A stretch of DNA of 64,000 bases. Origin: Ulvibacter litoralis (GTDB lineage: Bacteria; Bacteroidota; Bacteroidia; Flavobacteriales; Flavobacteriaceae). Positions 1 through 64,000 of this stretch are shown here, piece by piece. The DNA lies in the NCBI RefSeq assembly GCF_900102055.1, contig NZ_FNBA01000003.1:1-64000 (forward strand), read 5' to 3'. Made by a program: the position numbers and the translations under genes. The notes beneath the pieces are model-generated. The model saw only the letters and a list, made by a program, of their open reading frames with translations. It did no database searches and was not told where the DNA came from. How positions within the stretch are numbered: position 1 is the stretch's first letter; each line of letters opens with the position of its first letter.

Positions 1-1730
1 GACGGCGATGGAGTAACTGACGGCGATGAGATTATTGACGGAACCGACCCAACCGATCCTTGTGAATTTGTAGTAACAAGTCAAACAGTACCAACTTCTA
101 CCGTATGGAACGATTTAGATTGTGATAACGATGGTGTTACCAATGGTGATGAGATTGCCAATGGAACGGACCCACTAAATCCAGATACCGATGGCGATGG
201 AGTAACTGACGGCGATGAGATTATCGACGGAACCGACCCAACCGATCCTTGTGACTTCGATGTAACAAGTCAGACAGTAGATCCAAGTGCAGAATGGAAC
301 GATTTAGATTGTGATAATGACGGAATCAATAATGGTGACGAAGTTATCTTAGGAACTGATCCATTAAATCCAGATACAGATGGAGATGGAGTAACTGATG
401 GCGATGAGATTATCGACGGAACAGATCCAACTGACCCTTGTGAATTTGTGTTAGCGAGTCAAACAGTACCAACTAGTACCGTATGGAATGACTTAGACTG
501 TGATAATGACGGAATCAGTAATGGCGACGAGATTATCTTAGGAACCGATCCGCAGAATTCAGATACAGATGGTGATGGTGTAATTGACGGTGATGAAGTT
601 AACGATGGAACTGATCCTATTGATCCTTGTGACTTCGATGTAACAAGTCAGACAGTAGATCCAAGTGCAGAATGGAACGATTTAGATTGTGATGGTGATG
701 GAGTTACTAATGGTGATGAAATTGCTAATGGAACCGATCCAGGAGATTCTTGTTCATTCGTATTCACAAGTCAAACAACGACTCCTTCAAATGAATGGAA
801 TACGTTAGATTGTGATGGTGATGGAGTTGTAAATGGTATTGAAATCAGTAACGGTACAGATCCAACTGATCCTTGTGATTTCCTTGCGGAAAGTCAAACA
901 GTACCACCTTCTAACGAATGGAACGACCTTGATTGTGACGGAGACGGAGTTACTAATGGTGATGAGATTGCCGATGGAACCGATCCAACCGATCCTTGTT
1001 CATTCGTATTGGCAAGTCAAACAGTTGATCCAAGTGCCGTATGGAACGATTTAGACTGTGATAACGACGGAATCAGTAATGGAAACGAAGTTGTCTTAGG
1101 TACAGATCCACAGAATTCAGATACAGACGGAGACGGTGTGATAGATGGTGATGAAATTAACGATGGAACAGATCCTAATGACCCTTGTAGCTTCGATATA
1201 ACAAGTCAGACAGTAGATCCAAGCACAGAATGGAATGATCTTGACTGTGATGGTGATGGAGTAACCAATGGTGATGAAATTAACGATGGTACAGATCCGC
1301 AAAATGGATGTGACTTTGTGGAAGGAAGTCAAACATTACCTTCAACTACATGGAACGATCTTGATTGTGACGGTGATGGGATAACTAACGGTGATGAAAT
1401 TGCTGGAGGAACAGATCCTTATAACCCTTGTAGTTTCGATAGTACAAATCAGACATTACCAACAACTACAGTATGGAATGAACTTGATTGCGATAATGAT
1501 GGAGTAACCAACGGTGATGAAGTCAATGATGGTACAAACCCATTAGATCAGTGTGATTTTGTTCTAGAAAGTCAAACACTTCCAACGTCACAAGAATGGT
1601 TAGACTTTGATTGTGATGGAGATGGAGTAACCAACGGTGATGAGATTATTGATGGTACAGACCCATTAAGTGTTTGCGACTTCGATTATATGAGCCAAAC
1701 AGTATCGCCAACAGTTATATGGTTAAGCGC
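1..1730 (+). repeat. Tandem modular repeat array, 123-bp and 189-bp units
   Basis: The SQT codons recur at about 79, 268, 457, 646, 769, 892, 1015, 1204, 1327, 1447, 1570 and 1693. Spacings are 189 bp (63 codons) or 123 bp (41 codons), with one of 120. The 66-bp difference is one extra calcium-loop segment. Units are near-identical at DNA level in places, which points to recent duplication by recombination. Confidence 0.85.
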
Positions 1731-2157
1731 AGATTGTGATTGTGACGGTGCTGGTGACGGCATCCCTAACGGTGATGAGATGGGTGATGTGAATGGAAAT
1801 GGAATTCCAGATTTCTTAGAGTGTAATAATGGAGACATTACTTCTGAAGATAATCTTGATGTGTTTGATATCATGACGCCAAACGGTGATGGACTAAACG
1901 ATGTGTTTACAATTAGAGGTATCGATAAATACCCTAATAACACAGTTGAAATCTATAACAGATGGGGTGTGAAGGTATTCGAAACGAGAGAATATGGTGT
2001 TGGAGATAATTACTTCCGCGGAATCTCAAACGGAAGGGTAACCATTTCTGAAACAGAACAACTACCAGTAGGTACTTATTACTATGTGATAACATATGTA
2101 AATGATAATGGTGAAACCAAGAAAATGGCCGGTCCACTTTACATAAACAGAAATTAG
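1..2157 (+). CDS. Thrombospondin type 3 repeat adhesin with gliding-type C-terminal domain (5' end outside window)
   Basis: The frame is open from base 1, so the N-terminus lies upstream of the window. About twelve modules each begin near a Cys-x-Phe and SQT motif and carry aspartate-rich calcium loops such as [12 protein letters not shown], typical of thrombospondin type 3 repeats. Modules are 41 or 63 codons long; the longer ones hold one extra loop. The last 100 residues ([30 protein letters not shown]) are the CHU_C/gliding-associated type B sorting domain that directs export by the type IX secretion system and attachment to the cell surface. The PorP/SprF-like gene just downstream fits, because type B cargo is known to need a SprF-like partner. 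The likely role is a calcium-stabilised surface adhesin; the ligand is unknown. Confidence 0.9.
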
Positions 2158-2171
2158 AAATTATAGAAAAT

Positions 2172-2198
2172 GCCTGTCGGATGATGCATTCGACAGGC
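2172..2198. other. Inverted repeat between adhesin and porP genes
   Basis: GCCTGTCG at 2172-2179 is matched by CGACAGGC at 2191-2198 around an 11-base loop. No T-run follows, so it is not a classical terminator. It could be an mRNA-stabilising or attenuating hairpin within the operon. Confidence 0.5.
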
Positions 2199-2212
2199 TA
2201 AACATAAACGAT

Positions 2213-3169
2213 ATGAGAAATAATAAACTAACTCTTTTGGTGCTTTTCGTCCTAGGATTGTACGCAAATATCGCCTCTGCACAGCAAGATGCTCAATATA
2301 CTCAGTATATGTATAATACATTGAGTGTAAATCCAGCATATGCAGGAGCTAGAGATGTATTTAGTTTTGTAGGACTGTATAGAAATCAATGGTTTGGTAA
2401 TAACATCAAAGGAACCCCAAAAACATTTACAGCATCTGTGCACTCGCCAATTGCAAAAAATGTTTCCTTAGGTCTTAATGCGGTTCGCGATGAAATCTTT
2501 ATTACACAAGAAACCTATTTAGATTTAGATTTTAGTTATACACTTCATGTTTCAGATGAAGCGCGTTTAAACTTAGGTATTAAAGGAGGGGCGCATTTAT
2601 TAGATGTAGACACACAGCGTGCTTACGAAGGCGCATACAATCCAGGAGATCCAGATGCGGAAGTATTTATAGATAATAAGTTTTCTCCTCAATTTGGAGT
2701 TGGAGCTTATTATTTTACGAATAATTTTTACTTAGGATTAAGTGCTCCAAACATTTTAGAAACGGAACATTTTGACGAATCTTCAGTAGATCCAAATAGC
2801 ACATCTAGTGCAACTGCTAAGGAAAAAATCAATTTTTACCTTACTTCAGGGTATGTTTTCGATCTTAATGAAGACATCAAATTTAAACCAGCAGTATTGA
2901 CGAAATTAGTTGAAGGAGCTCCGTTACAGGTAGACCTTTCCGCAAACTTTTTGGTAAATGAAAAATTTACGCTTGGAGCTGCTTATCGATGGAGTGCTGC
3001 ATTAAGTGCGATGGTTGGATTTCAAATTTCTGAAGAGTTGATGTTAGGTTTGGCATACGACCGTGAAACTACCGAGCTTACACAATACAACAATGGGTCT
3101 TTTGAGGTTTTCTTGCGATACGAGATATTTAAGAACTCTAAAAATATGGTTTCTCCAAGATTCTTTTAA
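2213..3169 (+). CDS. PorP/SprF family type IX secretion membrane protein
   Basis: This 318-residue protein starts with a signal peptide (about residues 1-23, ending ASAQ). It then shows the family hallmark QYTQYMYNTLSVNPAYAG near residues 28-45, followed by alternating beta-strand segments of an outer-membrane barrel. The family includes PorP of the T9SS and SprF, which is needed for secretion of SprB-type adhesins. It lies 55 bp after a type B sorting-domain adhesin and 20 bp before an OmpA-family gene, the usual three-gene arrangement in flavobacteria. It probably helps export or anchor the upstream adhesin. The exact paralogue (PorP, SprF or RemF-like) cannot be told from sequence alone. 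Confidence 0.9.
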   Translation: MRNNKLTLLVLFVLGLYANIASAQQDAQYTQYMYNTLSVNPAYAGARDVFSFVGLYRNQWFGNNIKGTPKTFTASVHSPIAKNVSLGLNAVRDEIFITQETYLDLDFSYTLHVSDEARLNLGIKGGAHLLDVDTQRAYEGAYNPGDPDAEVFIDNKFSPQFGVGAYYFTNNFYLGLSAPNILETEHFDESSVDPNSTSSATAKEKINFYLTSGYVFDLNEDIKFKPAVLTKLVEGAPLQVDLSANFLVNEKFTLGAAYRWSAALSAMVGFQISEELMLGLAYDRETTELTQYNNGSFEVFLRYEIFKNSKNMVSPRFF

Positions 3170-3189
3170 TAGACAAAACTTACTCGAAC

Positions 3190-5142
3190 ATGAAAAATAT
3201 ACTTAAACTATTTTTAGCTTTTACGTTTTTAACTTCATCGCTAGTAAGCGCCCAAGAAGGGAAAATTAAAAAAGGAAATAAAGAATACAACGAAAATGCA
3301 TTTATTGATGCGCAACAAGCCTATTTAAAAGTTGTTGAAAATGGATTTAAAACTCAAGATGTGCTGCAAAAGTTAGGAGATTCCTATTACTTTACAGCAG
3401 ACTATGAGAATGCTACCAAATGGTATGAAGAACTATACAATAGTTATGGGCCCTCTGTGAGTCCAGATTACTTGTACAGATATGCGCAGTCTTTAAAGAG
3501 TTTGAGACGTTATAGAGCTTCAGACAATATCATGGAAAAATTTTATGCAATTAACGGAAACGATAATCGTGCGGTATTTTTTGCAAACGAAAGAGGATAT
3601 TTAAAACAGATTTCTGAAGCACCTCGTTTTGAAGTAGCCAAAGTAAACTTCAATACAAAACTTTCAGATTTTGCACCTTCTTACTATATAGACAAATTGG
3701 TATTTGCTTCAAATGGACAAAAAAAATCAGAAAAACCAAGAACTCATAACTGGAATGATCAGCCTTTTCTAGACTTATATTCAATTTCCGTAGAAGCTTC
3801 CGAAGAGAGTGTTGAAGCATTTAGTGGAAAAGTAAATACTAAATTTCACGAATCTACAGCGGTATTTACCAAAGATGGAGAAGCGGTTTATTTTACAAGA
3901 AACAACTATACAAAAGGAAATTATAAAAAAGATGCCAACGGAACCAATCGTTTGAAGCTTTATAGAGGTAAAAAACAAGAAAACGGAAATTGGGATATCG
4001 AAGAGCTACCCTTCAATAATAACGAATACTCAGTGGCACACCCAGCATTAAGTGTTGACGAAAAAACATTGTACTTTGCGAGTGACATGCCTGGAGGAAA
4101 AGGGGCATCAGATTTATATAAAGTTACCATTACTGATGAAGGATTTTCAGTTCCAGAAAGTTTAGGCGACGGAATTAATACCAAAGAAAGAGAAACATTT
4201 CCGTTTGTAAGTTCAGACAACAAATTGTACTTCGCTTCAGATGGACATGTTGGTCTTGGCGGACTAGATATTTTTGTGACGGAAATTGATGGAGAAAACC
4301 ATTTTAAAAAAGTGTACAACCTAGGAGCACCACTTAATAGCCCTTTTGATGATTTTACATTTATCATTAATGCCGCTACAGATACAGGTTATTTCGCTTC
4401 CAACAGAAAAGGAGGCGTAGGCGACGATGATATCTATAGCTTTAAAAGAACAGCACCGCTTGTGATTACTTGCGATCAAGTTGTGGATGGGTTTATCTTA
4501 GATGAAACAAGTAAAGAGCCAATAGCTGCTGCTAAAGTTGTTTTGTTAGATGAAAATAATACAGTTGTTTCTGAAAGTACTTCGGAAGCTAACGGTCATT
4601 TTACGTTCAATTTAGAATGTGTAAAAGCCTACTCAGTTCGTGCTACGAAAGAAGGGTTTTCAACTGAAGAAAAGTCGTTTGCCTCTTCAGAAACAAATAA
4701 AACTGTAATTGAAAAAACACTACTGCTTAAAAAAGGAAAAGATTTAAATGTTTCTCCCATTGGTATAGGAAGTGATTTAGCAAAATTATTAAATTTAAGT
4801 CCGATTAATTTTGATTTAAATCGATACAATATTAGACCAGACGCAGCTGTTGAGTTGCAAAAAGTAATCGCGGTTTTAAATGAATACCCAACAATGAAAA
4901 TTGATGTGCGTTCGCATACCGATAGCCGTGGAAGAGATTCGTACAATAAAACGTTATCGCAAAAACGTGCGCAAGCAACAATGGATTACATTGTAAAAGA
5001 AGGCGGTATCGATAGAACGAGAATAACAGGCATGGGATACGGGGAAACGACACTGCTTAATCATTGTTCAAATGGTGTAAAATGTGAAGATTACGTTCAT
5101 GAACAAAACAGAAGATCAGAGTTTATTGTAGTCGAAAATTAA
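3190..5142 (+). CDS. OmpA family protein with PD40 propeller and carboxypeptidase-regulatory domain
   Basis: The product is 650 residues with a signal peptide (about 1-21, ending VSAQ). A TPR-like helical part (about 25-110) is followed by WD40-like PD40 propeller blades (about 150-430, with repeated LYFASD motifs). A carboxypeptidase-regulatory-like beta sandwich comes next (about 435-515, VVDGFILDETSKEPIAAAKV). An OmpA/MotB peptidoglycan-binding domain ends it (about 530-650, NFDLNRYNIRP and HTDSRGRDSYN). This architecture matches periplasmic, peptidoglycan-linked partners of the T9SS and gliding machinery such as PorE-like proteins. Being last in the adhesin-PorP-OmpA run, it probably tethers the outer-membrane partner to the cell wall. 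Confidence 0.9.
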   Translation: MKNILKLFLAFTFLTSSLVSAQEGKIKKGNKEYNENAFIDAQQAYLKVVENGFKTQDVLQKLGDSYYFTADYENATKWYEELYNSYGPSVSPDYLYRYAQSLKSLRRYRASDNIMEKFYAINGNDNRAVFFANERGYLKQISEAPRFEVAKVNFNTKLSDFAPSYYIDKLVFASNGQKKSEKPRTHNWNDQPFLDLYSISVEASEESVEAFSGKVNTKFHESTAVFTKDGEAVYFTRNNYTKGNYKKDANGTNRLKLYRGKKQENGNWDIEELPFNNNEYSVAHPALSVDEKTLYFASDMPGGKGASDLYKVTITDEGFSVPESLGDGINTKERETFPFVSSDNKLYFASDGHVGLGGLDIFVTEIDGENHFKKVYNLGAPLNSPFDDFTFIINAATDTGYFASNRKGGVGDDDIYSFKRTAPLVITCDQVVDGFILDETSKEPIAAAKVVLLDENNTVVSESTSEANGHFTFNLECVKAYSVRATKEGFSTEEKSFASSETNKTVIEKTLLLKKGKDLNVSPIGIGSDLAKLLNLSPINFDLNRYNIRPDAAVELQKVIAVLNEYPTMKIDVRSHTDSRGRDSYNKTLSQKRAQATMDYIVKEGGIDRTRITGMGYGETTLLNHCSNGVKCEDYVHEQNRRSEFIVVEN

Positions 5143-5166
5143 AGATTACTACAATTAATTGTAAAT

Positions 5167-5200
5167 AAAAAACCCACGCAACTTGCGTGGGTTTTTATTT
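5167..5200. terminator. Bidirectional rho-independent terminator
   Basis: The stem AAACCCACGC / GCGTGGGTTT surrounds the loop AACTT. A-rich and T-rich flanks lie on both sides. It sits between the convergent OmpA gene (+) and the small lipoprotein gene (-). Confidence 0.9.
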
Positions 5201-5219
5201 TTATAAGAGCTACTAGGGA

Positions 5220-5555
5220 TTAATGATCTCCTTTAATAGCGTCTTTAGTGTCTTTAGCACCTTTTTGAATTGCATCACCAGCGTCTTTTACAGCACCTTC
5301 AGTTGCGTCTTTAGCATCTTTTAATGCATCTCCAGTTGCATCAACTGCATCTTCAATAGCATCTCCAGTTGCATCGGTAGCGTCTTCAATAGCGTCACCT
5401 GCATCTTCCATTGCATCTTTAGTCGTGTCTGCTGCATCTTCCATTACTTCTTCCATAGAATCAGCTGCATCTTCAGCTTTTTTTTCTGTATCTCTACAAG
5501 AGTAAACAGATGCGATTAAACATACTGAAGCAAAAGTTAAAATTAATTTTTTCAT
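5220..5555 (-). CDS. Small LEA-like lipoprotein with 11-residue repeats
   Basis: The 111-residue product has a lipoprotein signal (MKKLILTFASVCL, lipobox SVYSC, cysteine near residue 20). The rest is a low-complexity Ala/Asp-rich amphipathic helix. It shows an 11-residue period: DATGDAIEDAV, DATGDALKDAK, DATEGAVKDAG, DAIQKGAKDTK. Hendecads like these are typical of LEA-type and apolipoprotein-like helices that associate with membranes or protect against desiccation stress. Function is inferred only. It is a single gene, convergent with the OmpA gene across a shared terminator. Confidence 0.75.
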   Translation of the reverse strand: MKKLILTFASVCLIASVYSCRDTEKKAEDAADSMEEVMEDAADTTKDAMEDAGDAIEDATDATGDAIEDAVDATGDALKDAKDATEGAVKDAGDAIQKGAKDTKDAIKGDH

Positions 5556-5693
5556 TGTTGATATAAATTAGTGATTAATAGTGGGTAAAAGTACTTATTT
5601 TTTTAATACAACAACCTTTCAAAGGCAAATGTTACGCTTATAAAATATTTTTTTTTAACATTTACCGATTCTTCGGAAAAAATCCACTATTAC

Positions 5694-5724
5694 TTGGAAA
5701 TATTCCAAAAATAGTATAAATTTG
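5694..5724 (+). promoter_or_regulatory. Promoter with overlapping palindromic operator for the S24 regulator
   Basis: TTGGAA (5694-5699) and TTCCAA (5703-5708) form a perfect inverted repeat around ATA. Its first TTG is a -33 element. Twenty bases on is TATAAATTTG, which contains an exact TAnnTTTG -7 element (5717-5724). The start codon at 5728 lies so close that the transcript would be nearly leaderless. A repressor bound at the palindrome would cover the -33 box, so autoregulation is likely. Confidence 0.65.
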
Positions 5725-5727
5725 AGT

Positions 5728-6498
5728 ATGGATAAAGATCTTTCAATAGAAGCAAAGCGTTTTAAAAAAGTGCGAGAGGCTTTGCATTATACCCAGCAAT
5801 CATTTGCAGAGGTGATTGGTATAAAGGGAAGTACGGCAGATATCGAACGCGGTAAAACCAAAGTTTCTGGTAAAGTTGTCATGGAATTGCTTCGACAGTT
5901 TAATATTAACCCCTTATGGCTTTTTGGAAAAAGCTTTACACAATATATTTCTATACATGGGGATGATGTAAGCCCAAAAGTAATTACGGTAGATGCTTCC
6001 GAAAAAGAAACCATCCTTTTGGTCAATCAAAAAGCCGCTGCAGGGTATCCGCATAACATTCAAGATGTCGATTGGTATGAAACATTGCCTGCCTTTTCCA
6101 TTCCTTTGCCAGAATACAGAAATGCAACCTATCGCGGTTTTCAGGTTGAAGGAGATAGCATGTTGCCTAATATTAGACCCAATGAATGGGTTTTAGGAAG
6201 AGCAGTGCCCAGTATTTCCGAAGCTAGTGATAGTAAAATCTATATCGTAGTTTTAAAAGATTCTGTTTTGGTAAAAAAACTTCAGAAAGTACCTAATATG
6301 CCAGAAAAAGTGAAGCTTATTTCTCTTAATGAAGAGTACCTTCCAATTAATATTAATATTCAAGATATTCAGGAGTTGTGGTTGGTAAATAGCAAACTTA
6401 CTTTTGGAATCGACGAACCTTCAGACAGTACTTTATTACGGCAATTGCAAGAGTCTATGAATGAATTAAAAGGTCAAATACGAAACCTAAACACATAA
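5728..6498 (+). CDS. LexA-like HTH/S24 autocleaving transcriptional repressor
   Basis: The 256-residue protein has an N-terminal XRE-type helix-turn-helix (about 8-65, YTQQSFAEVIGIKGSTADIE) and a C-terminal S24 peptidase domain. LexA/CI-type hallmarks are present. There is a scissile Ala105-Gly106 in AAAGYP, the catalytic Ser144 in EGDSM, and a candidate lysine at 183 or 184 in VLVKK, 39-40 residues later. A short coiled-coil tail (about 235-256) follows. I chose ATG 5728 over the in-frame TTG at 5722 because that TTG is part of the -7 promoter element. It is a likely stress-responsive repressor with its own operator upstream; the stimulus and other targets are unknown. Confidence 0.88.
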   Translation: MDKDLSIEAKRFKKVREALHYTQQSFAEVIGIKGSTADIERGKTKVSGKVVMELLRQFNINPLWLFGKSFTQYISIHGDDVSPKVITVDASEKETILLVNQKAAAGYPHNIQDVDWYETLPAFSIPLPEYRNATYRGFQVEGDSMLPNIRPNEWVLGRAVPSISEASDSKIYIVVLKDSVLVKKLQKVPNMPEKVKLISLNEEYLPININIQDIQELWLVNSKLTFGIDEPSDSTLLRQLQESMNELKGQIRNLNT

Positions 6499-6500
6499 AA

Positions 6501-6530
6501 AAAGAGGCTTAGTTATAAGCCTCTTTTTTT
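6501..6530. terminator. Bidirectional rho-independent terminator
   Basis: The stem AAAGAGGCTTA / TAAGCCTCTTT encloses a short loop, with a T-run on one side and an A-run on the other. It separates the S24 regulator (+) from the convergent small lipoprotein (-). Confidence 0.9.
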
Positions 6531-6545
6531 TACAATACTGATGTA

Positions 6546-6797
6546 TTAGTTATCATCAGTCATATCGGTTTCTTTGATTTTGGTGTTACCCTCATCATCC
6601 GTTTTAATTTTCACTTTTTTGTCGTCGGTTTCCATTTTAATTTTTGTTTCACCGTCGTCTTTTTTAACTTTAATGTCAGCGCCTTCATCTCGCATTTCTT
6701 CAATAAGAGCTTCTTTTTCAGATTTTTGCTCTCTACAAGAAGTAAAAGATGTGGTCAAGAATGTTGCGGTAAGCGCAATAAAAATTAACTTTTTCAT
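6546..6797 (-). CDS. Small charged lipoprotein, function unknown
   Basis: The product is 83 residues with a type II signal (MKKLIFIALTATFLTTSFTSC, cysteine at 21) followed by a Lys/Asp/Glu-rich hydrophilic tail. The tail has short repeated motifs (KVKKDDGETKIK, KVKIKTDDEGNTKIK). I recognise no family. The sequence after the cysteine, CREQ, resembles the CRDT of the lipoprotein at 5220-5555, so both are probably outer-membrane lipoproteins. An open frame on the opposite strand here is only a shadow. Confidence 0.65.
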   Translation of the reverse strand: MKKLIFIALTATFLTTSFTSCREQKSEKEALIEEMRDEGADIKVKKDDGETKIKMETDDKKVKIKTDDEGNTKIKETDMTDDN

Positions 6798-6911
6798 AAT
6801 AGATGGTTTTAATTATGGTTCAAATGTAAAACCCTTAAAAGTTAATTTTTCATAATCAATAGCTAATAATTTAATAAATATTGCGTAAAACACATAAAAT
6901 TAACAAAATAA

Positions 6912-7565
6912 ATGAATTTTAATAAATTGTTTAATTTTCTTCGGAAGCTTCAGAAAAACAATTCAAAAGAGTGGATGGATGCCAACCGTAAAGAATACTT
7001 TGAAGTCAGAGATTTTTATATTGCTTGGTTGCAAACAATGAATGATACCCTCGCAACAATCGATGCAGACTATTTTGATACGCCTGGTAAGAAAGCTATT
7101 AATAGAATAAATAACAACCTATTATATCACCCCAATAAGCCTACGTACAAAGATCATTTTGGAGCGGGATTAGACCAACGCAGCAAACAAGGTGATTTTT
7201 ATATTGAGTTAGGTGTTCATGGATCTTTTATAGGTGGCGGTTACTGGCATCCTTCTTCTAAATTATTGAAAAGCATTCGGGAAGCCATAGATTATGATGG
7301 GGACGTTTTACAGGAAATTCTTCAGAAAAAAAGCTTCAAAAAGATGTTTGGCGGTCTCATTGAAAGTGAGTCGTTAAAAACGGCACCGAAAGGCTTTTCA
7401 ACAGACCATAAACACATCGATTTATTACGGCGTAAGTCGTTTGCGGTGGGTTGTTCTTTTTCCGAAGCAGACGTGTGTAACGCTAATTTTAATGAAAAAG
7501 TAATTGCAGTGTATCAAGAATTGCTGCCTTTCCGAAGGTATTTAAATAACGCCGTTAGTGTTTAG
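6912..7565 (+). CDS. DUF2461 family protein
   Basis: This 217-residue protein matches the DUF2461 (TIGR02453) family. The N-terminus has FLRKLQKNNSKEWMDANRKE, followed by the DP-GK-type motif DTPGKKAINRINNN and the central YKDHFGAG and FYIELGVHGSFIGGG strands. The family is widespread and its biochemical role is unknown. The length is normal. It ends 1 bp before the convergent waaA stop with no visible terminator between them. Confidence 0.85.
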   Translation: MNFNKLFNFLRKLQKNNSKEWMDANRKEYFEVRDFYIAWLQTMNDTLATIDADYFDTPGKKAINRINNNLLYHPNKPTYKDHFGAGLDQRSKQGDFYIELGVHGSFIGGGYWHPSSKLLKSIREAIDYDGDVLQEILQKKSFKKMFGGLIESESLKTAPKGFSTDHKHIDLLRRKSFAVGCSFSEADVCNANFNEKVIAVYQELLPFRRYLNNAVSV

Positions 7566-7566
7566 C

Positions 7567-8850
7567 TTAAGCGTTCGTTTTGCTTTTTAAGGAGTCTAGT
7601 TTTTCAATATAATCCATTACCGTTTTAGTGGCTCCAGTATTGTTATTGATAAAATGTCCAGCAATCATTCCTGTTTTATTTCTGAAAGAAGCGTTGTTGG
7701 TTAATTTTTCTAGTATTTCGGTACATTCTTGTGCATTCGAAACAGAAAATAATCCGGCCAATTGTTGTAGTTTTTTAGCTTCTGGGAATTTCTCGAAATT
7801 TTTACCAATCACAATCGGAACCCCAAAAGTAGCAGGTTCTAGAATATTATGTAATCCCGTAGCGCCCATCGCACCTCCCACATACGCAATGTCTGCGTAG
7901 TTGTATATTTTGGTAAGCAATCCTACCATATCGATAATGAATACGTTTGCTTCGGAAAGGTTTTTAGTTTTTTTTACTTCGGAAAGTGATATCACTTCAG
8001 AATATAAGGCTGTTTTTTTCTGAATGTTTTTTCTGAAGGTATGTATTTTTGAAGGTTCAATTTTATGCGGTGCAATCACAAATTTTACATTTTCTGAAGC
8101 TGCATTGATAGAGTCTAATAATACGACTTCGTCTTCTGTCCAGGTGCTTCCGCAGACAATACACAGCGAATCTCCCTTAAATTGCTCCATAAAATCCAGT
8201 GTGTTGTTCTGTTCAATTTGGTGCGAAACTCGATCAAAACGAGTATCGCCACTTACCGTAAAATTGGAAATTCCAATACTAGAAAGTAAGTCTTTCGAAT
8301 TTTCATTTTGCAAAAACAAATGGTCAAAAGTGCCAAGTGCTTTTCGCATAAATCCGCCATAAGGTTTAAAAAAGGATTGTTTAGATCGAAATAATCCAGA
8401 GACCAACAGCGTCGGAATCTTATTTTTTTGAAGTTCGAAAAGGTAATTAGGCCAAAATTCATATTTGATGAATATTGCTAACGAGGGATTTGTAGCCGCT
8501 ATAAATTTTTTCGCATTTTGAAGGGTGTCTAAGGGCAAATACACAACAACATCGGCAATAGGGTCCTTTTTCTTAACCTCGTATCCCGATGGAGAAAAAA
8601 AGGAAACCACAATTTTATGGTTTGGAAGTAGTTGTTTACAAGCATTCATGATAGGAACGCCTTGTTCAAACTCTCCCAAAGAAGCGCAATGAAACCAAAG
8701 GGTTGTCTCGTTGGGAGCTATGTTTTCAGAAAGCGTATTAAAAACATCCTTTCTTCCAGAAACAAAAAGCTTCATCTTTTTACTAAAAAGAGGTAAGATG
8801 CCTATAAAAAGGCTCGTGATTTTTATTAAAATGGTGTATAATATCCGCAT
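7567..8850 (-). CDS. waaA: 3-deoxy-D-manno-octulosonic acid transferase
   Basis: The 427-residue enzyme transfers Kdo from CMP-Kdo to lipid IV-A during lipid A-core assembly at the inner membrane. An N-terminal hydrophobic anchor (about 1-22) is followed by the first Rossmann domain with the conserved catalytic-base region WFHCASLGEFEQG (about 53-65). The donor-side motifs VCGSTWTEDE, GGAMGATGLHNILEPA and GVPIVIGKNFEKFPEA follow. Length and motif order match the GT30 family. It is divergent from the sugar aminotransferase gene at 8963. Confidence 0.93.
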   Translation of the reverse strand: MRILYTILIKITSLFIGILPLFSKKMKLFVSGRKDVFNTLSENIAPNETTLWFHCASLGEFEQGVPIMNACKQLLPNHKIVVSFFSPSGYEVKKKDPIADVVVYLPLDTLQNAKKFIAATNPSLAIFIKYEFWPNYLFELQKNKIPTLLVSGLFRSKQSFFKPYGGFMRKALGTFDHLFLQNENSKDLLSSIGISNFTVSGDTRFDRVSHQIEQNNTLDFMEQFKGDSLCIVCGSTWTEDEVVLLDSINAASENVKFVIAPHKIEPSKIHTFRKNIQKKTALYSEVISLSEVKKTKNLSEANVFIIDMVGLLTKIYNYADIAYVGGAMGATGLHNILEPATFGVPIVIGKNFEKFPEAKKLQQLAGLFSVSNAQECTEILEKLTNNASFRNKTGMIAGHFINNNTGATKTVMDYIEKLDSLKSKTNA

Positions 8851-8910
8851 AAGGTAAAACCTAAGTGCTAAAATACGCTTCTTTGCGTAATTACATTGCT
8901 TGCCGTTTTC

Positions 8911-8918
8911 TATTTTTG
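8911..8918 (+). promoter_or_regulatory. Putative -7 promoter element for the aminotransferase-galE pair
   Basis: TATTTTTG is an exact TAnnTTTG match 44 bp upstream of the chosen start at 8963. No well-spaced -33 TTG was found, so support is moderate. Confidence 0.45.
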
Positions 8919-8962
8919 TAATTTTACGATACTATAAGATTACTATTTTTTCAATAAAGAAT

Positions 8963-10120
8963 ATGCGAAAAATACAAATGGTAGACCTTAAAGGTCAATA
9001 CCAACAAATAAAAGAGCGAGTAGATGCTTCTATTCAAGAAGTAATTGAAACCACAGCTTTTATAAACGGCCCAGAAGTACATCAATTTCAAAAGGAATTA
9101 GAAGAATATTTAGGAGTAAAACACGTAATTCCGTGTGCCAATGGTACCGATGCGCTTCAAATTGCTATGATGGGATTAGGGTTAAAGCCCGGCGATGAAG
9201 TAATTACGGCCGATTTTACATTTGCAGCTACGGTAGAGGTGATTGCCTTATTGCAATTAACTCCCGTTTTGGTAGATGTAGATCCTATAAACTTCAACAT
9301 CGATATTGATGCTATTAAAAAAGCAATTACACCAAAAACAAAAGCGATAGTTCCTGTTCATTTATTTGGGTTAACGGCCAATATGGATGAAATTATGGAG
9401 CTTGCCGAACAGCATAATTTATTTGTAATTGAAGACAATGCCCAGGGTATTGGAGCCGATTATATTTCGAAAGATGGAAGCAGAAAGAAAAGTGGAACCA
9501 TCGGTCACGTTGCTTCTACATCCTTTTTTCCTTCTAAAAATTTAGGTTGTTATGGCGATGGAGGTGCGATTTTTACCAATGATGATGATTTAGCATACAG
9601 CATTCGTGGGATAGTGAATCACGGAATGTACGAGCGCTACCATCACGATGTTGTGGGGGTTAATTCTCGTTTGGATTCTATTCAAGCAGCGGTTTTGAGA
9701 GCTAAATTACCTCACTTAGATGAGTATAACGCTGCAAGAAGAACTGCGGCTAGAAAATATACAAAGGCACTTTCTGGAATTGATACGATTATCACACCTT
9801 CAGGATGTACTTTAGATGCATTGTGTAAAAATGATGTCTGTAATTGTCACGTATATCATCAATATACATTGCGTATTATCAATGCAGACCGAGATGGGTT
9901 GGTAAAACATTTAAATGAGAACGGAATTCCGTGTGGTGTTTATTATCCAATTCCATTACACAGTCAGAAGGCATATAAGGATGCGCGTTACAATGAGGCA
10001 GATTTCCCAGTAACCAATCAGTTGGTAAAAGAAGTGATTTCATTACCAATGCACACCGAATTAGACGACGAACAAATCGAATTTATTACAACAACACTTA
10101 TAAATTTCATTGCCAAATAA
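8963..10120 (+). CDS. DegT/DnrJ/EryC1/StrS family sugar aminotransferase
   Basis: The 385-residue PLP enzyme starts MRKIQMVDLKGQYQQ. I chose ATG 8963 over an upstream frame extension whose sequence is atypical and which spans the putative promoter. Family motifs include ANGTDALQIAM, ADFTFAATVEVI, PVHLFGL, EDNAQGIGADY and the PLP-lysine motif FFPSKNLGCYGDGG. Such enzymes aminate keto-sugar nucleotides for surface polysaccharide or glycan synthesis. A cysteine-rich stretch CTLDALCKNDVCNCH near residues 281-295 is unusual for the superfamily. The stop overlaps the galE start by one base (TAATG), so the two are translationally coupled. Confidence 0.88.
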   Translation: MRKIQMVDLKGQYQQIKERVDASIQEVIETTAFINGPEVHQFQKELEEYLGVKHVIPCANGTDALQIAMMGLGLKPGDEVITADFTFAATVEVIALLQLTPVLVDVDPINFNIDIDAIKKAITPKTKAIVPVHLFGLTANMDEIMELAEQHNLFVIEDNAQGIGADYISKDGSRKKSGTIGHVASTSFFPSKNLGCYGDGGAIFTNDDDLAYSIRGIVNHGMYERYHHDVVGVNSRLDSIQAAVLRAKLPHLDEYNAARRTAARKYTKALSGIDTIITPSGCTLDALCKNDVCNCHVYHQYTLRIINADRDGLVKHLNENGIPCGVYYPIPLHSQKAYKDARYNEADFPVTNQLVKEVISLPMHTELDDEQIEFITTTLINFIAK

Positions 10121-11139
10121 TGAAAAAAATACTTGTAACAGGAGGTTTAGGATATATTGGATCGCACACTGTAGTAGAACTTCAACATTCAGGTTTTGAA
10201 GTGGTGATTGTAGATAACCTTTCAAACTCTTCATTAGACGTTTTAGAAGGAATTATTTCAATTACTGGAAAAGCACCTACATTTGAAAAGCTAGATTTGC
10301 GTGTGAAATCGGATGTTTCAGCATTTTTTAAAAAGCACACTAATATTGATGGAATTATTCATTTTGCAGCAAGTAAAGCCGTTGGTGAAAGTGTGACCAA
10401 TCCATTGCTCTATTATGAAAACAACTTGAACACCCTTGTTTATATGCTTCAAGAGTGTGAAACGCATAAGATTTCTAATTTTATTTTTAGTTCTTCTTGT
10501 ACTGTTTATGGTGAGCCAGACTCCCTTCCTATTACTGAAAAAGCACCTATAAAAAAGGCAATTTCTCCGTACGGAAATACAAAGCAAATTAGTGAAGAGA
10601 TTCTTTTTGATGTGTGTTCCGTTTCAGAATTAAAAGCAATCGCATTGCGTTATTTTAATCCGATAGGAGCTCATGAAACAGCAAGTATAGGTGAGTTGCC
10701 TATTGGAGTTCCTCAAAACTTAGTGCCATTTATCACACAAACTGCAGCGGGATTGAGAAATCAGTTGTCAGTTTTTGGCGATGATTATCCAACGCCGGAT
10801 GGAAGTTGTATTCGTGATTACATTCATGTGGTCGATTTGGCAAAAGCACACGTAATTGCTTTAAAGCGATTACTTTCTGAAAAGAACGAGACAAATCTGG
10901 AAGTATTCAATATTGGAACGGGAAAAGGAACTTCTGTGCTAGAAGTGGTTTCTACTTTTGAAAAGGTAACAGATCAAAAACTAAATTATAAAATCGTTGA
11001 AAAACGTCCTGGTGATGTTATTTCGGTCTATGCTGATACCACCAAGGCGAATGAGATACTAGGCTGGAAAGCTGAAAAATCGTTGGATGACGCATTAATT
11101 TCTTCCTGGAAATGGGAGAAAAAAATCAGGAATTTATAA
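10120..11139 (+). CDS. galE: UDP-glucose 4-epimerase
   Basis: The 339-residue extended short-chain dehydrogenase has the NAD-binding motif GGLGYIGSHT at the N-terminus, then SSSCTVYGEP and the catalytic YxxxK in SPYGNTK. The substrate-side motifs LRYFNPIGAHE and RDYIHVVDLAKAH follow. It interconverts UDP-glucose and UDP-galactose in the cytoplasm for lipopolysaccharide and exopolysaccharide precursors. It overlaps the preceding aminotransferase by 1 bp, and both probably serve surface glycan synthesis alongside the adjacent waaA. Confidence 0.93.
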   Translation: MKKILVTGGLGYIGSHTVVELQHSGFEVVIVDNLSNSSLDVLEGIISITGKAPTFEKLDLRVKSDVSAFFKKHTNIDGIIHFAASKAVGESVTNPLLYYENNLNTLVYMLQECETHKISNFIFSSSCTVYGEPDSLPITEKAPIKKAISPYGNTKQISEEILFDVCSVSELKAIALRYFNPIGAHETASIGELPIGVPQNLVPFITQTAAGLRNQLSVFGDDYPTPDGSCIRDYIHVVDLAKAHVIALKRLLSEKNETNLEVFNIGTGKGTSVLEVVSTFEKVTDQKLNYKIVEKRPGDVISVYADTTKANEILGWKAEKSLDDALISSWKWEKKIRNL

Positions 11140-11210
11140 TGTATTTTCTTGTTAACAGTCGTTTAACGAACGTTTAACGGTTATGTCTAGCTATACGCTA
11201 CTTAGTTTTC

Positions 11211-11218
11211 TACCTTTG
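11211..11218 (+). promoter_or_regulatory. -7 promoter element for the 63-residue gene
   Basis: TACCTTTG is an exact TAnnTTTG motif, 19 bp before the ATG at 11238. The purine-rich AAAGAAAGGAAC between them could act as a ribosome binding site. Confidence 0.55.
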
Positions 11219-11237
11219 CACGCTAAAGAAAGGAACT

Positions 11238-11429
11238 ATGAACTTGATAACAGTACAACGAAAAACAAAAAAGGAAAAACGGTTTACCCAAAAAATGGGG
11301 ATGTTTACAGCCAAAGTGGTTTACATCAGAAAAACCTTTTTATCGATCCCTTTTAAAACATTGCATAAATACCGAGAAACGTATTACGGTGAAATAAAAG
11401 ATTGCGAACATTGCAAATTAAGCGCATAA
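11238..11429 (+). CDS. Small basic protein of 63 residues, unknown function
   Basis: The gene has its own -7 promoter element, a Shine-Dalgarno-like AAGGAAC and its own terminator directly after the stop. That supports a real, independently transcribed gene despite its size. The product is very basic and has no membrane segment. It ends with a CxxC pair (DCEHCKLSA), which could be a metal or redox site. I do not recognise a named family. Confidence 0.65.
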   Translation: MNLITVQRKTKKEKRFTQKMGMFTAKVVYIRKTFLSIPFKTLHKYRETYYGEIKDCEHCKLSA

Positions 11430-11430
11430 A

Positions 11431-11459
11431 AAAAGCCCTCAACTTGAGGGCTTTTTTTA
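11431..11459. terminator. Bidirectional rho-independent terminator
   Basis: AGCCCTC / GAGGGCT flank the loop AACTT, with A-run and T-run sides. It separates the 63-residue gene (+) from convergent fabD (-). Confidence 0.92.
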
Positions 11460-11471
11460 TGCGTATGTACT

Positions 11472-12353
11472 TTATAAAGTTGCTTTTTCAGTTTCAGATT
11501 CTCGGTTAATCTTTTTAACCAATCCTTGTAGTACATTTCCAGGGCCTACTTCAATAAACTTCGTAGCACCATCTTGAATCATGTGTTGAATGCTTTGTGT
11601 CCATTTTACAGGAGCTGTTAATTGCGAAATAAGGTTTTCTTTTATCTCAGAAGGGTCTGTTACAGCATGTGTGCTCACATTTTGATAAATAGGACACGCA
11701 GGTGCTGTAAATACGGTATTGCTTATTGCAAGGGCTAATTCTTCGCGAGCAGGCTCCATTAATGGGCTGTGAAACGCGCCACCAACGGGTAATAACAATG
11801 CACGTCTAGCGCCCGCTTCTTTTAAAGCTTCACAAGCAAGACCTACCGCTTCTATATCTCCAGAAATCACCAATTGCCCTGGGCAGTTGTAATTAGCAGC
11901 TACGACAATACCTGGTGTTTTCGCGCAAATTTCTTCCACAATAGCATCTTCTAATCCTAAAACAGCAGCCATGGTTGACGGTGTTAATTCACAGGCTTTT
12001 TGCATTGCTAAAGCACGTTTGTAAACTAAGGTTAATCCATCGTTAAAAGCAATAGTTCTGTTGGCTACTAATGCAGAGATTTCTCCTAAAGAGTGTCCAG
12101 CAACCATATCTGGTTGAAAAGAAGTTCCTAGTACTTCAGCAAGAATAGTAGAATGTAAAAATATTGCGGGTTGTGTTACATTGGTTTCTTTTAATTGATC
12201 CGCAGTTCCTTCGAACATGATTTTAGTAATGTCAAATCCTAAGGTCTCGTTGGCTTGGGTAAATAGCTCTTTCGCTCTTTGAGAAGATTCGTATAAATCT
12301 AATCCCATTCCTGAAAATTGGGCTCCTTGACCAGGAAATAAATATGCCTTCAT
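11472..12353 (-). CDS. fabD: Malonyl CoA-acyl carrier protein transacylase
   Basis: This 293-residue enzyme loads malonyl groups onto ACP for fatty acid synthesis. The motifs are FPGQGAQ (residues 6-12), the nucleophile Ser88 in AGHSLGE, the ARRALLLPVGGAFHSPLM segment holding the catalytic His, and GPGNVLQGLVKK near the C-terminus. Length is normal for FabD. It stands alone, 55 bp downstream of folA on the same strand, and shares a terminator with the small convergent gene. Confidence 0.95.
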   Translation of the reverse strand: MKAYLFPGQGAQFSGMGLDLYESSQRAKELFTQANETLGFDITKIMFEGTADQLKETNVTQPAIFLHSTILAEVLGTSFQPDMVAGHSLGEISALVANRTIAFNDGLTLVYKRALAMQKACELTPSTMAAVLGLEDAIVEEICAKTPGIVVAANYNCPGQLVISGDIEAVGLACEALKEAGARRALLLPVGGAFHSPLMEPAREELALAISNTVFTAPACPIYQNVSTHAVTDPSEIKENLISQLTAPVKWTQSIQHMIQDGATKFIEVGPGNVLQGLVKKINRESETEKATL

Positions 12354-12408
12354 AAATCTAAGTTTTAAGCTACAAAAATAGGTTTTTCAATCAATTCTTC
12401 CGAAGAAA

Positions 12409-12891
12409 TTATAAACGAACAAAAGTTTGGTAGCTAAATGCGTAGTTGTGCCTCTCATCTTTAGGATGTGTAACTTCAGAAATTAGTTTCCATTCAGCCT
12501 CCGGAATTTCAGGGAAAAAGGCATCTGCATCAAAATTTCCTTGTACGCGGGTGAGTTCAATTTTATCTGCTAAAGCAATCCCTAAATGGTATATTTCGCC
12601 ACCGCCAATAATAAAGGGTTGCGGATCTTCTTTCGCTAGTTCTAGTGCTTCTTCCATACTATGAACCACAACGGCACCTTCTTTTTGGTAATCTTTATTT
12701 CGTGTAATGACCAAATGTGTTCTGTTGGGCAATGGCTTCGGAAAAGACTCAAACGTCTTTCGCCCCATAATAATATGATGCCCTGTCGTAAGCTGTTTAA
12801 AACGCTTAAAATCGTCGGGTAAATGCCAAACCAAATCGTTGTCTTTCCCTAATTCGTTATGTAGGCCGGCAGCGGCTATAAGTGTAATCAT
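12409..12891 (-). CDS. folA: Dihydrofolate reductase
   Basis: The 160-residue enzyme reduces dihydrofolate with NADPH. Conserved parts are the Met20-loop region NELGKDNDLVWHLPDDFKRF with the catalytic acid, HHIIMGRKTFESF, and IIGGGEIYHLGI for cofactor binding. Its start codon overlaps the stop of the upstream 2TM-protein gene (ATGA), so the pair is one transcription unit. The functional partner thyA, which regenerates dihydrofolate, is about 2 kb away on the same strand. Confidence 0.95.
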   Translation of the reverse strand: MITLIAAAGLHNELGKDNDLVWHLPDDFKRFKQLTTGHHIIMGRKTFESFPKPLPNRTHLVITRNKDYQKEGAVVVHSMEEALELAKEDPQPFIIGGGEIYHLGIALADKIELTRVQGNFDADAFFPEIPEAEWKLISEVTHPKDERHNYAFSYQTFVRL

Positions 12892-13319
12892 TCTTCTATT
12901 GCTGGAGGTGAAGGCATTGTGTCGTGTTCCTTCTTTTTTTTTACGGCTTCCACAATGGCTTCCTGCGCCATTTGTTTATCAAGTTCTGCAATGCGTTTCT
13001 CTTGCTTTGCTTTAAGCTTTTCCAATTGTTTTGTTTCCCATTCTTTTCCCATAAACGTGTTCATGATCAAAACATTGAAAAGGTGAATTAAAAATATAAA
13101 AGCCCAAATTAAAATGGCCCAAACAAACCAATCTTTAATAAAGAAATCATTTCCGTAGCCTAAAACGGGATTGATTACCACTAAAAAGATAGCGCCAGCT
13201 AAAAACACTACAAAATGACGCATCAAGTTTTTCTTTTGCTTCACTCTAGCGCGCGCATATTCGTATTGTTCTCGTTGTTCTGGGTCTAATCTTTCTGTTT
13301 TTTTAGTTTTTGAAAACAT
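12888..13319 (-). CDS. 2TM domain-containing protein
   Basis: The 143-residue protein has a basic N-terminus, two membrane helices (about 36-56 and 67-90) joined by a short loop, then a long charged coiled coil (about 95-135). This matches the 2TM domain family common in Bacteroidota, where it is also found fused to histidine kinases. Function is unknown. It overlaps folA by 4 bp. Confidence 0.85.
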   Translation of the reverse strand: MFSKTKKTERLDPEQREQYEYARARVKQKKNLMRHFVVFLAGAIFLVVINPVLGYGNDFFIKDWFVWAILIWAFIFLIHLFNVLIMNTFMGKEWETKQLEKLKAKQEKRIAELDKQMAQEAIVEAVKKKKEHDTMPSPPAIEE

Positions 13320-13407
13320 AGTTAGTTACTTTTATAGCATGTGCTTTCTAGATAGAAAGTATGTGTTACTGTAAAATTACCTAATTTTCATTTATTGCTT
13401 CTGTTTT

Positions 13408-14484
13408 ATGAAAGATTTAAAAAAAGATTTTCCAATTTTAAACAACTATACGTACTTAAACACAGCTTCTAGCGGACTAATATCAAAGCCTCTTTTCGAT
13501 TGGCGTAGGCAGCAAGATTTAAGTCTTATGGAGCAATCTAGTATTTTTAGAGATCAACATAAAACACATATTGAGTGTATTCGTAGTTCAGCGGCTCGTT
13601 TTTTTGGTGCTTCGGAAAGTGAAGTAGCCTTGATTCCTAATTTTTCCTTCGGATTTAACACTTTGCTAGAAGGATTGCCTAAAAATCAGAAAGTATTACT
13701 TCTGAAAATGGATTACCCGTCTGTAACTTGGCCGCTCGAAAATCGTGATTTTGATGTTTGCTATGCCGAAATTGATGAAAATTTAGAGCAAAATGTAGAA
13801 GATGCCATCGCACAGCATCAGCCAGATATTTTTGCATTTAGCATCGTGCAATATGTGAGCGGAATTAAAATGGACCTTTCGTTTATAAAACGTTTGAAAG
13901 CCTACCATCCTGAATTGCTAATTGTCGCCGATGGAACACAATTTTTAGGCACTTCTGAGTTTGATTTTTCTGAAAGTGGTATGGATGTTTTAGGAGCAAG
14001 TACTTATAAATGGATGCTTTCGGGCTATGGGAACGGACTCTTTTTTGTGAAAGAAGAAGCGCAGAAACGAATTTTTCCGAAGACCATCGGGTTTAATTCG
14101 GCAGATGCTGTTTTTAGCAAGCGTGATTCTTTCAGTTTTGTAAAACATTTTGAACCTGGACATCACGACACTCTTAATTACGGAAGTATAGAACAGTCTA
14201 TTTTGTACTTTGAGGCGATTGGAATGGAGGTGGTTTCAGAAAAAATAAAAACACTTTCAGAAAAAGCAAGGGTAGCATTTACGGCACTCGGGTTGTTAGA
14301 TTCTTCCGTAGTAAATAGAAAAGAACATTCAAATATTTTAAATATTAAAGGAGATGAAAAACTCTTTCAGAAGCTAAAAGAAAACAAAATTATCTGTTCG
14401 CTACGAGGCGATGGAATTCGTGTTGGATTTCATTTTTACAATACAGAAGAAGACTTAGAAAAATTACTTTCAGTGTTAGCATAA
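13408..14484 (+). CDS. Class V aminotransferase-fold PLP-dependent enzyme
   Basis: The 358-residue protein has the cysteine-desulfurase/isopenicillin-epimerase-like fold. It begins FPILNNYTYLNTASSGLIS, carries the cofactor aspartate in VADGTQFLG (Asp175), and has the PLP lysine in GASTYKWMLSGYGNG (Lys201). It lacks the active-site cysteine loop expected of NifS/SufS desulfurases, so a desulfurase role is unlikely. The substrate is not known. It has its own terminator after the stop. Confidence 0.85.
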   Translation: MKDLKKDFPILNNYTYLNTASSGLISKPLFDWRRQQDLSLMEQSSIFRDQHKTHIECIRSSAARFFGASESEVALIPNFSFGFNTLLEGLPKNQKVLLLKMDYPSVTWPLENRDFDVCYAEIDENLEQNVEDAIAQHQPDIFAFSIVQYVSGIKMDLSFIKRLKAYHPELLIVADGTQFLGTSEFDFSESGMDVLGASTYKWMLSGYGNGLFFVKEEAQKRIFPKTIGFNSADAVFSKRDSFSFVKHFEPGHHDTLNYGSIEQSILYFEAIGMEVVSEKIKTLSEKARVAFTALGLLDSSVVNRKEHSNILNIKGDEKLFQKLKENKIICSLRGDGIRVGFHFYNTEEDLEKLLSVLA

Positions 14485-14486
14485 AA

Positions 14487-14516
14487 AAACGCGCTCCAAA
14501 TCGAGCGCGTTTTTTA
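14487..14516. terminator. Bidirectional rho-independent terminator
   Basis: CGCGCTC / GAGCGCG form a GC-rich stem around CAAATC, with A-run and T-run flanks. It separates the aminotransferase (+) from the convergent TonB-like gene (-). Confidence 0.92.
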
Positions 14517-14541
14517 TTTTTATGATTGCTATGAGCAACTA

Positions 14542-14976
14542 TTATCTCCCAGTTTTAAAACTAAACGGAACGGTATATTTAATAGCTCTTGGTTTTCCAC
14601 CTAACATTCCAGGTTTCATTTTAGGAATTTGCATGATGTTTCTTTTGGCTTCGTCTTGTAATCCTTTGTTTCCACCAGTTACACTTTTTACTTCTACCAT
14701 CCCTTTTTCATTGATCACAAAGTTAACGGTAACTTTTCCTTGAATGTTGTTTTTGTATTCGTTGGCAGGGTATTTAAAGTTTTTAGTAATGTGTTGTACT
14801 AGTTTTTGGTCAAAACAAGCATCTCTTTTTGAAGCGCTGCTTCCTTCGCAACCTGGCCAAACAGGTGCAATTTCTTTCATGGTAACAGTGTTCTTGTTTA
14901 CGTCACCCCATTCTTCTTGTTGAGCGAATAGTGCAGTTGAAACAAATAAACTAAAAATAATTAGTGCTTTTTTCAT
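14542..14976 (-). CDS. Secreted TonB C-terminal domain protein
   Basis: The 144-residue product has a cleavable signal peptide (MKKALIIFSLFVSTALFAQ) in place of the uncleaved anchor of classical TonB. It then has a Cys pair (WPGCEGSSASKRDACF) and a TonB C-terminal domain (about 60-143: KFKYPANEYKNNIQGKVTVN, VPFSFKTGR). This is a common periplasmic TonB-domain variant in flavobacteria. Without a proline-rich linker or ExbB/D neighbours it probably does not energise a receptor by itself. It lies 15 bp after thyA in the same direction. Confidence 0.85.
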   Translation of the reverse strand: MKKALIIFSLFVSTALFAQQEEWGDVNKNTVTMKEIAPVWPGCEGSSASKRDACFDQKLVQHITKNFKYPANEYKNNIQGKVTVNFVINEKGMVEVKSVTGGNKGLQDEAKRNIMQIPKMKPGMLGGKPRAIKYTVPFSFKTGR

Positions 14977-14991
14977 AAGTAGGTTTTTAAA

Positions 14992-15816
14992 TTAAATGGC
15001 CACGGCTCCTTTAATGTGGGGGTGGGGATTATAGTCTGATAATGTAAAGTCATCAAATTTGAAGCCAAATATATCTTTTACATCTGGATTTAGCAACATT
15101 TTTGGCAAAGGCTTTGGTTCTCGAGACAATTGAAGCTCAATTTGTTCCATGTGATTGTTGTAAATATGAGCATCGCCAAAGGTATGTACAAAATCTCCTG
15201 CTTCGTACCCACAAACCTGTGCCATCATCATTGTTAATAACGCGTATGAGGCAATATTAAAAGGGACTCCTAAAAAGATATCGGCACTTCGTTGGTACAA
15301 CTGACATGAAAGTTTTCCATCGGCAACGTAAAATTGGAAAAAGGCATGACAAGGAGGTAGGGCTGCTTTTCCGTTGGCTACATTTGTATCAAACGATTCG
15401 CTAGAGTTGGGCATTACACTAGGATTCCAGGCGCTTACTAACATGCGTCGGCTGTCTGGATTGTTTTTTAAGGTTTCTACAATTTCAGAAATTTGATCGA
15501 TTTCTTCATTGTTCCAATTGCGCCATTGATGTCCGTAAACAGGACCTAAATCGCCGTCTTCATTGGCCCATTCGTTCCAAATTCGAACGCCGTTTTCTTG
15601 AAGATATTTGATGTTAGTATCGCCATTTAAAAACCATAATAGCTCATAAATAATCGATTTTAAATGCAGTTTTTTGGTGGTTACCATCGGAAACCCTTCG
15701 CTTAAATCAAATCGCATTTGATGACCAAACACACTTTTTGTACCTGTACCAGTACGATCGTGCTTCTCAGTTCCATTTTCTACTACATGTTTTATAAGGT
15801 CTAAATACTGCTTCAT
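14992..15816 (-). CDS. thyA: Thymidylate synthase
   Basis: The 274-residue enzyme methylates dUMP with methylene-tetrahydrofolate, giving dTMP and dihydrofolate. Signature regions are [13 protein letters not shown], the nucleophile Cys156 in [31 protein letters not shown] and the C-terminal [10 protein letters not shown]. Length and termini match bacterial ThyA. Dihydrofolate reductase, which recycles its product, is about 2 kb away. Confidence 0.97.
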
Positions 15817-15961
15817 AGGGTTCTTCTTTGAGTGCTAAAAGTAAAAAAACAAGCGGTAGTTTAAAAACGCTTTGCATTCCCTTTTTGAAGAAGTTATTAA
15901 CTGTTTTGAAGCGATTGAAGTGGGTAACGCTTTGGGTTAAAAAACCAATTTATAACAAGTG

Positions 15962-16489
15962 TTAATTTAGAAAAAAGACACCATCATCGCTCATTCCTAA
16001 AGGGGCAGAGGTTCTCTTTTTCCAATCGGTTGAAGCACCTTCTTTCAAGATAGGTTCTTTAAGTTTTTGTTCAAACTGTATCCTTAGCTGTGATTTCATC
16101 TTTTTCTCGGCATTAAATTGATTGACTTTTAAAAAGTTGAGACCATACTTCGGAAACTGAAGTAGTGTTATTTGCGTTTGAGTTCCTATAGTATATACAT
16201 CAAGAACTTTAAAGTAGGAGCCTGCTGGTAGAATGGCAGCGCCAATGGCATGAAGCTCTGGATTAAATTGTGGGAGGCTTTTTGCGGAAGCTGAAACAAT
16301 GGTATATCTACAATTATCGGAAAGACCATTGGCAAAAGAAGCCATGTCTGTAAACCCGCGCTCCATAATAATTTGAGACGGTTTGTACTTGGCAATCAAT
16401 GAAGGGTCTAAGGTTGTGTCTCGATAAAAAAGATATACGTTTCCGAAGGTTTCCTTGAAAAGTTTTTCAATTGCTTGTGTAGATTCCAT
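15962..16489 (-). CDS. Conserved hypothetical protein, 175 residues
   Basis: I do not recognise a family. There is no signal peptide or membrane segment. The N-terminal part is helical (TQAIEKLFKETFGNVYLFYRD) and the middle looks alpha/beta (YTIVSASAKSLPQF, AIGAAILPAGSYFKVLDVY). The C-terminal half is basic. Codon use resembles its neighbours, and the gene fills the space between the nucleoside transporter and thyA on the same strand, so it is likely real. Confidence 0.6.
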   Translation of the reverse strand: MESTQAIEKLFKETFGNVYLFYRDTTLDPSLIAKYKPSQIIMERGFTDMASFANGLSDNCRYTIVSASAKSLPQFNPELHAIGAAILPAGSYFKVLDVYTIGTQTQITLLQFPKYGLNFLKVNQFNAEKKMKSQLRIQFEQKLKEPILKEGASTDWKKRTSAPLGMSDDGVFFLN

Positions 16490-16597
16490 GACTATAAGTT
16501 ATACCCATAAAAGTATGTTTTTATAGTGCTTTGAGGCTCTATGATTTCATAGAGTTTTCAGAAATACTAGAAATCGTAATCGCTAAGTATGATTTGT

Positions 16598-18310
16598 TTA
16601 GCCAATAATCATCCCTGCAATTGCTGCTGAAATTAAGGAAGCAATGGTTCCTCCTAATAAAGCTTTCATTCCAAACTTAGACAGGTTTTTACGTTGTCCA
16701 GGAGCTAATGAGCCAATTCCTCCAATTTGAATTCCGATAGAAGCAAAGTTGGCAAAACCACATAGCATATACGTTGCCATGATAATTGATTTTTCGTATT
16801 TTAAATGGCGTACGTTGGTAATGTCCTTTAAATCGGCCAATTGAATGTATCCAACAAATTCACTTGCTACAAGCTTGATCCCTAAAAGCTGTCCCATCAT
16901 CATCATATCTTCTTTGGCAACCCCTACCAGCCACATTAAAGGGGCAAAAATAGTTCCTAATACAGCTTCGAGCGATAGTTTTGGGTACGATGAATTTGCT
17001 GCCACCCATTTGTTGATGGTGGTAAATTCGCCAACCCATTCTAATATTCCATTAAACATGGCGATAAAAGCCACAAAAACTAAAAGCATAGCACCTACAT
17101 TAACGGCAAGTTTTAAACCTTCAGTAGTACCGTTTGCGATCGCATCTAAAATGTTTGAACCAATTTTTTCAGAAGAAACTTTTACATCGGTATTGATTTC
17201 TTCAGTTTGTGGAAATAATATTTTAGAAACTACAATAGCACCTGGCGCCGCCATTACAGAAGCAGCTAATAAATGCTTTGCGAATATGAGCCTTAAAACT
17301 GGATCGTCACCTCCAAGAAATCCAATATAAGCTGCAAGTACAGCACCTGCAACAGTTGCCATCCCACCAATCATCACCAATAGAATTTCCGACTTGGTCA
17401 TTTTTTCTAGATAGGCTTTAATTAAAAGGGGTGCTTCCGTTTGTCCTAAAAAGATATTTCCGGCTACGCTTAAACTTTCGGCACCAGAGATTCTAAGGGC
17501 TTTAGAAAGGAGCCATCCCATTGCTTTTACCACTTTTTGGATAATCCCTAAGTAAAATAATACTGAGGTTAGCGCTGAAAAGAATATAATCGTTGGCAGT
17601 ACTTGAAAGGCGAAAATAAATCCGAAGGTATCCATATCCACTACTAAACCTTCAAAAAGGAACTTACTTCCAGCTTGTGTGAAATCTAGAATTTTAACAA
17701 ATATCTTCCCAATAAATTCGAAGATAGATTTAATAAATTCAATTTTTAAAACCCCAATTGCAATGATTAATTGAAACGCCAAGCCAATCCCTACCGTTCT
17801 CCAGTTGATGGCTTTTCGGTTAGAACTAAATAAAAAGGCAATAAAAATTAAGGAAAACATTCCTAGCGCACCTCTCCATAAACTATTTAGTGTAAGACCT
17901 TGCACAGGAATTATCCCAGCGGTATCGGCTGCAATTGGGTTTACTAGGGTTTTTTGAGTGTTTTCTTTTAATTTAAAAACTGTATTTTTTTCTGAAAATA
18001 CTAAGGTGCTATCTGTAGCTTCGGTAACTCTAAAACGGCGTATGGTGTCGTTTGGAGTGTTGTGAAAAAGCACTAATACATTATTCTGAAAAAGGTAATC
18101 TCCAGTAGCATGTATGTTATTTTCTGCTTCAATTTTATATTCGAAGGCGCCTTCTTGAAATGAAAAGACATCATTTTCAGAATTAATAGGGAGGATCGTT
18201 TCGCCAGTAGTATTTTCTATGGCTGAAAATTTCCAGTTTTTTTCAATGTTTTGCCCAAAACTACTTCCGAAGAAAATAAATGTGATGGCAATAAGTAAAA
18301 CTTTCTTCAT
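16598..18310 (-). CDS. CNT family nucleoside transporter with extra N-terminal secreted domain
   Basis: The C-terminal 430 residues are a concentrative nucleoside transporter (NupC/CNT). Motifs include FQVLPTIIFFSALTSVLFYLG, NIFLGQTEAPLLIKAYL, the GGMATVAGAVLAAYIGF hairpin and GFANFASIGIQIGGIG. Unlike E. coli NupC, about 140 residues precede the first transporter helix. These form a signal peptide (MKKVLLIAITFIFFGSSFGQ) and a beta-rich, lipocalin-like segment expected to face the periplasm. I chose ATG 18310 rather than a start four codons upstream because it gives a standard signal peptide. It probably imports nucleosides with sodium or protons, and nucleotide-salvage genes are nearby. Confidence 0.9.
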   Translation of the reverse strand: MKKVLLIAITFIFFGSSFGQNIEKNWKFSAIENTTGETILPINSENDVFSFQEGAFEYKIEAENNIHATGDYLFQNNVLVLFHNTPNDTIRRFRVTEATDSTLVFSEKNTVFKLKENTQKTLVNPIAADTAGIIPVQGLTLNSLWRGALGMFSLIFIAFLFSSNRKAINWRTVGIGLAFQLIIAIGVLKIEFIKSIFEFIGKIFVKILDFTQAGSKFLFEGLVVDMDTFGFIFAFQVLPTIIFFSALTSVLFYLGIIQKVVKAMGWLLSKALRISGAESLSVAGNIFLGQTEAPLLIKAYLEKMTKSEILLVMIGGMATVAGAVLAAYIGFLGGDDPVLRLIFAKHLLAASVMAAPGAIVVSKILFPQTEEINTDVKVSSEKIGSNILDAIANGTTEGLKLAVNVGAMLLVFVAFIAMFNGILEWVGEFTTINKWVAANSSYPKLSLEAVLGTIFAPLMWLVGVAKEDMMMMGQLLGIKLVASEFVGYIQLADLKDITNVRHLKYEKSIIMATYMLCGFANFASIGIQIGGIGSLAPGQRKNLSKFGMKALLGGTIASLISAAIAGMIIG

Positions 18311-18366
18311 AAGCTGTAGCAATCATTTTGAAGCTGAGGTAAATCAGTCCAAAGAGTAATTTGTCC

Positions 18367-18996
18367 TTATCTTTTTGAAATTTCATCTCGAATTCTGGCA
18401 GCAGTTTCGTAATCTTCGTTTGCAACTGCTTTATCGAGCATTTTATTTAATTCTTTTATGGTGAACTTGCTGTAATTTTCGCCAGTCGACTTTAGGGATT
18501 CTTTGTCGCTTCCCATGATTAGCTGTTCAATTACAGCTTCTTCATCTTCTTCTGAAACTTCTTCTTTTTTCTTTTTAGAAGAGGTCTTTAAAAAGATTCC
18601 TGCTTTGTCTAAAATGTTTTTGTACGTAAAAATAGGCGCTTTAAAACGAAGGGCAAGTGCAATAGCATCGCTAGTTCTAGCGTCTATAATTTCTTCAATT
18701 TTGTCGCGTTCGCAAATTATACTAGAATAAAAAACGCCATCCACTAATTTGTGAATAATAACTTGCTTTACTACAATATCAAACCGATCTGAGAAATTTT
18801 TAAATAAATCGTGGGTAAGTGGTCTAGGAGGTTTTATTTCCTTTTCTAGTGCAATAGCAATAGATTGAGCTTCAAAAGCACCAATGATAATAGGCAATTT
18901 ACGGTCGCCTCCAACTTCACTCAAAATAAGCGCATAGGCTCCATTTTGTGTTTGGCTGTATGATATTCCCTTTATGTTAAGTCTAACTAAACTCAT
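18367..18996 (-). CDS. Bifunctional nuclease family protein (DUF151) with UVR motif
   Basis: The 209-residue protein has an N-terminal bifunctional nuclease (DUF151) domain, about 1-130. Its hallmarks are LPIIIGAFEAQSIAIALE, RPLTHDLF and ARTSDAIALALRFKAPIF. A charged linker leads to a C-terminal UvrB/UvrC-type helix pair (about 172-209, NKMLDKAVANEDYETAARIR). Homologues have been reported to have DNase/RNase activity, but its job here is unknown. The stem-loop terminating the upstream etfBA unit lies within 20 bp of its start codon. Confidence 0.88.
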   Translation of the reverse strand: MSLVRLNIKGISYSQTQNGAYALILSEVGGDRKLPIIIGAFEAQSIAIALEKEIKPPRPLTHDLFKNFSDRFDIVVKQVIIHKLVDGVFYSSIICERDKIEEIIDARTSDAIALALRFKAPIFTYKNILDKAGIFLKTSSKKKKEEVSEEDEEAVIEQLIMGSDKESLKSTGENYSKFTIKELNKMLDKAVANEDYETAARIRDEISKR

Positions 18997-19004
18997 ATTT
19001 CAAA

Positions 19005-19049
19005 AACAAAAAAGCTGTTTAAATTAGGACGTTTCCTACTTTAAACAGC
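19005..19049 (-). terminator. Terminator of etfBA, directly ahead of the DUF151 start
   Basis: On the minus strand GCTGTTTAAA pairs with TTTAAACAGC, extended inward by GTAGGA/TCCTA, and is followed by TTTTTTGTTTTTG. The T-run ends only a few bases before the DUF151 start codon at 18996. It may also act as a regulated attenuator for that gene. Confidence 0.85.
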
Positions 19050-19080
19050 CCTTTAATATTAAGGCACAAAGTAACAAAAA

Positions 19081-20046
19081 TTATGCGTTTTGAGCCTTAA
19101 AGGCTTTTAATTTTTCGTTGAGTTGTGGAATCACTTCGAAGGCATCGCCAACAATCCCATAATCAGCCGCTTTAAAAAATGGTGCTTCTGGGTCAGAATT
19201 GATCACAACTTTTACTTTAGAAGCATTAATACCTGCTAAGTGCTGAATTGCTCCAGAGATTCCAATTGCAATGTATAAGTTAGATGCAACAGGTTTTCCT
19301 GTTTGCCCTACGTGTTCGCTGTGAGGTCTCCATCCTAAATCACTTACGGGTTTAGAACAAGCAGTTGCTGCTCCTAAAATTCCGGCAAGTTCTTCAATCA
19401 TTCCCCAGTTTTCAGGACCTTTTAATCCACGACCTCCAGAGACTACTATTTCTGCATCTGCAATAGTAACTTTGTCTGTCGCTTTGTCTACAGAAACAAC
19501 ATTTACTGAAAAATCTTCCGAAGCAAGAGTTGGTGCGAAACTTTCCGAAGTTGCAGTAGTTGCATTTTCTTTAAGTCCGTACGCGTTTTTAGCCAATCCG
19601 ATGATTTTTACGTCTGTTGTAATTTCAGTGTTTGAAAACGCTTTGTTTGTAAAAACACTGTGTTTAACTGTAAAAGGAGCAGTGCTAGAAGGCAATGCTG
19701 TTACGTTAGAAACATAACCAGCTTCTAGGTTTACAGCCACTAATGGTGCTGTAAATTTACTGTTTACGCTCGCAGTAAGTACTACTACTTTAGCGTCTTC
19801 TTTTTTGGCAGCTTGAGCAATAACATCTGCGTAAGCATCTGCATTGAAGTTTGCCAATGTATCGTTGTTTACTTCTAATACTTTAGAAGCTCCGTATGTT
19901 CCTAATTCGGAAGCATCACCACCATTAATGGCTACTGCAGTAACAGAAGTTCCTAGTGCGTCTGCAATTCCTTTTGCGTACGACACTGCTTCTAATGCTA
20001 CTTTTTTAAACTTTCCGCCTTCGGATTCTGTATATACTAATACCAT
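19081..20046 (-). CDS. etfA: Electron transfer flavoprotein subunit alpha
   Basis: This 321-residue FAD-binding subunit of ETF accepts electrons from acyl-CoA dehydrogenases. The C-terminal FAD domain shows VVSGGRGLKGPENW, GWRPHSEHVGQTGKPVAS, LYIAIGISGAIQHLAGI, and INSDPEAPFFKAADYGIVGD. The N-terminal half is the FixB-like Rossmann domain. It lies 66 bp after etfB on the same strand and ends with its own terminator. The ETF is likely used by fatty acid, branched-chain and aromatic degradation. Confidence 0.95.
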   Translation of the reverse strand: MVLVYTESEGGKFKKVALEAVSYAKGIADALGTSVTAVAINGGDASELGTYGASKVLEVNNDTLANFNADAYADVIAQAAKKEDAKVVVLTASVNSKFTAPLVAVNLEAGYVSNVTALPSSTAPFTVKHSVFTNKAFSNTEITTDVKIIGLAKNAYGLKENATTATSESFAPTLASEDFSVNVVSVDKATDKVTIADAEIVVSGGRGLKGPENWGMIEELAGILGAATACSKPVSDLGWRPHSEHVGQTGKPVASNLYIAIGISGAIQHLAGINASKVKVVINSDPEAPFFKAADYGIVGDAFEVIPQLNEKLKAFKAQNA

Positions 20047-20112
20047 GTTTTTTCAAAATTATAAATACCGGCTTTTCAGCGAATGGTATTCAGGTTGAAT
20101 TTTAGATTTTGA

Positions 20113-20853
20113 TTAAATTACTTTTGCTTCGTTGTGAAGTAGATTGATTAAATCATCTACATTGTCCACTAACTTTACAGCACCTTTTGGAGCTGGTTTT
20201 TCAAAAGAAACCGTTTTTGTTTCAGAAGCACTTGCAACAGGCTCTTTTACAGTAAGTGGCTTACTACGCGCTTGCATAATACCACGCATGTTTGGAATGC
20301 GAAGATCACTTTCTTCTACCAATCCTTTTTGACCACCAACAACCAACGGAAGTGAGGTGCTTAAGGTTTCTTTACCACCGTCTATTTCACGAATAGCAGT
20401 TACTGCATCGCCTTCTACTTCAAGGCTAATACATGTGTTTACAAAATTAGCTCCAGTTAGCTTTGCAAGCATTCCTGGTACCATTCCTCCATTGTAATCA
20501 ATAGATTCACGACCTCCAATTACAAGATCATACCCTCCATCTTTTACAACAGAAGCCAATTGTTTCGCAACCGAATAACCATCGGTAGCAGCTGTATTTA
20601 CACGAATTGCTTCGTCTGCTCCAATTGCTAATGCTTTTCGAAGCGTAGGTTCTGTTTCGGGTCCTCCAACATTGACAACATGAACTGTTGCACCTTGTTT
20701 TTCTTTAAACCACATTGCACGGGTTAATCCAAACTCATCATTAGGATTAATTACAAACTGTACTCCGTTGGTATCAAATTTAGTATCACTATCGGTGAAG
20801 TTGATTTTTGAAGTAGTGTCTGGTACGTGACTTATACACACTAATATTTTCAT
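20113..20853 (-). CDS. etfB: Electron transfer flavoprotein subunit beta
   Basis: The 246-residue AMP-binding subunit begins MKILVCISHVPDTTSKI. I chose ATG 20853 because the in-frame extension upstream is AT-rich and lies over the probable promoter. Family motifs include FVINPNDEFGLTRAMWFKE, DLVIGGRESIDYNGGMVPGM and a C-terminal segment with LRIPNMRGIMQARSKPL. It forms the ETF heterodimer with the EtfA encoded just downstream. Confidence 0.95.
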   Translation of the reverse strand: MKILVCISHVPDTTSKINFTDSDTKFDTNGVQFVINPNDEFGLTRAMWFKEKQGATVHVVNVGGPETEPTLRKALAIGADEAIRVNTAATDGYSVAKQLASVVKDGGYDLVIGGRESIDYNGGMVPGMLAKLTGANFVNTCISLEVEGDAVTAIREIDGGKETLSTSLPLVVGGQKGLVEESDLRIPNMRGIMQARSKPLTVKEPVASASETKTVSFEKPAPKGAVKLVDNVDDLINLLHNEAKVI

Positions 20854-20898
20854 ATCTATATTGTATTTTGAGTGAAAGCTTTTATAGGCTGTAAGCTT

Positions 20899-20906
20899 CA
20901 AATTTA
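20899..20906 (-). promoter_or_regulatory. Putative -7 promoter element for etfBA
   Basis: The minus-strand sequence TAAATTTG is an exact TAnnTTTG match about 46 bp upstream of the etfB start. No clear -33 element accompanies it. Confidence 0.4.
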
Positions 20907-20942
20907 ACGATGCGAATATACTGATATAATTCCTAATTTTGC

Positions 20943-20966
20943 TATGCATGCATAATAAATTTATGC
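20943..20966. promoter_or_regulatory. Nested palindromes between divergent etfB and pdhB
   Basis: TATGCATGCATA (20943-20954) is a perfect 12-bp palindrome. It overlaps a second inverted repeat, GCATAA / TTATGC around TAAAT (20950-20966). The position between two divergent promoters suggests a shared operator, but no regulator is identified. Confidence 0.35.
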
Positions 20967-20985
20967 TAAAACTTAAAAAAAAGAC

Positions 20986-21014
20986 TTGCCCACTTATAAA
21001 TAATAGTATTTTTG
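20986..21014 (+). promoter_or_regulatory. Promoter for the pyruvate dehydrogenase beta gene
   Basis: A TTG at 20986-20988 is separated by 18 bp from TATTTTTG (21007-21014), an exact TAnnTTTG -7 element. This fits the Bacteroidota consensus well and leaves a leader of about 40 bases before the start at 21058. Confidence 0.65.
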
Positions 21015-21057
21015 TTTTCCTGAAATACTTTTCAGAATATATAATTGATATTAAAAT

Positions 21058-22038
21058 ATGAAGACCTTACAATTTAGAGAAGCCATTTGCGAAGCGATGA
21101 GTGAAGAAATGCGTCGCGATGAAAGTATATATTTAATGGGTGAAGAAGTTGCCGAATACAATGGTGCTTATAAAGCCAGTAAAGGAATGTTAGACGAGTT
21201 TGGTGCAAAAAGAGTAATTGATACTCCTATTGCAGAACTTGGTTTTTCAGGAGTAGCGATAGGTTCGGCAATGAACGGAAATCGCCCTATAGTTGAGTAT
21301 ATGACGTTTAACTTCTCATTAGTGGGGATCGATCAAATAATAAATAATGCTGCTAAGATTAGACAAATGTCGGGTGGGCAGTTTAATTGTCCGATCGTAT
21401 TTCGTGGGCCAACGGCTTCTGCAGGACAATTAGGAGCAACACACTCCCAGGCTTTTGAAAGTTGGTTTGCAAACACGCCGGGTCTTAAAGTGGTAGTGCC
21501 TAGTAATCCAGCAGATGCAAAAGGATTGTTGAAAAGTGCTATTCGTGATAACGATCCTGTAATTTTCATGGAAAGTGAGCAGATGTATGGTGATAAAGGT
21601 GAAGTGCCTGAAGGAGAATATTTAATTCCATTAGGAGTTGCTGATGTTAAAAGAAAAGGGACGGATGTAACAATTGTTTCCTTCGGAAAAATAATCAAAG
21701 AAGCATACACAGCAGCTGAAGCATTGGCAAAAGAAGGAATCGAATGTGAAATCATCGATTTGCGAACCGTTAGACCAATGGATCACAATACAATTTTAGA
21801 GTCTGTTAAAAAAACCAACAGATTGGTAGTTTTAGAAGAAGCATGGCCGTTTGGAAATGTTGCAACCGAAATTACATACCAAGTTCAAAGTCAGATATTC
21901 GACTACTTAGACGCACCAATTATTAAAATTAATACTGCCGACACACCAACTCCATATTCTCCGGGATTATTAAAAGAGTGGTTGCCAAATAGTGAGGACG
22001 TAGTGAAAGCTGTTAAAAAAGTTCTCTACAAAGAATAG
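21058..22038 (+). CDS. pdhB: Pyruvate dehydrogenase E1 component, beta subunit
   Basis: The 326-residue protein is the transketolase-like beta subunit of a 2-oxoacid dehydrogenase E1. Motifs are LMGEEVAEYNGAYKASKG, VIDTPIAELGFSGVAIGSAM, PIVFRGPTASAGQLGATHSQ and the C-terminal IDLRTVRPMD and VVLEEAWPFGNV. It pairs with an alpha subunit not encoded here and works with E2 and E3 to make acetyl-CoA. It is monocistronic or first in its unit, with its own promoter. The sequence fits a PDH-type rather than branched-chain-type beta subunit. Confidence 0.88.
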   Translation: MKTLQFREAICEAMSEEMRRDESIYLMGEEVAEYNGAYKASKGMLDEFGAKRVIDTPIAELGFSGVAIGSAMNGNRPIVEYMTFNFSLVGIDQIINNAAKIRQMSGGQFNCPIVFRGPTASAGQLGATHSQAFESWFANTPGLKVVVPSNPADAKGLLKSAIRDNDPVIFMESEQMYGDKGEVPEGEYLIPLGVADVKRKGTDVTIVSFGKIIKEAYTAAEALAKEGIECEIIDLRTVRPMDHNTILESVKKTNRLVVLEEAWPFGNVATEITYQVQSQIFDYLDAPIIKINTADTPTPYSPGLLKEWLPNSEDVVKAVKKVLYKE

Positions 22039-22165
22039 ATTACTTATTATAGTATAGAGGATTGGCAAGTGTTTTCTACTTTACGTTTTATACCAAAGTA
22101 AAAAACACTTGCGTTTTATTATAAAGCCTCTTAAAAACAACTGTTGTTTTACCCTATTTAGCCCT

Positions 22166-24658
22166 ATGAAACATCTTATAGCCTTACTTTTTCTTTTTTT
22201 TACAACAATACTGTTGGCTCAAACAAAAGTGAGTGGTGAAATAAAAGATGAATTTGGAGAACCGGTAGCATTTGCAAATGTTATTTTTAAGGACTCAAAT
22301 GAAGGGACTATCTCAAACGAAGAAGGACGTTTTTATTTAGAAAGTGACGAAAACTACAGTACTGTTGCTTTTTCCTTCGTAGGCTATCAAACCAAAGAAA
22401 TTACCCTTGGACAACGCACCACTTATAAGTTAGTCATTGTGTTAGAAGAAGAAGCATCTTCTTTAGATGAGGTTGTGGTGTACAGTGGGAAACAGTCTAA
22501 AAAGAACAATCCAGCCATTGATATTCTTCGGAAAATTTGGGAGAACCGTAGAGAAAACGGTGTAAAGAAATTTAAGCAATACACCTACGATAAGTACGAA
22601 AAGCTAGAGTTTGATATCAATACCATCGATAGTTCACTTATAAAAAGTAAGATTTTTAAGGGAATGGAGTTTATTTTTGATCAAACAGACACTTCAAATA
22701 TTACGGGGAATACGTATTTGCCAATTTTTATAAATGAAGCCTTTTCAAAAGTGTATGGTGATAATCTTCTCAAAGAAGAGAAAGAGGTTTTAGAAGGGAA
22801 TAAAAACTCTGGATTTGATAATAACAATACACTTATCGCTTATTTGAAAGATTTGTATAGTGAGTACGATGTGTACGATAACTACTTAAAATTTTTCGAC
22901 AAAGCGTTTACCAGTCCGTTGTCTAGAACAGGAATTGATGTTTATAACTATGTGCTTTTAGACAGTGCGTATCGTGATAACAAATGGTGCTACAATATTG
23001 TGTACTATCCAAGACGTAAAAATGAACTTACTTTTAAAGGAGATTTTTGGGTAAATGATTCTACTTGGGCTATCAAAGAAATTAACCTTCAGGCGTCCAA
23101 GAGTGCCAATTTAAACTGGGTTCGTGAAGTGTATATCGAACAAGAGTTTGATGTATTAAATGATTCTATTTTCTTAATTACCAGAGATTACTTTATGAGT
23201 GATTTCAGTTTCAGAAAAAAAGAAGAAGCACAAGGTATCTACGGAAAACGTACAACACTCTATAATAACTATGCGTTTGATGTTCCTAAAGAGAAAAAGT
23301 TTTACAGCGGACAAGTAGATCCCTATCAATACGAAGTTTACAATCGTCCAGATGATTTTTGGGAAGAACGCCGTTTAGAAAATTTAAATAAAGACGAAAA
23401 GGGAGTCTATAAAATGCTAGACACCTTAAAAACAGTACGTCGATTTAAAACCTTATACAATGTAGGGTCCGTGTTAGCCTCAGGCTATTATGAAGTGAAT
23501 AACTTTGACATTGGTCCTGTGTTCTCAATTTTCGGTTTTAATGAAGCGGAAGGGATGCGAATACGATTGGGAGGACGTACCTATTTTAGCCAGAATGACC
23601 GTTGGCGTTTGGAAGGTTTTGGAGCCTATGGTTTTAAAGACAACCGATTTAAATACGGTATTTCAGGAAAATATTTATTGGATCGGAAGTCGCGTTTAAT
23701 TGTTTTTGGAGGTAATAGACGAGATGTAGAGCAAACAGGAGCAAGTTTAACAAATAGTACCGATGTGTTAGGTCGAAGTTTGGCTTCGTCTTCTTTAGTT
23801 TCAGTAGGAGCAAATGATCGATTGACACGAATAAATTTAAGTACTTTCGGACTCGAGGTAGAGCCTAGTAAAGATTTTAATGTTCGGTTAACAGCATCTT
23901 ACCGTACTTTAAAATCGGCTACGGAAACATTTAGCATCAATTACAAAGTGTTTGAAGATGGAGTAGATACGGGTGCAGTAAGGGATGAAATTAAACAGCC
24001 TGAAATTGAATTGAGTTTTAATTATACGCCAGGCCGAAAAACATCAGGATATGGTGTAGAACGTACCGTTATTAATACAGGGCAGTTTCCTACGTTTTTT
24101 CTTGGATATTCAAAGGGATTAAAGGGAATTATGAACGGCGATTTTGATTATGAGCGGTTACAAGCATTGTATGTTCAGCCATGGAATATTGGAGGTCTTG
24201 GTCGTTTGTACTCAACCGTTGAGGTGGGGAAAACATTTGGACAAGTACCTTTAAGTTTGTTGAATCCAATTCCTGGAAACCAAACGTACTTTAGTGTTTA
24301 TAATAGTTTTTCACAGTTAGATTATTACGAGTTTGTAAGCGATACGTATGCTTCTGTTCATTTACAGCATAATTTTGGCGGACGTATCTTTCAAAGAATC
24401 CCTTTAATTCGGAAACTGAATCTTAGAGAGATAATCGGTTTTCGAGCGGTTTATGGTGATATTTCAGAAGAAAATATTGCTTTAAATGCCTCTAATATTG
24501 TGTATAAATCTCCCGAAGATATCTACTGGGAATGGAGTGTGGGAGTTGGTAATATTTTTAAAATATTCCGATTGGACTTTAACTTCAGAGGAAACTATCT
24601 CGAGAATCCGGAGGCACGTCCTTTTGGAGTTACAGGAACCTTCCAGTTTGTGTTTTAA
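22166..24658 (+). CDS. DUF5686 and carboxypeptidase-regulatory-like domain outer-membrane protein
   Basis: This 830-residue protein starts with a signal peptide (MKHLIALLFLFFTTILLAQ). A carboxypeptidase-regulatory-like domain follows (about 22-100, KDEFGEPVAFANVIFKDSNE), as in SusC-type proteins. The remaining 700 residues match DUF5686, with many aromatic beta strands ending in phenylalanine (GVTGTFQFVF), as expected for an outer-membrane barrel. There is no TonB plug domain. I chose ATG 22166 over an in-frame TTG upstream because it begins the signal peptide. Function is unknown. Confidence 0.88.
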   Translation: MKHLIALLFLFFTTILLAQTKVSGEIKDEFGEPVAFANVIFKDSNEGTISNEEGRFYLESDENYSTVAFSFVGYQTKEITLGQRTTYKLVIVLEEEASSLDEVVVYSGKQSKKNNPAIDILRKIWENRRENGVKKFKQYTYDKYEKLEFDINTIDSSLIKSKIFKGMEFIFDQTDTSNITGNTYLPIFINEAFSKVYGDNLLKEEKEVLEGNKNSGFDNNNTLIAYLKDLYSEYDVYDNYLKFFDKAFTSPLSRTGIDVYNYVLLDSAYRDNKWCYNIVYYPRRKNELTFKGDFWVNDSTWAIKEINLQASKSANLNWVREVYIEQEFDVLNDSIFLITRDYFMSDFSFRKKEEAQGIYGKRTTLYNNYAFDVPKEKKFYSGQVDPYQYEVYNRPDDFWEERRLENLNKDEKGVYKMLDTLKTVRRFKTLYNVGSVLASGYYEVNNFDIGPVFSIFGFNEAEGMRIRLGGRTYFSQNDRWRLEGFGAYGFKDNRFKYGISGKYLLDRKSRLIVFGGNRRDVEQTGASLTNSTDVLGRSLASSSLVSVGANDRLTRINLSTFGLEVEPSKDFNVRLTASYRTLKSATETFSINYKVFEDGVDTGAVRDEIKQPEIELSFNYTPGRKTSGYGVERTVINTGQFPTFFLGYSKGLKGIMNGDFDYERLQALYVQPWNIGGLGRLYSTVEVGKTFGQVPLSLLNPIPGNQTYFSVYNSFSQLDYYEFVSDTYASVHLQHNFGGRIFQRIPLIRKLNLREIIGFRAVYGDISEENIALNASNIVYKSPEDIYWEWSVGVGNIFKIFRLDFNFRGNYLENPEARPFGVTGTFQFVF

Positions 24659-24733
24659 ACTTTTTTCTGCTATATTTAAGGTTTAAGATATTAATTTCCA
24701 AAACCTTACAAAATTTTAAAGAAAGTAGCTATC

Positions 24734-25531
24734 TTGTTTATTTTTTGCACTCAGTATGTTTTGCTGTTTGCCAATCCCAATGCTTCGGTGTATTATGAAT
24801 ATACGTCCGATGGATATGCCTTGTTTGCAGATAATGAAGAATTATGTCCTATAACTGTTCAAGTTGAATTAGATCTTATAAACATGAAACTTGCCGATGG
24901 CGATCGTTTGACAAATGTTGTTCCTCCTAATGTAACAAAACATAAAATATTAGATGTCGTTGTGATAAATCGATTGGATTTATACAGTTTCACCTATACT
25001 AAGAAACTTATTTTCGGAGATTTTTCTTTGGAAAGTTACGATGCTGGATTTCTGTATTATTTACCTTTTAAAAAAGGAAGTTCATTTCGTGTAAAGCAAG
25101 GGTATTTAGGTTCTTTTTCGCATCAAAATACATATGCAATCGATTTTGAAATGTCTGAAGGGACGCAGATTTACGCTGCCAGAGAAGGTACTGTTGTAGA
25201 AGTGGTGCAAGAAAATAACACTTCCTGTAGTGCCGCTAATTGTGAAGAATACGATAATTATATATTGGTGTATCATCCAGACGGTACATTTGCAAAATAC
25301 GCACATATAAGACAAAATGGGGCAGTAATTTCAACCGGTGATGCCATAGCTATAGGGCAGCACATTGGGTATAGTGGGAATGTGGGTAGGACAAATGGAG
25401 GGACGTTGCATATTGAAGTGTATAAGCTAACCGTAAAGGGTCCGCAAACACTTAAAACAAATTTTTTAATTGATGATGGCCAAGACCATTCAATTTTAAA
25501 TACTTCTCAGCGCTATTTCCGTAATTATTAG
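24734..25531 (+). CDS. M23 family metallopeptidase
   Basis: The C-terminal half (about residues 120-250) is an M23/lysostaphin-type peptidase domain, which usually cuts peptidoglycan cross-bridges in the periplasm. It has the first zinc-ligand motif HQNTYAIDF and then NYILVYHPDGTFAKYAHI, GYSGNVGRTNGGTLHIEVY. The N-terminal 110 residues look like a beta-sandwich. The best standard start is TTG 24734, but this leaves the signal peptide without its positive charges. An in-frame ATT at 24713 would give LKKVAILFIFCTQYVLLFA, a proper signal sequence, and there is a stop codon at 24692. The true start may therefore be non-canonical. Confidence 0.82.
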   Translation: MFIFCTQYVLLFANPNASVYYEYTSDGYALFADNEELCPITVQVELDLINMKLADGDRLTNVVPPNVTKHKILDVVVINRLDLYSFTYTKKLIFGDFSLESYDAGFLYYLPFKKGSSFRVKQGYLGSFSHQNTYAIDFEMSEGTQIYAAREGTVVEVVQENNTSCSAANCEEYDNYILVYHPDGTFAKYAHIRQNGAVISTGDAIAIGQHIGYSGNVGRTNGGTLHIEVYKLTVKGPQTLKTNFLIDDGQDHSILNTSQRYFRNY

Positions 25532-25620
25532 TAGTGTTAAAAAGCTTCTGTCTAGAGCATTTTTTAAGGGGTAAGGTAATTTTTCCTTCTTCTTATAGTT
25601 TCCATCTCCATCAATTTACG

Positions 25621-25628
25621 TACTTTTG
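25621..25628 (+). promoter_or_regulatory. Putative -7 promoter element for ppa
   Basis: TACTTTTG is an exact TAnnTTTG match about 85 bp upstream of the ppa start at 25713. The -33 region is T-rich, but no TTG is ideally spaced. Confidence 0.45.
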
Positions 25629-25712
25629 CACCCCCATAGAACGAAATATATTTTAAGAGAAGCTTTTGTTTTGTGTGAATTAGAATTATTTCAGAATAAA
25701 ATATAGGTAAAG

Positions 25713-26240
25713 ATGACCGCAGACAAAATAAACACATTTGATGTGTTGATAGAGATTCCAAAAGGAAGTAGAAACAAGTACGAGTACGATTTTGAATTAA
25801 AAAAAATACGATACGATCGCATGATCTTTTCATCGATGATGTATCCTGCCGATTATGGTTTCGTTCCAGAAACATTGGCATTAGATGGAGATCCATTAGA
25901 TGTTTTAGTATTGGTAACTGAACCTACATTTCCTGGATGTGTTATTGAAGTAAAACCTATTGGCGTTTTTCATATGGCAGACGAAAAAGGGCCAGATGAA
26001 AAAGTAATTTGTGTGCCTGTTAGCGATCCTATCGCAAATACAGTTGAAGATCTTTCAGATTTAAATCCGCATTTAATTAAAGAAATTGAACATTTCTTTC
26101 AAGTGTATAAAGATTTAGAAGAGAAGAGAGTAGATGTTGGTGGCTGGGGAGATGTTGTTGAGGCTAAGGGGATTGTGGCAAAATGCATCGATCGTTTTAG
26201 AGAAAGTGATGTTCCTTTTAAAGAAGTGAGTATCCGTTAA
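25713..26240 (+). CDS. ppa: Inorganic pyrophosphatase
   Basis: This 175-residue soluble family I pyrophosphatase hydrolyses pyrophosphate to phosphate. It contains the family signature DGDPLDVLV and upstream RYDRMIFSSMMYPADYGFVP, with the conserved aspartates that bind magnesium. Length is normal for the bacterial type. It lies directly before the membrane pyrophosphatase gene, but a terminator separates them. Confidence 0.96.
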   Translation: MTADKINTFDVLIEIPKGSRNKYEYDFELKKIRYDRMIFSSMMYPADYGFVPETLALDGDPLDVLVLVTEPTFPGCVIEVKPIGVFHMADEKGPDEKVICVPVSDPIANTVEDLSDLNPHLIKEIEHFFQVYKDLEEKRVDVGGWGDVVEAKGIVAKCIDRFRESDVPFKEVSIR

Positions 26241-26263
26241 AATACATAAAAACACACTGTTTT

Positions 26264-26299
26264 AAAGCAATAATTCTCAAAGGGTTATTGCTTTTTTTG
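26264..26299 (+). terminator. Rho-independent terminator after ppa
   Basis: AAAGCAATAA pairs with TTATTGCTTT, and a run of T follows. It lies 24 bp after the ppa stop. Confidence 0.88.
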
Positions 26300-26354
26300 T
26301 TTTATTCCTTTTTTGTTACTTTAGCATCAAACATAATTAAAACTAAAAAACCAT

Positions 26355-28787
26355 ATGGAACAGAACATTATTTACGTACCAATAGCGCTTTCAGTTGTAG
26401 GTCTCCTATTTATGCTTGTTAAAAGAAGCTGGGTGCAAAAGCAAAACCCTGGAAGTGAGCGTATGCAGTTTATTTCAAAGAGTATTAAAGAAGGTGCTTT
26501 AGCCTTTTTGAATGCCGAGTATCGTTTGCTTTTAATTTTCTCAGTAATAGCTGCGGCATTATTATTTTTAGTGTCTACCATGGTAGAATCTACAAGTTGG
26601 ATGATTGTTCCTGCTTTTTTATGTGGTGCAATTTTCTCTGCCTTGGCAGGAAATATTGGGATGCGTATTGCTACCGAAGCAAATTCGCGTACTGCAGAAG
26701 CTGCTAAAACAAGTTTGCCTCAAGCGTTAAAAGTCTCTTTCGGAGGAGGTACTGTAATGGGTCTTGGTGTTGCTGGATTGGCAGTACTAGGATTGAGTTT
26801 GTTCTTTTTGTTTTTCTTAAGTCAATTTATGGGAACCGAAGGGAATTTTTATGATAACATGACGATTGTTCTAGAAACCCTTGCGGGATTCTCTTTAGGA
26901 GCTGAGTCTATTGCTTTATTTGCACGTGTGGGTGGAGGTATTTATACCAAAGCAGCCGATGTTGGTGCCGATTTAGTAGGTAAAGTAGAAGCAGGAATTC
27001 CAGAAGATGATCCTCGTAACCCTGCAACTATTGCAGATAACGTTGGAGATAATGTAGGAGATGTTGCCGGAATGGGAGCCGATTTATTCGGATCGTATGT
27101 TGCGACAGTATTGGCAGCAATGGTTCTTGGAAACTATGTGATTAGGGATATGTCGTTGGCAAATCAGTTTACAGATAACTTTAATAATATGGGGCCAATC
27201 TTGCTTCCTATTGTTATAGCTGGGGTCGGAATTTTAGCCTCTATTATTGGAACTTTCTTTGTTAGTATTAAAAACAACGAAGCGAAAGAATCTCAAGTTC
27301 AAAAAGCATTAGATACAGGAAATTGGGTGGCTATTATTTTAACGTTAATTGCTAGTTATTTCTTAATTAAATGGATGTTGCCAGAAACGATGAATATGAA
27401 GTTCTTTGGCGAAGGCTATAAAGAAATTTCTTCTATGAATGTATTCTGGGCTGCTTGTATTGGTCTGGCTGTAGGAGCGTTAATTTCTATGGTAACTGCG
27501 TATTATACAAGTTTAGGGAAAAAGCCGGTAATGGATATTGTAACAAATTCTTCTACTGGAGCTGCTACAAATATAATTGCAGGTTTGGCTGTAGGGATGT
27601 ATTCTACATTTTCTTCAGTATTATTATTTGCAGCTGCGATTTACGGATCGTATGAGTTGGCAGGATTTTACGGTGTTGCGTTAGCGGCATCAGCAATGAT
27701 GGCTACAACAGCTATGCAGTTAGCGATTGATGCTTTCGGACCTATTGCAGATAATGCAGGAGGTGTAGCTGAAATGAGTGACTTAGAGCCTCACGTTCGT
27801 GAGCGTACCGATATATTAGATTCAGTAGGTAATACAACAGCGGCAGTTGGGAAAGGGTTTGCGATTGCTTCGGCAGCGTTAACAGCTTTGGCATTGTTTG
27901 CGGCGTATGTAACATTTACAGGAATTGACGGAATTAATATTTTTAAAGCTGATGTGTTAGCGATGCTATTTGTGGGTGGAATGATTCCGGTAGTGTTTTC
28001 TGCAATGGCAATGAAGTCGGTAGGAAAAGCTGCGATGGAAATGGTACAAGAAGTACGTCGTCAGTTCCGTGAAATTCCTGGAATTATGGAAGGAACAGGA
28101 ACGCCAGAATATGCTAAGTGTGTTGATATTTCGACAAAAGCGGCTTTAAAGGAAATGATTTTACCAGGATTGCTTACCATTATTACACCAATTATCATTG
28201 GTTTAATTTTTGGAGCAGAACCTTTAGGAGGGTATATGGCTGGAGTTTGTGTAAGTGGTGTAATGTGGGCTATTTTCCAAAATAATGCTGGAGGTGCTTG
28301 GGACAACGCTAAAAAGTCGTTTGAGGCTGGTGTAATGATTAATGGAGAAATGACCTACAAAGGAAGTGATGCACATAAAGCAGCCGTTACTGGAGATACT
28401 GTTGGTGATCCATTTAAAGATACGTCTGGACCTTCAATGAATATTTTAATTAAATTGACTTGTTTGGTTGGATTGGTCATTGCACCAATTTTAGGTGGAC
28501 ACGGTTCTATGGCTCATTCTGATACTACTACGGAAGAGATTATCTCTATAGATGAAGATGGAAATGAAACCAGACTAACAAACAAGCAAGCCGATGAAAT
28601 GGATGCTGCTGGTTTAACTGAAGTTTCTAAGGAAGTTATGGTGAAAATGTCGGTAGATGGTGATGTAACAACTGCTGAGGTTACCATTGAAACTACAAAA
28701 GATGGTGAGACCACAACAGAAACAAAAACGTTTAAAGGAACCGAAGATGAGGTAGAAGCTGAATTAAAAGCTTTGAGAAATATGTAA
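26355..28787 (+). CDS. hppA: Membrane-bound ion-translocating pyrophosphatase
   Basis: The 810-residue polytopic protein couples pyrophosphate hydrolysis to proton or sodium pumping across the inner membrane. Catalytic motifs include [38 protein letters not shown] and the C-terminal [19 protein letters not shown]. The [10 protein letters not shown] segment has Ala and Gly where potassium-independent enzymes have Lys and Thr, so it should be potassium-dependent. The pumped ion cannot be decided with confidence. After the last helix there is an unusual hydrophilic tail of about 85 residues, rich in Glu and Thr. A TACTTTAG near-match to the -7 box lies at 26317. Confidence 0.95.
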
Positions 28788-28811
28788 GTTTCTTTAAAAC
28801 TAGATATTAAA

Positions 28812-28843
28812 AAAGTCTGTTCAGTTACTGAACAGACTTTTTT
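28812..28843 (+). terminator. Rho-independent terminator after hppA
   Basis: AAAGTCTGTTCAG and CTGAACAGACTTT form a 13-bp perfect stem around TTA, followed by a T-run. Confidence 0.92.
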
Positions 28844-28940
28844 GCGTTAGGGATAGAGCGATTGTTGGAGCTTGCCGCGAAGCATTTAGGAAAGCGACTG
28901 CGAAAGCCCGGCCTGTTGGCAAACAGGAAACGCCCTAAAA
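28844..28940. ncRNA. Structured intergenic element, possible flavobacterial RNA or repeat
   Basis: TTAGGG (28847-28852) can pair with CCCTAA (28933-28938), closing a 90-base domain. Inside, CCTGTT/AACAGG forms a hairpin at about 28911-28926 and GCTT/AAGC another near 28870. The core GCGAAAGCCCGGCC is notably GC-rich for this genome. Elements with a similar GGGAT ... AAGCCCG ... CGCCCTAA layout are, as I recall, recurrent between genes in Flavobacteriaceae. I cannot confirm that it matches a named Rfam family such as Flavo-1, nor which strand is used. Confidence 0.45.
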
Positions 28941-28958
28941 AATATTATTTGTAGTCAA

Positions 28959-29573
28959 TTAAAACAATCCGTGAAGTTCGGCGTCTATTTTGTTAATGAT
29001 TTGTCCCAGATGTTCTGGGTTGTCAACAAAATCTAAATGATCTACATCGAGTATGATCAAATTTCCTTTGTCGTAGCCGTGAATCCAAGCCTCGTAACGC
29101 TCGTTTAGCCTGCTTAGGTAGTCGATGCTAATAGAGTTCTCGTAGTCGCGCCCACGCTTGTGTATTTGGCTCACCAAATTTGGAATCGAACTGCGTAAGT
29201 AAATAAGTAAATCGGGTCCTTCGGTCACGCTTTCCATTAAATCGAAAAGGGAGCGGTAGTTTTCGAAATCACGATTGGTCATTAATCCCATCGCGTGTAA
29301 ATTGGGAGCAAAGATGTACGCGTCTTCGTAAATGGTACGATCCTGAATTACTTTTTTACCAGTTTCACGAATGTCGAGTATTTGACGGAAGCGACTGTTT
29401 AAAAAGTAAATTTGTAAATTGAATGACCAGCGCTCCATTTGATTGTAAAAGTCGTCCAAATAGGGATTGTCTTCTACGTCTTCAAAATGGGGTTGCCATT
29501 TATAATGTTTGGCTAACAAACGTGTTAAGGTTGTTTTTCCTGAGCCTATATTTCCTGCAATTGCAACGTGCAT
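28959..29573 (-). CDS. Deoxynucleoside kinase
   Basis: The 204-residue salvage kinase phosphorylates deoxynucleosides with ATP. It has a P-loop GNIGSGKTT (residues 7-15), the dNK-type substrate motif ERWSFNLQIYFLNSRFRQ, the DRTIYEDAYIFA segment equivalent to the DRS motif, and the arginine-rich lid HKRGRDYENSI. Substrate specificity (dA/dG versus dC/dT) cannot be read with certainty. It starts 8 bp after the stop of the preceding gene on the same strand, so the two are co-transcribed. Confidence 0.92.
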   Translation of the reverse strand: MHVAIAGNIGSGKTTLTRLLAKHYKWQPHFEDVEDNPYLDDFYNQMERWSFNLQIYFLNSRFRQILDIRETGKKVIQDRTIYEDAYIFAPNLHAMGLMTNRDFENYRSLFDLMESVTEGPDLLIYLRSSIPNLVSQIHKRGRDYENSISIDYLSRLNERYEAWIHGYDKGNLIILDVDHLDFVDNPEHLGQIINKIDAELHGLF

Positions 29574-29581
29574 AAGTATTG

Positions 29582-30352
29582 TTACTTTGGGTTCTTGATT
29601 GAAAAGGTGTGTAAATTATTTCCGTCATAAATATACAAGAAATCCTTCGTAAGGTACAAGTCTTTTGGAGCCTTTTCGAAGACCGGTAGTTTTATGGGTG
29701 CTTCGGAATTTTCGGTAATTAAAAATAATTCGGACCCCTTTGTGACTAACAAATTGGTATCCTGTAGGGCGAGATTTTGATATCCATCTGAAGCTTTTTC
29801 AGAAAGAAGACTACCGTAACTATTAAAAATTCTAACTTTTTGTTCGGTGAGTACTGCACAGTAATTAAAATTGCTGGATTGTGCAAGTAGTTTTCCAGCA
29901 AAAGGTTGTGATACGGTAACTTTACGCTGGTCGCGATAGTTGTATAGCTCTAATTGTTGGGTGTCTATATTGAAAATCCAAAGCCGATTGTTTCCTGCAT
30001 TTGTAGCGGTGCTAACGTTAATAAATTCGGGAAGCGTATTGAAGTTAATGCGCTCAATGGCGTTTAGTTTGTTGTCTAGTAAAACAACTGTATTGGTGTC
30101 TTCGTAAAAAAGGACAATCTTCAACGGATTTATAATATCTGCCGAGGTGATATTTCCTAATTGTAAGTCGTTAAAAACGAAAGAGCCGTCGGGTCCTTCC
30201 TTATGAAGCACACGGTCTTTTACAAAGTAGCTGTTTTGGTAAGAGTCAATTCCTATAAAACTGGAAGCAACAAGTGGTGTTTTAGTAACAGCTGTAAATT
30301 CTTGTCCTAAAACGAGTTGCGTAAAAAAAAATAGAAAAAATAAGTGCTTCAT
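29582..30352 (-). CDS. Hypothetical secreted protein, 256 residues
   Basis: A signal peptide (MKHLFFLFFFTQLVLGQ) is followed by repeated short beta-strand patterns (VVLLDNKLNAIERINF, NRLWIFNIDTQQLELYNY, NSYGSLLSEK, LYIYDGNNLHTF). These suggest a small beta-propeller. I recognise no named family. It is tightly linked (8 bp) to the deoxynucleoside kinase gene, an arrangement with no obvious functional logic. Confidence 0.7.
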   Translation of the reverse strand: MKHLFFLFFFTQLVLGQEFTAVTKTPLVASSFIGIDSYQNSYFVKDRVLHKEGPDGSFVFNDLQLGNITSADIINPLKIVLFYEDTNTVVLLDNKLNAIERINFNTLPEFINVSTATNAGNNRLWIFNIDTQQLELYNYRDQRKVTVSQPFAGKLLAQSSNFNYCAVLTEQKVRIFNSYGSLLSEKASDGYQNLALQDTNLLVTKGSELFLITENSEAPIKLPVFEKAPKDLYLTKDFLYIYDGNNLHTFSIKNPK

Positions 30353-30684
30353 AGAGCGTTACAAGGTACTAAATGTGTATTAAAAACGAGTATTTTATTG
30401 GCAAACAAAGGGGAAAACCCTGTTTTTATTCTAGGGATAGCCCTCTTTTATAGTTTGTGGTTTCTGTTTTACTTTGTGTAACGGTTATTTTAAAGAAGGT
30501 ATTGCCTTAGTTTCCTAACTCAATAGTAACTTTAACTTAATTGTGTAATGATATTTACAGGTTGTAATTAAACTACCTTCGTCACAATTTGAAACACTTT
30601 TTTTACGGGTGTTTTTTAAAAAATGAATGTTTGGTGCGTTTATTGAAGTACAGCTCTTAAATACACTAACTTAACACCACCATT
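30353..30684. other. Gene-free stretch of 332 bp
   Basis: This AT-rich spacer lies between two divergent genes. A small hairpin AGGGATAGCCCT sits near 30433 and a near-match -7 element TACCTTCG lies at 30574-30581. I see no RNA gene or convincing coding frame. Confidence 0.5.
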
Positions 30685-30912
30685 ATGATTGCCACAGAAG
30701 TTGAAGAACAAATAAAACCGTTGGTTAAAACTCCTTTGCTAAAAACAAAGATTCCTGCCAATAACTTTATTATTCCTCAAGGTGTTCCCATAAATTTTTG
30801 GCAACCAGATTACATCGAATCTCCTTATAAAAAAGCAGTAGATCTATTTGCCGATAATGCCGATTTTATCAGCCATTCAATAAATGCGATGGACGGTTCG
30901 TTTCTACGTTAA
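30685..30912 (+). CDS. Small hypothetical protein, 75 residues
   Basis: The frame begins MIATEVEEQIKPLVKTPLL and contains IPQGVPINFWQPDYIESPYKK, with no signal peptide or membrane helix. Composition and codon use look coding and an ATG follows an A-rich leader, but I recognise no family. It precedes the DUF4230 gene by 83 bp in the same direction. Confidence 0.5.
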   Translation: MIATEVEEQIKPLVKTPLLKTKIPANNFIIPQGVPINFWQPDYIESPYKKAVDLFADNADFISHSINAMDGSFLR

Positions 30913-30995
30913 CCTTCCAATTTTTAATTTCACACATTCGTATTGCGTTCTTTTTTTACGTAAAACTTTCAGTATCTTTCCTAAAAAAAAAAGAA

Positions 30996-31610
30996 ATGCG
31001 TAATATTCTCTTCGGAATTGTCATCGCTTTGGTTCTTGTTTTCGGATTGCGATATTGCGATTACCAAAAAGACCAACGCGAGCAGTTAGAAGCCAATACA
31101 GCTTTGCTAGAACAACAACTAAAAAATGTTGGGAAGCTAATCGTTACCGAAGGTTCTTATGCGCAGGTTTTTAGTTATAAAGATTCTGAAAAACTATACT
31201 TCGATTTCTTTTCTTCCAGCAAAAAAGCATTGGTTGTTGTAAATGCCAAAGCAACCATCGCCTATGATCTGAGTAAAGTGGAAACTAAAATTGATGAAGC
31301 TTCAAAAACGGTGACTATTACCCATATTCCAGAACCAGAGTTAAACATTAACCCTAATATTGAATACTACGATATTGAAAATGGGTATTTTAATCAGTTT
31401 GAAGCATCCGATTATAACAAAATTAAAAAGCGGATTGAGGCTTCACTCCGCAAAAAGATTCTTGCGTCCGATCTTAAAACGAATGCACAAAACAGACTTA
31501 TCTCTGAGCTTCAGAAAATTTATATTTTAACCAATTCGATGGGGTGGACACTGCAGTATAATTCGCAAACCATTTCCGAAGAAAACGATTTGCAAACCTT
31601 AAAATTATAG
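30996..31610 (+). CDS. DUF4230 domain-containing protein
   Basis: The 204-residue protein has one N-terminal membrane anchor (about 1-21) and then a DUF4230 domain. Typical segments are KLIVTEGSYAQVFSYKDS, ATIAYDLSKVETKIDE and the C-terminal YILTNSMGWTLQYN. The domain probably faces the periplasm; function is unknown. Its 3' end overlaps the convergent rhodanese gene by 6 bp. Confidence 0.85.
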   Translation: MRNILFGIVIALVLVFGLRYCDYQKDQREQLEANTALLEQQLKNVGKLIVTEGSYAQVFSYKDSEKLYFDFFSSSKKALVVVNAKATIAYDLSKVETKIDEASKTVTITHIPEPELNINPNIEYYDIENGYFNQFEASDYNKIKKRIEASLRKKILASDLKTNAQNRLISELQKIYILTNSMGWTLQYNSQTISEENDLQTLKL

Positions 31611-31910
31611 CTTTTTACTCAAGCTAAACCAACCGCCACCGTTCATTGCCTCGATGCCATTGCTTTTTAAAACAGCCGTAGCACTTCCACTTCGCATTCC
31701 GCTAGCACAGCATAGAATCACTGGTTTGTTCCATTTTTTAATTTCCGAAACTTTCGAATTTATAGTTTGCAACGGAATGTTTTTGGACCCCGGAATTGCA
31801 CCACCTTCGTATTCCGCTTTAGACCGCACATCTACAATGATGGCGCCTCTGCTTTTAAAATCGTTGATTTTTGCACCTTTGTTTCCGAATAAAAAATCGA
31901 GTAGTCCCAT
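31605..31910 (-). CDS. Rhodanese-like domain protein
   Basis: The 101-residue single-domain rhodanese has the active-site loop CASGMRS with catalytic Cys68, plus the DVRSKAEYEGGAIPGSKNIP strand-helix. Such proteins transfer sulfane sulfur, but the physiological acceptor is unknown. It lies 30 bp after the aromatic amino acid hydroxylase gene on the same strand, so they may be co-transcribed. Confidence 0.88.
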   Translation of the reverse strand: MGLLDFLFGNKGAKINDFKSRGAIIVDVRSKAEYEGGAIPGSKNIPLQTINSKVSEIKKWNKPVILCCASGMRSGSATAVLKSNGIEAMNGGGWFSLSKKL

Positions 31911-31940
31911 ATGTAATGCCCGAGAAGTCGGGTAACTTTT

Positions 31941-33701
31941 TTAATTAGTTTCAATAGTTTGTTTTTCTAAAAGTGCCAATCCTCCTTCAATAAGGTGTGC
32001 TACTTTAGGTCTTTTTTGTTGTACTTCGGAAAGATACGAAAGCACTTTGTCTGTTTTGGTTAGTTCAAAAATCTCTAACGGAAGCAACCAGTCGTTTGAG
32101 TATTTTTCAGACGCAATTGTGAAAATTGTGTCTAATCTGTTTAAAGCCTCTTCTGAAGGTGTCGCGCTTGCGTCTCGAATGTCGCGCACCTCTTTATACA
32201 ATGAGTTTAACTCTTTTTCCTCTTCAGTAAGTGCCACACGAATTGTTTCCGAAGTGCTTTTATGTGTCACTAAATCAAACGATAAATAATCTGCAATTCC
32301 TGCAAAAGCAGATACAATTTCCTTTCCAACTGCCATGTCAAAATCGCCCATTTCTGGCGTAAACAACACTTCATCTTTATAGGTCACAGTACAATTTGTA
32401 AACTGAATAAGCATCAGTTCACCGCGTAAGTTACGAATTCCAGTTACGTTTAAACCTTCTACTGTAATACCACTTTCAAACTCAAAAGCAATTTGCTTTC
32501 CGTCGTAAAAATTGTAGGCTTGCAGGTCTCTCGGACCCATATTCTCAATCGCAAGATTGATGCCTTTCAGCTTTCCAAGGGGCGATCTAAAACCATTTTT
32601 ATGACGACTCACTCCGTGGCCAATCATTTCTTTTTCTCGGTACGAAAGGGCTGTTTCTCCTTCTGTTTCGAAGTATACAATTTCGTTGTCTTCGTTTTTA
32701 ATCATTCGCGTAAAAAGTCCGCTCACTTGTAGTCCCGTGCTAATTTCTACAGTTCCTAATTGCTTCGAGTCGATTAACTTTTGCAAACCGCGCCATCCAC
32801 CTTTTCGTACGGCCATGGTATTGGCAAATTCTTCCAACACTTCTTGAAGGTAAGCGAAATCGGGCGTTACATATAATTGAGGTTGTGGTTTTGTAATGTC
32901 AAAATCTTGGTACGCAGCAGCAATGGAGTACGGAATTTTTTTCACTTCTTCCTTCATACACCAAGCACTCTCTCCAATAGACGAAAGCAATCCGGCACCG
33001 TAAATTTTTGGTGTTTCTACCGTTCCTACCAAACCATACTCAACCGTCCACCAATGTAAATTCCGAATCAACGAAATTTCCGAAGGAGGTACATCTTTAT
33101 TTTGAAGGTCTTCCACACGTTGTTCGGCCTCCTTAATTTTTTCTTCTGAAATGCCTTCCGCTTCTTTCAATATGGATAACTCTCGAACGGCTTCGTACAT
33201 ATCAATGTCATGTGCACTTGAAATCGCTTTCGCGCCCACTTCACCAAAACGACGCAGGTATTCGGCGTAATCCGGACTCGCGATAATGGGAGCATGACCC
33301 GCGCCTTCGTGAATAATATCGGGAGCAGGGGTGTATTCTATATTTTCTAATTGCCGAATATCGCTGGCAATGACCAAGACTTTATAGGCTTGAAATTCCA
33401 TAAATGCATTGGGCGGAATAAATCCGTCCACGGCAACCGCAGCCCATCCAATTTCTTTCAAAATACGGTTCATCCCGTACATCGATGGAATGGTATCAAT
33501 CGAAATCCCCGTTTTTTTGAGTCCTTCCAGATAACTTTCGTGCGCAACTTTGCTTAAATAATCTACATTTTTGCGCATTACATAGCGCCACACTGCTTGA
33601 TTTATAGGTGTGTATTGCTCATAATTTTGAGGCTTAATATATTGCTTTAGGTGCGGTGGCAACCTGTCTAGCAATTCATTGGTTTCTATTTGGACTTCCA
33701 T
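31941..33701 (-). CDS. Aromatic amino acid (phenylalanine 4-) hydroxylase, long form
   Basis: The 586-residue protein contains the pterin-dependent aromatic amino acid hydroxylase core. Iron-ligand histidines are His131 and His136 in HEGAGHAP, and the third ligand is in LHWWTVEYGLVG. The core is followed by about 250 residues not present in short bacterial PhhA proteins (about 280 residues). It probably converts phenylalanine to tyrosine with tetrahydropterin. I chose ATG 33701 over TTG 33710 because a minus-strand -7 box ends at 33708. It is divergent from the TetR regulator and next to the phenylacetate operon, which suggests a switch between two fates of phenylalanine. Confidence 0.9.
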   Translation of the reverse strand: MEVQIETNELLDRLPPHLKQYIKPQNYEQYTPINQAVWRYVMRKNVDYLSKVAHESYLEGLKKTGISIDTIPSMYGMNRILKEIGWAAVAVDGFIPPNAFMEFQAYKVLVIASDIRQLENIEYTPAPDIIHEGAGHAPIIASPDYAEYLRRFGEVGAKAISSAHDIDMYEAVRELSILKEAEGISEEKIKEAEQRVEDLQNKDVPPSEISLIRNLHWWTVEYGLVGTVETPKIYGAGLLSSIGESAWCMKEEVKKIPYSIAAAYQDFDITKPQPQLYVTPDFAYLQEVLEEFANTMAVRKGGWRGLQKLIDSKQLGTVEISTGLQVSGLFTRMIKNEDNEIVYFETEGETALSYREKEMIGHGVSRHKNGFRSPLGKLKGINLAIENMGPRDLQAYNFYDGKQIAFEFESGITVEGLNVTGIRNLRGELMLIQFTNCTVTYKDEVLFTPEMGDFDMAVGKEIVSAFAGIADYLSFDLVTHKSTSETIRVALTEEEKELNSLYKEVRDIRDASATPSEEALNRLDTIFTIASEKYSNDWLLPLEIFELTKTDKVLSYLSEVQQKRPKVAHLIEGGLALLEKQTIETN

Positions 33702-33707
33702 ACACTT

Positions 33708-33715
33708 CAAAAATA
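33708..33715 (-). promoter_or_regulatory. -7 promoter element of the phenylalanine hydroxylase gene
   Basis: The minus-strand sequence TATTTTTG is an exact TAnnTTTG match ending 7 bp before the ATG at 33701. The transcript would be leaderless or nearly so. No strong -33 element is seen. Confidence 0.5.
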
Positions 33716-33826
33716 CTAAGTTTTGGTTTCATAGTAAGTGTCTGCTGCGATTTTTGTGTTTATATTAGGATAGAATGCGTTTATAGTTTCAAATTTTTTA
33801 CCTCGAATGTAGTATCTTGCGTCTTT

Positions 33827-34405
33827 ATGGAAACCCTTTCACGAAAACAAGAAATCATCGTTGTAGCGTCCCGTCTTTTTAAAGAAAGAGGGTATAACGC
33901 TGTGTCTATGCGTGACATTGCGCAAGAAATGGGGATTAAAGCTGCCAGTTTATACAATCATATTTCTGGCAAACAGGAATTGCTTTCCACGCTTATTTTG
34001 GAAGTGGCCCGTGAGTTTACCTTCGGAATGAATCGCGTTGTGAAAGAAGAGGTGTCTTCCATAGAAAAAATCACACAAGTTATAGAGTTGCATATTGATA
34101 TTACAGTGAACTTTTCTGAAGGTTTAGCCGCTTTAAATAACGATTGGATGCATTTAGAAGCTACCGATTTGGAGGGCTTTGTCAAAATGCGAGAAGACTA
34201 CGAAGAAAACTTTCGAATCATTTTAAAACAAGGCATAGAAGCGGGCGAAATTCAATCGCACCATCCCGAAGTAATGCTTTTTTCAATTCTATCTACCCTG
34301 AGGACGCTCTATGTTTGGTACCAAAAAAGAGGGAAATTAGATGTCAATCTTCTTAAAAAAGATATGGTTGCAGTGCTTCTTCATGGTATCGTGCCTCCTA
34401 AATAA
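33827..34405 (+). CDS. TetR/AcrR family regulator, probable phenylacetate regulator
   Basis: The 192-residue protein has a TetR helix-turn-helix at residues 5-50 (RKQEIIVVASRLFKERGYNA, MRDIAQEMGIKAASLYNHI) and an all-helical ligand domain. I chose ATG 33827 because the in-frame extension upstream crosses the divergent intergenic region. It lies immediately before the paa operon, and a palindrome downstream of it resembles the reported operator of the TetR-type phenylacetyl-CoA-responsive PaaR. I infer that it represses the paa genes until phenylacetyl-CoA accumulates. It may also act on the divergent hydroxylase gene. Confidence 0.85.
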   Translation: METLSRKQEIIVVASRLFKERGYNAVSMRDIAQEMGIKAASLYNHISGKQELLSTLILEVAREFTFGMNRVVKEEVSSIEKITQVIELHIDITVNFSEGLAALNNDWMHLEATDLEGFVKMREDYEENFRIILKQGIEAGEIQSHHPEVMLFSILSTLRTLYVWYQKRGKLDVNLLKKDMVAVLLHGIVPPK

Positions 34406-34461
34406 TTATTATTTATTCTTGCTAAGTCTTGGTATATTTAGGCTTAGCTACTTTAACGAAG

Positions 34462-34469
34462 TAGATTTG
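34462..34469 (+). promoter_or_regulatory. -7 promoter element of the paa operon
   Basis: TAGATTTG is an exact TAnnTTTG match 8 bp before a large palindrome and 49 bp before the chosen paaE start. Confidence 0.6.
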
Positions 34470-34476
34470 TAATTCT

Positions 34477-34494
34477 AACTAACAAGCGTTAGTT
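34477..34494. promoter_or_regulatory. Probable TetR/PaaR-type operator
   Basis: AACTAAC and GTTAGTT form a perfect 7-bp inverted repeat around AAGC. The inner 14 bases match the PaaR consensus I recall from Thermus (CNAACGNNCGTTNG) at all but one fixed position. The site overlaps the expected transcription start, where a bound repressor would block the paa promoter. Confidence 0.65.
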
Positions 34495-34517
34495 TTGTGT
34501 ACTTAATTCAAAATAGC

Positions 34518-35588
34518 GTGTCAAAGTTTCATAAAATACTAGTTAAGGATGTTTATAAAGAAACCGACGATTGTTCGGTGCTTACTTTCGACATCCCTTC
34601 AGAGCTTTACGAAGAGTTTCATTTTAGACAAGGACAGCACCTTACACTAAAAGCAGATATCGATGGTCAAGACATCCGTCGTTCGTATAGTCTGTGTTCA
34701 AGTCCGATCGATAACGAATGGAAAGTCGCCGTAAAAGGAATTCCGGGCGGGATTTTTTCAACGTTTGTAAATACAACCTTGCAATCTGGCGATACGCTGG
34801 AACTAATGGCGCCTAGTGGTGCTTTTGGTGTTGAAGTTTCAAACGAGCCAAAAACATACGTTGCTTTTGTAGCGGGTAGTGGTATTACACCAGTGCTTTC
34901 TATGATGAAAGCACACTTAGCTTCCGAGCCAAATGCTAAATTCAAGTTATTTTACTTGAACCGAACCGTGAAATCTATTATCTTTAAAGAAGAGATAGAA
35001 CAGCTTCGTAATCAGTATTTTGGACGGTTAGAGATTTTCTATTTCTTAACCAAAGAGCATCGCGATATCGAGTTGTTTAACGGACGATTTACTTCGGAAA
35101 AATTACAAGAGATTACCACAAAGTTGATGGATATGTCCGAGGTTTCTGAAGCCTTTTTATGCGGCCCTGAAAAGATGATTTTCTTAGTGCGTGACGCCTT
35201 GATGGAAGCTGGAATGTCTAAAGAAAATATTCATTACGAACTCTTTGTTTCGGGACTTTCCGAAGAAGATATTCAACGAGCAGAACGACTATCACAACGA
35301 AATGTGGAAGGTGTAGAAGTGACCATTGTAGATGGAGGAAAAGAATTTCATTTTACAATGACCAAAGACTACGATAATATATTAGACGCTGCTTTAGGAG
35401 CTGGTGCCGATTTGCCATTTGCGTGTAAAGGGGGTGTTTGTAGTACCTGTAAGTGTAAAGTGCTAGAGGGTGCGGTAGAAATGAAAGTAAATTACGCTTT
35501 AGAAGAAGATGAGGTGGCACAAAATTTTGTATTGAGCTGTCAAGCAGTGCCGACTTCTGAAAGTGTAAAAGTAGATTTTGATGTCTAA
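34518..35588 (+). CDS. paaE: Phenylacetyl-CoA epoxidase reductase subunit
   Basis: The 356-residue flavoprotein passes electrons from NADPH to the PaaA di-iron site. It has an FAD domain (RRSYSLCSSP), an NAD(P) domain (GSGITPVLSMM) and a C-terminal plant-type 2Fe-2S ferredoxin domain (CKGGVCSTCKC plus a later Cys). I chose GTG 34518 (MSKFHKILVKDV) since it matches usual PaaE N-termini. The other GTG at 34497 lies next to the operator. It is the first gene of the operon and is 19 bp from paaA. PaaE leads the cluster here, unlike the paaABCDE order in E. coli. Confidence 0.93.
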   Translation: MSKFHKILVKDVYKETDDCSVLTFDIPSELYEEFHFRQGQHLTLKADIDGQDIRRSYSLCSSPIDNEWKVAVKGIPGGIFSTFVNTTLQSGDTLELMAPSGAFGVEVSNEPKTYVAFVAGSGITPVLSMMKAHLASEPNAKFKLFYLNRTVKSIIFKEEIEQLRNQYFGRLEIFYFLTKEHRDIELFNGRFTSEKLQEITTKLMDMSEVSEAFLCGPEKMIFLVRDALMEAGMSKENIHYELFVSGLSEEDIQRAERLSQRNVEGVEVTIVDGGKEFHFTMTKDYDNILDAALGAGADLPFACKGGVCSTCKCKVLEGAVEMKVNYALEEDEVAQNFVLSCQAVPTSESVKVDFDV

Positions 35589-35607
35589 ATAGTTAAAAGA
35601 CTGAGTT

Positions 35608-36564
35608 ATGAGCGAACAAGAAGTAAAAAACCTAGAAGAGATTTTTGAAGCAAGAATCGCAAGGGACGAGAAAATCGAACCGAAAGATTGGATGCCAGAA
35701 AAATATCGAAAAACACATATTCGTCAGATATCGCAACACGCGCATTCCGAAATTATTGGGATGTTGCCAGAGGGAAACTGGATTACCAGAGCGCCTTCGT
35801 TGCGACGTAAAGTTGCTTTATTGGCAAAAGTTCAAGATGAAGCAGGACACGGATTGTATTTATACTCCGCGTGTGAAACCCTAGGGATTTCTCGCGATGA
35901 GTTGTACGAGCAATTACATTCAGGAAAAGCAAAATATTCCTCCATTTTTAACTATCCAACAGTTACTTGGGCAGATATGGGTGCAATTGGCTGGTTGGTA
36001 GATGGTGCCGCTATTATTAATCAGGTGCCGCTTTGTAACACGTCGTACGGACCGTATGCACGTGCCATGGTGCGTGTCTGTAAAGAAGAGAGTTTTCACC
36101 AACGTCAAGGGTTTGAAATCATGTTGACACTTTGTAATGGTTCGCCAGAGCAAAAAGCAATGGCGCAAGACGCGTTAAATAGATGGTGGTGGCCAAGTTT
36201 GATGATGTTAGGGCCTACTGATGCTGAATCGGTGCATACTGAGCAATCCATGAAATGGAAGTTAAAACGTAAAACTAACGATGAGCTGCGTCAGCAGTTT
36301 ATTGATCAGACCGTTCCACAAGCTGAGTTGTTAGGAATTACGGTTCCCGATCCAGATTTAAAATGGAATGAAGAAACTGGGCATTACGACTTTGGAGAAA
36401 TCGATTGGGATGAGTTTTGGCAAGTGGTAAAAGGTCACGGACCTTGTAATAAGGAGCGTATGAGTGCGCGCGTTAATGCTTGGAACAATGGAGAGTGGGT
36501 TCGCGATGCGGCTATCGCTCATGCTGAAAAGAAACAAAACAAGAAATTAAAAAACGTAAGCTAA
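35608..36564 (+). CDS. paaA: Phenylacetyl-CoA epoxidase catalytic subunit
   Basis: The 318-residue ferritin-like di-iron monooxygenase subunit epoxidises phenylacetyl-CoA. The two carboxylate/histidine iron motifs appear as [15 protein letters not shown] and [13 protein letters not shown]. The length is close to E. coli PaaA (309). It follows paaE by 19 bp and precedes paaB by 55 bp. Confidence 0.96.
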
Positions 36565-36619
36565 TACATTGCTCTTCGGAACGAAAAGTAATAATATTCA
36601 GTGATAAAATATAAAGAGT

Positions 36620-36907
36620 ATGTCTAAAAAAAAATGGCCTTTATGGGAAGTGTTCGTTCGAAGTAAAAACGGATTGGAACATCGTCACTTCGGAAGCTTA
36701 CACGCTGCCGATGCTGAAATGGCTTTAGAAAATGCACGCGACGTATACACACGCAGAAGTGAAGGTGTTAGTATTTGGGTAGTTGAAAGCAGTAATATTA
36801 CAGCCTCTAATCCTGCGGATAATGGTGAGTTATTTGAGCCAGCGCAAGATAAGGTGTATCGCCATCCTACTTTTTACAATTTACCCGATGAGGTAAAACA
36901 TATGTAA
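36620..36907 (+). CDS. paaB: Phenylacetyl-CoA epoxidase subunit B
   Basis: The 95-residue structural subunit matches PaaB in length and in the motifs WEVFVRSKNGLEHRHFGSLH, ALENARDVYTRRSEGVSIWV. It bridges PaaA-PaaC heterodimers in the epoxidase complex. A 156-bp AT-rich gap follows before paaC. Confidence 0.95.
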   Translation: MSKKKWPLWEVFVRSKNGLEHRHFGSLHAADAEMALENARDVYTRRSEGVSIWVVESSNITASNPADNGELFEPAQDKVYRHPTFYNLPDEVKHM

Positions 36908-36999
36908 GCGAATCTCTTTTCTGAAAAAAGGCTATCGCAACTGAAAGACGAAAACGATCAATTAATTAGGATTATAGTAACAAGAATTAAAAAAAGTAA

Positions 37000-37058
37000 A
37001 TAAGCTTGAAATTTAATTTGGATTCAATTTCAAATTCAATTTCAGTTTGAATTTCATT
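37000..37058. repeat. AT-rich repetitive spacer between paaB and paaC
   Basis: Short TTGAAAT / ATTTCAA and CAATTTCA-type words repeat in both orientations in this 60-bp stretch. No coding frame or T-run terminator is seen. It may fold weakly in the mRNA. Confidence 0.4.
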
Positions 37059-37063
37059 ATTTC

Positions 37064-37816
37064 ATGAAAAACGATTTATACAATTACATTCTCGGGATTG
37101 CAGATAATTCGCTCATTTTAGGGCAGCGATTAGGGGAATTATGCGGTCACGGCCCTAATTTGGAAACCGATATAGCACTCACTAATATTTCATTAGATTT
37201 ATTAGGGCAAACCCGAAGTTACTTTCAATACGCAGCAACGCTTGTAGAAGGAGAGAAAACGGAAGACGACATCGCTTTTATGCGAACCGAACGCGATTAC
37301 AAAAATGTATTGTTGGTAGAACAGCCTAATACGCACTTCGGATTTGTAATAATGCGTCAGTTTTTGTTTGATGTGTACCATTTGCAATTCATGAAAAAAT
37401 TGCAGCAAAGCAAGGATGAAACTTTGGTGGCTATTGCAAACAAAGGAATTAAAGAAGTGAGTTACCACGAACGTTTTTCAAGCGATTGGGTCATTCGTTT
37501 GGGTGATGGAACAGACGAAAGTCGTGAAAAGATGCAAGAAGCGGTGAACGGTTTGTGGAGGTACACTAACGAATTGTTTCAGTTAACCGAAGCAGACAAA
37601 GCAATGGTTTCTGAAGGAATCGCAGTTGATGTTTCTACCTTGAAAGATGAATATTACGCTAAAGTTTCCGAAGTATTAAAAGAAGCGACCTTAACCATTC
37701 CAGATGATAATTACTTCCAAAAAGGAGGGAAAGAAGGAATTCATACCGAGCACATGGGCTATTTATTGGCCGATATGCAGTACATGCAACGAAGCTACCC
37801 AAATATGAAATGGTAA
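37064..37816 (+). CDS. paaC: Phenylacetyl-CoA epoxidase structural subunit
   Basis: The 250-residue ferritin-like protein is homologous to PaaA and forms the catalytic heterodimer with it. Motifs are ADNSLILGQRLGELCGHGPN, SLDLLGQTRSYFQYAA, KEVSYHERFSSDWVIRLGDG and the C-terminal HTEHMGYLLADMQYMQR. Length matches PaaC (about 248). It is 18 bp upstream of paaD. Confidence 0.95.
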   Translation: MKNDLYNYILGIADNSLILGQRLGELCGHGPNLETDIALTNISLDLLGQTRSYFQYAATLVEGEKTEDDIAFMRTERDYKNVLLVEQPNTHFGFVIMRQFLFDVYHLQFMKKLQQSKDETLVAIANKGIKEVSYHERFSSDWVIRLGDGTDESREKMQEAVNGLWRYTNELFQLTEADKAMVSEGIAVDVSTLKDEYYAKVSEVLKEATLTIPDDNYFQKGGKEGIHTEHMGYLLADMQYMQRSYPNMKW

Positions 37817-37834
37817 TCCATTGAAACTAAAAAC

Positions 37835-38335
37835 GTGCACTTAGAAACAACACATATCGATCCGAGTTTACTGCCTATTCTGGAAACGGTTTCAGATCCT
37901 GAAATTCCAGTATTGTCGGTATTAGATTTGGGTGTTATTCGGGAAGCTTTTGAAGAAGACGGTGTGGTGAAAATAAAACTAACACCAACCTATTCTGGTT
38001 GTCCGGCTATGGATGTGATTGGCGATGATTTGCGTACAGCATTTGCAGCGATTGGTAAAAAAGCAGTTGTGCAATTGGTGTTGGCGCCAGCTTGGACTAC
38101 CGATTGGATTAGTGAGGCGGGAAAACAAAAAATGGAGGAATACGGTATAGCGGCACCTTTATCTGAAACTGCCGATAAAGATGCGTTGCTTGGAAATGCA
38201 AAAGTGGTGCGTTGTACCAATTGCGGGAGTCAAAACACCCATTTGGTAAGTCAGTTTGGTTCTACAGCGTGTAAAGCACTTTTTAAATGTGACGATTGCC
38301 AAGAACCTTTCGATTATTTCAAGTGTTTAAAATAG
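37835..38335 (+). CDS. paaD: Phenylacetate degradation protein PaaD (DUF59/MIP18 type)
   Basis: The 166-residue protein has an N-terminal MIP18/DUF59 domain (VSDPEIPVLSVLDLGVIREA, PTYSGCPAMDVI). A C-terminal four-cysteine zinc- or cluster-binding segment (CTNCGSQ ... CDDCQEPFDYFKC) follows. PaaD is thought to help assemble or repair the di-iron centre of the epoxidase. It starts with GTG at 37835; no better in-frame ATG exists. Confidence 0.93.
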   Translation: MHLETTHIDPSLLPILETVSDPEIPVLSVLDLGVIREAFEEDGVVKIKLTPTYSGCPAMDVIGDDLRTAFAAIGKKAVVQLVLAPAWTTDWISEAGKQKMEEYGIAAPLSETADKDALLGNAKVVRCTNCGSQNTHLVSQFGSTACKALFKCDDCQEPFDYFKCLK

Positions 38336-38343
38336 AAAATAAC

Positions 38344-38368
38344 GTCATTCTGAACTTGTTTCAGAATC
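38344..38368 (+). repeat. Palindromic repeat copy a (CTTGT-spacer family)
   Basis: GTC precedes ATTCTGAA and TTCAGAAT, perfect 8-bp arms around CTTGT, in the paaD-paaG gap. The 25-base layout is the same as copies c, d, f and g in this window. Confidence 0.8.
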
Positions 38369-38393
38369 ATATTAAATAGGAAAAAAGAGTTTT

Positions 38394-38417
38394 GTCATTC
38401 TTGCGAAAGCTGGAATC
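38394..38417 (+). repeat. Palindromic repeat copy b (4-base-spacer family)
   Basis: GTC precedes ATTCTTGC and GCTGGAAT, imperfect arms around GAAA, 25 bp after copy a. It resembles copies h and i, which flank the second GIY-YIG gene. Confidence 0.65.
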
Positions 38418-38435
38418 CTTACTAAAAAAATAAAA

Positions 38436-39215
38436 ATGAGCAGTATTACAACCCATATAGAAAACAACATAGCAACACTAACCCTAAACCGTCCGGAAGT
38501 TTTTAATAGCTTCAACAAAGAGATGGCTTTTTTACTGCAAGCTGAATTAGATGCTTGTGAAAAGAATGCTGAGGTTCGCGCGATAGTAATTACCGGAAAC
38601 GGAAAGGCTTTTTGTGCCGGACAAGACATTCAAGAAATTACCGATCCAGAATTAAATCCTGGATTTAAAAAGATATTAGACGACCATTACAATCCAATCG
38701 TAACGCGAATTCGTGCGATTGAAAAGCCAATTATTGGGGCTGTAAATGGCGTTGCAGCCGGAGCAGGTGCTAATATTGCATTGGCGTGTGATATTGTAGT
38801 AGCTTCAGAAAATGCAAGTTTTATTCAGGCGTTTAGTAAAATTGGATTGATTCCAGACAGTGCAGGAACGTTCTTTTTACCACGACTGATTGGCTTTCAG
38901 AAAGCAGCGGCATTAATGATGTTGGGCGAAAAAGTTTCTGCTTCAGATGCTGAGAAAATGGGGATGATTTACAAGGTTTTTACTGCGGAAGAATTTACAA
39001 CTTCGGTACAAGCATTGGCGCAAACACTTTCAAAAATGCCAACCAAAGCCTTAGGATTGACAAAACGTTTGTTGAATCAATCCATGACGAACGATCTAAC
39101 AGCACAATTGGCTTTAGAATCTAAGTTACAAATAGAATCGGCGCAGAGTGAAGATTATAACGAAGGCGTGACTGCCTTTGTAGAAAAGAGAAAACCGGTA
39201 TTTAAAGGGAAGTAA
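38436..39215 (+). CDS. paaG: 2-(1,2-epoxy-1,2-dihydrophenyl)acetyl-CoA isomerase
   Basis: The 259-residue crotonase-fold enzyme turns the ring epoxide into the oxepin-CoA. The oxyanion-hole segments are AFCAGQDIQEI and NGVAAGAGANIALACDIVV. The IGLIPDSAGTFFLPRLIG motif carries the aspartate typical of PaaG isomerases rather than the hydratase glutamate. It lies in the operon after paaD, behind a 100-bp gap with two palindromic repeats. Confidence 0.92.
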   Translation: MSSITTHIENNIATLTLNRPEVFNSFNKEMAFLLQAELDACEKNAEVRAIVITGNGKAFCAGQDIQEITDPELNPGFKKILDDHYNPIVTRIRAIEKPIIGAVNGVAAGAGANIALACDIVVASENASFIQAFSKIGLIPDSAGTFFLPRLIGFQKAAALMMLGEKVSASDAEKMGMIYKVFTAEEFTTSVQALAQTLSKMPTKALGLTKRLLNQSMTNDLTAQLALESKLQIESAQSEDYNEGVTAFVEKRKPVFKGK

Positions 39216-39223
39216 ATATGACT

Positions 39224-39248
39224 GTCATCCCGAACTTGATTAAGGATC
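39224..39248 (+). repeat. Palindromic repeat copy c (degenerate)
   Basis: GTC, ATCCCGAA, CTTGA, TTAAGGAT is the same 25-base layout with two decayed pairs in the right arm. A second fragment with GATGTCAGTTCGAGTT follows at about 39265-39280. It lies in the paaG-paaH gap. Confidence 0.55.
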
Positions 39249-39362
39249 TCATTAAATAAATGGGGATGTCAGTTCGAGTTAAAATGAAAATTAGTTTAAA
39301 GGAATTACGTGAGTCGTACCTGAATATGAAATTTTAAAAAAGCTCTAAATAATTAAAATTAA

Positions 39363-40571
39363 ATGTCTGAAACAAATCAAAAATCTCCAATCAAGGCGGT
39401 AGGAATAATAGGCGCAGGAACTATGGGCTCAGGAATTGCGCAAGTAGCTGCAACTGCAGGATGTGTGGTGAAGTTGTTCGATTTAAATCAAGCCGCTCTC
39501 GATAAAGCAAAAGCTAGTCTTGAGAAAATCATGACTCGTTTGGTGGAAAAAGGGCGCGTTACTCTCGAAGAGAAAACTAGAATTCAAGACAGTATTAGCT
39601 ATGTAAATTCTTTAAAAGAATTAGCAGATTCAGATCTTACGATTGAAGCAATTGTTGAAAATATAACTATTAAAAAGAAGGTGTTTCAAGAGTTGGAGAG
39701 TCATGTTTCTGAAGCGTGTATTATTGCTTCAAACACATCGTCGCTTTCAATCGCTTCTATTGCGTCATCGCTTCAGAAACCAGAACGATGCGTAGGGATT
39801 CACTTTTTTAATCCAGCACCTTTAATGAAATTGGTAGAGGTGATTCCGTCGATACAAACTTCCGAAGCAACCTTAAAAACTTCCGTAAAAACAATTCAAA
39901 ACTGGAAGAAAGTAGTGGCGGTGGCTAAAGATACTCCTGGATTTATCGTGAATCGTGTGGCAAGACCTTTCTACGGCGAGGCCCTACGAATTTACGAAGA
40001 GGGCATTGCAGATTTTGAAACCATCGATGCTGCCATGAAAACACAAGGTGGCTTTCGAATGGGCCCTTTTGAATTGATGGATTTCATCGGGAATGATGTG
40101 AATTATACGGTTACTGAAACGGTGTTTGAAGCTTTTTACAACGATCCACGATACAAACCTTCCTTCACACAAAAACGTTTTTCTGAAGCAGGTTACCTCG
40201 GAAGAAAATCGGGAAGAGGGTATTATTCGTACGATGAAAACGGAAAAATAACACAACGTCATTCTGAACTCGCTTCAGAATCTCATGACACTGCTGAGGT
40301 TGCCACTTCAATCTTCGAACGAGTGTTAGTAATGTTGATCAACGAAGCCGCAGACGCATTGTTCTGGAATATTGCTTCCGCAGAAGATATTGACAATGCG
40401 ATGACCAAAGGAGTCAATTATCCGAAGGGATTATTGGCGTGGGCAGACGAAAAAGGAATAGCGTGGTGTGTGGCGCAATTAGATGAATTGTACGATGAAT
40501 ACCATGAAGATAGATACCGTTGTAGCCCTATGCTACGACGAATGAATAGAGAGAATAAAACATTTTTTTAA
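39363..40571 (+). CDS. paaH: 3-hydroxyacyl-CoA dehydrogenase of phenylacetate degradation, with in-frame repeat insertion
   Basis: The 402-residue NAD-dependent enzyme oxidises 3-hydroxyadipyl-CoA. The Rossmann motif GIIGAGTMGSGIAQVA (about 14-29), IEAIVENITIKK, SNTSSLSI and HFFNPAPLMKLVEV are present, followed by two C-terminal helical domains. Residues 299-310 (RHSELASESHDT) are encoded by a palindromic repeat inserted in frame between those two helical domains. This tract is not part of the family consensus. Paa context and fold support PaaH. The stop is directly followed by the paaI start. Confidence 0.92.
   Translation: MSETNQKSPIKAVGIIGAGTMGSGIAQVAATAGCVVKLFDLNQAALDKAKASLEKIMTRLVEKGRVTLEEKTRIQDSISYVNSLKELADSDLTIEAIVENITIKKKVFQELESHVSEACIIASNTSSLSIASIASSLQKPERCVGIHFFNPAPLMKLVEVIPSIQTSEATLKTSVKTIQNWKKVVAVAKDTPGFIVNRVARPFYGEALRIYEEGIADFETIDAAMKTQGGFRMGPFELMDFIGNDVNYTVTETVFEAFYNDPRYKPSFTQKRFSEAGYLGRKSGRGYYSYDENGKITQRHSELASESHDTAEVATSIFERVLVMLINEAADALFWNIASAEDIDNAMTKGVNYPKGLLAWADEKGIAWCVAQLDELYDEYHEDRYRCSPMLRRMNRENKTFF
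40258..40282 (+). repeat. Palindromic repeat copy d, inside paaH
   Basis: It has the same perfect arms as copy a (ATTCTGAA / TTCAGAAT), here around CTCGC, with GTC before and C after. The outer bases GTCAT (40258) and ATGAC (40285) extend the symmetry. It is translated as part of paaH without a frameshift. Confidence 0.85.
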
Positions 40572-40976
40572 ATGAAAGGCGAACAAATCCCCTATAAAAT
40601 GCTACGTCAAGATGCATATAGCACATGGCTAGGAATTGAAATATTGGAATGTGAAATTGGGAAAGTAAAAGTTGCATTAACCATTCGAAAAGAGATGCTG
40701 AATAGTATGGGGAAAGCGCATGGCGGAATTAGTTATTCGCTTGCAGATACGGCTTTTGGTTTTGCTGCAAATACCCACGGAAAGTATGCCGTTTCAATTG
40801 AAACAAGCATCAATCATATTGAAGCATTGAATGAAGGAGATGTTATTGTTGCGGAGTCGGTGATTGAAAAAGTAAATAATAAAATAGGATTTAATATTAT
40901 AGAAGTCAAACGAGGTGACGAATTAGTAGCACTATTTAAAGGTGTGGTGTACAGAACTTCGAAAGATTGGGAATAA
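40572..40976 (+). CDS. paaI: Hydroxyphenylacetyl-CoA thioesterase
   Basis: The 134-residue hotdog-fold thioesterase has the PaaI motif MGKAHGGISYSLADTAFGFAA with the active-site aspartate. It is thought to rescue CoA from dead-end thioesters formed by the pathway. Its start abuts the paaH stop directly. Confidence 0.93.
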   Translation: MKGEQIPYKMLRQDAYSTWLGIEILECEIGKVKVALTIRKEMLNSMGKAHGGISYSLADTAFGFAANTHGKYAVSIETSINHIEALNEGDVIVAESVIEKVNNKIGFNIIEVKRGDELVALFKGVVYRTSKDWE

Positions 40977-41006
40977 TTGATATTGAAAAATTAAAATCAT
41001 CAAATT

Positions 41007-41867
41007 ATGAAATGGCAAGGTAGAAGGCAAAGTAAAAACCTAGATGATCGTAGAGGAATCGGAACAAAAGGAAAGGTTGTTGGCGGTGGTTTAGCGGTAG
41101 GAGTAATCGTTCTTTTGTTGCAAGTTTTTGGTGGCGATACAGGGAAGCAATTAGCACCCATTGTTGAGCAAATAGGCAATAGCCAATCGACCCAACAAGT
41201 CAGTCAAAGAGAACTTACGGCTCAGGAAAAGGAAGTAGGAGGTTTTGTATCCACTGTTTTGGCAGACACGGAAGATGTGTGGAATAAGGTGTTTAGCGAT
41301 AATAACCTGGGCCAATATGAAGAGCCAACCATGGTTTTGTTTACCGATGCTGTTAGTACGGCCTGTGGGAATGCAACTTCTTCTTCAGGACCTTTTTACT
41401 GTCCTGGCGACCACAAATTGTACATGGATTTAGTCTTTTTTGATGAGCTAAAATCTCGTTTTGGCGCGCAAGGAGGCGATTTTGCAATTGCCTATGTCAC
41501 GGCCCACGAAATTGGTCATCATGTACAAACATTGCTAGGAACGAATCAAAAAGTGAGTCAGTTGCAACGACAAAGCAGTGAAGTGGTTGGAAATAAACTT
41601 TCCGTAGCCTTAGAGCTTCAAGCCGATTTCTACGCGGGTGTTTGGGCGTATCACAACAAAGATTATTTGGAAGAAGGAGATATTCAGGAAGCGTTGAGTG
41701 CTGCCAATGCAGTAGGGGATGATGCCATTCAAAAAAGAACCCGTGGTAATGTAGTACCCGATAGCTTTACACACGGAAGCTCAGAACAACGTATGAAATG
41801 GTTTATGAAAGGATATCAAACTGGAGACGTTCGATTGGGAGATACTTTTTCAGAAATATTAGATTAA
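41007..41867 (+). CDS. Neutral zinc metallopeptidase, YpfJ family
   Basis: The 286-residue protein has a short basic N-terminus, one membrane segment (about 26-45) and a metallopeptidase domain with the zinc motif AHEIGHHVQ. Downstream acidic residues lie in ALELQADFYAGVWA. The motif TACGNATSSSGPFYCPGD is typical of the YpfJ/KPN_02809 family. The active site should face the periplasm. Its place between paaI and paaJ is odd, because no protease is part of the known pathway. Confidence 0.9.
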   Translation: MKWQGRRQSKNLDDRRGIGTKGKVVGGGLAVGVIVLLLQVFGGDTGKQLAPIVEQIGNSQSTQQVSQRELTAQEKEVGGFVSTVLADTEDVWNKVFSDNNLGQYEEPTMVLFTDAVSTACGNATSSSGPFYCPGDHKLYMDLVFFDELKSRFGAQGGDFAIAYVTAHEIGHHVQTLLGTNQKVSQLQRQSSEVVGNKLSVALELQADFYAGVWAYHNKDYLEEGDIQEALSAANAVGDDAIQKRTRGNVVPDSFTHGSSEQRMKWFMKGYQTGDVRLGDTFSEILD

Positions 41868-41882
41868 AACGATTTAAATATA

Positions 41883-41941
41883 AAACCGAAAAATGTAAAA
41901 CTCTAAGTTTAAAAGTAAAGCAATAAGCTCCTTTTACATTT
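41883..41941. repeat. AT-rich inverted repeat, copy 1
   Basis: AAACCG is followed by AAATGTAAAA (41891-41900), which is matched by TTTTACATTT (41932-41941). A related element lies at 47001-47066. Both lie in paa operon gaps. Confidence 0.55.
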
Positions 41942-41967
41942 TACATTTATCATTTAAAATATATAAT

Positions 41968-43182
41968 TTGAAAGAAGCATATATCATAGACGGAATTAGA
42001 ACTCCAGTAGGAAGTTATAAAGGAACATTAAGTGCTGTTAGACCTGACGATTTAGGTGCTTTGGTGATTTCTGAAATCGTAAAAAGAAACCCGAACATTC
42101 CAAAAGAGGCGTTTGATGATGTGATTTTAGGATGTGCCAACCAAGCAGGGGAAGACAACCGTAACGTAGCACGAATGTCGTTACTATTGGCAGGATTGCC
42201 TTTTACGGTTCCTGGCGAAACGGTGAACAGACTTTGTAGCAGCGGACTTTCAGCAATAATTCATGCAAATCGCGCGATAAAAGCAGGCGATGGTGACTTG
42301 TTTATCGCTGGTGGTGTTGAAAATATGACACGTGGACCCTACGTAATTGCAAAACCATCTACTGCCTACGGAAACGATTCTAAAATGTACGATTCTAGTT
42401 TTGGATGGCGTTTTGTAAATCCTAAAATGCAGGAACTTTATGGGACTGACGGAATGGGAAATACTGCGGAAAATTTAGTAGAAAAGTACAATATCTCTAG
42501 AGAAGATCAAGATGCTTTCGCCTATCACAGTCAGATGAAAGCGACAAAAGCGCAACAAAACGGAAGGCTCGCAAAAGAGATTGTTCCAGTTGAAATTCCG
42601 CAGCGAAAAAAAGATCCAATTATATTTAAAGACGATGAATTTATCAAGCCAACGTCTTCAAAAGAAATATTAGCAAAATTACGTCCAGCTTTCAAAAAAG
42701 ATGGAAGCGTTACTGCAGGAAATTCATCAGGATTAAATGATGGAGCAGCAGCAACAATCATCGCTTCCGAAGCAGCCGTAAAAAAATACAATTTAAAACC
42801 ACTAGCTCGAATTGTAAGTTCGGCAGTTGTGGGAGTAGAACCACGTATCATGGGAATTGGTCCTGTGCAGGCTTCTAACAAAGCATTAGAAAAAGCAGGA
42901 TTAACCATGGCCGATATGGATATTATCGAGCTGAATGAAGCCTTCGCGTCACAAGCATTGGCATGTATTCGTGAATGGGGATTAAAAGATGATGACGCAC
43001 GAATTAATCCAAATGGAGGTTCAATTGCTATTGGACACCCACTAGGAGTTACAGGAACTAGAATCGCTTATTCTGCAGCTTTAGAATTGCAAGAACAAGG
43101 AAAACGATATGCGTTGGTGACCATGTGCATTGGAGTAGGACAAGGATACGCAGCGATTATTGAGAATGTGAGTCAAGCATAG
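41968..43182 (+). CDS. paaJ: 3-oxoadipyl-CoA/3-oxo-5,6-dehydrosuberyl-CoA thiolase
   Basis: The 404-residue thiolase carries the nucleophilic cysteine in NRLCSSGLSA, the GHPLGVTGTR histidine motif and the C-terminal CIGVGQG cysteine. It cleaves 3-oxoadipyl-CoA to succinyl-CoA and acetyl-CoA in the last steps of the pathway. It starts with TTG at 41968 (MKEAYIIDGIRTPVG); no ATG is available nearby. The N-terminal motif makes this start convincing. Confidence 0.93.
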   Translation: MKEAYIIDGIRTPVGSYKGTLSAVRPDDLGALVISEIVKRNPNIPKEAFDDVILGCANQAGEDNRNVARMSLLLAGLPFTVPGETVNRLCSSGLSAIIHANRAIKAGDGDLFIAGGVENMTRGPYVIAKPSTAYGNDSKMYDSSFGWRFVNPKMQELYGTDGMGNTAENLVEKYNISREDQDAFAYHSQMKATKAQQNGRLAKEIVPVEIPQRKKDPIIFKDDEFIKPTSSKEILAKLRPAFKKDGSVTAGNSSGLNDGAAATIIASEAAVKKYNLKPLARIVSSAVVGVEPRIMGIGPVQASNKALEKAGLTMADMDIIELNEAFASQALACIREWGLKDDDARINPNGGSIAIGHPLGVTGTRIAYSAALELQEQGKRYALVTMCIGVGQGYAAIIENVSQA

Positions 43183-43226
43183 AGAGTTGAAGGAAAACTT
43201 AGAGTTTAGATAATTAATTATAAAAA

Positions 43227-43246
43227 TACCTACCTGCGCAGGCATT
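43227..43246 (-). repeat. Palindromic repeat copy e (4-base-spacer family, partial)
   Basis: The perfect palindrome CCTGCGCAGG (43233-43242) sits within a degenerate arm pair. CCTGCGCAGGCA is shared with copy h. It lies just 8 bp before the paaZ start, so its AGG could serve as the ribosome binding site. Confidence 0.6.
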
Positions 43247-43249
43247 AGT

Positions 43250-45790
43250 ATGAATAAAACACAACATTACGTACAAGGACAATGGCAATCTGGAAGTGGT
43301 GAAGGAATTCCCGTTTTAGATTCTATTACGGGTGAACATTTTACAAGTACCACGATTGAAGGACTAGATGTTCCGTCTATTTTGCAATACGGAAGAGCTA
43401 AAGGAGCTACGCTTCGTAAAATGACGTTTCAGCAACGAGGAAATATGTTGAAAAGTCTGGCGTTGTATCTTGACAAACGAAAACAAGCTTTTTACGAAAT
43501 TAGCTACCGTACAGGAGCTACAAAAAGAGATAGTTGGGTAGATATTGAAGGGGGCTTCGGAAATTTATTTGCCAATGCTTCTCTTCGGAAACTGTTTCCA
43601 AATCAGTCGTATCACGTAGAAGGAGATCCTATCGATTTGTCTCGTGGCGGACGTTTTATGGCGCATCACATTATGGTACCTCGCGAAGGAGTTGCTGTTC
43701 ATATCAATGCCTTTAATTTCCCTGTTTGGGGAATGTTAGAGAAATGTGCTGTAAACTGGATGGCTGGAATGCCAGCAGTTGTATTACCAGCTCCACAGAC
43801 GGCTTATTTAACAGAAGCTGTAGTAAGAGAAATTATCGCCTCAGGAATTTTACCTGAAGGTTCCTTACAGCTCATTTCTGGGACTGCTAAAAATATATTA
43901 GATACCGTACAATCACAAGATGTCGTGACCTTTACAGGTTCGGCAAAGATTGGGCGATTGCTTAAAAACCATCCACAACTAACGGCAGAGTCTGTTCCAT
44001 TTACGATGGAGGCAGATAGTTTAAATGCGGCTATTTTGGGGAAAGATGCCGTTCCTGGAACACCAGAATTCGACTTGTTTGTAAAAGAAGTACGCAACGA
44101 AATGACGACGAAATGTGGACAAAAATGTACGGCGATTCGTCGTATTATCGTACCGCAAGAATTGATAGAAGATGTACAAATTGCGTTGGCAAATCAGTTA
44201 GACAAAGTAACCATTGGCGACCCTCGATTGAGAGAAGTGCGAATGGGAAGTTTGGTGAGTGATGCACAACGAAATAGTGTGAAAGAGCAGGTGGCTAAAA
44301 TTGCGGAGACCGCTGAGATGGTCTACGGAAACTACGACGATTTTGAAGCGGTAGGTGCAGATTCAAAAAAGGGAGCTTTTATGAAACCTATTTTGATGCG
44401 CGAAGACCATCCGTTGCAAAATGAAGCAGCACATATTACGGAAGCTTTTGGCCCCGTAAGTACGTTAATGCCTTATAATACGTTAGAAGATGCAATTACT
44501 TTGGCGAAAATGGGGAAAGGTTCTTTGGTAAGTTCAATTGTTACCAATGACGATAAAATCGCAAGAGAATACGCTGTAAATGCTGCAAGTCATCACGGTC
44601 GTATTCTAATTTTAAATCGGGAGTCAGCCAAGCAAAGTACAGGACATGGTTCGCCATTACCGGGATTAATTCACGGAGGACCAGGACGTGCCGGTGGAGG
44701 TGAAGAAATGGGTGGAATGCGTGGTATCAAGCATTATTTACAACGTTGCGCAATTCAGGGAAGTCCGACGACCTTGACAGAAGTAACTGGTATGTACCAA
44801 CCAAAAGCCGATTATAAAGAATCGCCAAAACACCCTTTTGCATATCATTGGGAAGACATCCAACCTGGAATGTCTTTAAAAACTCACAACCGAACCATTA
44901 CAGATACGGATATTGTAAACTTCGGAAATATAACGTGGGACCATTTTTATGCGCATACAGATATTACAAGTCTCGACGGAAGCATTTTTGAAAAACGAAC
45001 GGCTCACGGATATTTCATCATTTCGATGGCGGCAGGATTGTTTGTGTATCCAAATAAAGGACCCGTAGCGGCAAACTATGGTTTAGAAGAAATTCGATTT
45101 TTACGTCCTATTTACCACAATGATACGTTGTACGTACGGTTAACGTGCAAGCAAAAAGTAGATAGAGACAGTAGAGGACAAGAACATCCCAGCGGAATTG
45201 TAAAATGGTATGTTGAAATTTTTGATGCCAATGTAGATGCAACAAACGCTATTTTACCTCCAGGAGCCGAGAAGGAAGATCCATTAGTATGTATTGCAAC
45301 AATTCTTACCATGGTAGAAAAGAAGCAAGAGGTGTTTACTGAAATGACTTCGGAAAAAATAGCGGAATGTTTGCAGAAACTTACTCCAGAATCAAAACCG
45401 AAATGGGGAATTATGACACCGCAACACATGCTGGAGCATTTAGAGTATACATATAAAATAGCTTCGGGAGAACTACAAGATTTTGAGATAGCAACACCTG
45501 AAAAGTATCTAGATGTGGTTCATGACAGCTTGTATAATTTTGAAAAATTTCCGCAGAATTCAAAATTTCCTCAGTTAGAAAAAGATACGTTAGCACCATT
45601 GGTGCATCCCGATTTGCAAACAGCAAAAGAGATGTTTACGGCACAACGATATAAGTATTTAGATTTTTTTAAGAACAACCCGGATGCAGTTTTAAAGAAT
45701 TTAGTGTTTGGAGAATTAAATAGGTACGAGTCTTATTTATTGGAACGAAAACATTTGAATCATCATTTTGAACAATTTGATTTGCTGTAG
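43250..45790 (+). CDS. paaZ: Bifunctional oxepin-CoA hydrolase / semialdehyde dehydrogenase fused to a DinB/DUF1569-like domain
   Basis: The 846-residue protein has an aldehyde dehydrogenase domain (about 1-520, catalytic Cys in CGQKCTAIRR). A MaoC-like enoyl-CoA hydratase domain follows (about 530-690, NITWDHFYAHTD ... AHGYF). These open the oxepin ring and oxidise the resulting aldehyde. E. coli PaaZ ends here at about 681 residues. This protein adds about 150 residues resembling a DinB/DUF1569 helical bundle, with possible metal histidines in MTPQHMLEHLEY and KHLNHHFEQF. The role of the added domain is unknown. Confidence 0.93.
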   Translation: MNKTQHYVQGQWQSGSGEGIPVLDSITGEHFTSTTIEGLDVPSILQYGRAKGATLRKMTFQQRGNMLKSLALYLDKRKQAFYEISYRTGATKRDSWVDIEGGFGNLFANASLRKLFPNQSYHVEGDPIDLSRGGRFMAHHIMVPREGVAVHINAFNFPVWGMLEKCAVNWMAGMPAVVLPAPQTAYLTEAVVREIIASGILPEGSLQLISGTAKNILDTVQSQDVVTFTGSAKIGRLLKNHPQLTAESVPFTMEADSLNAAILGKDAVPGTPEFDLFVKEVRNEMTTKCGQKCTAIRRIIVPQELIEDVQIALANQLDKVTIGDPRLREVRMGSLVSDAQRNSVKEQVAKIAETAEMVYGNYDDFEAVGADSKKGAFMKPILMREDHPLQNEAAHITEAFGPVSTLMPYNTLEDAITLAKMGKGSLVSSIVTNDDKIAREYAVNAASHHGRILILNRESAKQSTGHGSPLPGLIHGGPGRAGGGEEMGGMRGIKHYLQRCAIQGSPTTLTEVTGMYQPKADYKESPKHPFAYHWEDIQPGMSLKTHNRTITDTDIVNFGNITWDHFYAHTDITSLDGSIFEKRTAHGYFIISMAAGLFVYPNKGPVAANYGLEEIRFLRPIYHNDTLYVRLTCKQKVDRDSRGQEHPSGIVKWYVEIFDANVDATNAILPPGAEKEDPLVCIATILTMVEKKQEVFTEMTSEKIAECLQKLTPESKPKWGIMTPQHMLEHLEYTYKIASGELQDFEIATPEKYLDVVHDSLYNFEKFPQNSKFPQLEKDTLAPLVHPDLQTAKEMFTAQRYKYLDFFKNNPDAVLKNLVFGELNRYESYLLERKHLNHHFEQFDLL

Positions 45791-45808
45791 CAAATTTTGA
45801 CAGGAACT

Positions 45809-45833
45809 GTCACTGCGCACTTGTTGCGCAGAC
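45809..45833 (+). repeat. Palindromic repeat copy f, left end of first GIY-YIG element
   Basis: GTC precedes ACTGCGCA and TGCGCAGA (7 of 8 pairs) around CTTGT. It aligns base for base with the inverted copy g at the other side of the GIY-YIG gene, sharing CGCACTTGTTGCG. Confidence 0.85.
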
Positions 45834-45857
45834 GCTTAAATAGAAAACCAATGTAGA

Positions 45858-46187
45858 ATGAAAATGCCGCGCGAACACAAGTATTATACATACATCCTCA
45901 CGCACGAAAATAATCATATTTTCTATGTAGGAGTAACAAATAATATGAAGCGCCGGACAGCAGAACATAAAGCGTCAACACATGGAACACATGTAGGGAG
46001 ATATAACATTAAGAAATTAGTCTATTTTGAAGAACATCAATGGATTCAAGAGGCTGTTAGAAGAGAGAAAACGATTAAAAAGTGGAAACGAGAATGGAAA
46101 ATAAACATTATTACTGAAATGAATCCTGAATGGGAAGATTTAAGTGATGATTGGGACCTTTCTAAGTTTGCAATAGAAAACGAATAA
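45858..46187 (+). CDS. Small GIY-YIG nuclease, bracketed by palindromes (first copy)
   Basis: The 109-residue single-domain nuclease has the GIY-YIG core as TYILTHENNHIFYVGVTN, with the catalytic Arg in MKRRTAEHK and the glutamate in RREKTIKKWKR. Small stand-alone GIY-YIG proteins of this type are common, but their function is largely unknown. It interrupts the paaZ-paaF gap and has no evident link to aromatic degradation. Inverted copies of a 25-base palindrome lie 24 bp before its start and 2 bp after its stop, so gene and palindromes look like one 406-bp unit. Confidence 0.88.
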   Translation: MKMPREHKYYTYILTHENNHIFYVGVTNNMKRRTAEHKASTHGTHVGRYNIKKLVYFEEHQWIQEAVRREKTIKKWKREWKINIITEMNPEWEDLSDDWDLSKFAIENE

Positions 46188-46189
46188 CC

Positions 46190-46214
46190 GAATCCGCAAC
46201 AAGTGCGGATTGAC
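46190..46214 (-). repeat. Palindromic repeat copy g, right end of first GIY-YIG element
   Basis: On the minus strand: GTC, AATCCGCA, CTTGT, TGCGGATT, C, with perfect 8-bp arms. It is the inverted partner of copy f. Confidence 0.85.
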
Positions 46215-46243
46215 ATATTAATAAACATTTCAGAAAGAAGTTT

Positions 46244-46996
46244 ATGACTAGTCCATACGTAAAAGAAGAAATAAACAACGGAGTTTCAACCATAGAATTC
46301 TTCCATCCAGCACACAATAGTCTGCCGGGAGATATTCTTGAAAAGTTGAGAAAAACAATTAAAGAAGCTGGAGAAAATGACGATGTAAAAGTGATTATTC
46401 TGAAAAGTGGAGGCGAACGTACTTTTTGTGCAGGAGCAAGCTTTAAGGAACTTATTAATATTAACGATGCTGAAACTGGACGCGTATTTTTCAGTGGGTT
46501 TGCAAACGTTATAAACGCTATGCGTAAATGTCCAAAATTTATCATTGGGCGTGTGCAAGGGAAAACTGTAGGAGGAGGAGTTGGAGTCGCTTCAGCAACC
46601 GATTACTGTATGGCTTCCAAGTTCGCTAGTATTAAGTTGAGTGAATTGAATGTTGGAATCGGACCGTTTGTAGTAGGACCTGCTGTGGAACGAAAACTAG
46701 GGCTTACAGGAATGAGTCAAATCGCCATCGATGCCAATACCTTTTACGATGCAGAATGGGCTCGCCAAAAAGGATTGTACGCGCAAGTATATGATTCTAC
46801 GGAAGCTTTAGATGAAGCGGTGCAAGCTTTTGCTGAAAATTTATGCACCTATAATCCTGAAGCCATGAAAGAAATGAAGAAGGTACTATGGGAAGGAACT
46901 GAAAACTGGGATACATTATTAGCTGAAAGAGCGGTGATTAGCGGAAGACTAGTATTAAGCGATTTCACAAAAGAAACATTGAAACGATTTAAATAA
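46244..46996 (+). CDS. Enoyl-CoA hydratase/isomerase, PaaF-like
   Basis: The 250-residue crotonase-fold protein has oxyanion-hole segments TFCAGASFKELI and QGKTVGGGVGVASATDYCMA. By position it could hydrate 2,3-dehydroadipyl-CoA like PaaF. In the active-site region (ELNVGIGPFVVGPAVER) the usual glutamate pair is not obvious, so I leave the symbol empty. It lies between the first GIY-YIG element and paaY. Confidence 0.82.
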   Translation: MTSPYVKEEINNGVSTIEFFHPAHNSLPGDILEKLRKTIKEAGENDDVKVIILKSGGERTFCAGASFKELININDAETGRVFFSGFANVINAMRKCPKFIIGRVQGKTVGGGVGVASATDYCMASKFASIKLSELNVGIGPFVVGPAVERKLGLTGMSQIAIDANTFYDAEWARQKGLYAQVYDSTEALDEAVQAFAENLCTYNPEAMKEMKKVLWEGTENWDTLLAERAVISGRLVLSDFTKETLKRFK

Positions 46997-47000
46997 AAAT

Positions 47001-47066
47001 AAACCGCAAAATGTAAAACTGAAAAATTCAAAATTTTAAAGGTTTACATTTTTAATTTTTCGGTTT
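47001..47066. repeat. AT-rich inverted repeat, copy 2
   Basis: AAACCG (47001-47006) pairs with CGGTTT (47061-47066). Within them AAAATGTAAA is matched by TTTACATTTT. The left half is nearly the same as the element at 41883. It is located 18 bp before paaY. Confidence 0.6.
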
Positions 47067-47083
47067 GGAATTTTACATTGATT

Positions 47084-47701
47084 ATGATTTACAGTTTTAA
47101 AGGACATATTCCCGTAGTACACGAATCTAGTTTTGTGCATCCGTTAGCGGCTGTGACTGGAAATGTAATTATTGGAAAAAACTGTTACATAGGTCCTGGT
47201 GCTGCGATTCGTGGCGATTGGGGAGAGATTATCTTGGAAGACGGCGTAAACGTACAAGAAAACTGTACGGTGCATATGTTTCCAGGAAAGAGCATTGTGT
47301 TGAAAGAAGGCGCTCATGTGGGTCATGGAGCTGTAATACACGGCGCTAATTTAGGACGTAATTGTTTGATAGGGATGAACAGCGTGATTATGGATGGTGC
47401 CGAGATAGGAAATGAATGCATTGTAGGTGCGATGGCTTTTGTGAAAGCCGAAGAAGTATTTGAACCTAGAAATCTCATCGTAGGAAATCCTGCAAAGGCA
47501 ATCAAAGAGGTTTCAGATGAAATGATTGCTTGGAAAACAGCCGGAACAAAATTGTACCAACAATTACCTGCCGATTGTCATGAGAGTTTAAAGGAAGTTG
47601 AACCCTTGCGTGAGATTCCGAAGAATAGACCGAAACAAGAAGATTTTTATAAAACGCTAAACCAATTCCTGCGCAGGCAGGAATCTCATTCTAAAGAATA
47701 A
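47084..47701 (+). CDS. paaY: PaaY-like hexapeptide-repeat thioesterase / gamma-carbonic anhydrase-type protein
   Basis: The 205-residue left-handed beta-helix protein has hexapeptide repeats with metal-binding histidines in VHMFPG and GAHVGHGAVIHGA. PaaY proteins hydrolyse dead-end thioesters of the pathway. I chose ATG 47084 rather than TTG 47078 because MIYSFKGHIPVVHES is the usual start. The C-terminal residues FLRRQESHSKE are encoded by a palindromic repeat and appear to be an acquired tail. The stop overlaps the next GIY-YIG start by one base. Confidence 0.9.
   Translation: MIYSFKGHIPVVHESSFVHPLAAVTGNVIIGKNCYIGPGAAIRGDWGEIILEDGVNVQENCTVHMFPGKSIVLKEGAHVGHGAVIHGANLGRNCLIGMNSVIMDGAEIGNECIVGAMAFVKAEEVFEPRNLIVGNPAKAIKEVSDEMIAWKTAGTKLYQQLPADCHESLKEVEPLREIPKNRPKQEDFYKTLNQFLRRQESHSKE
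47665..47690 (+). repeat. Palindromic repeat copy h, left end of second GIY-YIG element
   Basis: ATTCCTGC and GCAGGAAT are perfect 8-bp arms around GCAG, followed by CTCATT. It lies inside the 3' end of paaY and is translated. Copy i is its inverted partner. Confidence 0.85.
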
Positions 47702-48018
47702 TGAGTATATGGTACGTCTATATGATTGCAAATAAGCCTAACGGTGTTTTGTACATTGGGTGTACACACAATATAGAAGAAAGAGTAAAAGAACACAAAT
47801 TAAAGATATACCCTAATAGTTTCACCGCTAGATATAATTGTGATAAAATAATATATTTTGAAGAAATAAATGCTGGAGACATTGCTTCAAATCGTGAAAA
47901 GCAAATGAAGAAATGGAAAAGAGAATGGAAGGTCAAGTTAATAGAAGAAATGAACCCAAGTTGGATGGACTTAAGTTTAAATTGGAATTTAAATTTTAAT
48001 AAATTAAGGAATGAGTAA
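47701..48018 (+). CDS. Small GIY-YIG nuclease, bracketed by palindromes (second copy)
   Basis: The 105-residue single-domain nuclease has the core VYMIANKPNGVLYIGCTHN and the glutamate motif NREKQMKKWKREWK. It is related to the first copy; both end in a conserved MNP-W-DLS tail. Its start overlaps the paaY stop by 1 bp and its stop overlaps the E2 start by 8 bp. The flanking palindromes h and i are inverted to each other, one in each neighbouring gene. The unit of palindromes plus gene spans 47665-48047. Confidence 0.88.
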   Translation: MSIWYVYMIANKPNGVLYIGCTHNIEERVKEHKLKIYPNSFTARYNCDKIIYFEEINAGDIASNREKQMKKWKREWKVKLIEEMNPSWMDLSLNWNLNFNKLRNE

Positions 48019-49315
48019 CGAAAAGAGATTCCTGCCTACGCATGAATTTACAATGCCCAAAATGGGCGAGAGCATTACAGAAGGAACCATTTTAAACTGG
48101 TTGGTAGAAGAAGGCGATTCTTTTGAAGAAGGCGATATTTTGTGCGAAGTTGCTACCGATAAAGTAGATAACGAAGTACCTGCTCCTGCTTCAGGAAAAA
48201 TGATTCAGCATTTGTACGCCCCAAAATCTGTAGTCGAAGTAGGAACCGCAATTGCATTATTGGAACTTTCAGGCGAGGCTAAAACAGAAGTTTCCGAAGC
48301 AACAAAAACGAAAGCTCCTGTAGAGAAAAAGAACGTTAAAAAAACAGTAGCACCTTCAAAAGGGACGCAGCAAAAAGCATTTAAAGTAAACGAGAATGTA
48401 TTTATTTCTCCATTGGTGGATGCAGTAGCTCGAAAAAATCACATCAGTTACGAGGAGTTGGCACGTATTCCAGCAACAGGTAATAAAGGACGTTTGCGTA
48501 AAAGTGATGTGGTAAATTATATTGCTGAAGGGCGTCCGTTTCAGTTTGCACAACCCGTTTCTGAAAATTCAGGATTTCAAGTTCCTGACTTAAAATTTGA
48601 CAAGGGCACAGGGAAAATTGTGGAGATGGATCGCATGCGTGAGATGATTGCAGACCACATGGTGTATAGCAAGCATACAAGTCCGCATGTTACGGCATAT
48701 ATTGAAGCAGATCTTACCGATATGGTTACTTGGCGGAATGCGAATAAATTAAAATTTTTAGATAAACACGGTGAGAAATTAACGTTTACGCCTTTGTTTA
48801 TTGAAGCTGTAGCGAAAGCTATCAAAGATTTTCCGATGATAAATTCATCCTTAGATGGGAAGAATATTATTGTAAAAGAAGACATCAATATCGGAATGGC
48901 AACTGCTTTGCCAACTGGAAATTTAATTGTGCCAGTGGTTAAAAATGCAGATCAGAAAAACTTAAAAGAATTAGCTTCTTCCACCAACGAATTGGTTGGA
49001 AAATCACGCTCTGGAAAATTAAAAGGCGATGATATGAAGGGAAGCACATTCACCATTAGTAATGTGGGAACCTTTGGAAGTTTGATGGGAACGCCCATTA
49101 TAAATCAGCCGGAAGCAGCCATTTTAGCGACTGGAATTATAAAAAAACGTGCTGAGGTGATTGAAAAACCTGAGGGAGATACGATTGAAATACGTAGTAT
49201 GATGTATTTATCCTTATCGTTCGATCATCGGATTGTAGATGGGTATTTGGCAGGCTCTTTTTTAAGAAGAGTAGGAGATTATATGGAGCAATTTGATGTG
49301 AAAAGAACGTATTAA
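48011..49315 (+). CDS. 2-oxoacid dehydrogenase E2 (dihydrolipoamide acyltransferase)
   Basis: The 434-residue protein has one lipoyl domain (about 12-90, MPKMGESITEGTI, lipoyl Lys in CEVATDKVDNEV). A peripheral-subunit binding domain follows (about 135-175, ISPLVDAVARKNHI). A catalytic acyltransferase domain ends it (about 205-434, LSLSFDHRIVDGYLAGSFL). It resembles branched-chain-type E2. Residues 6-12 (RFLPTHE) come from a palindromic repeat, so the N-terminus is altered. An alternative start at Met15 (48053) would skip it. It is followed by the matching fused E1. Confidence 0.93.
   Translation: MSNEKRFLPTHEFTMPKMGESITEGTILNWLVEEGDSFEEGDILCEVATDKVDNEVPAPASGKMIQHLYAPKSVVEVGTAIALLELSGEAKTEVSEATKTKAPVEKKNVKKTVAPSKGTQQKAFKVNENVFISPLVDAVARKNHISYEELARIPATGNKGRLRKSDVVNYIAEGRPFQFAQPVSENSGFQVPDLKFDKGTGKIVEMDRMREMIADHMVYSKHTSPHVTAYIEADLTDMVTWRNANKLKFLDKHGEKLTFTPLFIEAVAKAIKDFPMINSSLDGKNIIVKEDINIGMATALPTGNLIVPVVKNADQKNLKELASSTNELVGKSRSGKLKGDDMKGSTFTISNVGTFGSLMGTPIINQPEAAILATGIIKKRAEVIEKPEGDTIEIRSMMYLSLSFDHRIVDGYLAGSFLRRVGDYMEQFDVKRTY
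48025..48047 (-). repeat. Palindromic repeat copy i, right end of second GIY-YIG element
   Basis: ATTCCTGC and GCATGAAT (one mismatch) surround CTAC, preceded by GAG. Its reverse complement aligns with copy h, including the CTC trailer. It lies in the 5' end of the E2 gene. Confidence 0.8.
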
Positions 49316-49398
49316 TCGTTTTGTATTTAATCATTGCAGTAGAATAAATTACGAATGTTAGGTGGAGCACCGTCGAAACCGAATTAAATTAGACACCA

Positions 49399-51516
49399 TT
49401 GAAAATTAATAAAGAGATACTTAAAAAAGCATTTACCAAACTTGTTACAGCAAAAGCGATGAGCGAGCTGTATGAAGAAAACTTTAAGGTGGTTTCAAAG
49501 TATGTACACGCTACATCGAGAGGTCATGAAGTGATTCAGATTGCGTTGGGAATGCAGTTATTACCGCAAGATTATGCCTTTCCATATTATAGAGATGACG
49601 CCATGTTGTTGTCTGTGGGGATGACGCCTTACGATTTAATGTTGCAGGTTTTGGCTAAAAAAGACGATCCATTTTCGGCGGGGAGAACGTATTATTGTCA
49701 TCCAAGTTTACGCGATGACGACAAGCCGAAAATTCCACACCAAAGTAGTGCTACGGGGATGCAAGCCATTCCGGCAACAGGTGTGGCGATGGGAATTCGA
49801 TACAAAGAATCGATGCGTGCGAGTGACAATAAAGAGAATAATGAAGGACCTTCAAGTACGGTCGATTTTTCGTTGGAATCGGTCGATACGCGTTTGCGCG
49901 ATAACGGATTTGTAGTCTGCTCGCTAGGAGATGCTTCTGTTACCGAAGGTGAGATTGCGGAAGCCTTTCAGATGGCAGCTTTGAAGCAACTTCCCATTTT
50001 GTATTTGGTACAAGATAACGGCTGGGACATTAGTGCCAATGCGGCAGAAACAAGAGCACAAGATGCGTTTGAATATGCACGTGGTTTTAACGGACTGGAA
50101 GCCATTACCATTGATGGAACCGATTTTGAAGAGAGCTACACAGCTCTTCAAGATGTGATTAAAAAAATTAGAACCGAACACAGACCGTTTTTGGTGCATG
50201 CTAAAGTTCCGTTGTTGAATCACCATACTTCTGGGGTTCGAATGGAGTGGTATCGCGATGATTTGGAAGAAGCAAGAAGCAGAGATCCTTTTCCAAAAAT
50301 GTGGAATCTTTTACTGAAAAATGGTTTTACTGAAACAGATTTAGAGACCATTGTAGCAACTGCTGAAAAAGAAGTAGCGGCAAGTCTTGAAAAAGCTTTA
50401 AAAGCCGAAGATCCTTCTCCTGAAGACTTATTTACCAACGATTTTGCACCTACGCCTGTAACGGAAGAAGTAGGCGAGCGCGCTCCCAAAGGAGCCGAAA
50501 AAGTGGTGATGGTAGATTGCGCGCTTTTTGCGATTGAAGAATTGATGGCAAAACACCCAGAATGTTTGTTGTACGGACAAGATGTTGGTGGACGTTTAGG
50601 CGGTGTGTTTCGTGAAGCAGCTACCTTAGCGCAGAAATTTGGTGATCACCGAGTGTTTAATACGCCAATTCAAGAAGCGTTTATCGTAGGTTCTACGGTT
50701 GGAATGAGTGCTGTGGGATTGAAACCGATTGTTGAGGTTCAGTTTGCCGATTATATTTGGCCTGGTTTAAATCAGTTGTTTACGGAAGTAAGTAGAAGTT
50801 GTTATTTATCGAACGGAAAATGGCCTGTTTCTATGATACTTCGTGTGCCAATTGGTGCTTACGGAAGTGGTGGCCCGTATCATTCTTCGTCTATGGAGAG
50901 TGTTGTAAGTAATATTAGAGGGATAAAAATTGCGTATCCGAGTAATGGAGCCGATTTAAAAGGATTGATGAAAGCCGCCTATTACGACCCGAATCCTGTG
51001 GTTATTTTTGAACACAAAGGATTGTATTGGAGTAAGGTGTCTGGAACAAAAGGAGCTACTTCTATAGAGCCTAGTGAAGATTATATGTTGCCCTTCGGAA
51101 AGGCTTGGGTATTGCAAGAAATTTGGAAGCAAGAAGAAGAAGAAACGATTTCGATTATTACCTACGGAATGGGAGTGCATTGGGCGATGAATGCTTCAGA
51201 AGAATTAGGACTGCAAGATAAAATTGAAATTGTCGATTTACGAACCTTACATCCGTTAGATTATGAAACGGTATTCGCTTCCGTTCAGAAATGCGGAAAA
51301 TGTTTAGTGGTAACGGAAGAACCTTCAGAAAACAGCTTCAGTAGAGCGTTGCAAGGTAGGATTCAAGAAGAATGTTTTCAGTATTTAGATGCGCCTGTCA
51401 TGGTGATAGGTTCAGAAAATATGCCAGCAATTCCTTTAAATTCGGTATTGGAACAAACGATGATTCCTTCCGTAGAAAAAGTGAAAGCTAAAATTGAACA
51501 GCTGTTAAATTATTGA
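49399..51516 (+). CDS. Fused alpha-beta 2-oxoacid dehydrogenase E1 (branched-chain type)
   Basis: The 705-residue protein joins an E1 alpha domain (about 1-330) to an E1 beta domain (about 360-705). The alpha part has the thiamine diphosphate motif starting GDASVTEGEIAEAF and ending QDNGW. The beta part has LYGQDVGGRLGGVFREA and IDLRTLHPLDYE-like IVDLRTLHPLDYE. This fused type in Bacteroidota is usually annotated as branched-chain 2-oxoacid dehydrogenase. It starts with TTG at 49399. As the last member of the paa run with its E2, it may oxidise phenylpyruvate or branched-chain 2-oxoacids. Its 3' end overlaps the convergent gene by 7 bp. Confidence 0.92.
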   Translation: MKINKEILKKAFTKLVTAKAMSELYEENFKVVSKYVHATSRGHEVIQIALGMQLLPQDYAFPYYRDDAMLLSVGMTPYDLMLQVLAKKDDPFSAGRTYYCHPSLRDDDKPKIPHQSSATGMQAIPATGVAMGIRYKESMRASDNKENNEGPSSTVDFSLESVDTRLRDNGFVVCSLGDASVTEGEIAEAFQMAALKQLPILYLVQDNGWDISANAAETRAQDAFEYARGFNGLEAITIDGTDFEESYTALQDVIKKIRTEHRPFLVHAKVPLLNHHTSGVRMEWYRDDLEEARSRDPFPKMWNLLLKNGFTETDLETIVATAEKEVAASLEKALKAEDPSPEDLFTNDFAPTPVTEEVGERAPKGAEKVVMVDCALFAIEELMAKHPECLLYGQDVGGRLGGVFREAATLAQKFGDHRVFNTPIQEAFIVGSTVGMSAVGLKPIVEVQFADYIWPGLNQLFTEVSRSCYLSNGKWPVSMILRVPIGAYGSGGPYHSSSMESVVSNIRGIKIAYPSNGADLKGLMKAAYYDPNPVVIFEHKGLYWSKVSGTKGATSIEPSEDYMLPFGKAWVLQEIWKQEEEETISIITYGMGVHWAMNASEELGLQDKIEIVDLRTLHPLDYETVFASVQKCGKCLVVTEEPSENSFSRALQGRIQEECFQYLDAPVMVIGSENMPAIPLNSVLEQTMIPSVEKVKAKIEQLLNY

Positions 51517-52856
51517 TTTAGTTTCGCTTCCATAGCGTTTAAACGATCTTCTAGCTTTTGGATCATTTCTGCTTGGGAGTTAATCATGACTTGTTGTTCT
51601 TTAATTCCTTTGGTTAAAATAGGAATCAATTCGGTGTATTTCATGCTTAACATGCCATCGTCGTTGGTTGTTACAACCTCTGGTAGAATCTCTTGGATTT
51701 CTTGCGCGATAAAACCGTAATGTGTTTTTTCTTCGGTTTCATGGTTTAAGAAGTAACTTACTGGATTCATTTTTGAAATAAAAGATAAACCAGTTACTAA
51801 AGGAATAATGTTCGATTTTAAACGTCTATCAGAACTAATATCAGGTACATTTTGTAAGTAGATAGTATTGTATCTATTTGTACTCGATCCGATATCATAA
51901 CCTGAAGAGGAAGGAACTAAATCTTCGGTATGCGTATATATTTTTCTCCATCTAGAGTTTTGCCAAAAATATAAGCCTTCTGGTTCTGTAATAGATCCCG
52001 AACTAGGTCCCGTATTCCATACCATAAGTCCGTCTACTGGTGTAGAAATAATTGGACTACTACTGGTAAGATCGTTAATTTTCATTCTGTTTGTTAAAAA
52101 ACCTTGATTGCTTTTAGACAAATAAAGTGACGCATATTCTGGATTGTTATTAGCTCCGATTTCTACGTTATTTCGCGTAGGATGTGTAGATATAATAACA
52201 CCACTATCTGCACGAACTTGAAAATTCATGTCAGGGTCTCCATCAGGATTTACGGTTACTTGTCCACCACCTGCGCCAAAACTATCATACGAAAAGAAGC
52301 GCTTACCAGTGCTACTAAGACTTAAATTAGTAGTATTGTGCATATACATTCCAGAGTTAGAACTGTTGGTAAAACTGTATACAGGAGCTGATTCGCTACC
52401 TAGACCTTCAGAAAGAATTTTTGTTTGAGAACTTGCTCCAGAAGGGATTGTAAACTTGGTGCTATTGTTTGTCTTTACGACTAAAGCTTGTGAGTTTGTC
52501 GTACCTAGAAAGTCCCCTGAACTGATAGAATTTCCTTTTAATTTCCAGTCGTTTTCTAATCCAATCCATTTATCAACACCGTTCCAATAGTAAAATCCAG
52601 GTGTGACAGCATTTGTACCTGTAACAGTAGCTGTGTTATAAATTAAGGTGCTTTTTTCTAAAGTCGTTCCAGTTAAATTGATTGCACTTAATGAATTGTC
52701 TCCCGTAAGAGCGACTCTAGGAATAAGCATTCCACTGTCGGAAGAGTTAATGTCGAGCATCACTCCATCTTTTGGGCTTATGGTATTGATACCAACTTGG
52801 CTAAAACCAAAATAAGAGACAAGGCAAGCTAAAATACAAAGGAAAGATATACGCAT
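51510..52856 (-). CDS. Secreted tail-fiber/S74-like protein with intramolecular chaperone domain
   Basis: The 448-residue protein has a signal peptide (MRISFLCILACLVSYFGFSQ). A flavobacterial N-terminal motif follows (VGINTISPKDGVMLDIN), then beta-rich repeats. A C-terminal chaperone-of-endosialidase (peptidase S74) domain (about 345-448) has SSDRRLKSNIIPL, GFIAQEIQEILPE and a final coiled coil. In phage proteins this domain trimerises and self-cleaves. Here it is chromosomal, with no phage genes nearby, and is probably a surface or secreted fibre. Confidence 0.85.
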   Translation of the reverse strand: MRISFLCILACLVSYFGFSQVGINTISPKDGVMLDINSSDSGMLIPRVALTGDNSLSAINLTGTTLEKSTLIYNTATVTGTNAVTPGFYYWNGVDKWIGLENDWKLKGNSISSGDFLGTTNSQALVVKTNNSTKFTIPSGASSQTKILSEGLGSESAPVYSFTNSSNSGMYMHNTTNLSLSSTGKRFFSYDSFGAGGGQVTVNPDGDPDMNFQVRADSGVIISTHPTRNNVEIGANNNPEYASLYLSKSNQGFLTNRMKINDLTSSSPIISTPVDGLMVWNTGPSSGSITEPEGLYFWQNSRWRKIYTHTEDLVPSSSGYDIGSSTNRYNTIYLQNVPDISSDRRLKSNIIPLVTGLSFISKMNPVSYFLNHETEEKTHYGFIAQEIQEILPEVVTTNDDGMLSMKYTELIPILTKGIKEQQVMINSQAEMIQKLEDRLNAMEAKLNQ

Positions 52857-53183
52857 TTTTAGTAGGTATTAGTTTTTATAATGTACGGGTACGCTATTGT
52901 TAAATATATGTAGACTTGGGGTTTACATAAATTATGTATTGGATGGTAATTTTACACAAAGATGTATTTTTCCTACAAAATATAAAATTCAAAACTTTCG
53001 ATTAAGAGTTTGTTTTATCGATAAAATGTAACTATTTGTCAAGTTTTAGTGTAGGGAAATAGATGCATTTAGATATTAATCTTTCCTATTAAAAATTAAA
53101 TTCGTCTTTTTTTATTGAATCTATGTTATTTACATAGAATTACTATTCATTTAGTTGGTTAGGGTGTAATTTATCTCGGTATT

Positions 53184-53199
53184 TACGTGTTATCACGTA
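53184..53199. promoter_or_regulatory. Palindrome upstream of the HYR-protein promoter
   Basis: TACGTG and CACGTA are perfect arms around TTAT. It lies 24 bp upstream of the -7 element, where an activator or repressor might bind. Confidence 0.4.
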
Positions 53200-53222
53200 T
53201 TTTTTTTATTAAAGGATACCTA

Positions 53223-53230
53223 TAATTTTG
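53223..53230 (+). promoter_or_regulatory. -7 promoter element of the HYR-protein gene
   Basis: TAATTTTG is an exact TAnnTTTG match 25 bp upstream of the ATG at 53256, with a T-rich -33 region. Confidence 0.55.
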
Positions 53231-53255
53231 TTACTATCTTATAAACTAATCAATT

Positions 53256-56200
53256 ATGAAAAAAATTACACAACTATTACTATTTCTACTACTAAGCATT
53301 CCTATTCAAGGCACATTGCTTGCGCAATGTGGTCCTGGACAGAATGTAATTCAAGACCAAACAAATGCTAATTATACTACCCCTGGAACTTCAGAATATG
53401 CTCAAGATTTTATTGTAAACTGCGACGGAGCAATTGAAGCTGTGAAAATCATTTTTGTAGGGGTAGTAGTTCCATCGTCAGGAACCTTAAAAGTCTATAG
53501 TGACCTTGCTGGAACTATTGTTATAGCATCTTCGGCTACAATAAGTCTACCTGTAGGGAATTCGACTCAAATAATACCGCTTACCAGTCCTTTGCCAGTA
53601 ACCAATGGAACTCCTTATCTATTTGCATTTATTGAAGACAATACCGAGCAAATTGGCTATAGAGCTTATAACTCTGATGTTTATCCCGATGGGAATTTAA
53701 AGGTACGTGGTGTTGGAGGTACAATATGGAACGAAACTCCCTACGACTTATACTTTGAGGTGATGTATAGAGATGATGTAGCACCAGTTGCTGTGTGTCA
53801 AAATTATACGGCACAATTAGATGCGACAGGTTCTATTACTATTACAGGAGCAGATGTAGATGGGGGTTCCTCAGACGATAGTGGTTCTTTTACACTAAGT
53901 CTTGATACCGATACGTTTAGTTGTGCAGATAAAGGCGCAAATACTGTAACATTAACGATAACAGACGGTGCTGGAAATACAGATACATGTACCGCAACTG
54001 TCACCGTAGTGGATACGATAGATCCTATTATTTCATGTCCAGCTCCTATCTCAGTTTCAAACGATTTAGGAACTTGTGGAGCGGTTGTAACTTATTCTCA
54101 ACCAACAGCTTCTGATAATTGTTCCTCTGGAGTTTTAAATATTTTATTTGTATCAGATAATGGAGCTGCTACAGAAATCGAAACAGCGTTAATTAACGAA
54201 GGGCACTCTGTAACAGCTGTCTACAATGATTATTCAGGAGGTGATAATGCAACACTTCAAGGGGCTTTAGCATCTTACGATTTAATTTATTGGCACGCAA
54301 GTGGTAGTGTTGGTTATGGAGATACTCACAATCTAGCTACTTTTACCAATTTAGACTCCTTTGTTGCGAATGGAGGCAATGTTTTTGTAACAGGATATGA
54401 TGTAATAGCAAATCCGACGGATTCTAATATGATTTCTTTCTTAGGAGGAACTTCAACCAATGATATAGCTCCTTCTTACGGAACATTAAATGGTCCAAAC
54501 AATCTTACAACAGGATTTTCTGATATTACAGGAATGACAATAACGGCTCCTAATGGAGATCAAGATAACCTTAATGGATTAGCTCCTTCAGTAATAACTG
54601 TATTACCGGGAAGTGCCACAGGAGGTGCCGAATGGGCAATCAATGATGTACCTGGCGGAGAAATTGCTTGGGTATCCTCTGGTCAATCTGGCACTAGTAC
54701 TTTTTCTGCATGGACAACTGTAGGATCTGGATATCATGAAGCTCTTTTAAATTTTGCATTTAATACATCAGGTGTAACACCTACACAAACAGCTGGTTTA
54801 CCTTCAGGAGCAACATTCCCTGTGGGAACCACAACAAACACGTTCGTTGTAACCGACGCCGCAGGTAACACTGCTACTTGTAGTTTTGATGTGACTGTAG
54901 AAGACAACGAAGCTCCAATGATTACTTGTATTGCTGATGATACACGTGATACAGATGCAGGCGTTTGTCAATACACGGTTGTTGGAACTGAATTCGATGC
55001 AACCTTTACAGATAATTGTACCAGCGGAAGTATTACAAATGACTTTAACGGAACTGCAACCCTTGCTGGTGAAATACTTCCTATCGGAGTAACAACAGTG
55101 GTTTGGACGGTTGATGATGGAAATGGTCAATCGGCTACCTGTACTACAGTTATTACGGTGGAAGACAACGAAGCTCCAATGATTGCTTGTATCGCTGATG
55201 ATACTCGTGATACAGATCCTGGTGTTTGTCAATACACGGTTGTTGGAACTGAATTCGATGCAACCTTTACAGATAATTGTACCAGCGCCACCATTACAAA
55301 CGATTTTAACGGAACCGCTACTATTGCTGGTGAAATACTTCCTATTGGAGTAACAACAGTGGTTTGGACGGTTGATGACGGAAACGGTCAATCGGCTACC
55401 TGTACTACAGTTATTACGGTGGAAGACAATGAAGCTCCAATGATAACTTGTGTCGCTGATGATACACGTGATACAGATGCGGGTGTTTGTCAATACACGG
55501 TTGTTGGAACTGAGTTTGACGCAACCTTTACAGACAACTGTACCAGCGTCACCATTACAAACGATTTTAACGGAACTGCTACTATTGCTGGTGAAATACT
55601 TCCTATTGGAGTAACAACAGTGGTTTGGACGGTTGATGACGGAAACGGTCAATCGGCTAGCTGTACTACAGTTATTACGGTGGAAGACAACGAAGCTCCA
55701 ATGATTACTTGTATTGCTGATGATACACGTGATACAGATGCAGGCGTTTGTCAATACACGGTTGTTGGAACTGAATTCGATGCAACCTTTACAGATAATT
55801 GTACCAGCGGAAGTATTACAAATGACTTTAACGGAACAGCAACTATCGCTGGTGAAATTCTACCAAAAGGAATCACAACTGTACTTTGGACAGTTAATGA
55901 TGGAAACGGTCAATCCGCTACCTGTACTACAGTAATTACTGTAGAAGACAACGAAGCTCCAATGATTACTTGTGTTGCTGATGATACACGTGATACAGAT
56001 CCTGGTGTTTGTCAATACACGGTTGTTGGAACTGAATTCGACGCGACCTTTACAGATAATTGCAGCGACGGAAGCATTACAAACGACTTGAACGGAACAG
56101 CAACTATTGCTGGAGAAATCTTTACCCCTGGAATTACTACAGTAGTATGGACAGTTGATGACGGAAACGGTCAATCGGCTACCTGTACTACGGTTATTAC

Positions 56201-57713
56201 GGTGGAAGATAATGAGGCGCCAGTAATGGCATGTCCTACAGATGTTGTAGCGAATACAGATCTAGGAATCTGTGGTGCTGTTGTAATCTTCTCAGATGCT
56301 ATTGCATTCGATAATTGTGGTATCGCTAGTGTGATTCAAACTGCAGGTCTTTCTTCTGGAAGTTTATTCCCTGTAGGTGTAAGCACGATTGAATATACGG
56401 CAACCGACATAAACGGAAACAATACAACTTGTGATTTTACAATTACGATCACAGATAATGAAGTGCCTATTACAGTATGTCAAGACATTACGATTCAGTT
56501 AGATGCAACTGGAACGGCAAGTATTATTGCTTCAGATGTAGATGGTGGAAGTACTGATAACTGTGGAATCGCAAGTACTACTATTGATATGGACACTTTC
56601 GATTGTAGCAATGTAGGTCCAAACAATGTGACCTTAACAGTTACTGATGTAAATGGAAATGTTTCAACTTGTATCGCAGTGGTTACAGTTGAAGATATTA
56701 CTGCTCCAGTAGTGGTTTGTCAAGACATTACAGTACAATTAGATCCAACAACAGGAACAGTTACAATTTTAGGTGCTGATGTAGATGGAGGAAGTACAGA
56801 TGTTTGTGGAATTGCAAGTTATGATCTTGATATAGATACTTTCGATTGTAGTAACATAGGAGATAACCCAGTAATACTTACTGTGACAGATAGTAATGGA
56901 AATACGGCTACTTGTTCTGCGATTGTAACCGTCGAAGACAATACAATGCCTGAGCTTGTGTGTATGGATTTCACGATTGAATTAGACGAAAATGGAATGG
57001 CTACACTCACTCCAGACGACGTTATCGCAACCAATACCGATGCTTGTGGAATACAAACAACTGCGGTTGATATTACAGAATTTAGCTGTTCAGATATTGG
57101 TACGCCAGTAACCGTACAAATCTTTAGTCAGGATATGAATGGAAATCTAGCAACTTGTAATGCAACCGTAACGGTAGTAGATCTTTTAGGTCCAGAAGTT
57201 ACGTGTCCAGCAGATCAAACGGTAGATCCAGGAACAGGGAATTTATTTTATGAAGTACCAGACTATTTCGCAACTGGAGAAGCCACAGCAACAGATAATT
57301 GTACAGACCCTGTAGTGATTACTTCTCAGGATCCAGCGGCAGGTACTTTGCTTAGTGATGGTGTGTATACGGTAACGTGTACTGCAGAAGATGCTTACGG
57401 AAATGTTTCAAACTGTACGTTCCAACTAACGGTAGATAGCGTTTTAGGAACCAACGATGCGACGATAGATGTTTCAAGTATTGGATTGTATCCAAATCCA
57501 GCAAGTGATTTTGTAAACATCAACAATCCACAGCTTATTCATTTAAAACAACTACATGTTTATGACCTAATGGGAAGACTTGTAATTAGTGAAAGCTTAG
57601 AAAGTGTGGGAGCAAGCAAAGCGATTGATGTTTCAATTTTACAAAGTGCTACCTATATGTTCATTATTCAAACTGAAAATGGACAGATTAGAAAACAGAT
57701 TATTAAAGACTAA
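53256..57713 (+). CDS. Large HYR-repeat cell-surface protein with T9SS type A sorting domain
   Basis: The 1485-residue protein begins with a signal peptide (about 1-24, ending LLAQ). A beta-sandwich follows (about 25-175), then a long run of HYR (hyalin-type) Ig-like domains. The first HYR is split by an inserted alpha/beta domain (about 294-504, NILFVSDNGAATEIETALIN). Five nearly identical 87-residue HYR repeats come next (about 549-983), then more diverged ones. A T9SS type A sorting domain closes the protein (about 1405-1485, LYPNPASDFVNI ... GQIRKQIIKD). Such proteins are secreted and anchored at the surface, and are probably adhesins or matrix proteins. A terminator follows. Confidence 0.92.
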   Translation: MKKITQLLLFLLLSIPIQGTLLAQCGPGQNVIQDQTNANYTTPGTSEYAQDFIVNCDGAIEAVKIIFVGVVVPSSGTLKVYSDLAGTIVIASSATISLPVGNSTQIIPLTSPLPVTNGTPYLFAFIEDNTEQIGYRAYNSDVYPDGNLKVRGVGGTIWNETPYDLYFEVMYRDDVAPVAVCQNYTAQLDATGSITITGADVDGGSSDDSGSFTLSLDTDTFSCADKGANTVTLTITDGAGNTDTCTATVTVVDTIDPIISCPAPISVSNDLGTCGAVVTYSQPTASDNCSSGVLNILFVSDNGAATEIETALINEGHSVTAVYNDYSGGDNATLQGALASYDLIYWHASGSVGYGDTHNLATFTNLDSFVANGGNVFVTGYDVIANPTDSNMISFLGGTSTNDIAPSYGTLNGPNNLTTGFSDITGMTITAPNGDQDNLNGLAPSVITVLPGSATGGAEWAINDVPGGEIAWVSSGQSGTSTFSAWTTVGSGYHEALLNFAFNTSGVTPTQTAGLPSGATFPVGTTTNTFVVTDAAGNTATCSFDVTVEDNEAPMITCIADDTRDTDAGVCQYTVVGTEFDATFTDNCTSGSITNDFNGTATLAGEILPIGVTTVVWTVDDGNGQSATCTTVITVEDNEAPMIACIADDTRDTDPGVCQYTVVGTEFDATFTDNCTSATITNDFNGTATIAGEILPIGVTTVVWTVDDGNGQSATCTTVITVEDNEAPMITCVADDTRDTDAGVCQYTVVGTEFDATFTDNCTSVTITNDFNGTATIAGEILPIGVTTVVWTVDDGNGQSASCTTVITVEDNEAPMITCIADDTRDTDAGVCQYTVVGTEFDATFTDNCTSGSITNDFNGTATIAGEILPKGITTVLWTVNDGNGQSATCTTVITVEDNEAPMITCVADDTRDTDPGVCQYTVVGTEFDATFTDNCSDGSITNDLNGTATIAGEIFTPGITTVVWTVDDGNGQSATCTTVITVEDNEAPVMACPTDVVANTDLGICGAVVIFSDAIAFDNCGIASVIQTAGLSSGSLFPVGVSTIEYTATDINGNNTTCDFTITITDNEVPITVCQDITIQLDATGTASIIASDVDGGSTDNCGIASTTIDMDTFDCSNVGPNNVTLTVTDVNGNVSTCIAVVTVEDITAPVVVCQDITVQLDPTTGTVTILGADVDGGSTDVCGIASYDLDIDTFDCSNIGDNPVILTVTDSNGNTATCSAIVTVEDNTMPELVCMDFTIELDENGMATLTPDDVIATNTDACGIQTTAVDITEFSCSDIGTPVTVQIFSQDMNGNLATCNATVTVVDLLGPEVTCPADQTVDPGTGNLFYEVPDYFATGEATATDNCTDPVVITSQDPAAGTLLSDGVYTVTCTAEDAYGNVSNCTFQLTVDSVLGTNDATIDVSSIGLYPNPASDFVNINNPQLIHLKQLHVYDLMGRLVISESLESVGASKAIDVSILQSATYMFIIQTENGQIRKQIIKD
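54900..56204 (+). repeat. Five tandem 261-bp repeats within the HYR gene
   Basis: The word GAAGACAACGAAGCTCC (with minor changes) recurs at 54900, 55161, 55422, 55683 and 55944, and a diverged copy begins at 56205. The spacing is exactly 261 bp (87 codons). The near-identity indicates recent unequal crossing-over or gene conversion. Confidence 0.93.
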
Positions 57714-57737
57714 ATAGGTTTTTAATTAAATGGTAAC

Positions 57738-57775
57738 AATCCCTCTTTCGATGACTTCGGAAGGGGGATTTTTCT
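57738..57775 (+). terminator. Rho-independent terminator of the HYR gene
   Basis: AATCCC ... GGGATT with an inner CTT/AAG extension is followed by a T-run. It lies 25 bp after the stop. Confidence 0.8.
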
Positions 57776-57945
57776 TTGGAACGTGTTTCGTTAATTGAAG
57801 CGTATTTCTTTCCGAAGAAAATTCTGTTACTATCAATACAAAAGGATGCACTTTAGGAATGTGTTTTATGACAATTGCTACAAATGAAGGCGTGCAGAGA
57901 GGGTGTAGGTAGGTGAATCAGTAAGGCTTAGATTGTTATAATAAC

Positions 57946-57980
57946 AAAGGCTCGTTCAAATCAAATTGAACGAGCCTTTG
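57946..57980. terminator. Bidirectional terminator, end of the DUF4136 gene
   Basis: AAAGGCTCGTTCAA and TTGAACGAGCCTTT form a perfect 14-bp stem around a 6-base loop. It lies 32 bp after the DUF4136 stop on the minus strand. The roughly 165 bp between this and the previous terminator hold nothing I recognise. Confidence 0.85.
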
Positions 57981-58011
57981 TGTTTTACATTTATTAAAAA
58001 ATGTAATGCTT

Positions 58012-58548
58012 TTACTTTTTCATAGTTCCCGGAGGATACTGCGTTAAAATCTCTTGAACAATCTCACGAATACGTTCTTCTTTCTTTTCAATATTGCTGC
58101 TTGTAATTAAACTAGCGGTGCCAACACCTTGCCAAACCAATTCGTTCGTTTTAGCGTCAATTAAATCTACATACAATGAACCTTCAGTAGAGCGAGATAC
58201 ATTGCTGTAACTACCTCCGTAATACCAAGGATTCCATCCCCAGCCATAGCCAAAGTTATTGTTGTACACATCAACACGTTCTTTTTCTTTCGTGAAAATA
58301 CTTACCAATAAGGTCGGATTATCAGACTTTATCATTCCTTTAGAAGTAAGTCCAGATTCGATGGCGCGTAAAATTCGTTTTTTGTCTAAATCTGAAATTT
58401 TCGCTTTGTCAATTCCGGGCTTGTAAAAAGCAAACGAATTGTAATTATTGAAATTAGCTTCTTTGTCATAATCTGAAGCTACTCGAACGGTAGCACACGA
58501 TGTAAATACAAAAAGCAGTAGTAAGGGTAAAAACTTGATAGCTTTCAT
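58012..58548 (-). CDS. DUF4136 domain-containing lipoprotein
   Basis: The 178-residue product has a lipoprotein signal (MKAIKFLPLLLLFVFTSC) and a DUF4136 domain (SDYDKEANFNNYNSFAFY, SLYVDLIDAKTNELVWQG). I chose ATG 58548 because it gives a standard type II signal; the in-frame extension overlaps hutU. An aromatic/glycine-rich loop (NNFGYGWGWNPWYYGG) lies in the middle. Function is unknown. It starts 13 bp after the hutU stop on the same strand. Confidence 0.87.
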   Translation of the reverse strand: MKAIKFLPLLLLFVFTSCATVRVASDYDKEANFNNYNSFAFYKPGIDKAKISDLDKKRILRAIESGLTSKGMIKSDNPTLLVSIFTKEKERVDVYNNNFGYGWGWNPWYYGGSYSNVSRSTEGSLYVDLIDAKTNELVWQGVGTASLITSSNIEKKEERIREIVQEILTQYPPGTMKK

Positions 58549-58561
58549 AGCGTTGTTTTTT

Positions 58562-60541
58562 TTAATTGAATAACTCTTCATCAACAAAATTAGGAAGTGT
58601 TACTTGCAAATTAGGATTCATTTCCATGGCTCTTTTAATTGCAAAAACAGCTTCTTCATTACGTGCCCAACTTCGCCTTGCAATTCCGTTATTCACATCC
58701 CAGAAAAGCATTGATTCTAAGCGCCTTTGTGCGTTTTTACTACCATCAAGAACCATACCAAAGCCCCCGTTTATAACTTCTCCCCAGCCTACGCCACCAC
58801 CATTATGGATGCTTACCCAGGTAGCGCCTCTAAAGCTATCGCCTATCACATTATGAATGGCCATATCTGCTGTAAAGCGGCTTCCGTCGTAGATATTCGA
58901 CGTTTCTCGGTACGGTGAATCGGTTCCAGAAACATCGTGATGATCGCGTCCTAGAATTACCATTTCAATCTCACCTGCTTCAATCGCTTTATTAAATGCG
59001 GAAGCTATTTTCATACGTCCTTCAGCATCTGCATATAAAATACGTGCTTGCGACCCTACCACCAGTTTGTTCTCTTGCGCGCCTTGAATCCATTTAATAT
59101 TATCGGCCATTTGTTGCTGAATTTCTTTCGGAGAGTTTTTCATAATCTCTTCCAAAACAGCACAGGCAATTGCATCTGTTTTCGCTAAGTCTTCTGGTTT
59201 TCCTGAAGCACATACCCATCGAAAAGGTCCGAAGCCATAATCGAAGCACATAGGTCCCATAATATCTTGTACATAAGAAGGATATTTGAAATCTATTCCA
59301 TTTTCAGCCATAATATCGGCGCCAGCACGTGAAGCTTCTAGTAAGAACGCATTTCCGTAGTCGAAAAAGTAGGTCCCTTTTGCCGTGTGTGCATTAATGG
59401 CATCGGCATGTTTCCGAAGTGTTTTTTGAATTTCTTTTTTAAAATTGTCAGGATCATTTGCCATCATTTCATTGGCTTCCTCGTAGGTCATTCCAACCGG
59501 ATAATAACCACCTGCCCACGGGTTGTGGAGTGACGTCTGATCACTTCCAAGGTCAATATGAATGTTCTCTTTGTCAAAATGTTCCCAGACATCTACAATA
59601 TTACCGTCATAGGCAATCGATACGGTTTCTTTGTTGGCTACAGCTTCAGAAACACGTTTCGACAATAAGCGCAAGTCTGAAATAACTTCATCTACCCAGC
59701 CTTGACTGTGACGTGTTTGCGTCGCTTTTAGATTTACTTCGGCACAGACAGTAACACAGCCTGCAATATTTCCTGCTTTGGGCTGTGCGCCGCTCATACC
59801 CCCTAATCCAGAGGTTACAAATAAACCTCCTTTGGGCGATTTTTTAATTTTACGGAAACCATTTAGAACGGTGATTGTAGTTCCGTGTACAATTCCTTGC
59901 GGACCGATATACATATAACTTCCAGCGGTCATTTGTCCGTATTGCGTAACGCCTAAAGCATTAAATTTTTCCCAATCGTCGGGTTGCGAATAATTCGGAA
60001 TCATCATTCCGTTAGTAACAACCACGCGGGGTGCATCTTGATGCGATGGAAATAACCCTAACGGATGTCCTGAATACATTACCAATGTTTGCTCGTCGGT
60101 CATTTGTGATAAATACTGCATCACCAAGCGATATTGGGCCCAGTTTTGAAATACAGCACCATTTCCGCCATACGTAATGAGCTCGTGCGGGTGTTGTGCA
60201 ACGGCATGATCTAGATTGTTCTGAATCATTAACATTAACGCCTTTGCTTGTTCACAAGCTCCAGGATATTCGTTAATAGGACGTGCGTAAATTTTATAAT
60301 CTGGACGGAAACGATACATATAAATACGTCCGTACGTGTCTAATTCTTCTTTAAATTCTGGAAGCAATGTTGCGTGGTGTTTGGGTTTAAAATACCGCAA
60401 CGCATTTTGCAAGGCAAGTTTTGTTTCTACGTCCGAAAGTATTTTTTTTCGTTTTGGAGCGTGGTTAATGCTGGGGTCGTATTGTTTTAATTCGGGTAGT
60501 TGTGCCGGAATTCCTTGTTTTATTTCTTCTTTAAAAGTCAT
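58562..60541 (-). CDS. hutU: Urocanate hydratase
   Basis: The 659-residue enzyme converts urocanate to imidazolone propionate in histidine degradation. NAD-binding and active-site regions include ELITYGGNGAVFQNWAQYRL (about 118-137), YSGHPLGLFPSH, GGLGGMSGAQPKAG and the C-terminal NGGGVGWGEVINGG. It is longer than the classical HutU (about 556), as is usual in Bacteroidota. No other hut genes are present in the window. Confidence 0.95.
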   Translation of the reverse strand: MTFKEEIKQGIPAQLPELKQYDPSINHAPKRKKILSDVETKLALQNALRYFKPKHHATLLPEFKEELDTYGRIYMYRFRPDYKIYARPINEYPGACEQAKALMLMIQNNLDHAVAQHPHELITYGGNGAVFQNWAQYRLVMQYLSQMTDEQTLVMYSGHPLGLFPSHQDAPRVVVTNGMMIPNYSQPDDWEKFNALGVTQYGQMTAGSYMYIGPQGIVHGTTITVLNGFRKIKKSPKGGLFVTSGLGGMSGAQPKAGNIAGCVTVCAEVNLKATQTRHSQGWVDEVISDLRLLSKRVSEAVANKETVSIAYDGNIVDVWEHFDKENIHIDLGSDQTSLHNPWAGGYYPVGMTYEEANEMMANDPDNFKKEIQKTLRKHADAINAHTAKGTYFFDYGNAFLLEASRAGADIMAENGIDFKYPSYVQDIMGPMCFDYGFGPFRWVCASGKPEDLAKTDAIACAVLEEIMKNSPKEIQQQMADNIKWIQGAQENKLVVGSQARILYADAEGRMKIASAFNKAIEAGEIEMVILGRDHHDVSGTDSPYRETSNIYDGSRFTADMAIHNVIGDSFRGATWVSIHNGGGVGWGEVINGGFGMVLDGSKNAQRRLESMLFWDVNNGIARRSWARNEEAVFAIKRAMEMNPNLQVTLPNFVDEELFN

Positions 60542-60574
60542 ACTACATGTTATGATTAGTTAAGAGTGCTTGTT

Positions 60575-60748
60575 TTAATTGTTCTGACTGTTGGTTTTTT
60601 TGTTAAAACCATACGGACAATGGCGGCAGCCGCTTTCACAACAGTAGCCACGTTTTAAATGGTATTGTTCTGTAAAGCACTTGTAGCCTTCAGGAGTAAG
60701 GTAAAAGTCACCTTCTTCGAGTTCAATTTTTTTCTTAAAAAACGTCAT
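60575..60748 (-). CDS. Small cysteine-rich DUF5522-like protein
   Basis: The 57-residue protein has the pattern TPEGYKCFTEQYHLKRGYCC followed by ESGCRHCPYGF, which fits the short DUF5522 family and suggests a metal site. I chose ATG 60748 because the longer in-frame extension has unrelated composition and overlaps the divergent gene's upstream region. It lies 33 bp before hutU on the same strand and is probably co-transcribed. Confidence 0.75.
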   Translation of the reverse strand: MTFFKKKIELEEGDFYLTPEGYKCFTEQYHLKRGYCCESGCRHCPYGFNKKTNSQNN

Positions 60749-60864
60749 AACACAAAAATACCAAATTGATTTTAGGGAAGATACAATTTTAGTAAAATAC
60801 CTTGCTTCTTTATTTCTGAAAGTGAGCGTGTCGATTGTTGTTTCGTTTTTAGTATATTCCGAAG

Positions 60865-61191
60865 ATGTTTGTAATTGTAAATCGTTTTTTGCTTCGGAAA
60901 GGTTTTTGGGGAATTGCACTTTGGCCTTTCATTATTGTGAAGGAGAAGCACCTGAAAGAAAACCCCGTGTTTCTGAATCACGAAAGAATTCATTTGCGGC
61001 AGCAAGCAGAACTATTCGTGTTGTTTTTTTATCTCTGGTATGTAACAGAATTTGTAGTACGGTACTTTCAGCATAAAAATAAAAATGCTGCCTATCGAAG
61101 CATTAGCTTTGAAATTGAAGCCTATACGCATGAGAAAGACCTTGATTATTTAAAAAACAGGTCCTTTTGGAGCTTTTTGAAGTATTTGTAA
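60865..61191 (+). CDS. Small membrane protein with HExxH motif, function unknown
   Basis: The 108-residue protein has a first hydrophobic segment (about 13-25), the sequence NHERIHLRQQAE (about 38-49) containing HExxH, and a second hydrophobic helix (about 50-66). An acidic stretch SFEIEAYTHEKD follows. The order HExxH, helix, E resembles membrane-associated gluzincins. I recall similar short proteins in other flavobacteria but know no assigned function. Proteolytic activity is inference only. Confidence 0.7.
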   Translation: MFVIVNRFLLRKGFWGIALWPFIIVKEKHLKENPVFLNHERIHLRQQAELFVLFFYLWYVTEFVVRYFQHKNKNAAYRSISFEIEAYTHEKDLDYLKNRSFWSFLKYL

Positions 61192-61212
61192 AATATCAAC
61201 TTCATCTTATTA

Positions 61213-61248
61213 ACAAAAAAAAGACCCTTGGAACAATCCAAAGGTCTT
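61213..61248 (-). terminator. Rho-independent terminator for the minus-strand secreted protein gene
   Basis: On the minus strand AAGACC-TTTGGA pairs with TCCAA-GGGTCTT, followed by TTTTTTTT. It may also end the convergent HExxH gene. Confidence 0.85.
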
Positions 61249-61270
61249 CTTCAAAAATTGGTTAGTTGGG

Positions 61271-64000
61271 TTATTCTTTAATTACTTGTTTTGTAAGCAA
61301 TCCGTTAGAGGTTTGAAGTTGAATAAAATAAACAGCCGCATTTAAACCTGTAAGGTCTAATGTTCTAAATTCATTTCCTTTTTTACCTTCAACATCTTCT
61401 TCAGTATCATAGCTCTTTTCGAACAAGATTCTTCCTTGTATGTCAATCACTGTTGCTTTCTGAATGGTACTTTCTGGTGACTGAATTGTTATGGTTCCTT
61501 GTGTTGGATTAGGGAAGATACGTAAGCTATCTTCTAACGATTCAGAGTTTCCTGCAACAGCACCTTCAAAACGCAATGTGAAACGGTTGTGGTATGTTTC
61601 TCTGTCTGAAGTAAATTCGTAATTACCTTCACTTAGGTTTGTGACAGTATTTTCTAAATGATCTTCAAGGTAAACGGTTACATTTTCTATGTTCTCACCT
61701 TCAATATTGCTTATTGAAATAACATAGGGTAACTCACCTCCATCTTGTTCAACAAGTGTTGAGAATCCCATAGGAATGCTCATAGTAGGATCAAAACTGC
61801 TCGTTGTTTGAATTCCTAATTCTTCAGAACCATCTTGTAAGTGAGAGTACAATGAAACAATGGTCGCTAATCTTTTACTGTCGTATCCTGGATCTAGTGT
61901 TTCCGAAGCGCTTTCAGTAAAACCAATGAGAGCGGTACTTCCTTTGTGGTAAGTTCCTTCTCGAACCGTTAACCAAATACGGTCAATTGCTACAGGTCTA
62001 TGAAATGTTGTGTTTCCTGTTTTTGAACGTAATGAATTATCGAATGTTACAGTTCCTAAGGCATTGGCTTTAATTCCAAATCCTTGTCCGCTAGCAATTA
62101 CTCCAGTAGGAGTAGTCGATACTCCATTGTCATTTGCAGCAGGAACTCCTCCGCCAAGATTAAACATGGAGATGTCTTCCATGCTATAATTATTATAGTA
62201 TGGACCAGGAATGGTGTTGTTAGGAGTCGTTAAATGTTCCCAAAAGTACACTTCATCAATAATTGAGTTGCTATTAATTAGTTCTGTAGCGTCAATTGCT
62301 GAAGCGTATGGATTAGCGATGATGTTTGGACTTGCATTTTTGGTTCCGTTATATCCAGCAGCATAGGTAATAATACCATTGTTTAGGGTTCCGTTAGAGT
62401 ATGTGTAGTTGTAAGTTCCTCCTTGTGTGTATGATGGGCGAATTAAATAACCTTCTCCAGGGTTGATTGCTCCTGTGTAATTTCTCCAGTCGTAATCGCT
62501 ATCGCCATTATCTGAGAAGTTTTCAGCGCCTGGCATAGCAGCTGCCACGGCAGGGTTTGGCGTGAAATTATCGGTATTGTGCCAAAGTACTTGATACGAA
62601 GGAACACCTGTATTTACATCTGTGAAAATTGTGTTGGTATCTCCAGACATTGGGCTTCCCATCATCATGAAATCTCTTTCGTTTAGTGTAGGCGTTGTAA
62701 TATTTACATTAATAGATCCATTGTTAGTCACTAGTGCAGCATTGTCTTCTTGAACTACACTACCTGTGTGTGCAACTACTAGGTCTCCATTAACAGTAAT
62801 ATCTCGAGTTACATTTAAGTAGTCGTTTGCTTCAATAGTTAGTGTTTTTCCAGCTTCTACTTCACACATACATGCATCTATACTTGACGCTCCAACAGAT
62901 GAAGTGTTATAGTTTTCAGCTATTTTCGCGAATGATCCTTTTCCTGGCGCTCCATTGGTCCAAGCGATTCCAGTATACGAAGTTTCTTCAGCAGCAACGG
63001 TTACCACTGTAACACAGCTAGCTTTATTTCCGTAGTCATCTTCCACTGTAAGAGTAATATTATGAGTTGTTCCCACATCGGCACAAGTAAAAGTTGTTTG
63101 ACCTTCGATGGTTTTCTTTACAATTCCGAAGTTATCGGTAGAGTTTCCGCCGTCAATATCTTCCGCAGTAATTGTTACAGAACCTGTGTTTTTATCAAGT
63201 GTTGCTGTGTAAGGTTGGCAAACAGCTACAGGATCTTCGTTGTCAAATAGGGGATCTTTTACGATTACAAGACCTTCGTCTAAATCGCTAATAATAATGT
63301 TTCCACTTTTAAAGAAAGGATATACGTTCCAAGCTCCGTGAAAGTCAGCACTATTGGAAGCTGGGTGTGTGTCGAAAGAATCAAGTTCTTCTAAAAAAGG
63401 AGTGCTTTCGTAAAGACCGTCTACTTTTAAAATACGCATTCCTGCATTGTAGTTGGCCACATAAAAACGGTTTCCAACAACATATCCGTTGTGGTCTATT
63501 GCTAAGGTTGGTCCAGAGTGTTCTAAGTGAACTATTGGGTTGTCAAGGTCGTTTAAGTCCAATACAATTGTTCGTGTGTTGTCAACTGCAGGCGACATAG
63601 CTTCGTCTTCTTCGTCTCCTAAAATGAAAAAGCGTTGGTCTTCTGTAAACCATCCTTGGTGGGTGTATTTTTGATAGTCGTACGTAATATTAGAAATAAG
63701 AACAGGATTGTTTTTGTCTGTAACATCAATAACATGAACTTTGTTACTTCCGCTAAAGGCACCAATTAATAGTTCTTTTCCTTGATAATCTGGGTCTGGA
63801 CCGTTGTATATTACGACTTGTGCGTCATGGCAATACCCTAATGAAGAAGGGAGATTTCCAGCAACTGTAGGGTTTGTTGGGTTTGTGTTAAGATCAAGAA
63901 TACGAGGGGCTCCACTATTTCTATTTGAGCCAAGAATGTAAAGATAACCTGTGTCTTCGTTTATTATTATATTATGTGCATATGAAATACCCGAATAGCG
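61271..64000 (-). CDS. Choice-of-anchor B-like secreted protein with T9SS sorting domain (5' end outside window)
   Basis: The frame stays open to the end of the window, so the N-terminus is missing; a Met codon at 63598 is internal. The visible N-terminal part has LVIVD-type propeller repeats (HVIDVTDKNNPVLI, HQGWFTEDQRFFILGDEEDE, NRFYVANYNAGMRIL), typical of the choice-of-anchor B family. An HYR/cadherin-like domain follows (PVAVCQPYTATLDKNTGSVT). A long beta-rich region comes next. A T9SS type A sorting domain ends the protein (LRIFPNPTQGTITI ... GLLTKQVIKE). It is secreted or surface-anchored, and its ligand is unknown. A terminator lies just after the stop. Confidence 0.88.
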   Translation of the reverse strand, partial: RYSGISYAHNIIINEDTGYLYILGSNRNSGAPRILDLNTNPTNPTVAGNLPSSLGYCHDAQVVIYNGPDPDYQGKELLIGAFSGSNKVHVIDVTDKNNPVLISNITYDYQKYTHQGWFTEDQRFFILGDEEDEAMSPAVDNTRTIVLDLNDLDNPIVHLEHSGPTLAIDHNGYVVGNRFYVANYNAGMRILKVDGLYESTPFLEELDSFDTHPASNSADFHGAWNVYPFFKSGNIIISDLDEGLVIVKDPLFDNEDPVAVCQPYTATLDKNTGSVTITAEDIDGGNSTDNFGIVKKTIEGQTTFTCADVGTTHNITLTVEDDYGNKASCVTVVTVAAEETSYTGIAWTNGAPGKGSFAKIAENYNTSSVGASSIDACMCEVEAGKTLTIEANDYLNVTRDITVNGDLVVAHTGSVVQEDNAALVTNNGSINVNITTPTLNERDFMMMGSPMSGDTNTIFTDVNTGVPSYQVLWHNTDNFTPNPAVAAAMPGAENFSDNGDSDYDWRNYTGAINPGEGYLIRPSYTQGGTYNYTYSNGTLNNGIITYAAGYNGTKNASPNIIANPYASAIDATELINSNSIIDEVYFWEHLTTPNNTIPGPYYNNYSMEDISMFNLGGGVPAANDNGVSTTPTGVIASGQGFGIKANALGTVTFDNSLRSKTGNTTFHRPVAIDRIWLTVREGTYHKGSTALIGFTESASETLDPGYDSKRLATIVSLYSHLQDGSEELGIQTTSSFDPTMSIPMGFSTLVEQDGGELPYVISISNIEGENIENVTVYLEDHLENTVTNLSEGNYEFTSDRETYHNRFTLRFEGAVAGNSESLEDSLRIFPNPTQGTITIQSPESTIQKATVIDIQGRILFEKSYDTEEDVEGKKGNEFRTLDLTGLNAAVYFIQLQTSNGLLTKQVIKE

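Follow-up and report, generated by a model that had tools for sequence, protein, structure and literature searches.

The window analysed here, a 64,000-nucleotide stretch of the Ulvibacter litoralis genome, carries between paaZ and echA a stand-alone GIY-YIG gene (gene 1), which interrupts no host gene and is bracketed by two inverted, tagged palindromes. We refer to the gene with its palindromes as element 1 (Table 1). The left copy is GTCACTGCGCACTTGTTGCGCAGAC and the reverse complement of the right copy is GTCAATCCGCACTTGTTGCGGATTC, with CGCACTTGTTGCG common to both. The original prediction had placed the two copies correctly and aligned them without gaps, and 20 of the 25 positions indeed match. 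It had also assigned 8-base complementary arms to both copies, which is true of the right copy (8/8 pairs) but not of the left, where only 7/8 positions pair and the outermost is an A.A mismatch. Among the five positions that differ between the copies, one is this mismatch and the other four constitute two stem pairs, in which double changes (C-G/A-T and G-C/C-G) preserve the pairing. When folded as single-stranded DNA, the left copy reached -8.7 kcal/mol (z -2.7) and the right copy -7.9 kcal/mol (z -5.0), both clearly beating shuffled sequences. The GIY-YIG frame starts 24 bp past the left copy and stops 2 bp short of the right copy, just as had been described.

Table 1. Coordinates of the GIY-YIG genes and of the palindromes in the window.
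Feature	Position	Strand	Remarks
Left REP of element 1	45809..45833	+	TGTC-tagged palindrome, stem 7/8, loop CTTGT, tag outward
Gene 1, stand-alone GIY-YIG protein, 109 aa	45858..46187	+	Active-site motif intact, purifying selection
Right REP of element 1	46190..46214	-	TGTC-tagged palindrome, stem 8, loop CTTGT, tag outward
Left palindrome of element 2, ATTCCTGC GCAG GCAGGAAT	47665..47684	+	Tag eroded; now read as C-terminus of paaY-like ORF
Gene 2, stand-alone GIY-YIG protein, 105 aa	47701..48018	+	42% identical to gene 1
Right palindrome of element 2, imperfect	48028..48047	-	Inside first codons of downstream dihydrolipoamide acyltransferase-like ORF
Lone CGTC REP, gene-3 type, CGTCATTCTGAACTTGTTTCAGAAT	38344..38367	+	
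Lone CGTC REP, gene-3 type, CGTCATTCTGAACTCGCTTCAGAAT	40258..40281	+	

Gene 1 encodes a single GIY-YIG domain, PF01541 being its sole Pfam match (1e-14). The residues of the GIY...YIG core, including the catalytic R, H, E, and N (Y12, Y23, G25, R33, H37, E70, and N89), are invariant or nearly so, and dN/dS values of 0.04-0.07 against two close orthologues (L007/L008) indicate strong purifying selection. The fold of the predicted structure (pLDDT 85) resembles UPF0213 (1zg2), which has the same single-domain size, as well as Slx1 (4xlg) and the N-terminal nuclease domain of UvrC (1yd6); the sequence relation to these nucleases is weak, the best PDB sequence match having E 0.007. Slx1 cuts branched DNA and might plausibly serve as a precedent for cutting extruded hairpins. 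GIY-YIG homing endonucleases of the I-TevI type share the catalytic domain and the association with DNA mobility, but the genes described here are single-domain and palindrome-bracketed, and have no intron, intein, or host-gene target. We also considered a defence-system or phage gene and rejected it, as PADLOC and PHROGs gave no match to gene 1 and, for gene 2, just weak ones to homing endonucleases.

The original prediction had missed that a second GIY-YIG gene in the window (gene 2) has the same layout with a different palindrome. The inverted arms of this element 2 (47664-47690 and 48022-48048) are 89% complementary. The start codon of the acyltransferase-like ORF, at 48011, overlaps the end of gene 2. 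Element 2 has taken the place of the last part of the paaY-like ORF and provides the codon at which the downstream acyltransferase ORF starts. Both neighbours are altered in the region 47640-48060, where the paaY-like ORF stops just past the left palindrome and the acyltransferase ORF runs through the right one, and relatives show a short gap there instead. In a collection of inverted repeats from across the 64 kb (length 20 nt or more, arms no more than 600 bp apart), the two GIY-YIG genes were bracketed by two of the three longest pairs (I1 and I3), and the bracketing of elements 1 and 2 is therefore not a matter of chance.

PF01541 has six matches in the Ulvibacter litoralis genome, half of them in stand-alone genes and the others in long frames (452, 462, and 605 aa). 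Each of the three stand-alone genes lies between inverted palindromes of a family of its own: the GTCANTGCGCACTTGTTGCGCA type at gene 1, ATTCCTGCGCAGGCAGGAAT at gene 2, and the CGTC-tagged CTGAACTCGTTTCAG at gene 3, which lies on contig C38 (locus L001) in the layout REP pair-gene-REP pair. Gene 3 and its two REP pairs lie at positions 1370-1850 of that locus, and the last codons of gene 3 (ETLDIF) duplicate those of the neighbouring gene of a biotin cluster. The three REP types have 2, 2, and 8 copies in the genome, and relatives reach 37 copies. Both copies of the gene-1 type are those at gene 1, and the type is rare, with six copies in 120 genomes, four of them at a GIY-YIG gene; three candidate places for further copies in the Ulvibacter litoralis genome were inspected, and none is a tagged palindrome. 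A degenerate TTCCTGC-type palindrome (GTCATTCTTGCGAAAGCTGGAAT) lies at 38394-38416, about 27 bp past the intact gene-3-type REP at 38344, and a 113-bp unit with a terminator-like hairpin stands in at least three tandem copies at L286 (G000:C38:450800-451400); this unit contains GCACTTGTTGC but is not a tagged REP.

The flanking palindromes fit the CGTC-REP superfamily (Di Nocera 2013, PMC3733652), which includes the Neisseria dRS3 and the Rickettsia RPE-4/RPE-6 repeats, in their CGTC/TGTC tag, A-T first stem pair, stem of 8-9, loop of 4-5, and inverted dimers. All three REP types of the genome share these features, with the exceptions of one 7/8 stem and of element 2, whose tags are lost. The gene-1 type differs in lacking the usual CCA tail, ending in TTCGGT or AGACGC, while the other types end in TCCA, TCTA, or TCTC. 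It also has just its two copies in the genome, whereas a high copy number is a feature of the superfamily.

The association is not confined to this genome. From a scan of 84,980 species we took the 80 best relatives and searched them for GTC-tagged palindromes; within 100 bp of the GIY-YIG genes, 111 had the tag pointing outward and 5 inward. The density of outward-tagged REPs was about 10 per kb beside the gene and below 0.1 per kb beyond 500 bp. The original prediction had asked whether orthologues elsewhere carry flanking palindromes. They do, on both sides in 53 of the 80 relatives, and other genes of the same genomes and neighbourhoods do not: the more distant, equally short second stand-alone GIY-YIG subfamily had outward GTC-tagged REPs at 0/20 genes, and neighbour genes without an abutting GIY-YIG gene had both-sided palindromes at 0/24 (echA) and 0/48 (paaY). 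Replacing the tag with six other trinucleotides yielded zero or one both-sided case. A tag-free hairpin test of the 80 relatives found hairpins on both sides in 54/80 compared with 0/300 shifted windows. A second sample consisted of 120 genomes, each essentially from a different genus of the same family, with 90 close stand-alone GIY-YIG genes; tag-free hairpins occurred on both sides at 38/89 and on at least one side at 63/89, compared with 0/195 both-sided shifted windows. One-sided hairpins are found in about 10% of shifted control windows. Imperfect CGTCATTGCGAGG...CGAAGCAATCTC repeats, missed by the strict hairpin tests, bracket the GIY-YIG genes at L108, L110, L112, L116, L120, L127, and L138. 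Genome G087 has four GIY-YIG genes from two clades (L092, L117, L121, and L129) within about 6 kb in and around its paa cluster.

The same layout recurs in 26 of 42 loci from other phyla and plasmids. It was seen in Patescibacteria, Spirochaetes, and Alpha- and Gammaproteobacteria as well as on plasmids, with examples in Novosphingobium aromaticivorans pNL2, Azospirillum lipoferum AZO_p3, Shinella, Rhizobium, and Rhodopseudomonas, and in Neisseria a GIY-YIG gene lies among dRS3-type repeats. GIY-YIG genes between CGTC-type REPs are present in Azospirillum lipoferum, Novosphingobium, and Rhodopseudomonas, all of which are named in the description of the superfamily (PMC3733652). The association of GIY-YIG genes with bracketing palindromes is secure.

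The palindrome type is specific to the enzyme. REP typing is coarse, one class mixing related stems, and the loci, clade labels, and counts are not fully independent, having been drawn from genomes related to one another; on this typing, the left and right palindromes were of the same type at 97 of 110 typed loci, compared with 26 expected by shuffling, and the REP type changed 19 times on the tree of 131 typed GIY-YIG genes, compared with 74 times with shuffled labels. A typed paralogue in their own genome was available for 41 genes; the nearest relative of these genes from a different genome was of matching type in 38 cases, whereas paralogues within one genome shared their type in only 10 of 94 comparisons. 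The palindrome type hence goes with the enzyme and not with the host.

Repeat numbers at the genome level follow the same gene. We counted REPs with exact patterns for two types, for which a reversed-pattern control gave zero throughout. At least three REPs were present in 39 of 53 genomes with a close GIY-YIG gene compared with 8 of 67 without one (p=5e-12), and the association persisted (p=1e-10) after removing all copies within 400 bp of GIY-YIG genes. Each REP type was most abundant in the genomes carrying its own GIY-YIG gene type. Y1 transposase loci had REP flanks in 0/24 cases, and genomes with Y1 but no GIY-YIG gene had a median of 0 REP copies. REP number follows GIY-YIG, not the Y1 transposase. 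Mobilisation by a resident RAYT was ruled out because the Ulvibacter litoralis genome has no match to PF01797 (Y1_Tnp) and because none of those Y1 loci is REP-flanked. A few genomes (G070, G096, and G051) are REP-rich without a close, strong GIY-YIG match, which must be explained by gene loss if the GIY-YIG enzymes are the cognate nucleases of the repeats.

Comparison of orthologous sites bears on whether gene and palindromes travel together. Gene 1 orthologues lie between paaZ and echA in about 30 loci from several genera. The original prediction had called for a comparison of this locus for empty sites, and clean empty paaZ-echA junctions of 8-19 bp do exist in relatives (L207, L212, L213, L216, L221, L222, and L223). 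L210 and L219 hold a bare outward palindrome pair without a gene at the orthologous junction, and L225 has three tandem gene-1-type palindromes without the gene; gene-bearing (REP-gene-REP) and gene-less (bare REP pair) versions are thus found at the same junction. Genes of the gene-2 clade occupy four junctions of one paa cluster. In many relatives, the paaZ-echA and echA-paaY junctions (L205, L211, L210, L013, and L025-L028) are filled by bare GTCATTGCGAGG/GCAATCTC-type repeat pairs, making the paa operon a hot spot for such repeats.

Sphingobium plasmids show the presence and absence of the unit with edges inside the REPs. Four aligned strains have the arrangement CGTCACCCCGGGCTTGACCCGGGGTCCC-gene-inverse; in two relatives, a single palindrome composed of the outer arm of the left REP and the distal part of the right REP occupies this site; and two others have neither gene nor palindrome there. 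Since the gene-less palindrome equals a deletion between 8-bp arm repeats, both loss and gain are possible. No empty sites were found on the Rhizobium CIAT894 plasmids. The empty sites and the Sphingobium plasmids support insertion or loss as a unit. The evidence for joint acquisition of gene and palindromes is mixed, with the presence or absence seen on the Sphingobium plasmids on one side and some paaZ-echA junctions that hold REP pairs but no gene on the other.

Target duplications gave a mixed picture. L207 contains a gutted element at the start of the same acyltransferase gene as element 2, flanked by a 23-nt direct duplication of acyltransferase coding sequence. Direct repeats to the left and right of the gene were found at 29% of 169 loci compared with 1.8% of cross-locus pairs, but many contain REPs and may be repeat arrays. 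A narrow test for duplications next to the REP tags found only a few, and clean duplications of unique sequence are few as well (L039, L052, and L207). Target duplication is therefore not supported as a general rule, the excess in the wider test being confounded by REP arrays. Apparently frame-broken GIY-YIG genes, syntenic or related and some still with palindromes (L009, L020, L023, L031, L040, and L066), suggest frequent gene death.

The original prediction had entertained a mobile role for element 1. Recent mobility of gene 1 is unsupported, since the gene is syntenic in the related loci and its REP type is found only at gene 1 in the genome. Element 1 is an old, settled, syntenic copy.

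Such a settled gene might also be explained by autoregulation, the strongest of the alternatives although an unlikely one. A cellular GIY-YIG nuclease or binding protein would control its own expression by cutting or binding the palindromes as operators or mRNA hairpins, and the other repeats would be decoys or would have spread otherwise. The vertical inheritance of gene 1 with two REPs absent elsewhere in the genome suits this explanation, as does the purifying selection, and the match between REP and enzyme types is compatible with a binding-site model as well. Autoregulation, however, predicts neither the many more dispersed REPs of the same type in genomes with the gene nor the gene-less outward pairs at orthologous junctions, neither whole units present or absent between related plasmids nor a gene-2 clade at four different junctions of one operon.

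A little less probable still is that the movement of CGTC REPs is due to a different enzyme or to replication slippage, with the GIY-YIG gene being repeatedly trapped between REPs or inserting into them as a homing-like parasite. Random trapping would not yield clade-specific REP types in same-genome paralogues (38/41 versus 10/94) or an orientation bias of 111:5 at a fixed short distance, and neither the Y1 transposases of the same genomes nor the equally short second GIY-YIG subfamily are ever REP-flanked. In favour of such a passenger, REPs are known targets of insertion sequences (PMC3733652), some loci (L001 and L273) have REP pair-gene-REP pair layouts, direct repeats contain REPs, and gene 2 weakly resembles phage homing endonucleases. 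Ordinary intrinsic terminators or chance hairpins beside a short gene are highly improbable: short hairpins are common in AT-rich intergenic DNA and occur one-sidedly even in shifted controls, but the fixed GTC tag, the outward orientation on both sides, the matched left and right types, the absence of any both-sided case among 495 control windows, and the location of some palindromes inside neighbouring ORFs contradict this explanation.

The best explanation is a large REP-plus-nuclease system, not linked up before, to which gene 1 belongs as one member together with its two palindromes. We consider it probable that the clade of stand-alone GIY-YIG proteins of about 100 aa comprises the cognate nucleases of CGTC-tagged REPs, as analogues of RAYTs that belong to an unrelated enzyme family. 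By definition, a RAYT gene always has an inverted REP on either side and forms a unit with the two, and enzyme and REP trees have been compared (PMC2817692). The GIY-YIG system shares with REP/RAYT (TnpA-REP) and REPINs (PMC2817692, PMC3116915) an enzyme gene between two inverted tagged palindromes, the co-divergence of enzyme and REP types, dispersed single and paired REPs, and the frequent location beside larger REP arrays. The enzyme there is a Y1 HUH tyrosine transposase (PF01797) and the REP head is GTAG, whereas here we found GIY-YIG (PF01541) and (C/T)GTC. The system works like RAYT/REP but is not one, because the enzyme class and the GTAG head do not agree. The likeness to REP/RAYT that the original prediction had proposed, with the tyrosine transposase replaced by a GIY-YIG protein, gained strength from the recurrence of the layout across phyla, from REP types that track the enzyme clade, and from repeat numbers that track the presence of the gene. 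Terminal inverted repeats with gene-bearing and gene-less versions are also shared with pairs of insertion sequences and MITEs.

How the system might operate can be sketched from these arrangements. The GIY-YIG protein would recognise the tagged hairpin of its own type, probably in the form of an extruded cruciform or of single-stranded DNA exposed at a replication fork, and would nick at or near the tag. Outward-tagged REP pairs could then delimit a unit open to copying or insertion, which would either enclose the gene (REP-gene-REP, about 400 bp) or consist of a gene-less, MITE-like REP pair of about 50-90 bp. The joining step would presumably be left to host repair or replication, since strand transfer is not accounted for by a nuclease on its own. 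Old copies such as gene 1 would settle, be passed on vertically, and keep both REPs. Transposition by the GIY-YIG protein, along with the details of nicking and insertion, is an inference. It is also conceivable, and we suggest it tentatively as somewhat less probable than the cognate-nuclease relationship itself, that these units of about 400 bp represent a new class of GIY-YIG-driven bacterial mobile elements with matched tagged terminal hairpins, long and variable target duplications, and gene-less REP-pair derivatives that constitute the CGTC-REP superfamily, dRS3 and the Rickettsia RPEs among them.

CGTC REPs occur in several phyla and have been reported as apparently having no dedicated transposase; that study monitored only transposase genes, does not mention GIY-YIG, and left the mobilising enzyme, if any, as its closing question (PMC3733652). 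Our search of open-licence PMC papers found none linking GIY-YIG genes to REPs, and prior art might exist elsewhere. Because the same arrangement recurs in many phyla, the GIY-YIG enzyme is the best candidate so far for moving or maintaining CGTC-tagged REPs. A specific and testable enzyme family can now be named for these repeats, with matched enzyme/REP pairs, three of them in one genome, and with the enzyme present where the repeats are. If the new class of mobile elements is real, it would mean that the REP/RAYT lifestyle arose independently from a nuclease of unrelated descent. If the GIY-YIG proteins are the cognate enzymes of the repeats, the REP/RAYT arrangement would have at least two evolutionary origins, in nucleases that are unrelated to each other, and the known roles of GIY-YIG nucleases in repair, restriction, and homing would be joined by one in the dynamics of bacterial repeats.
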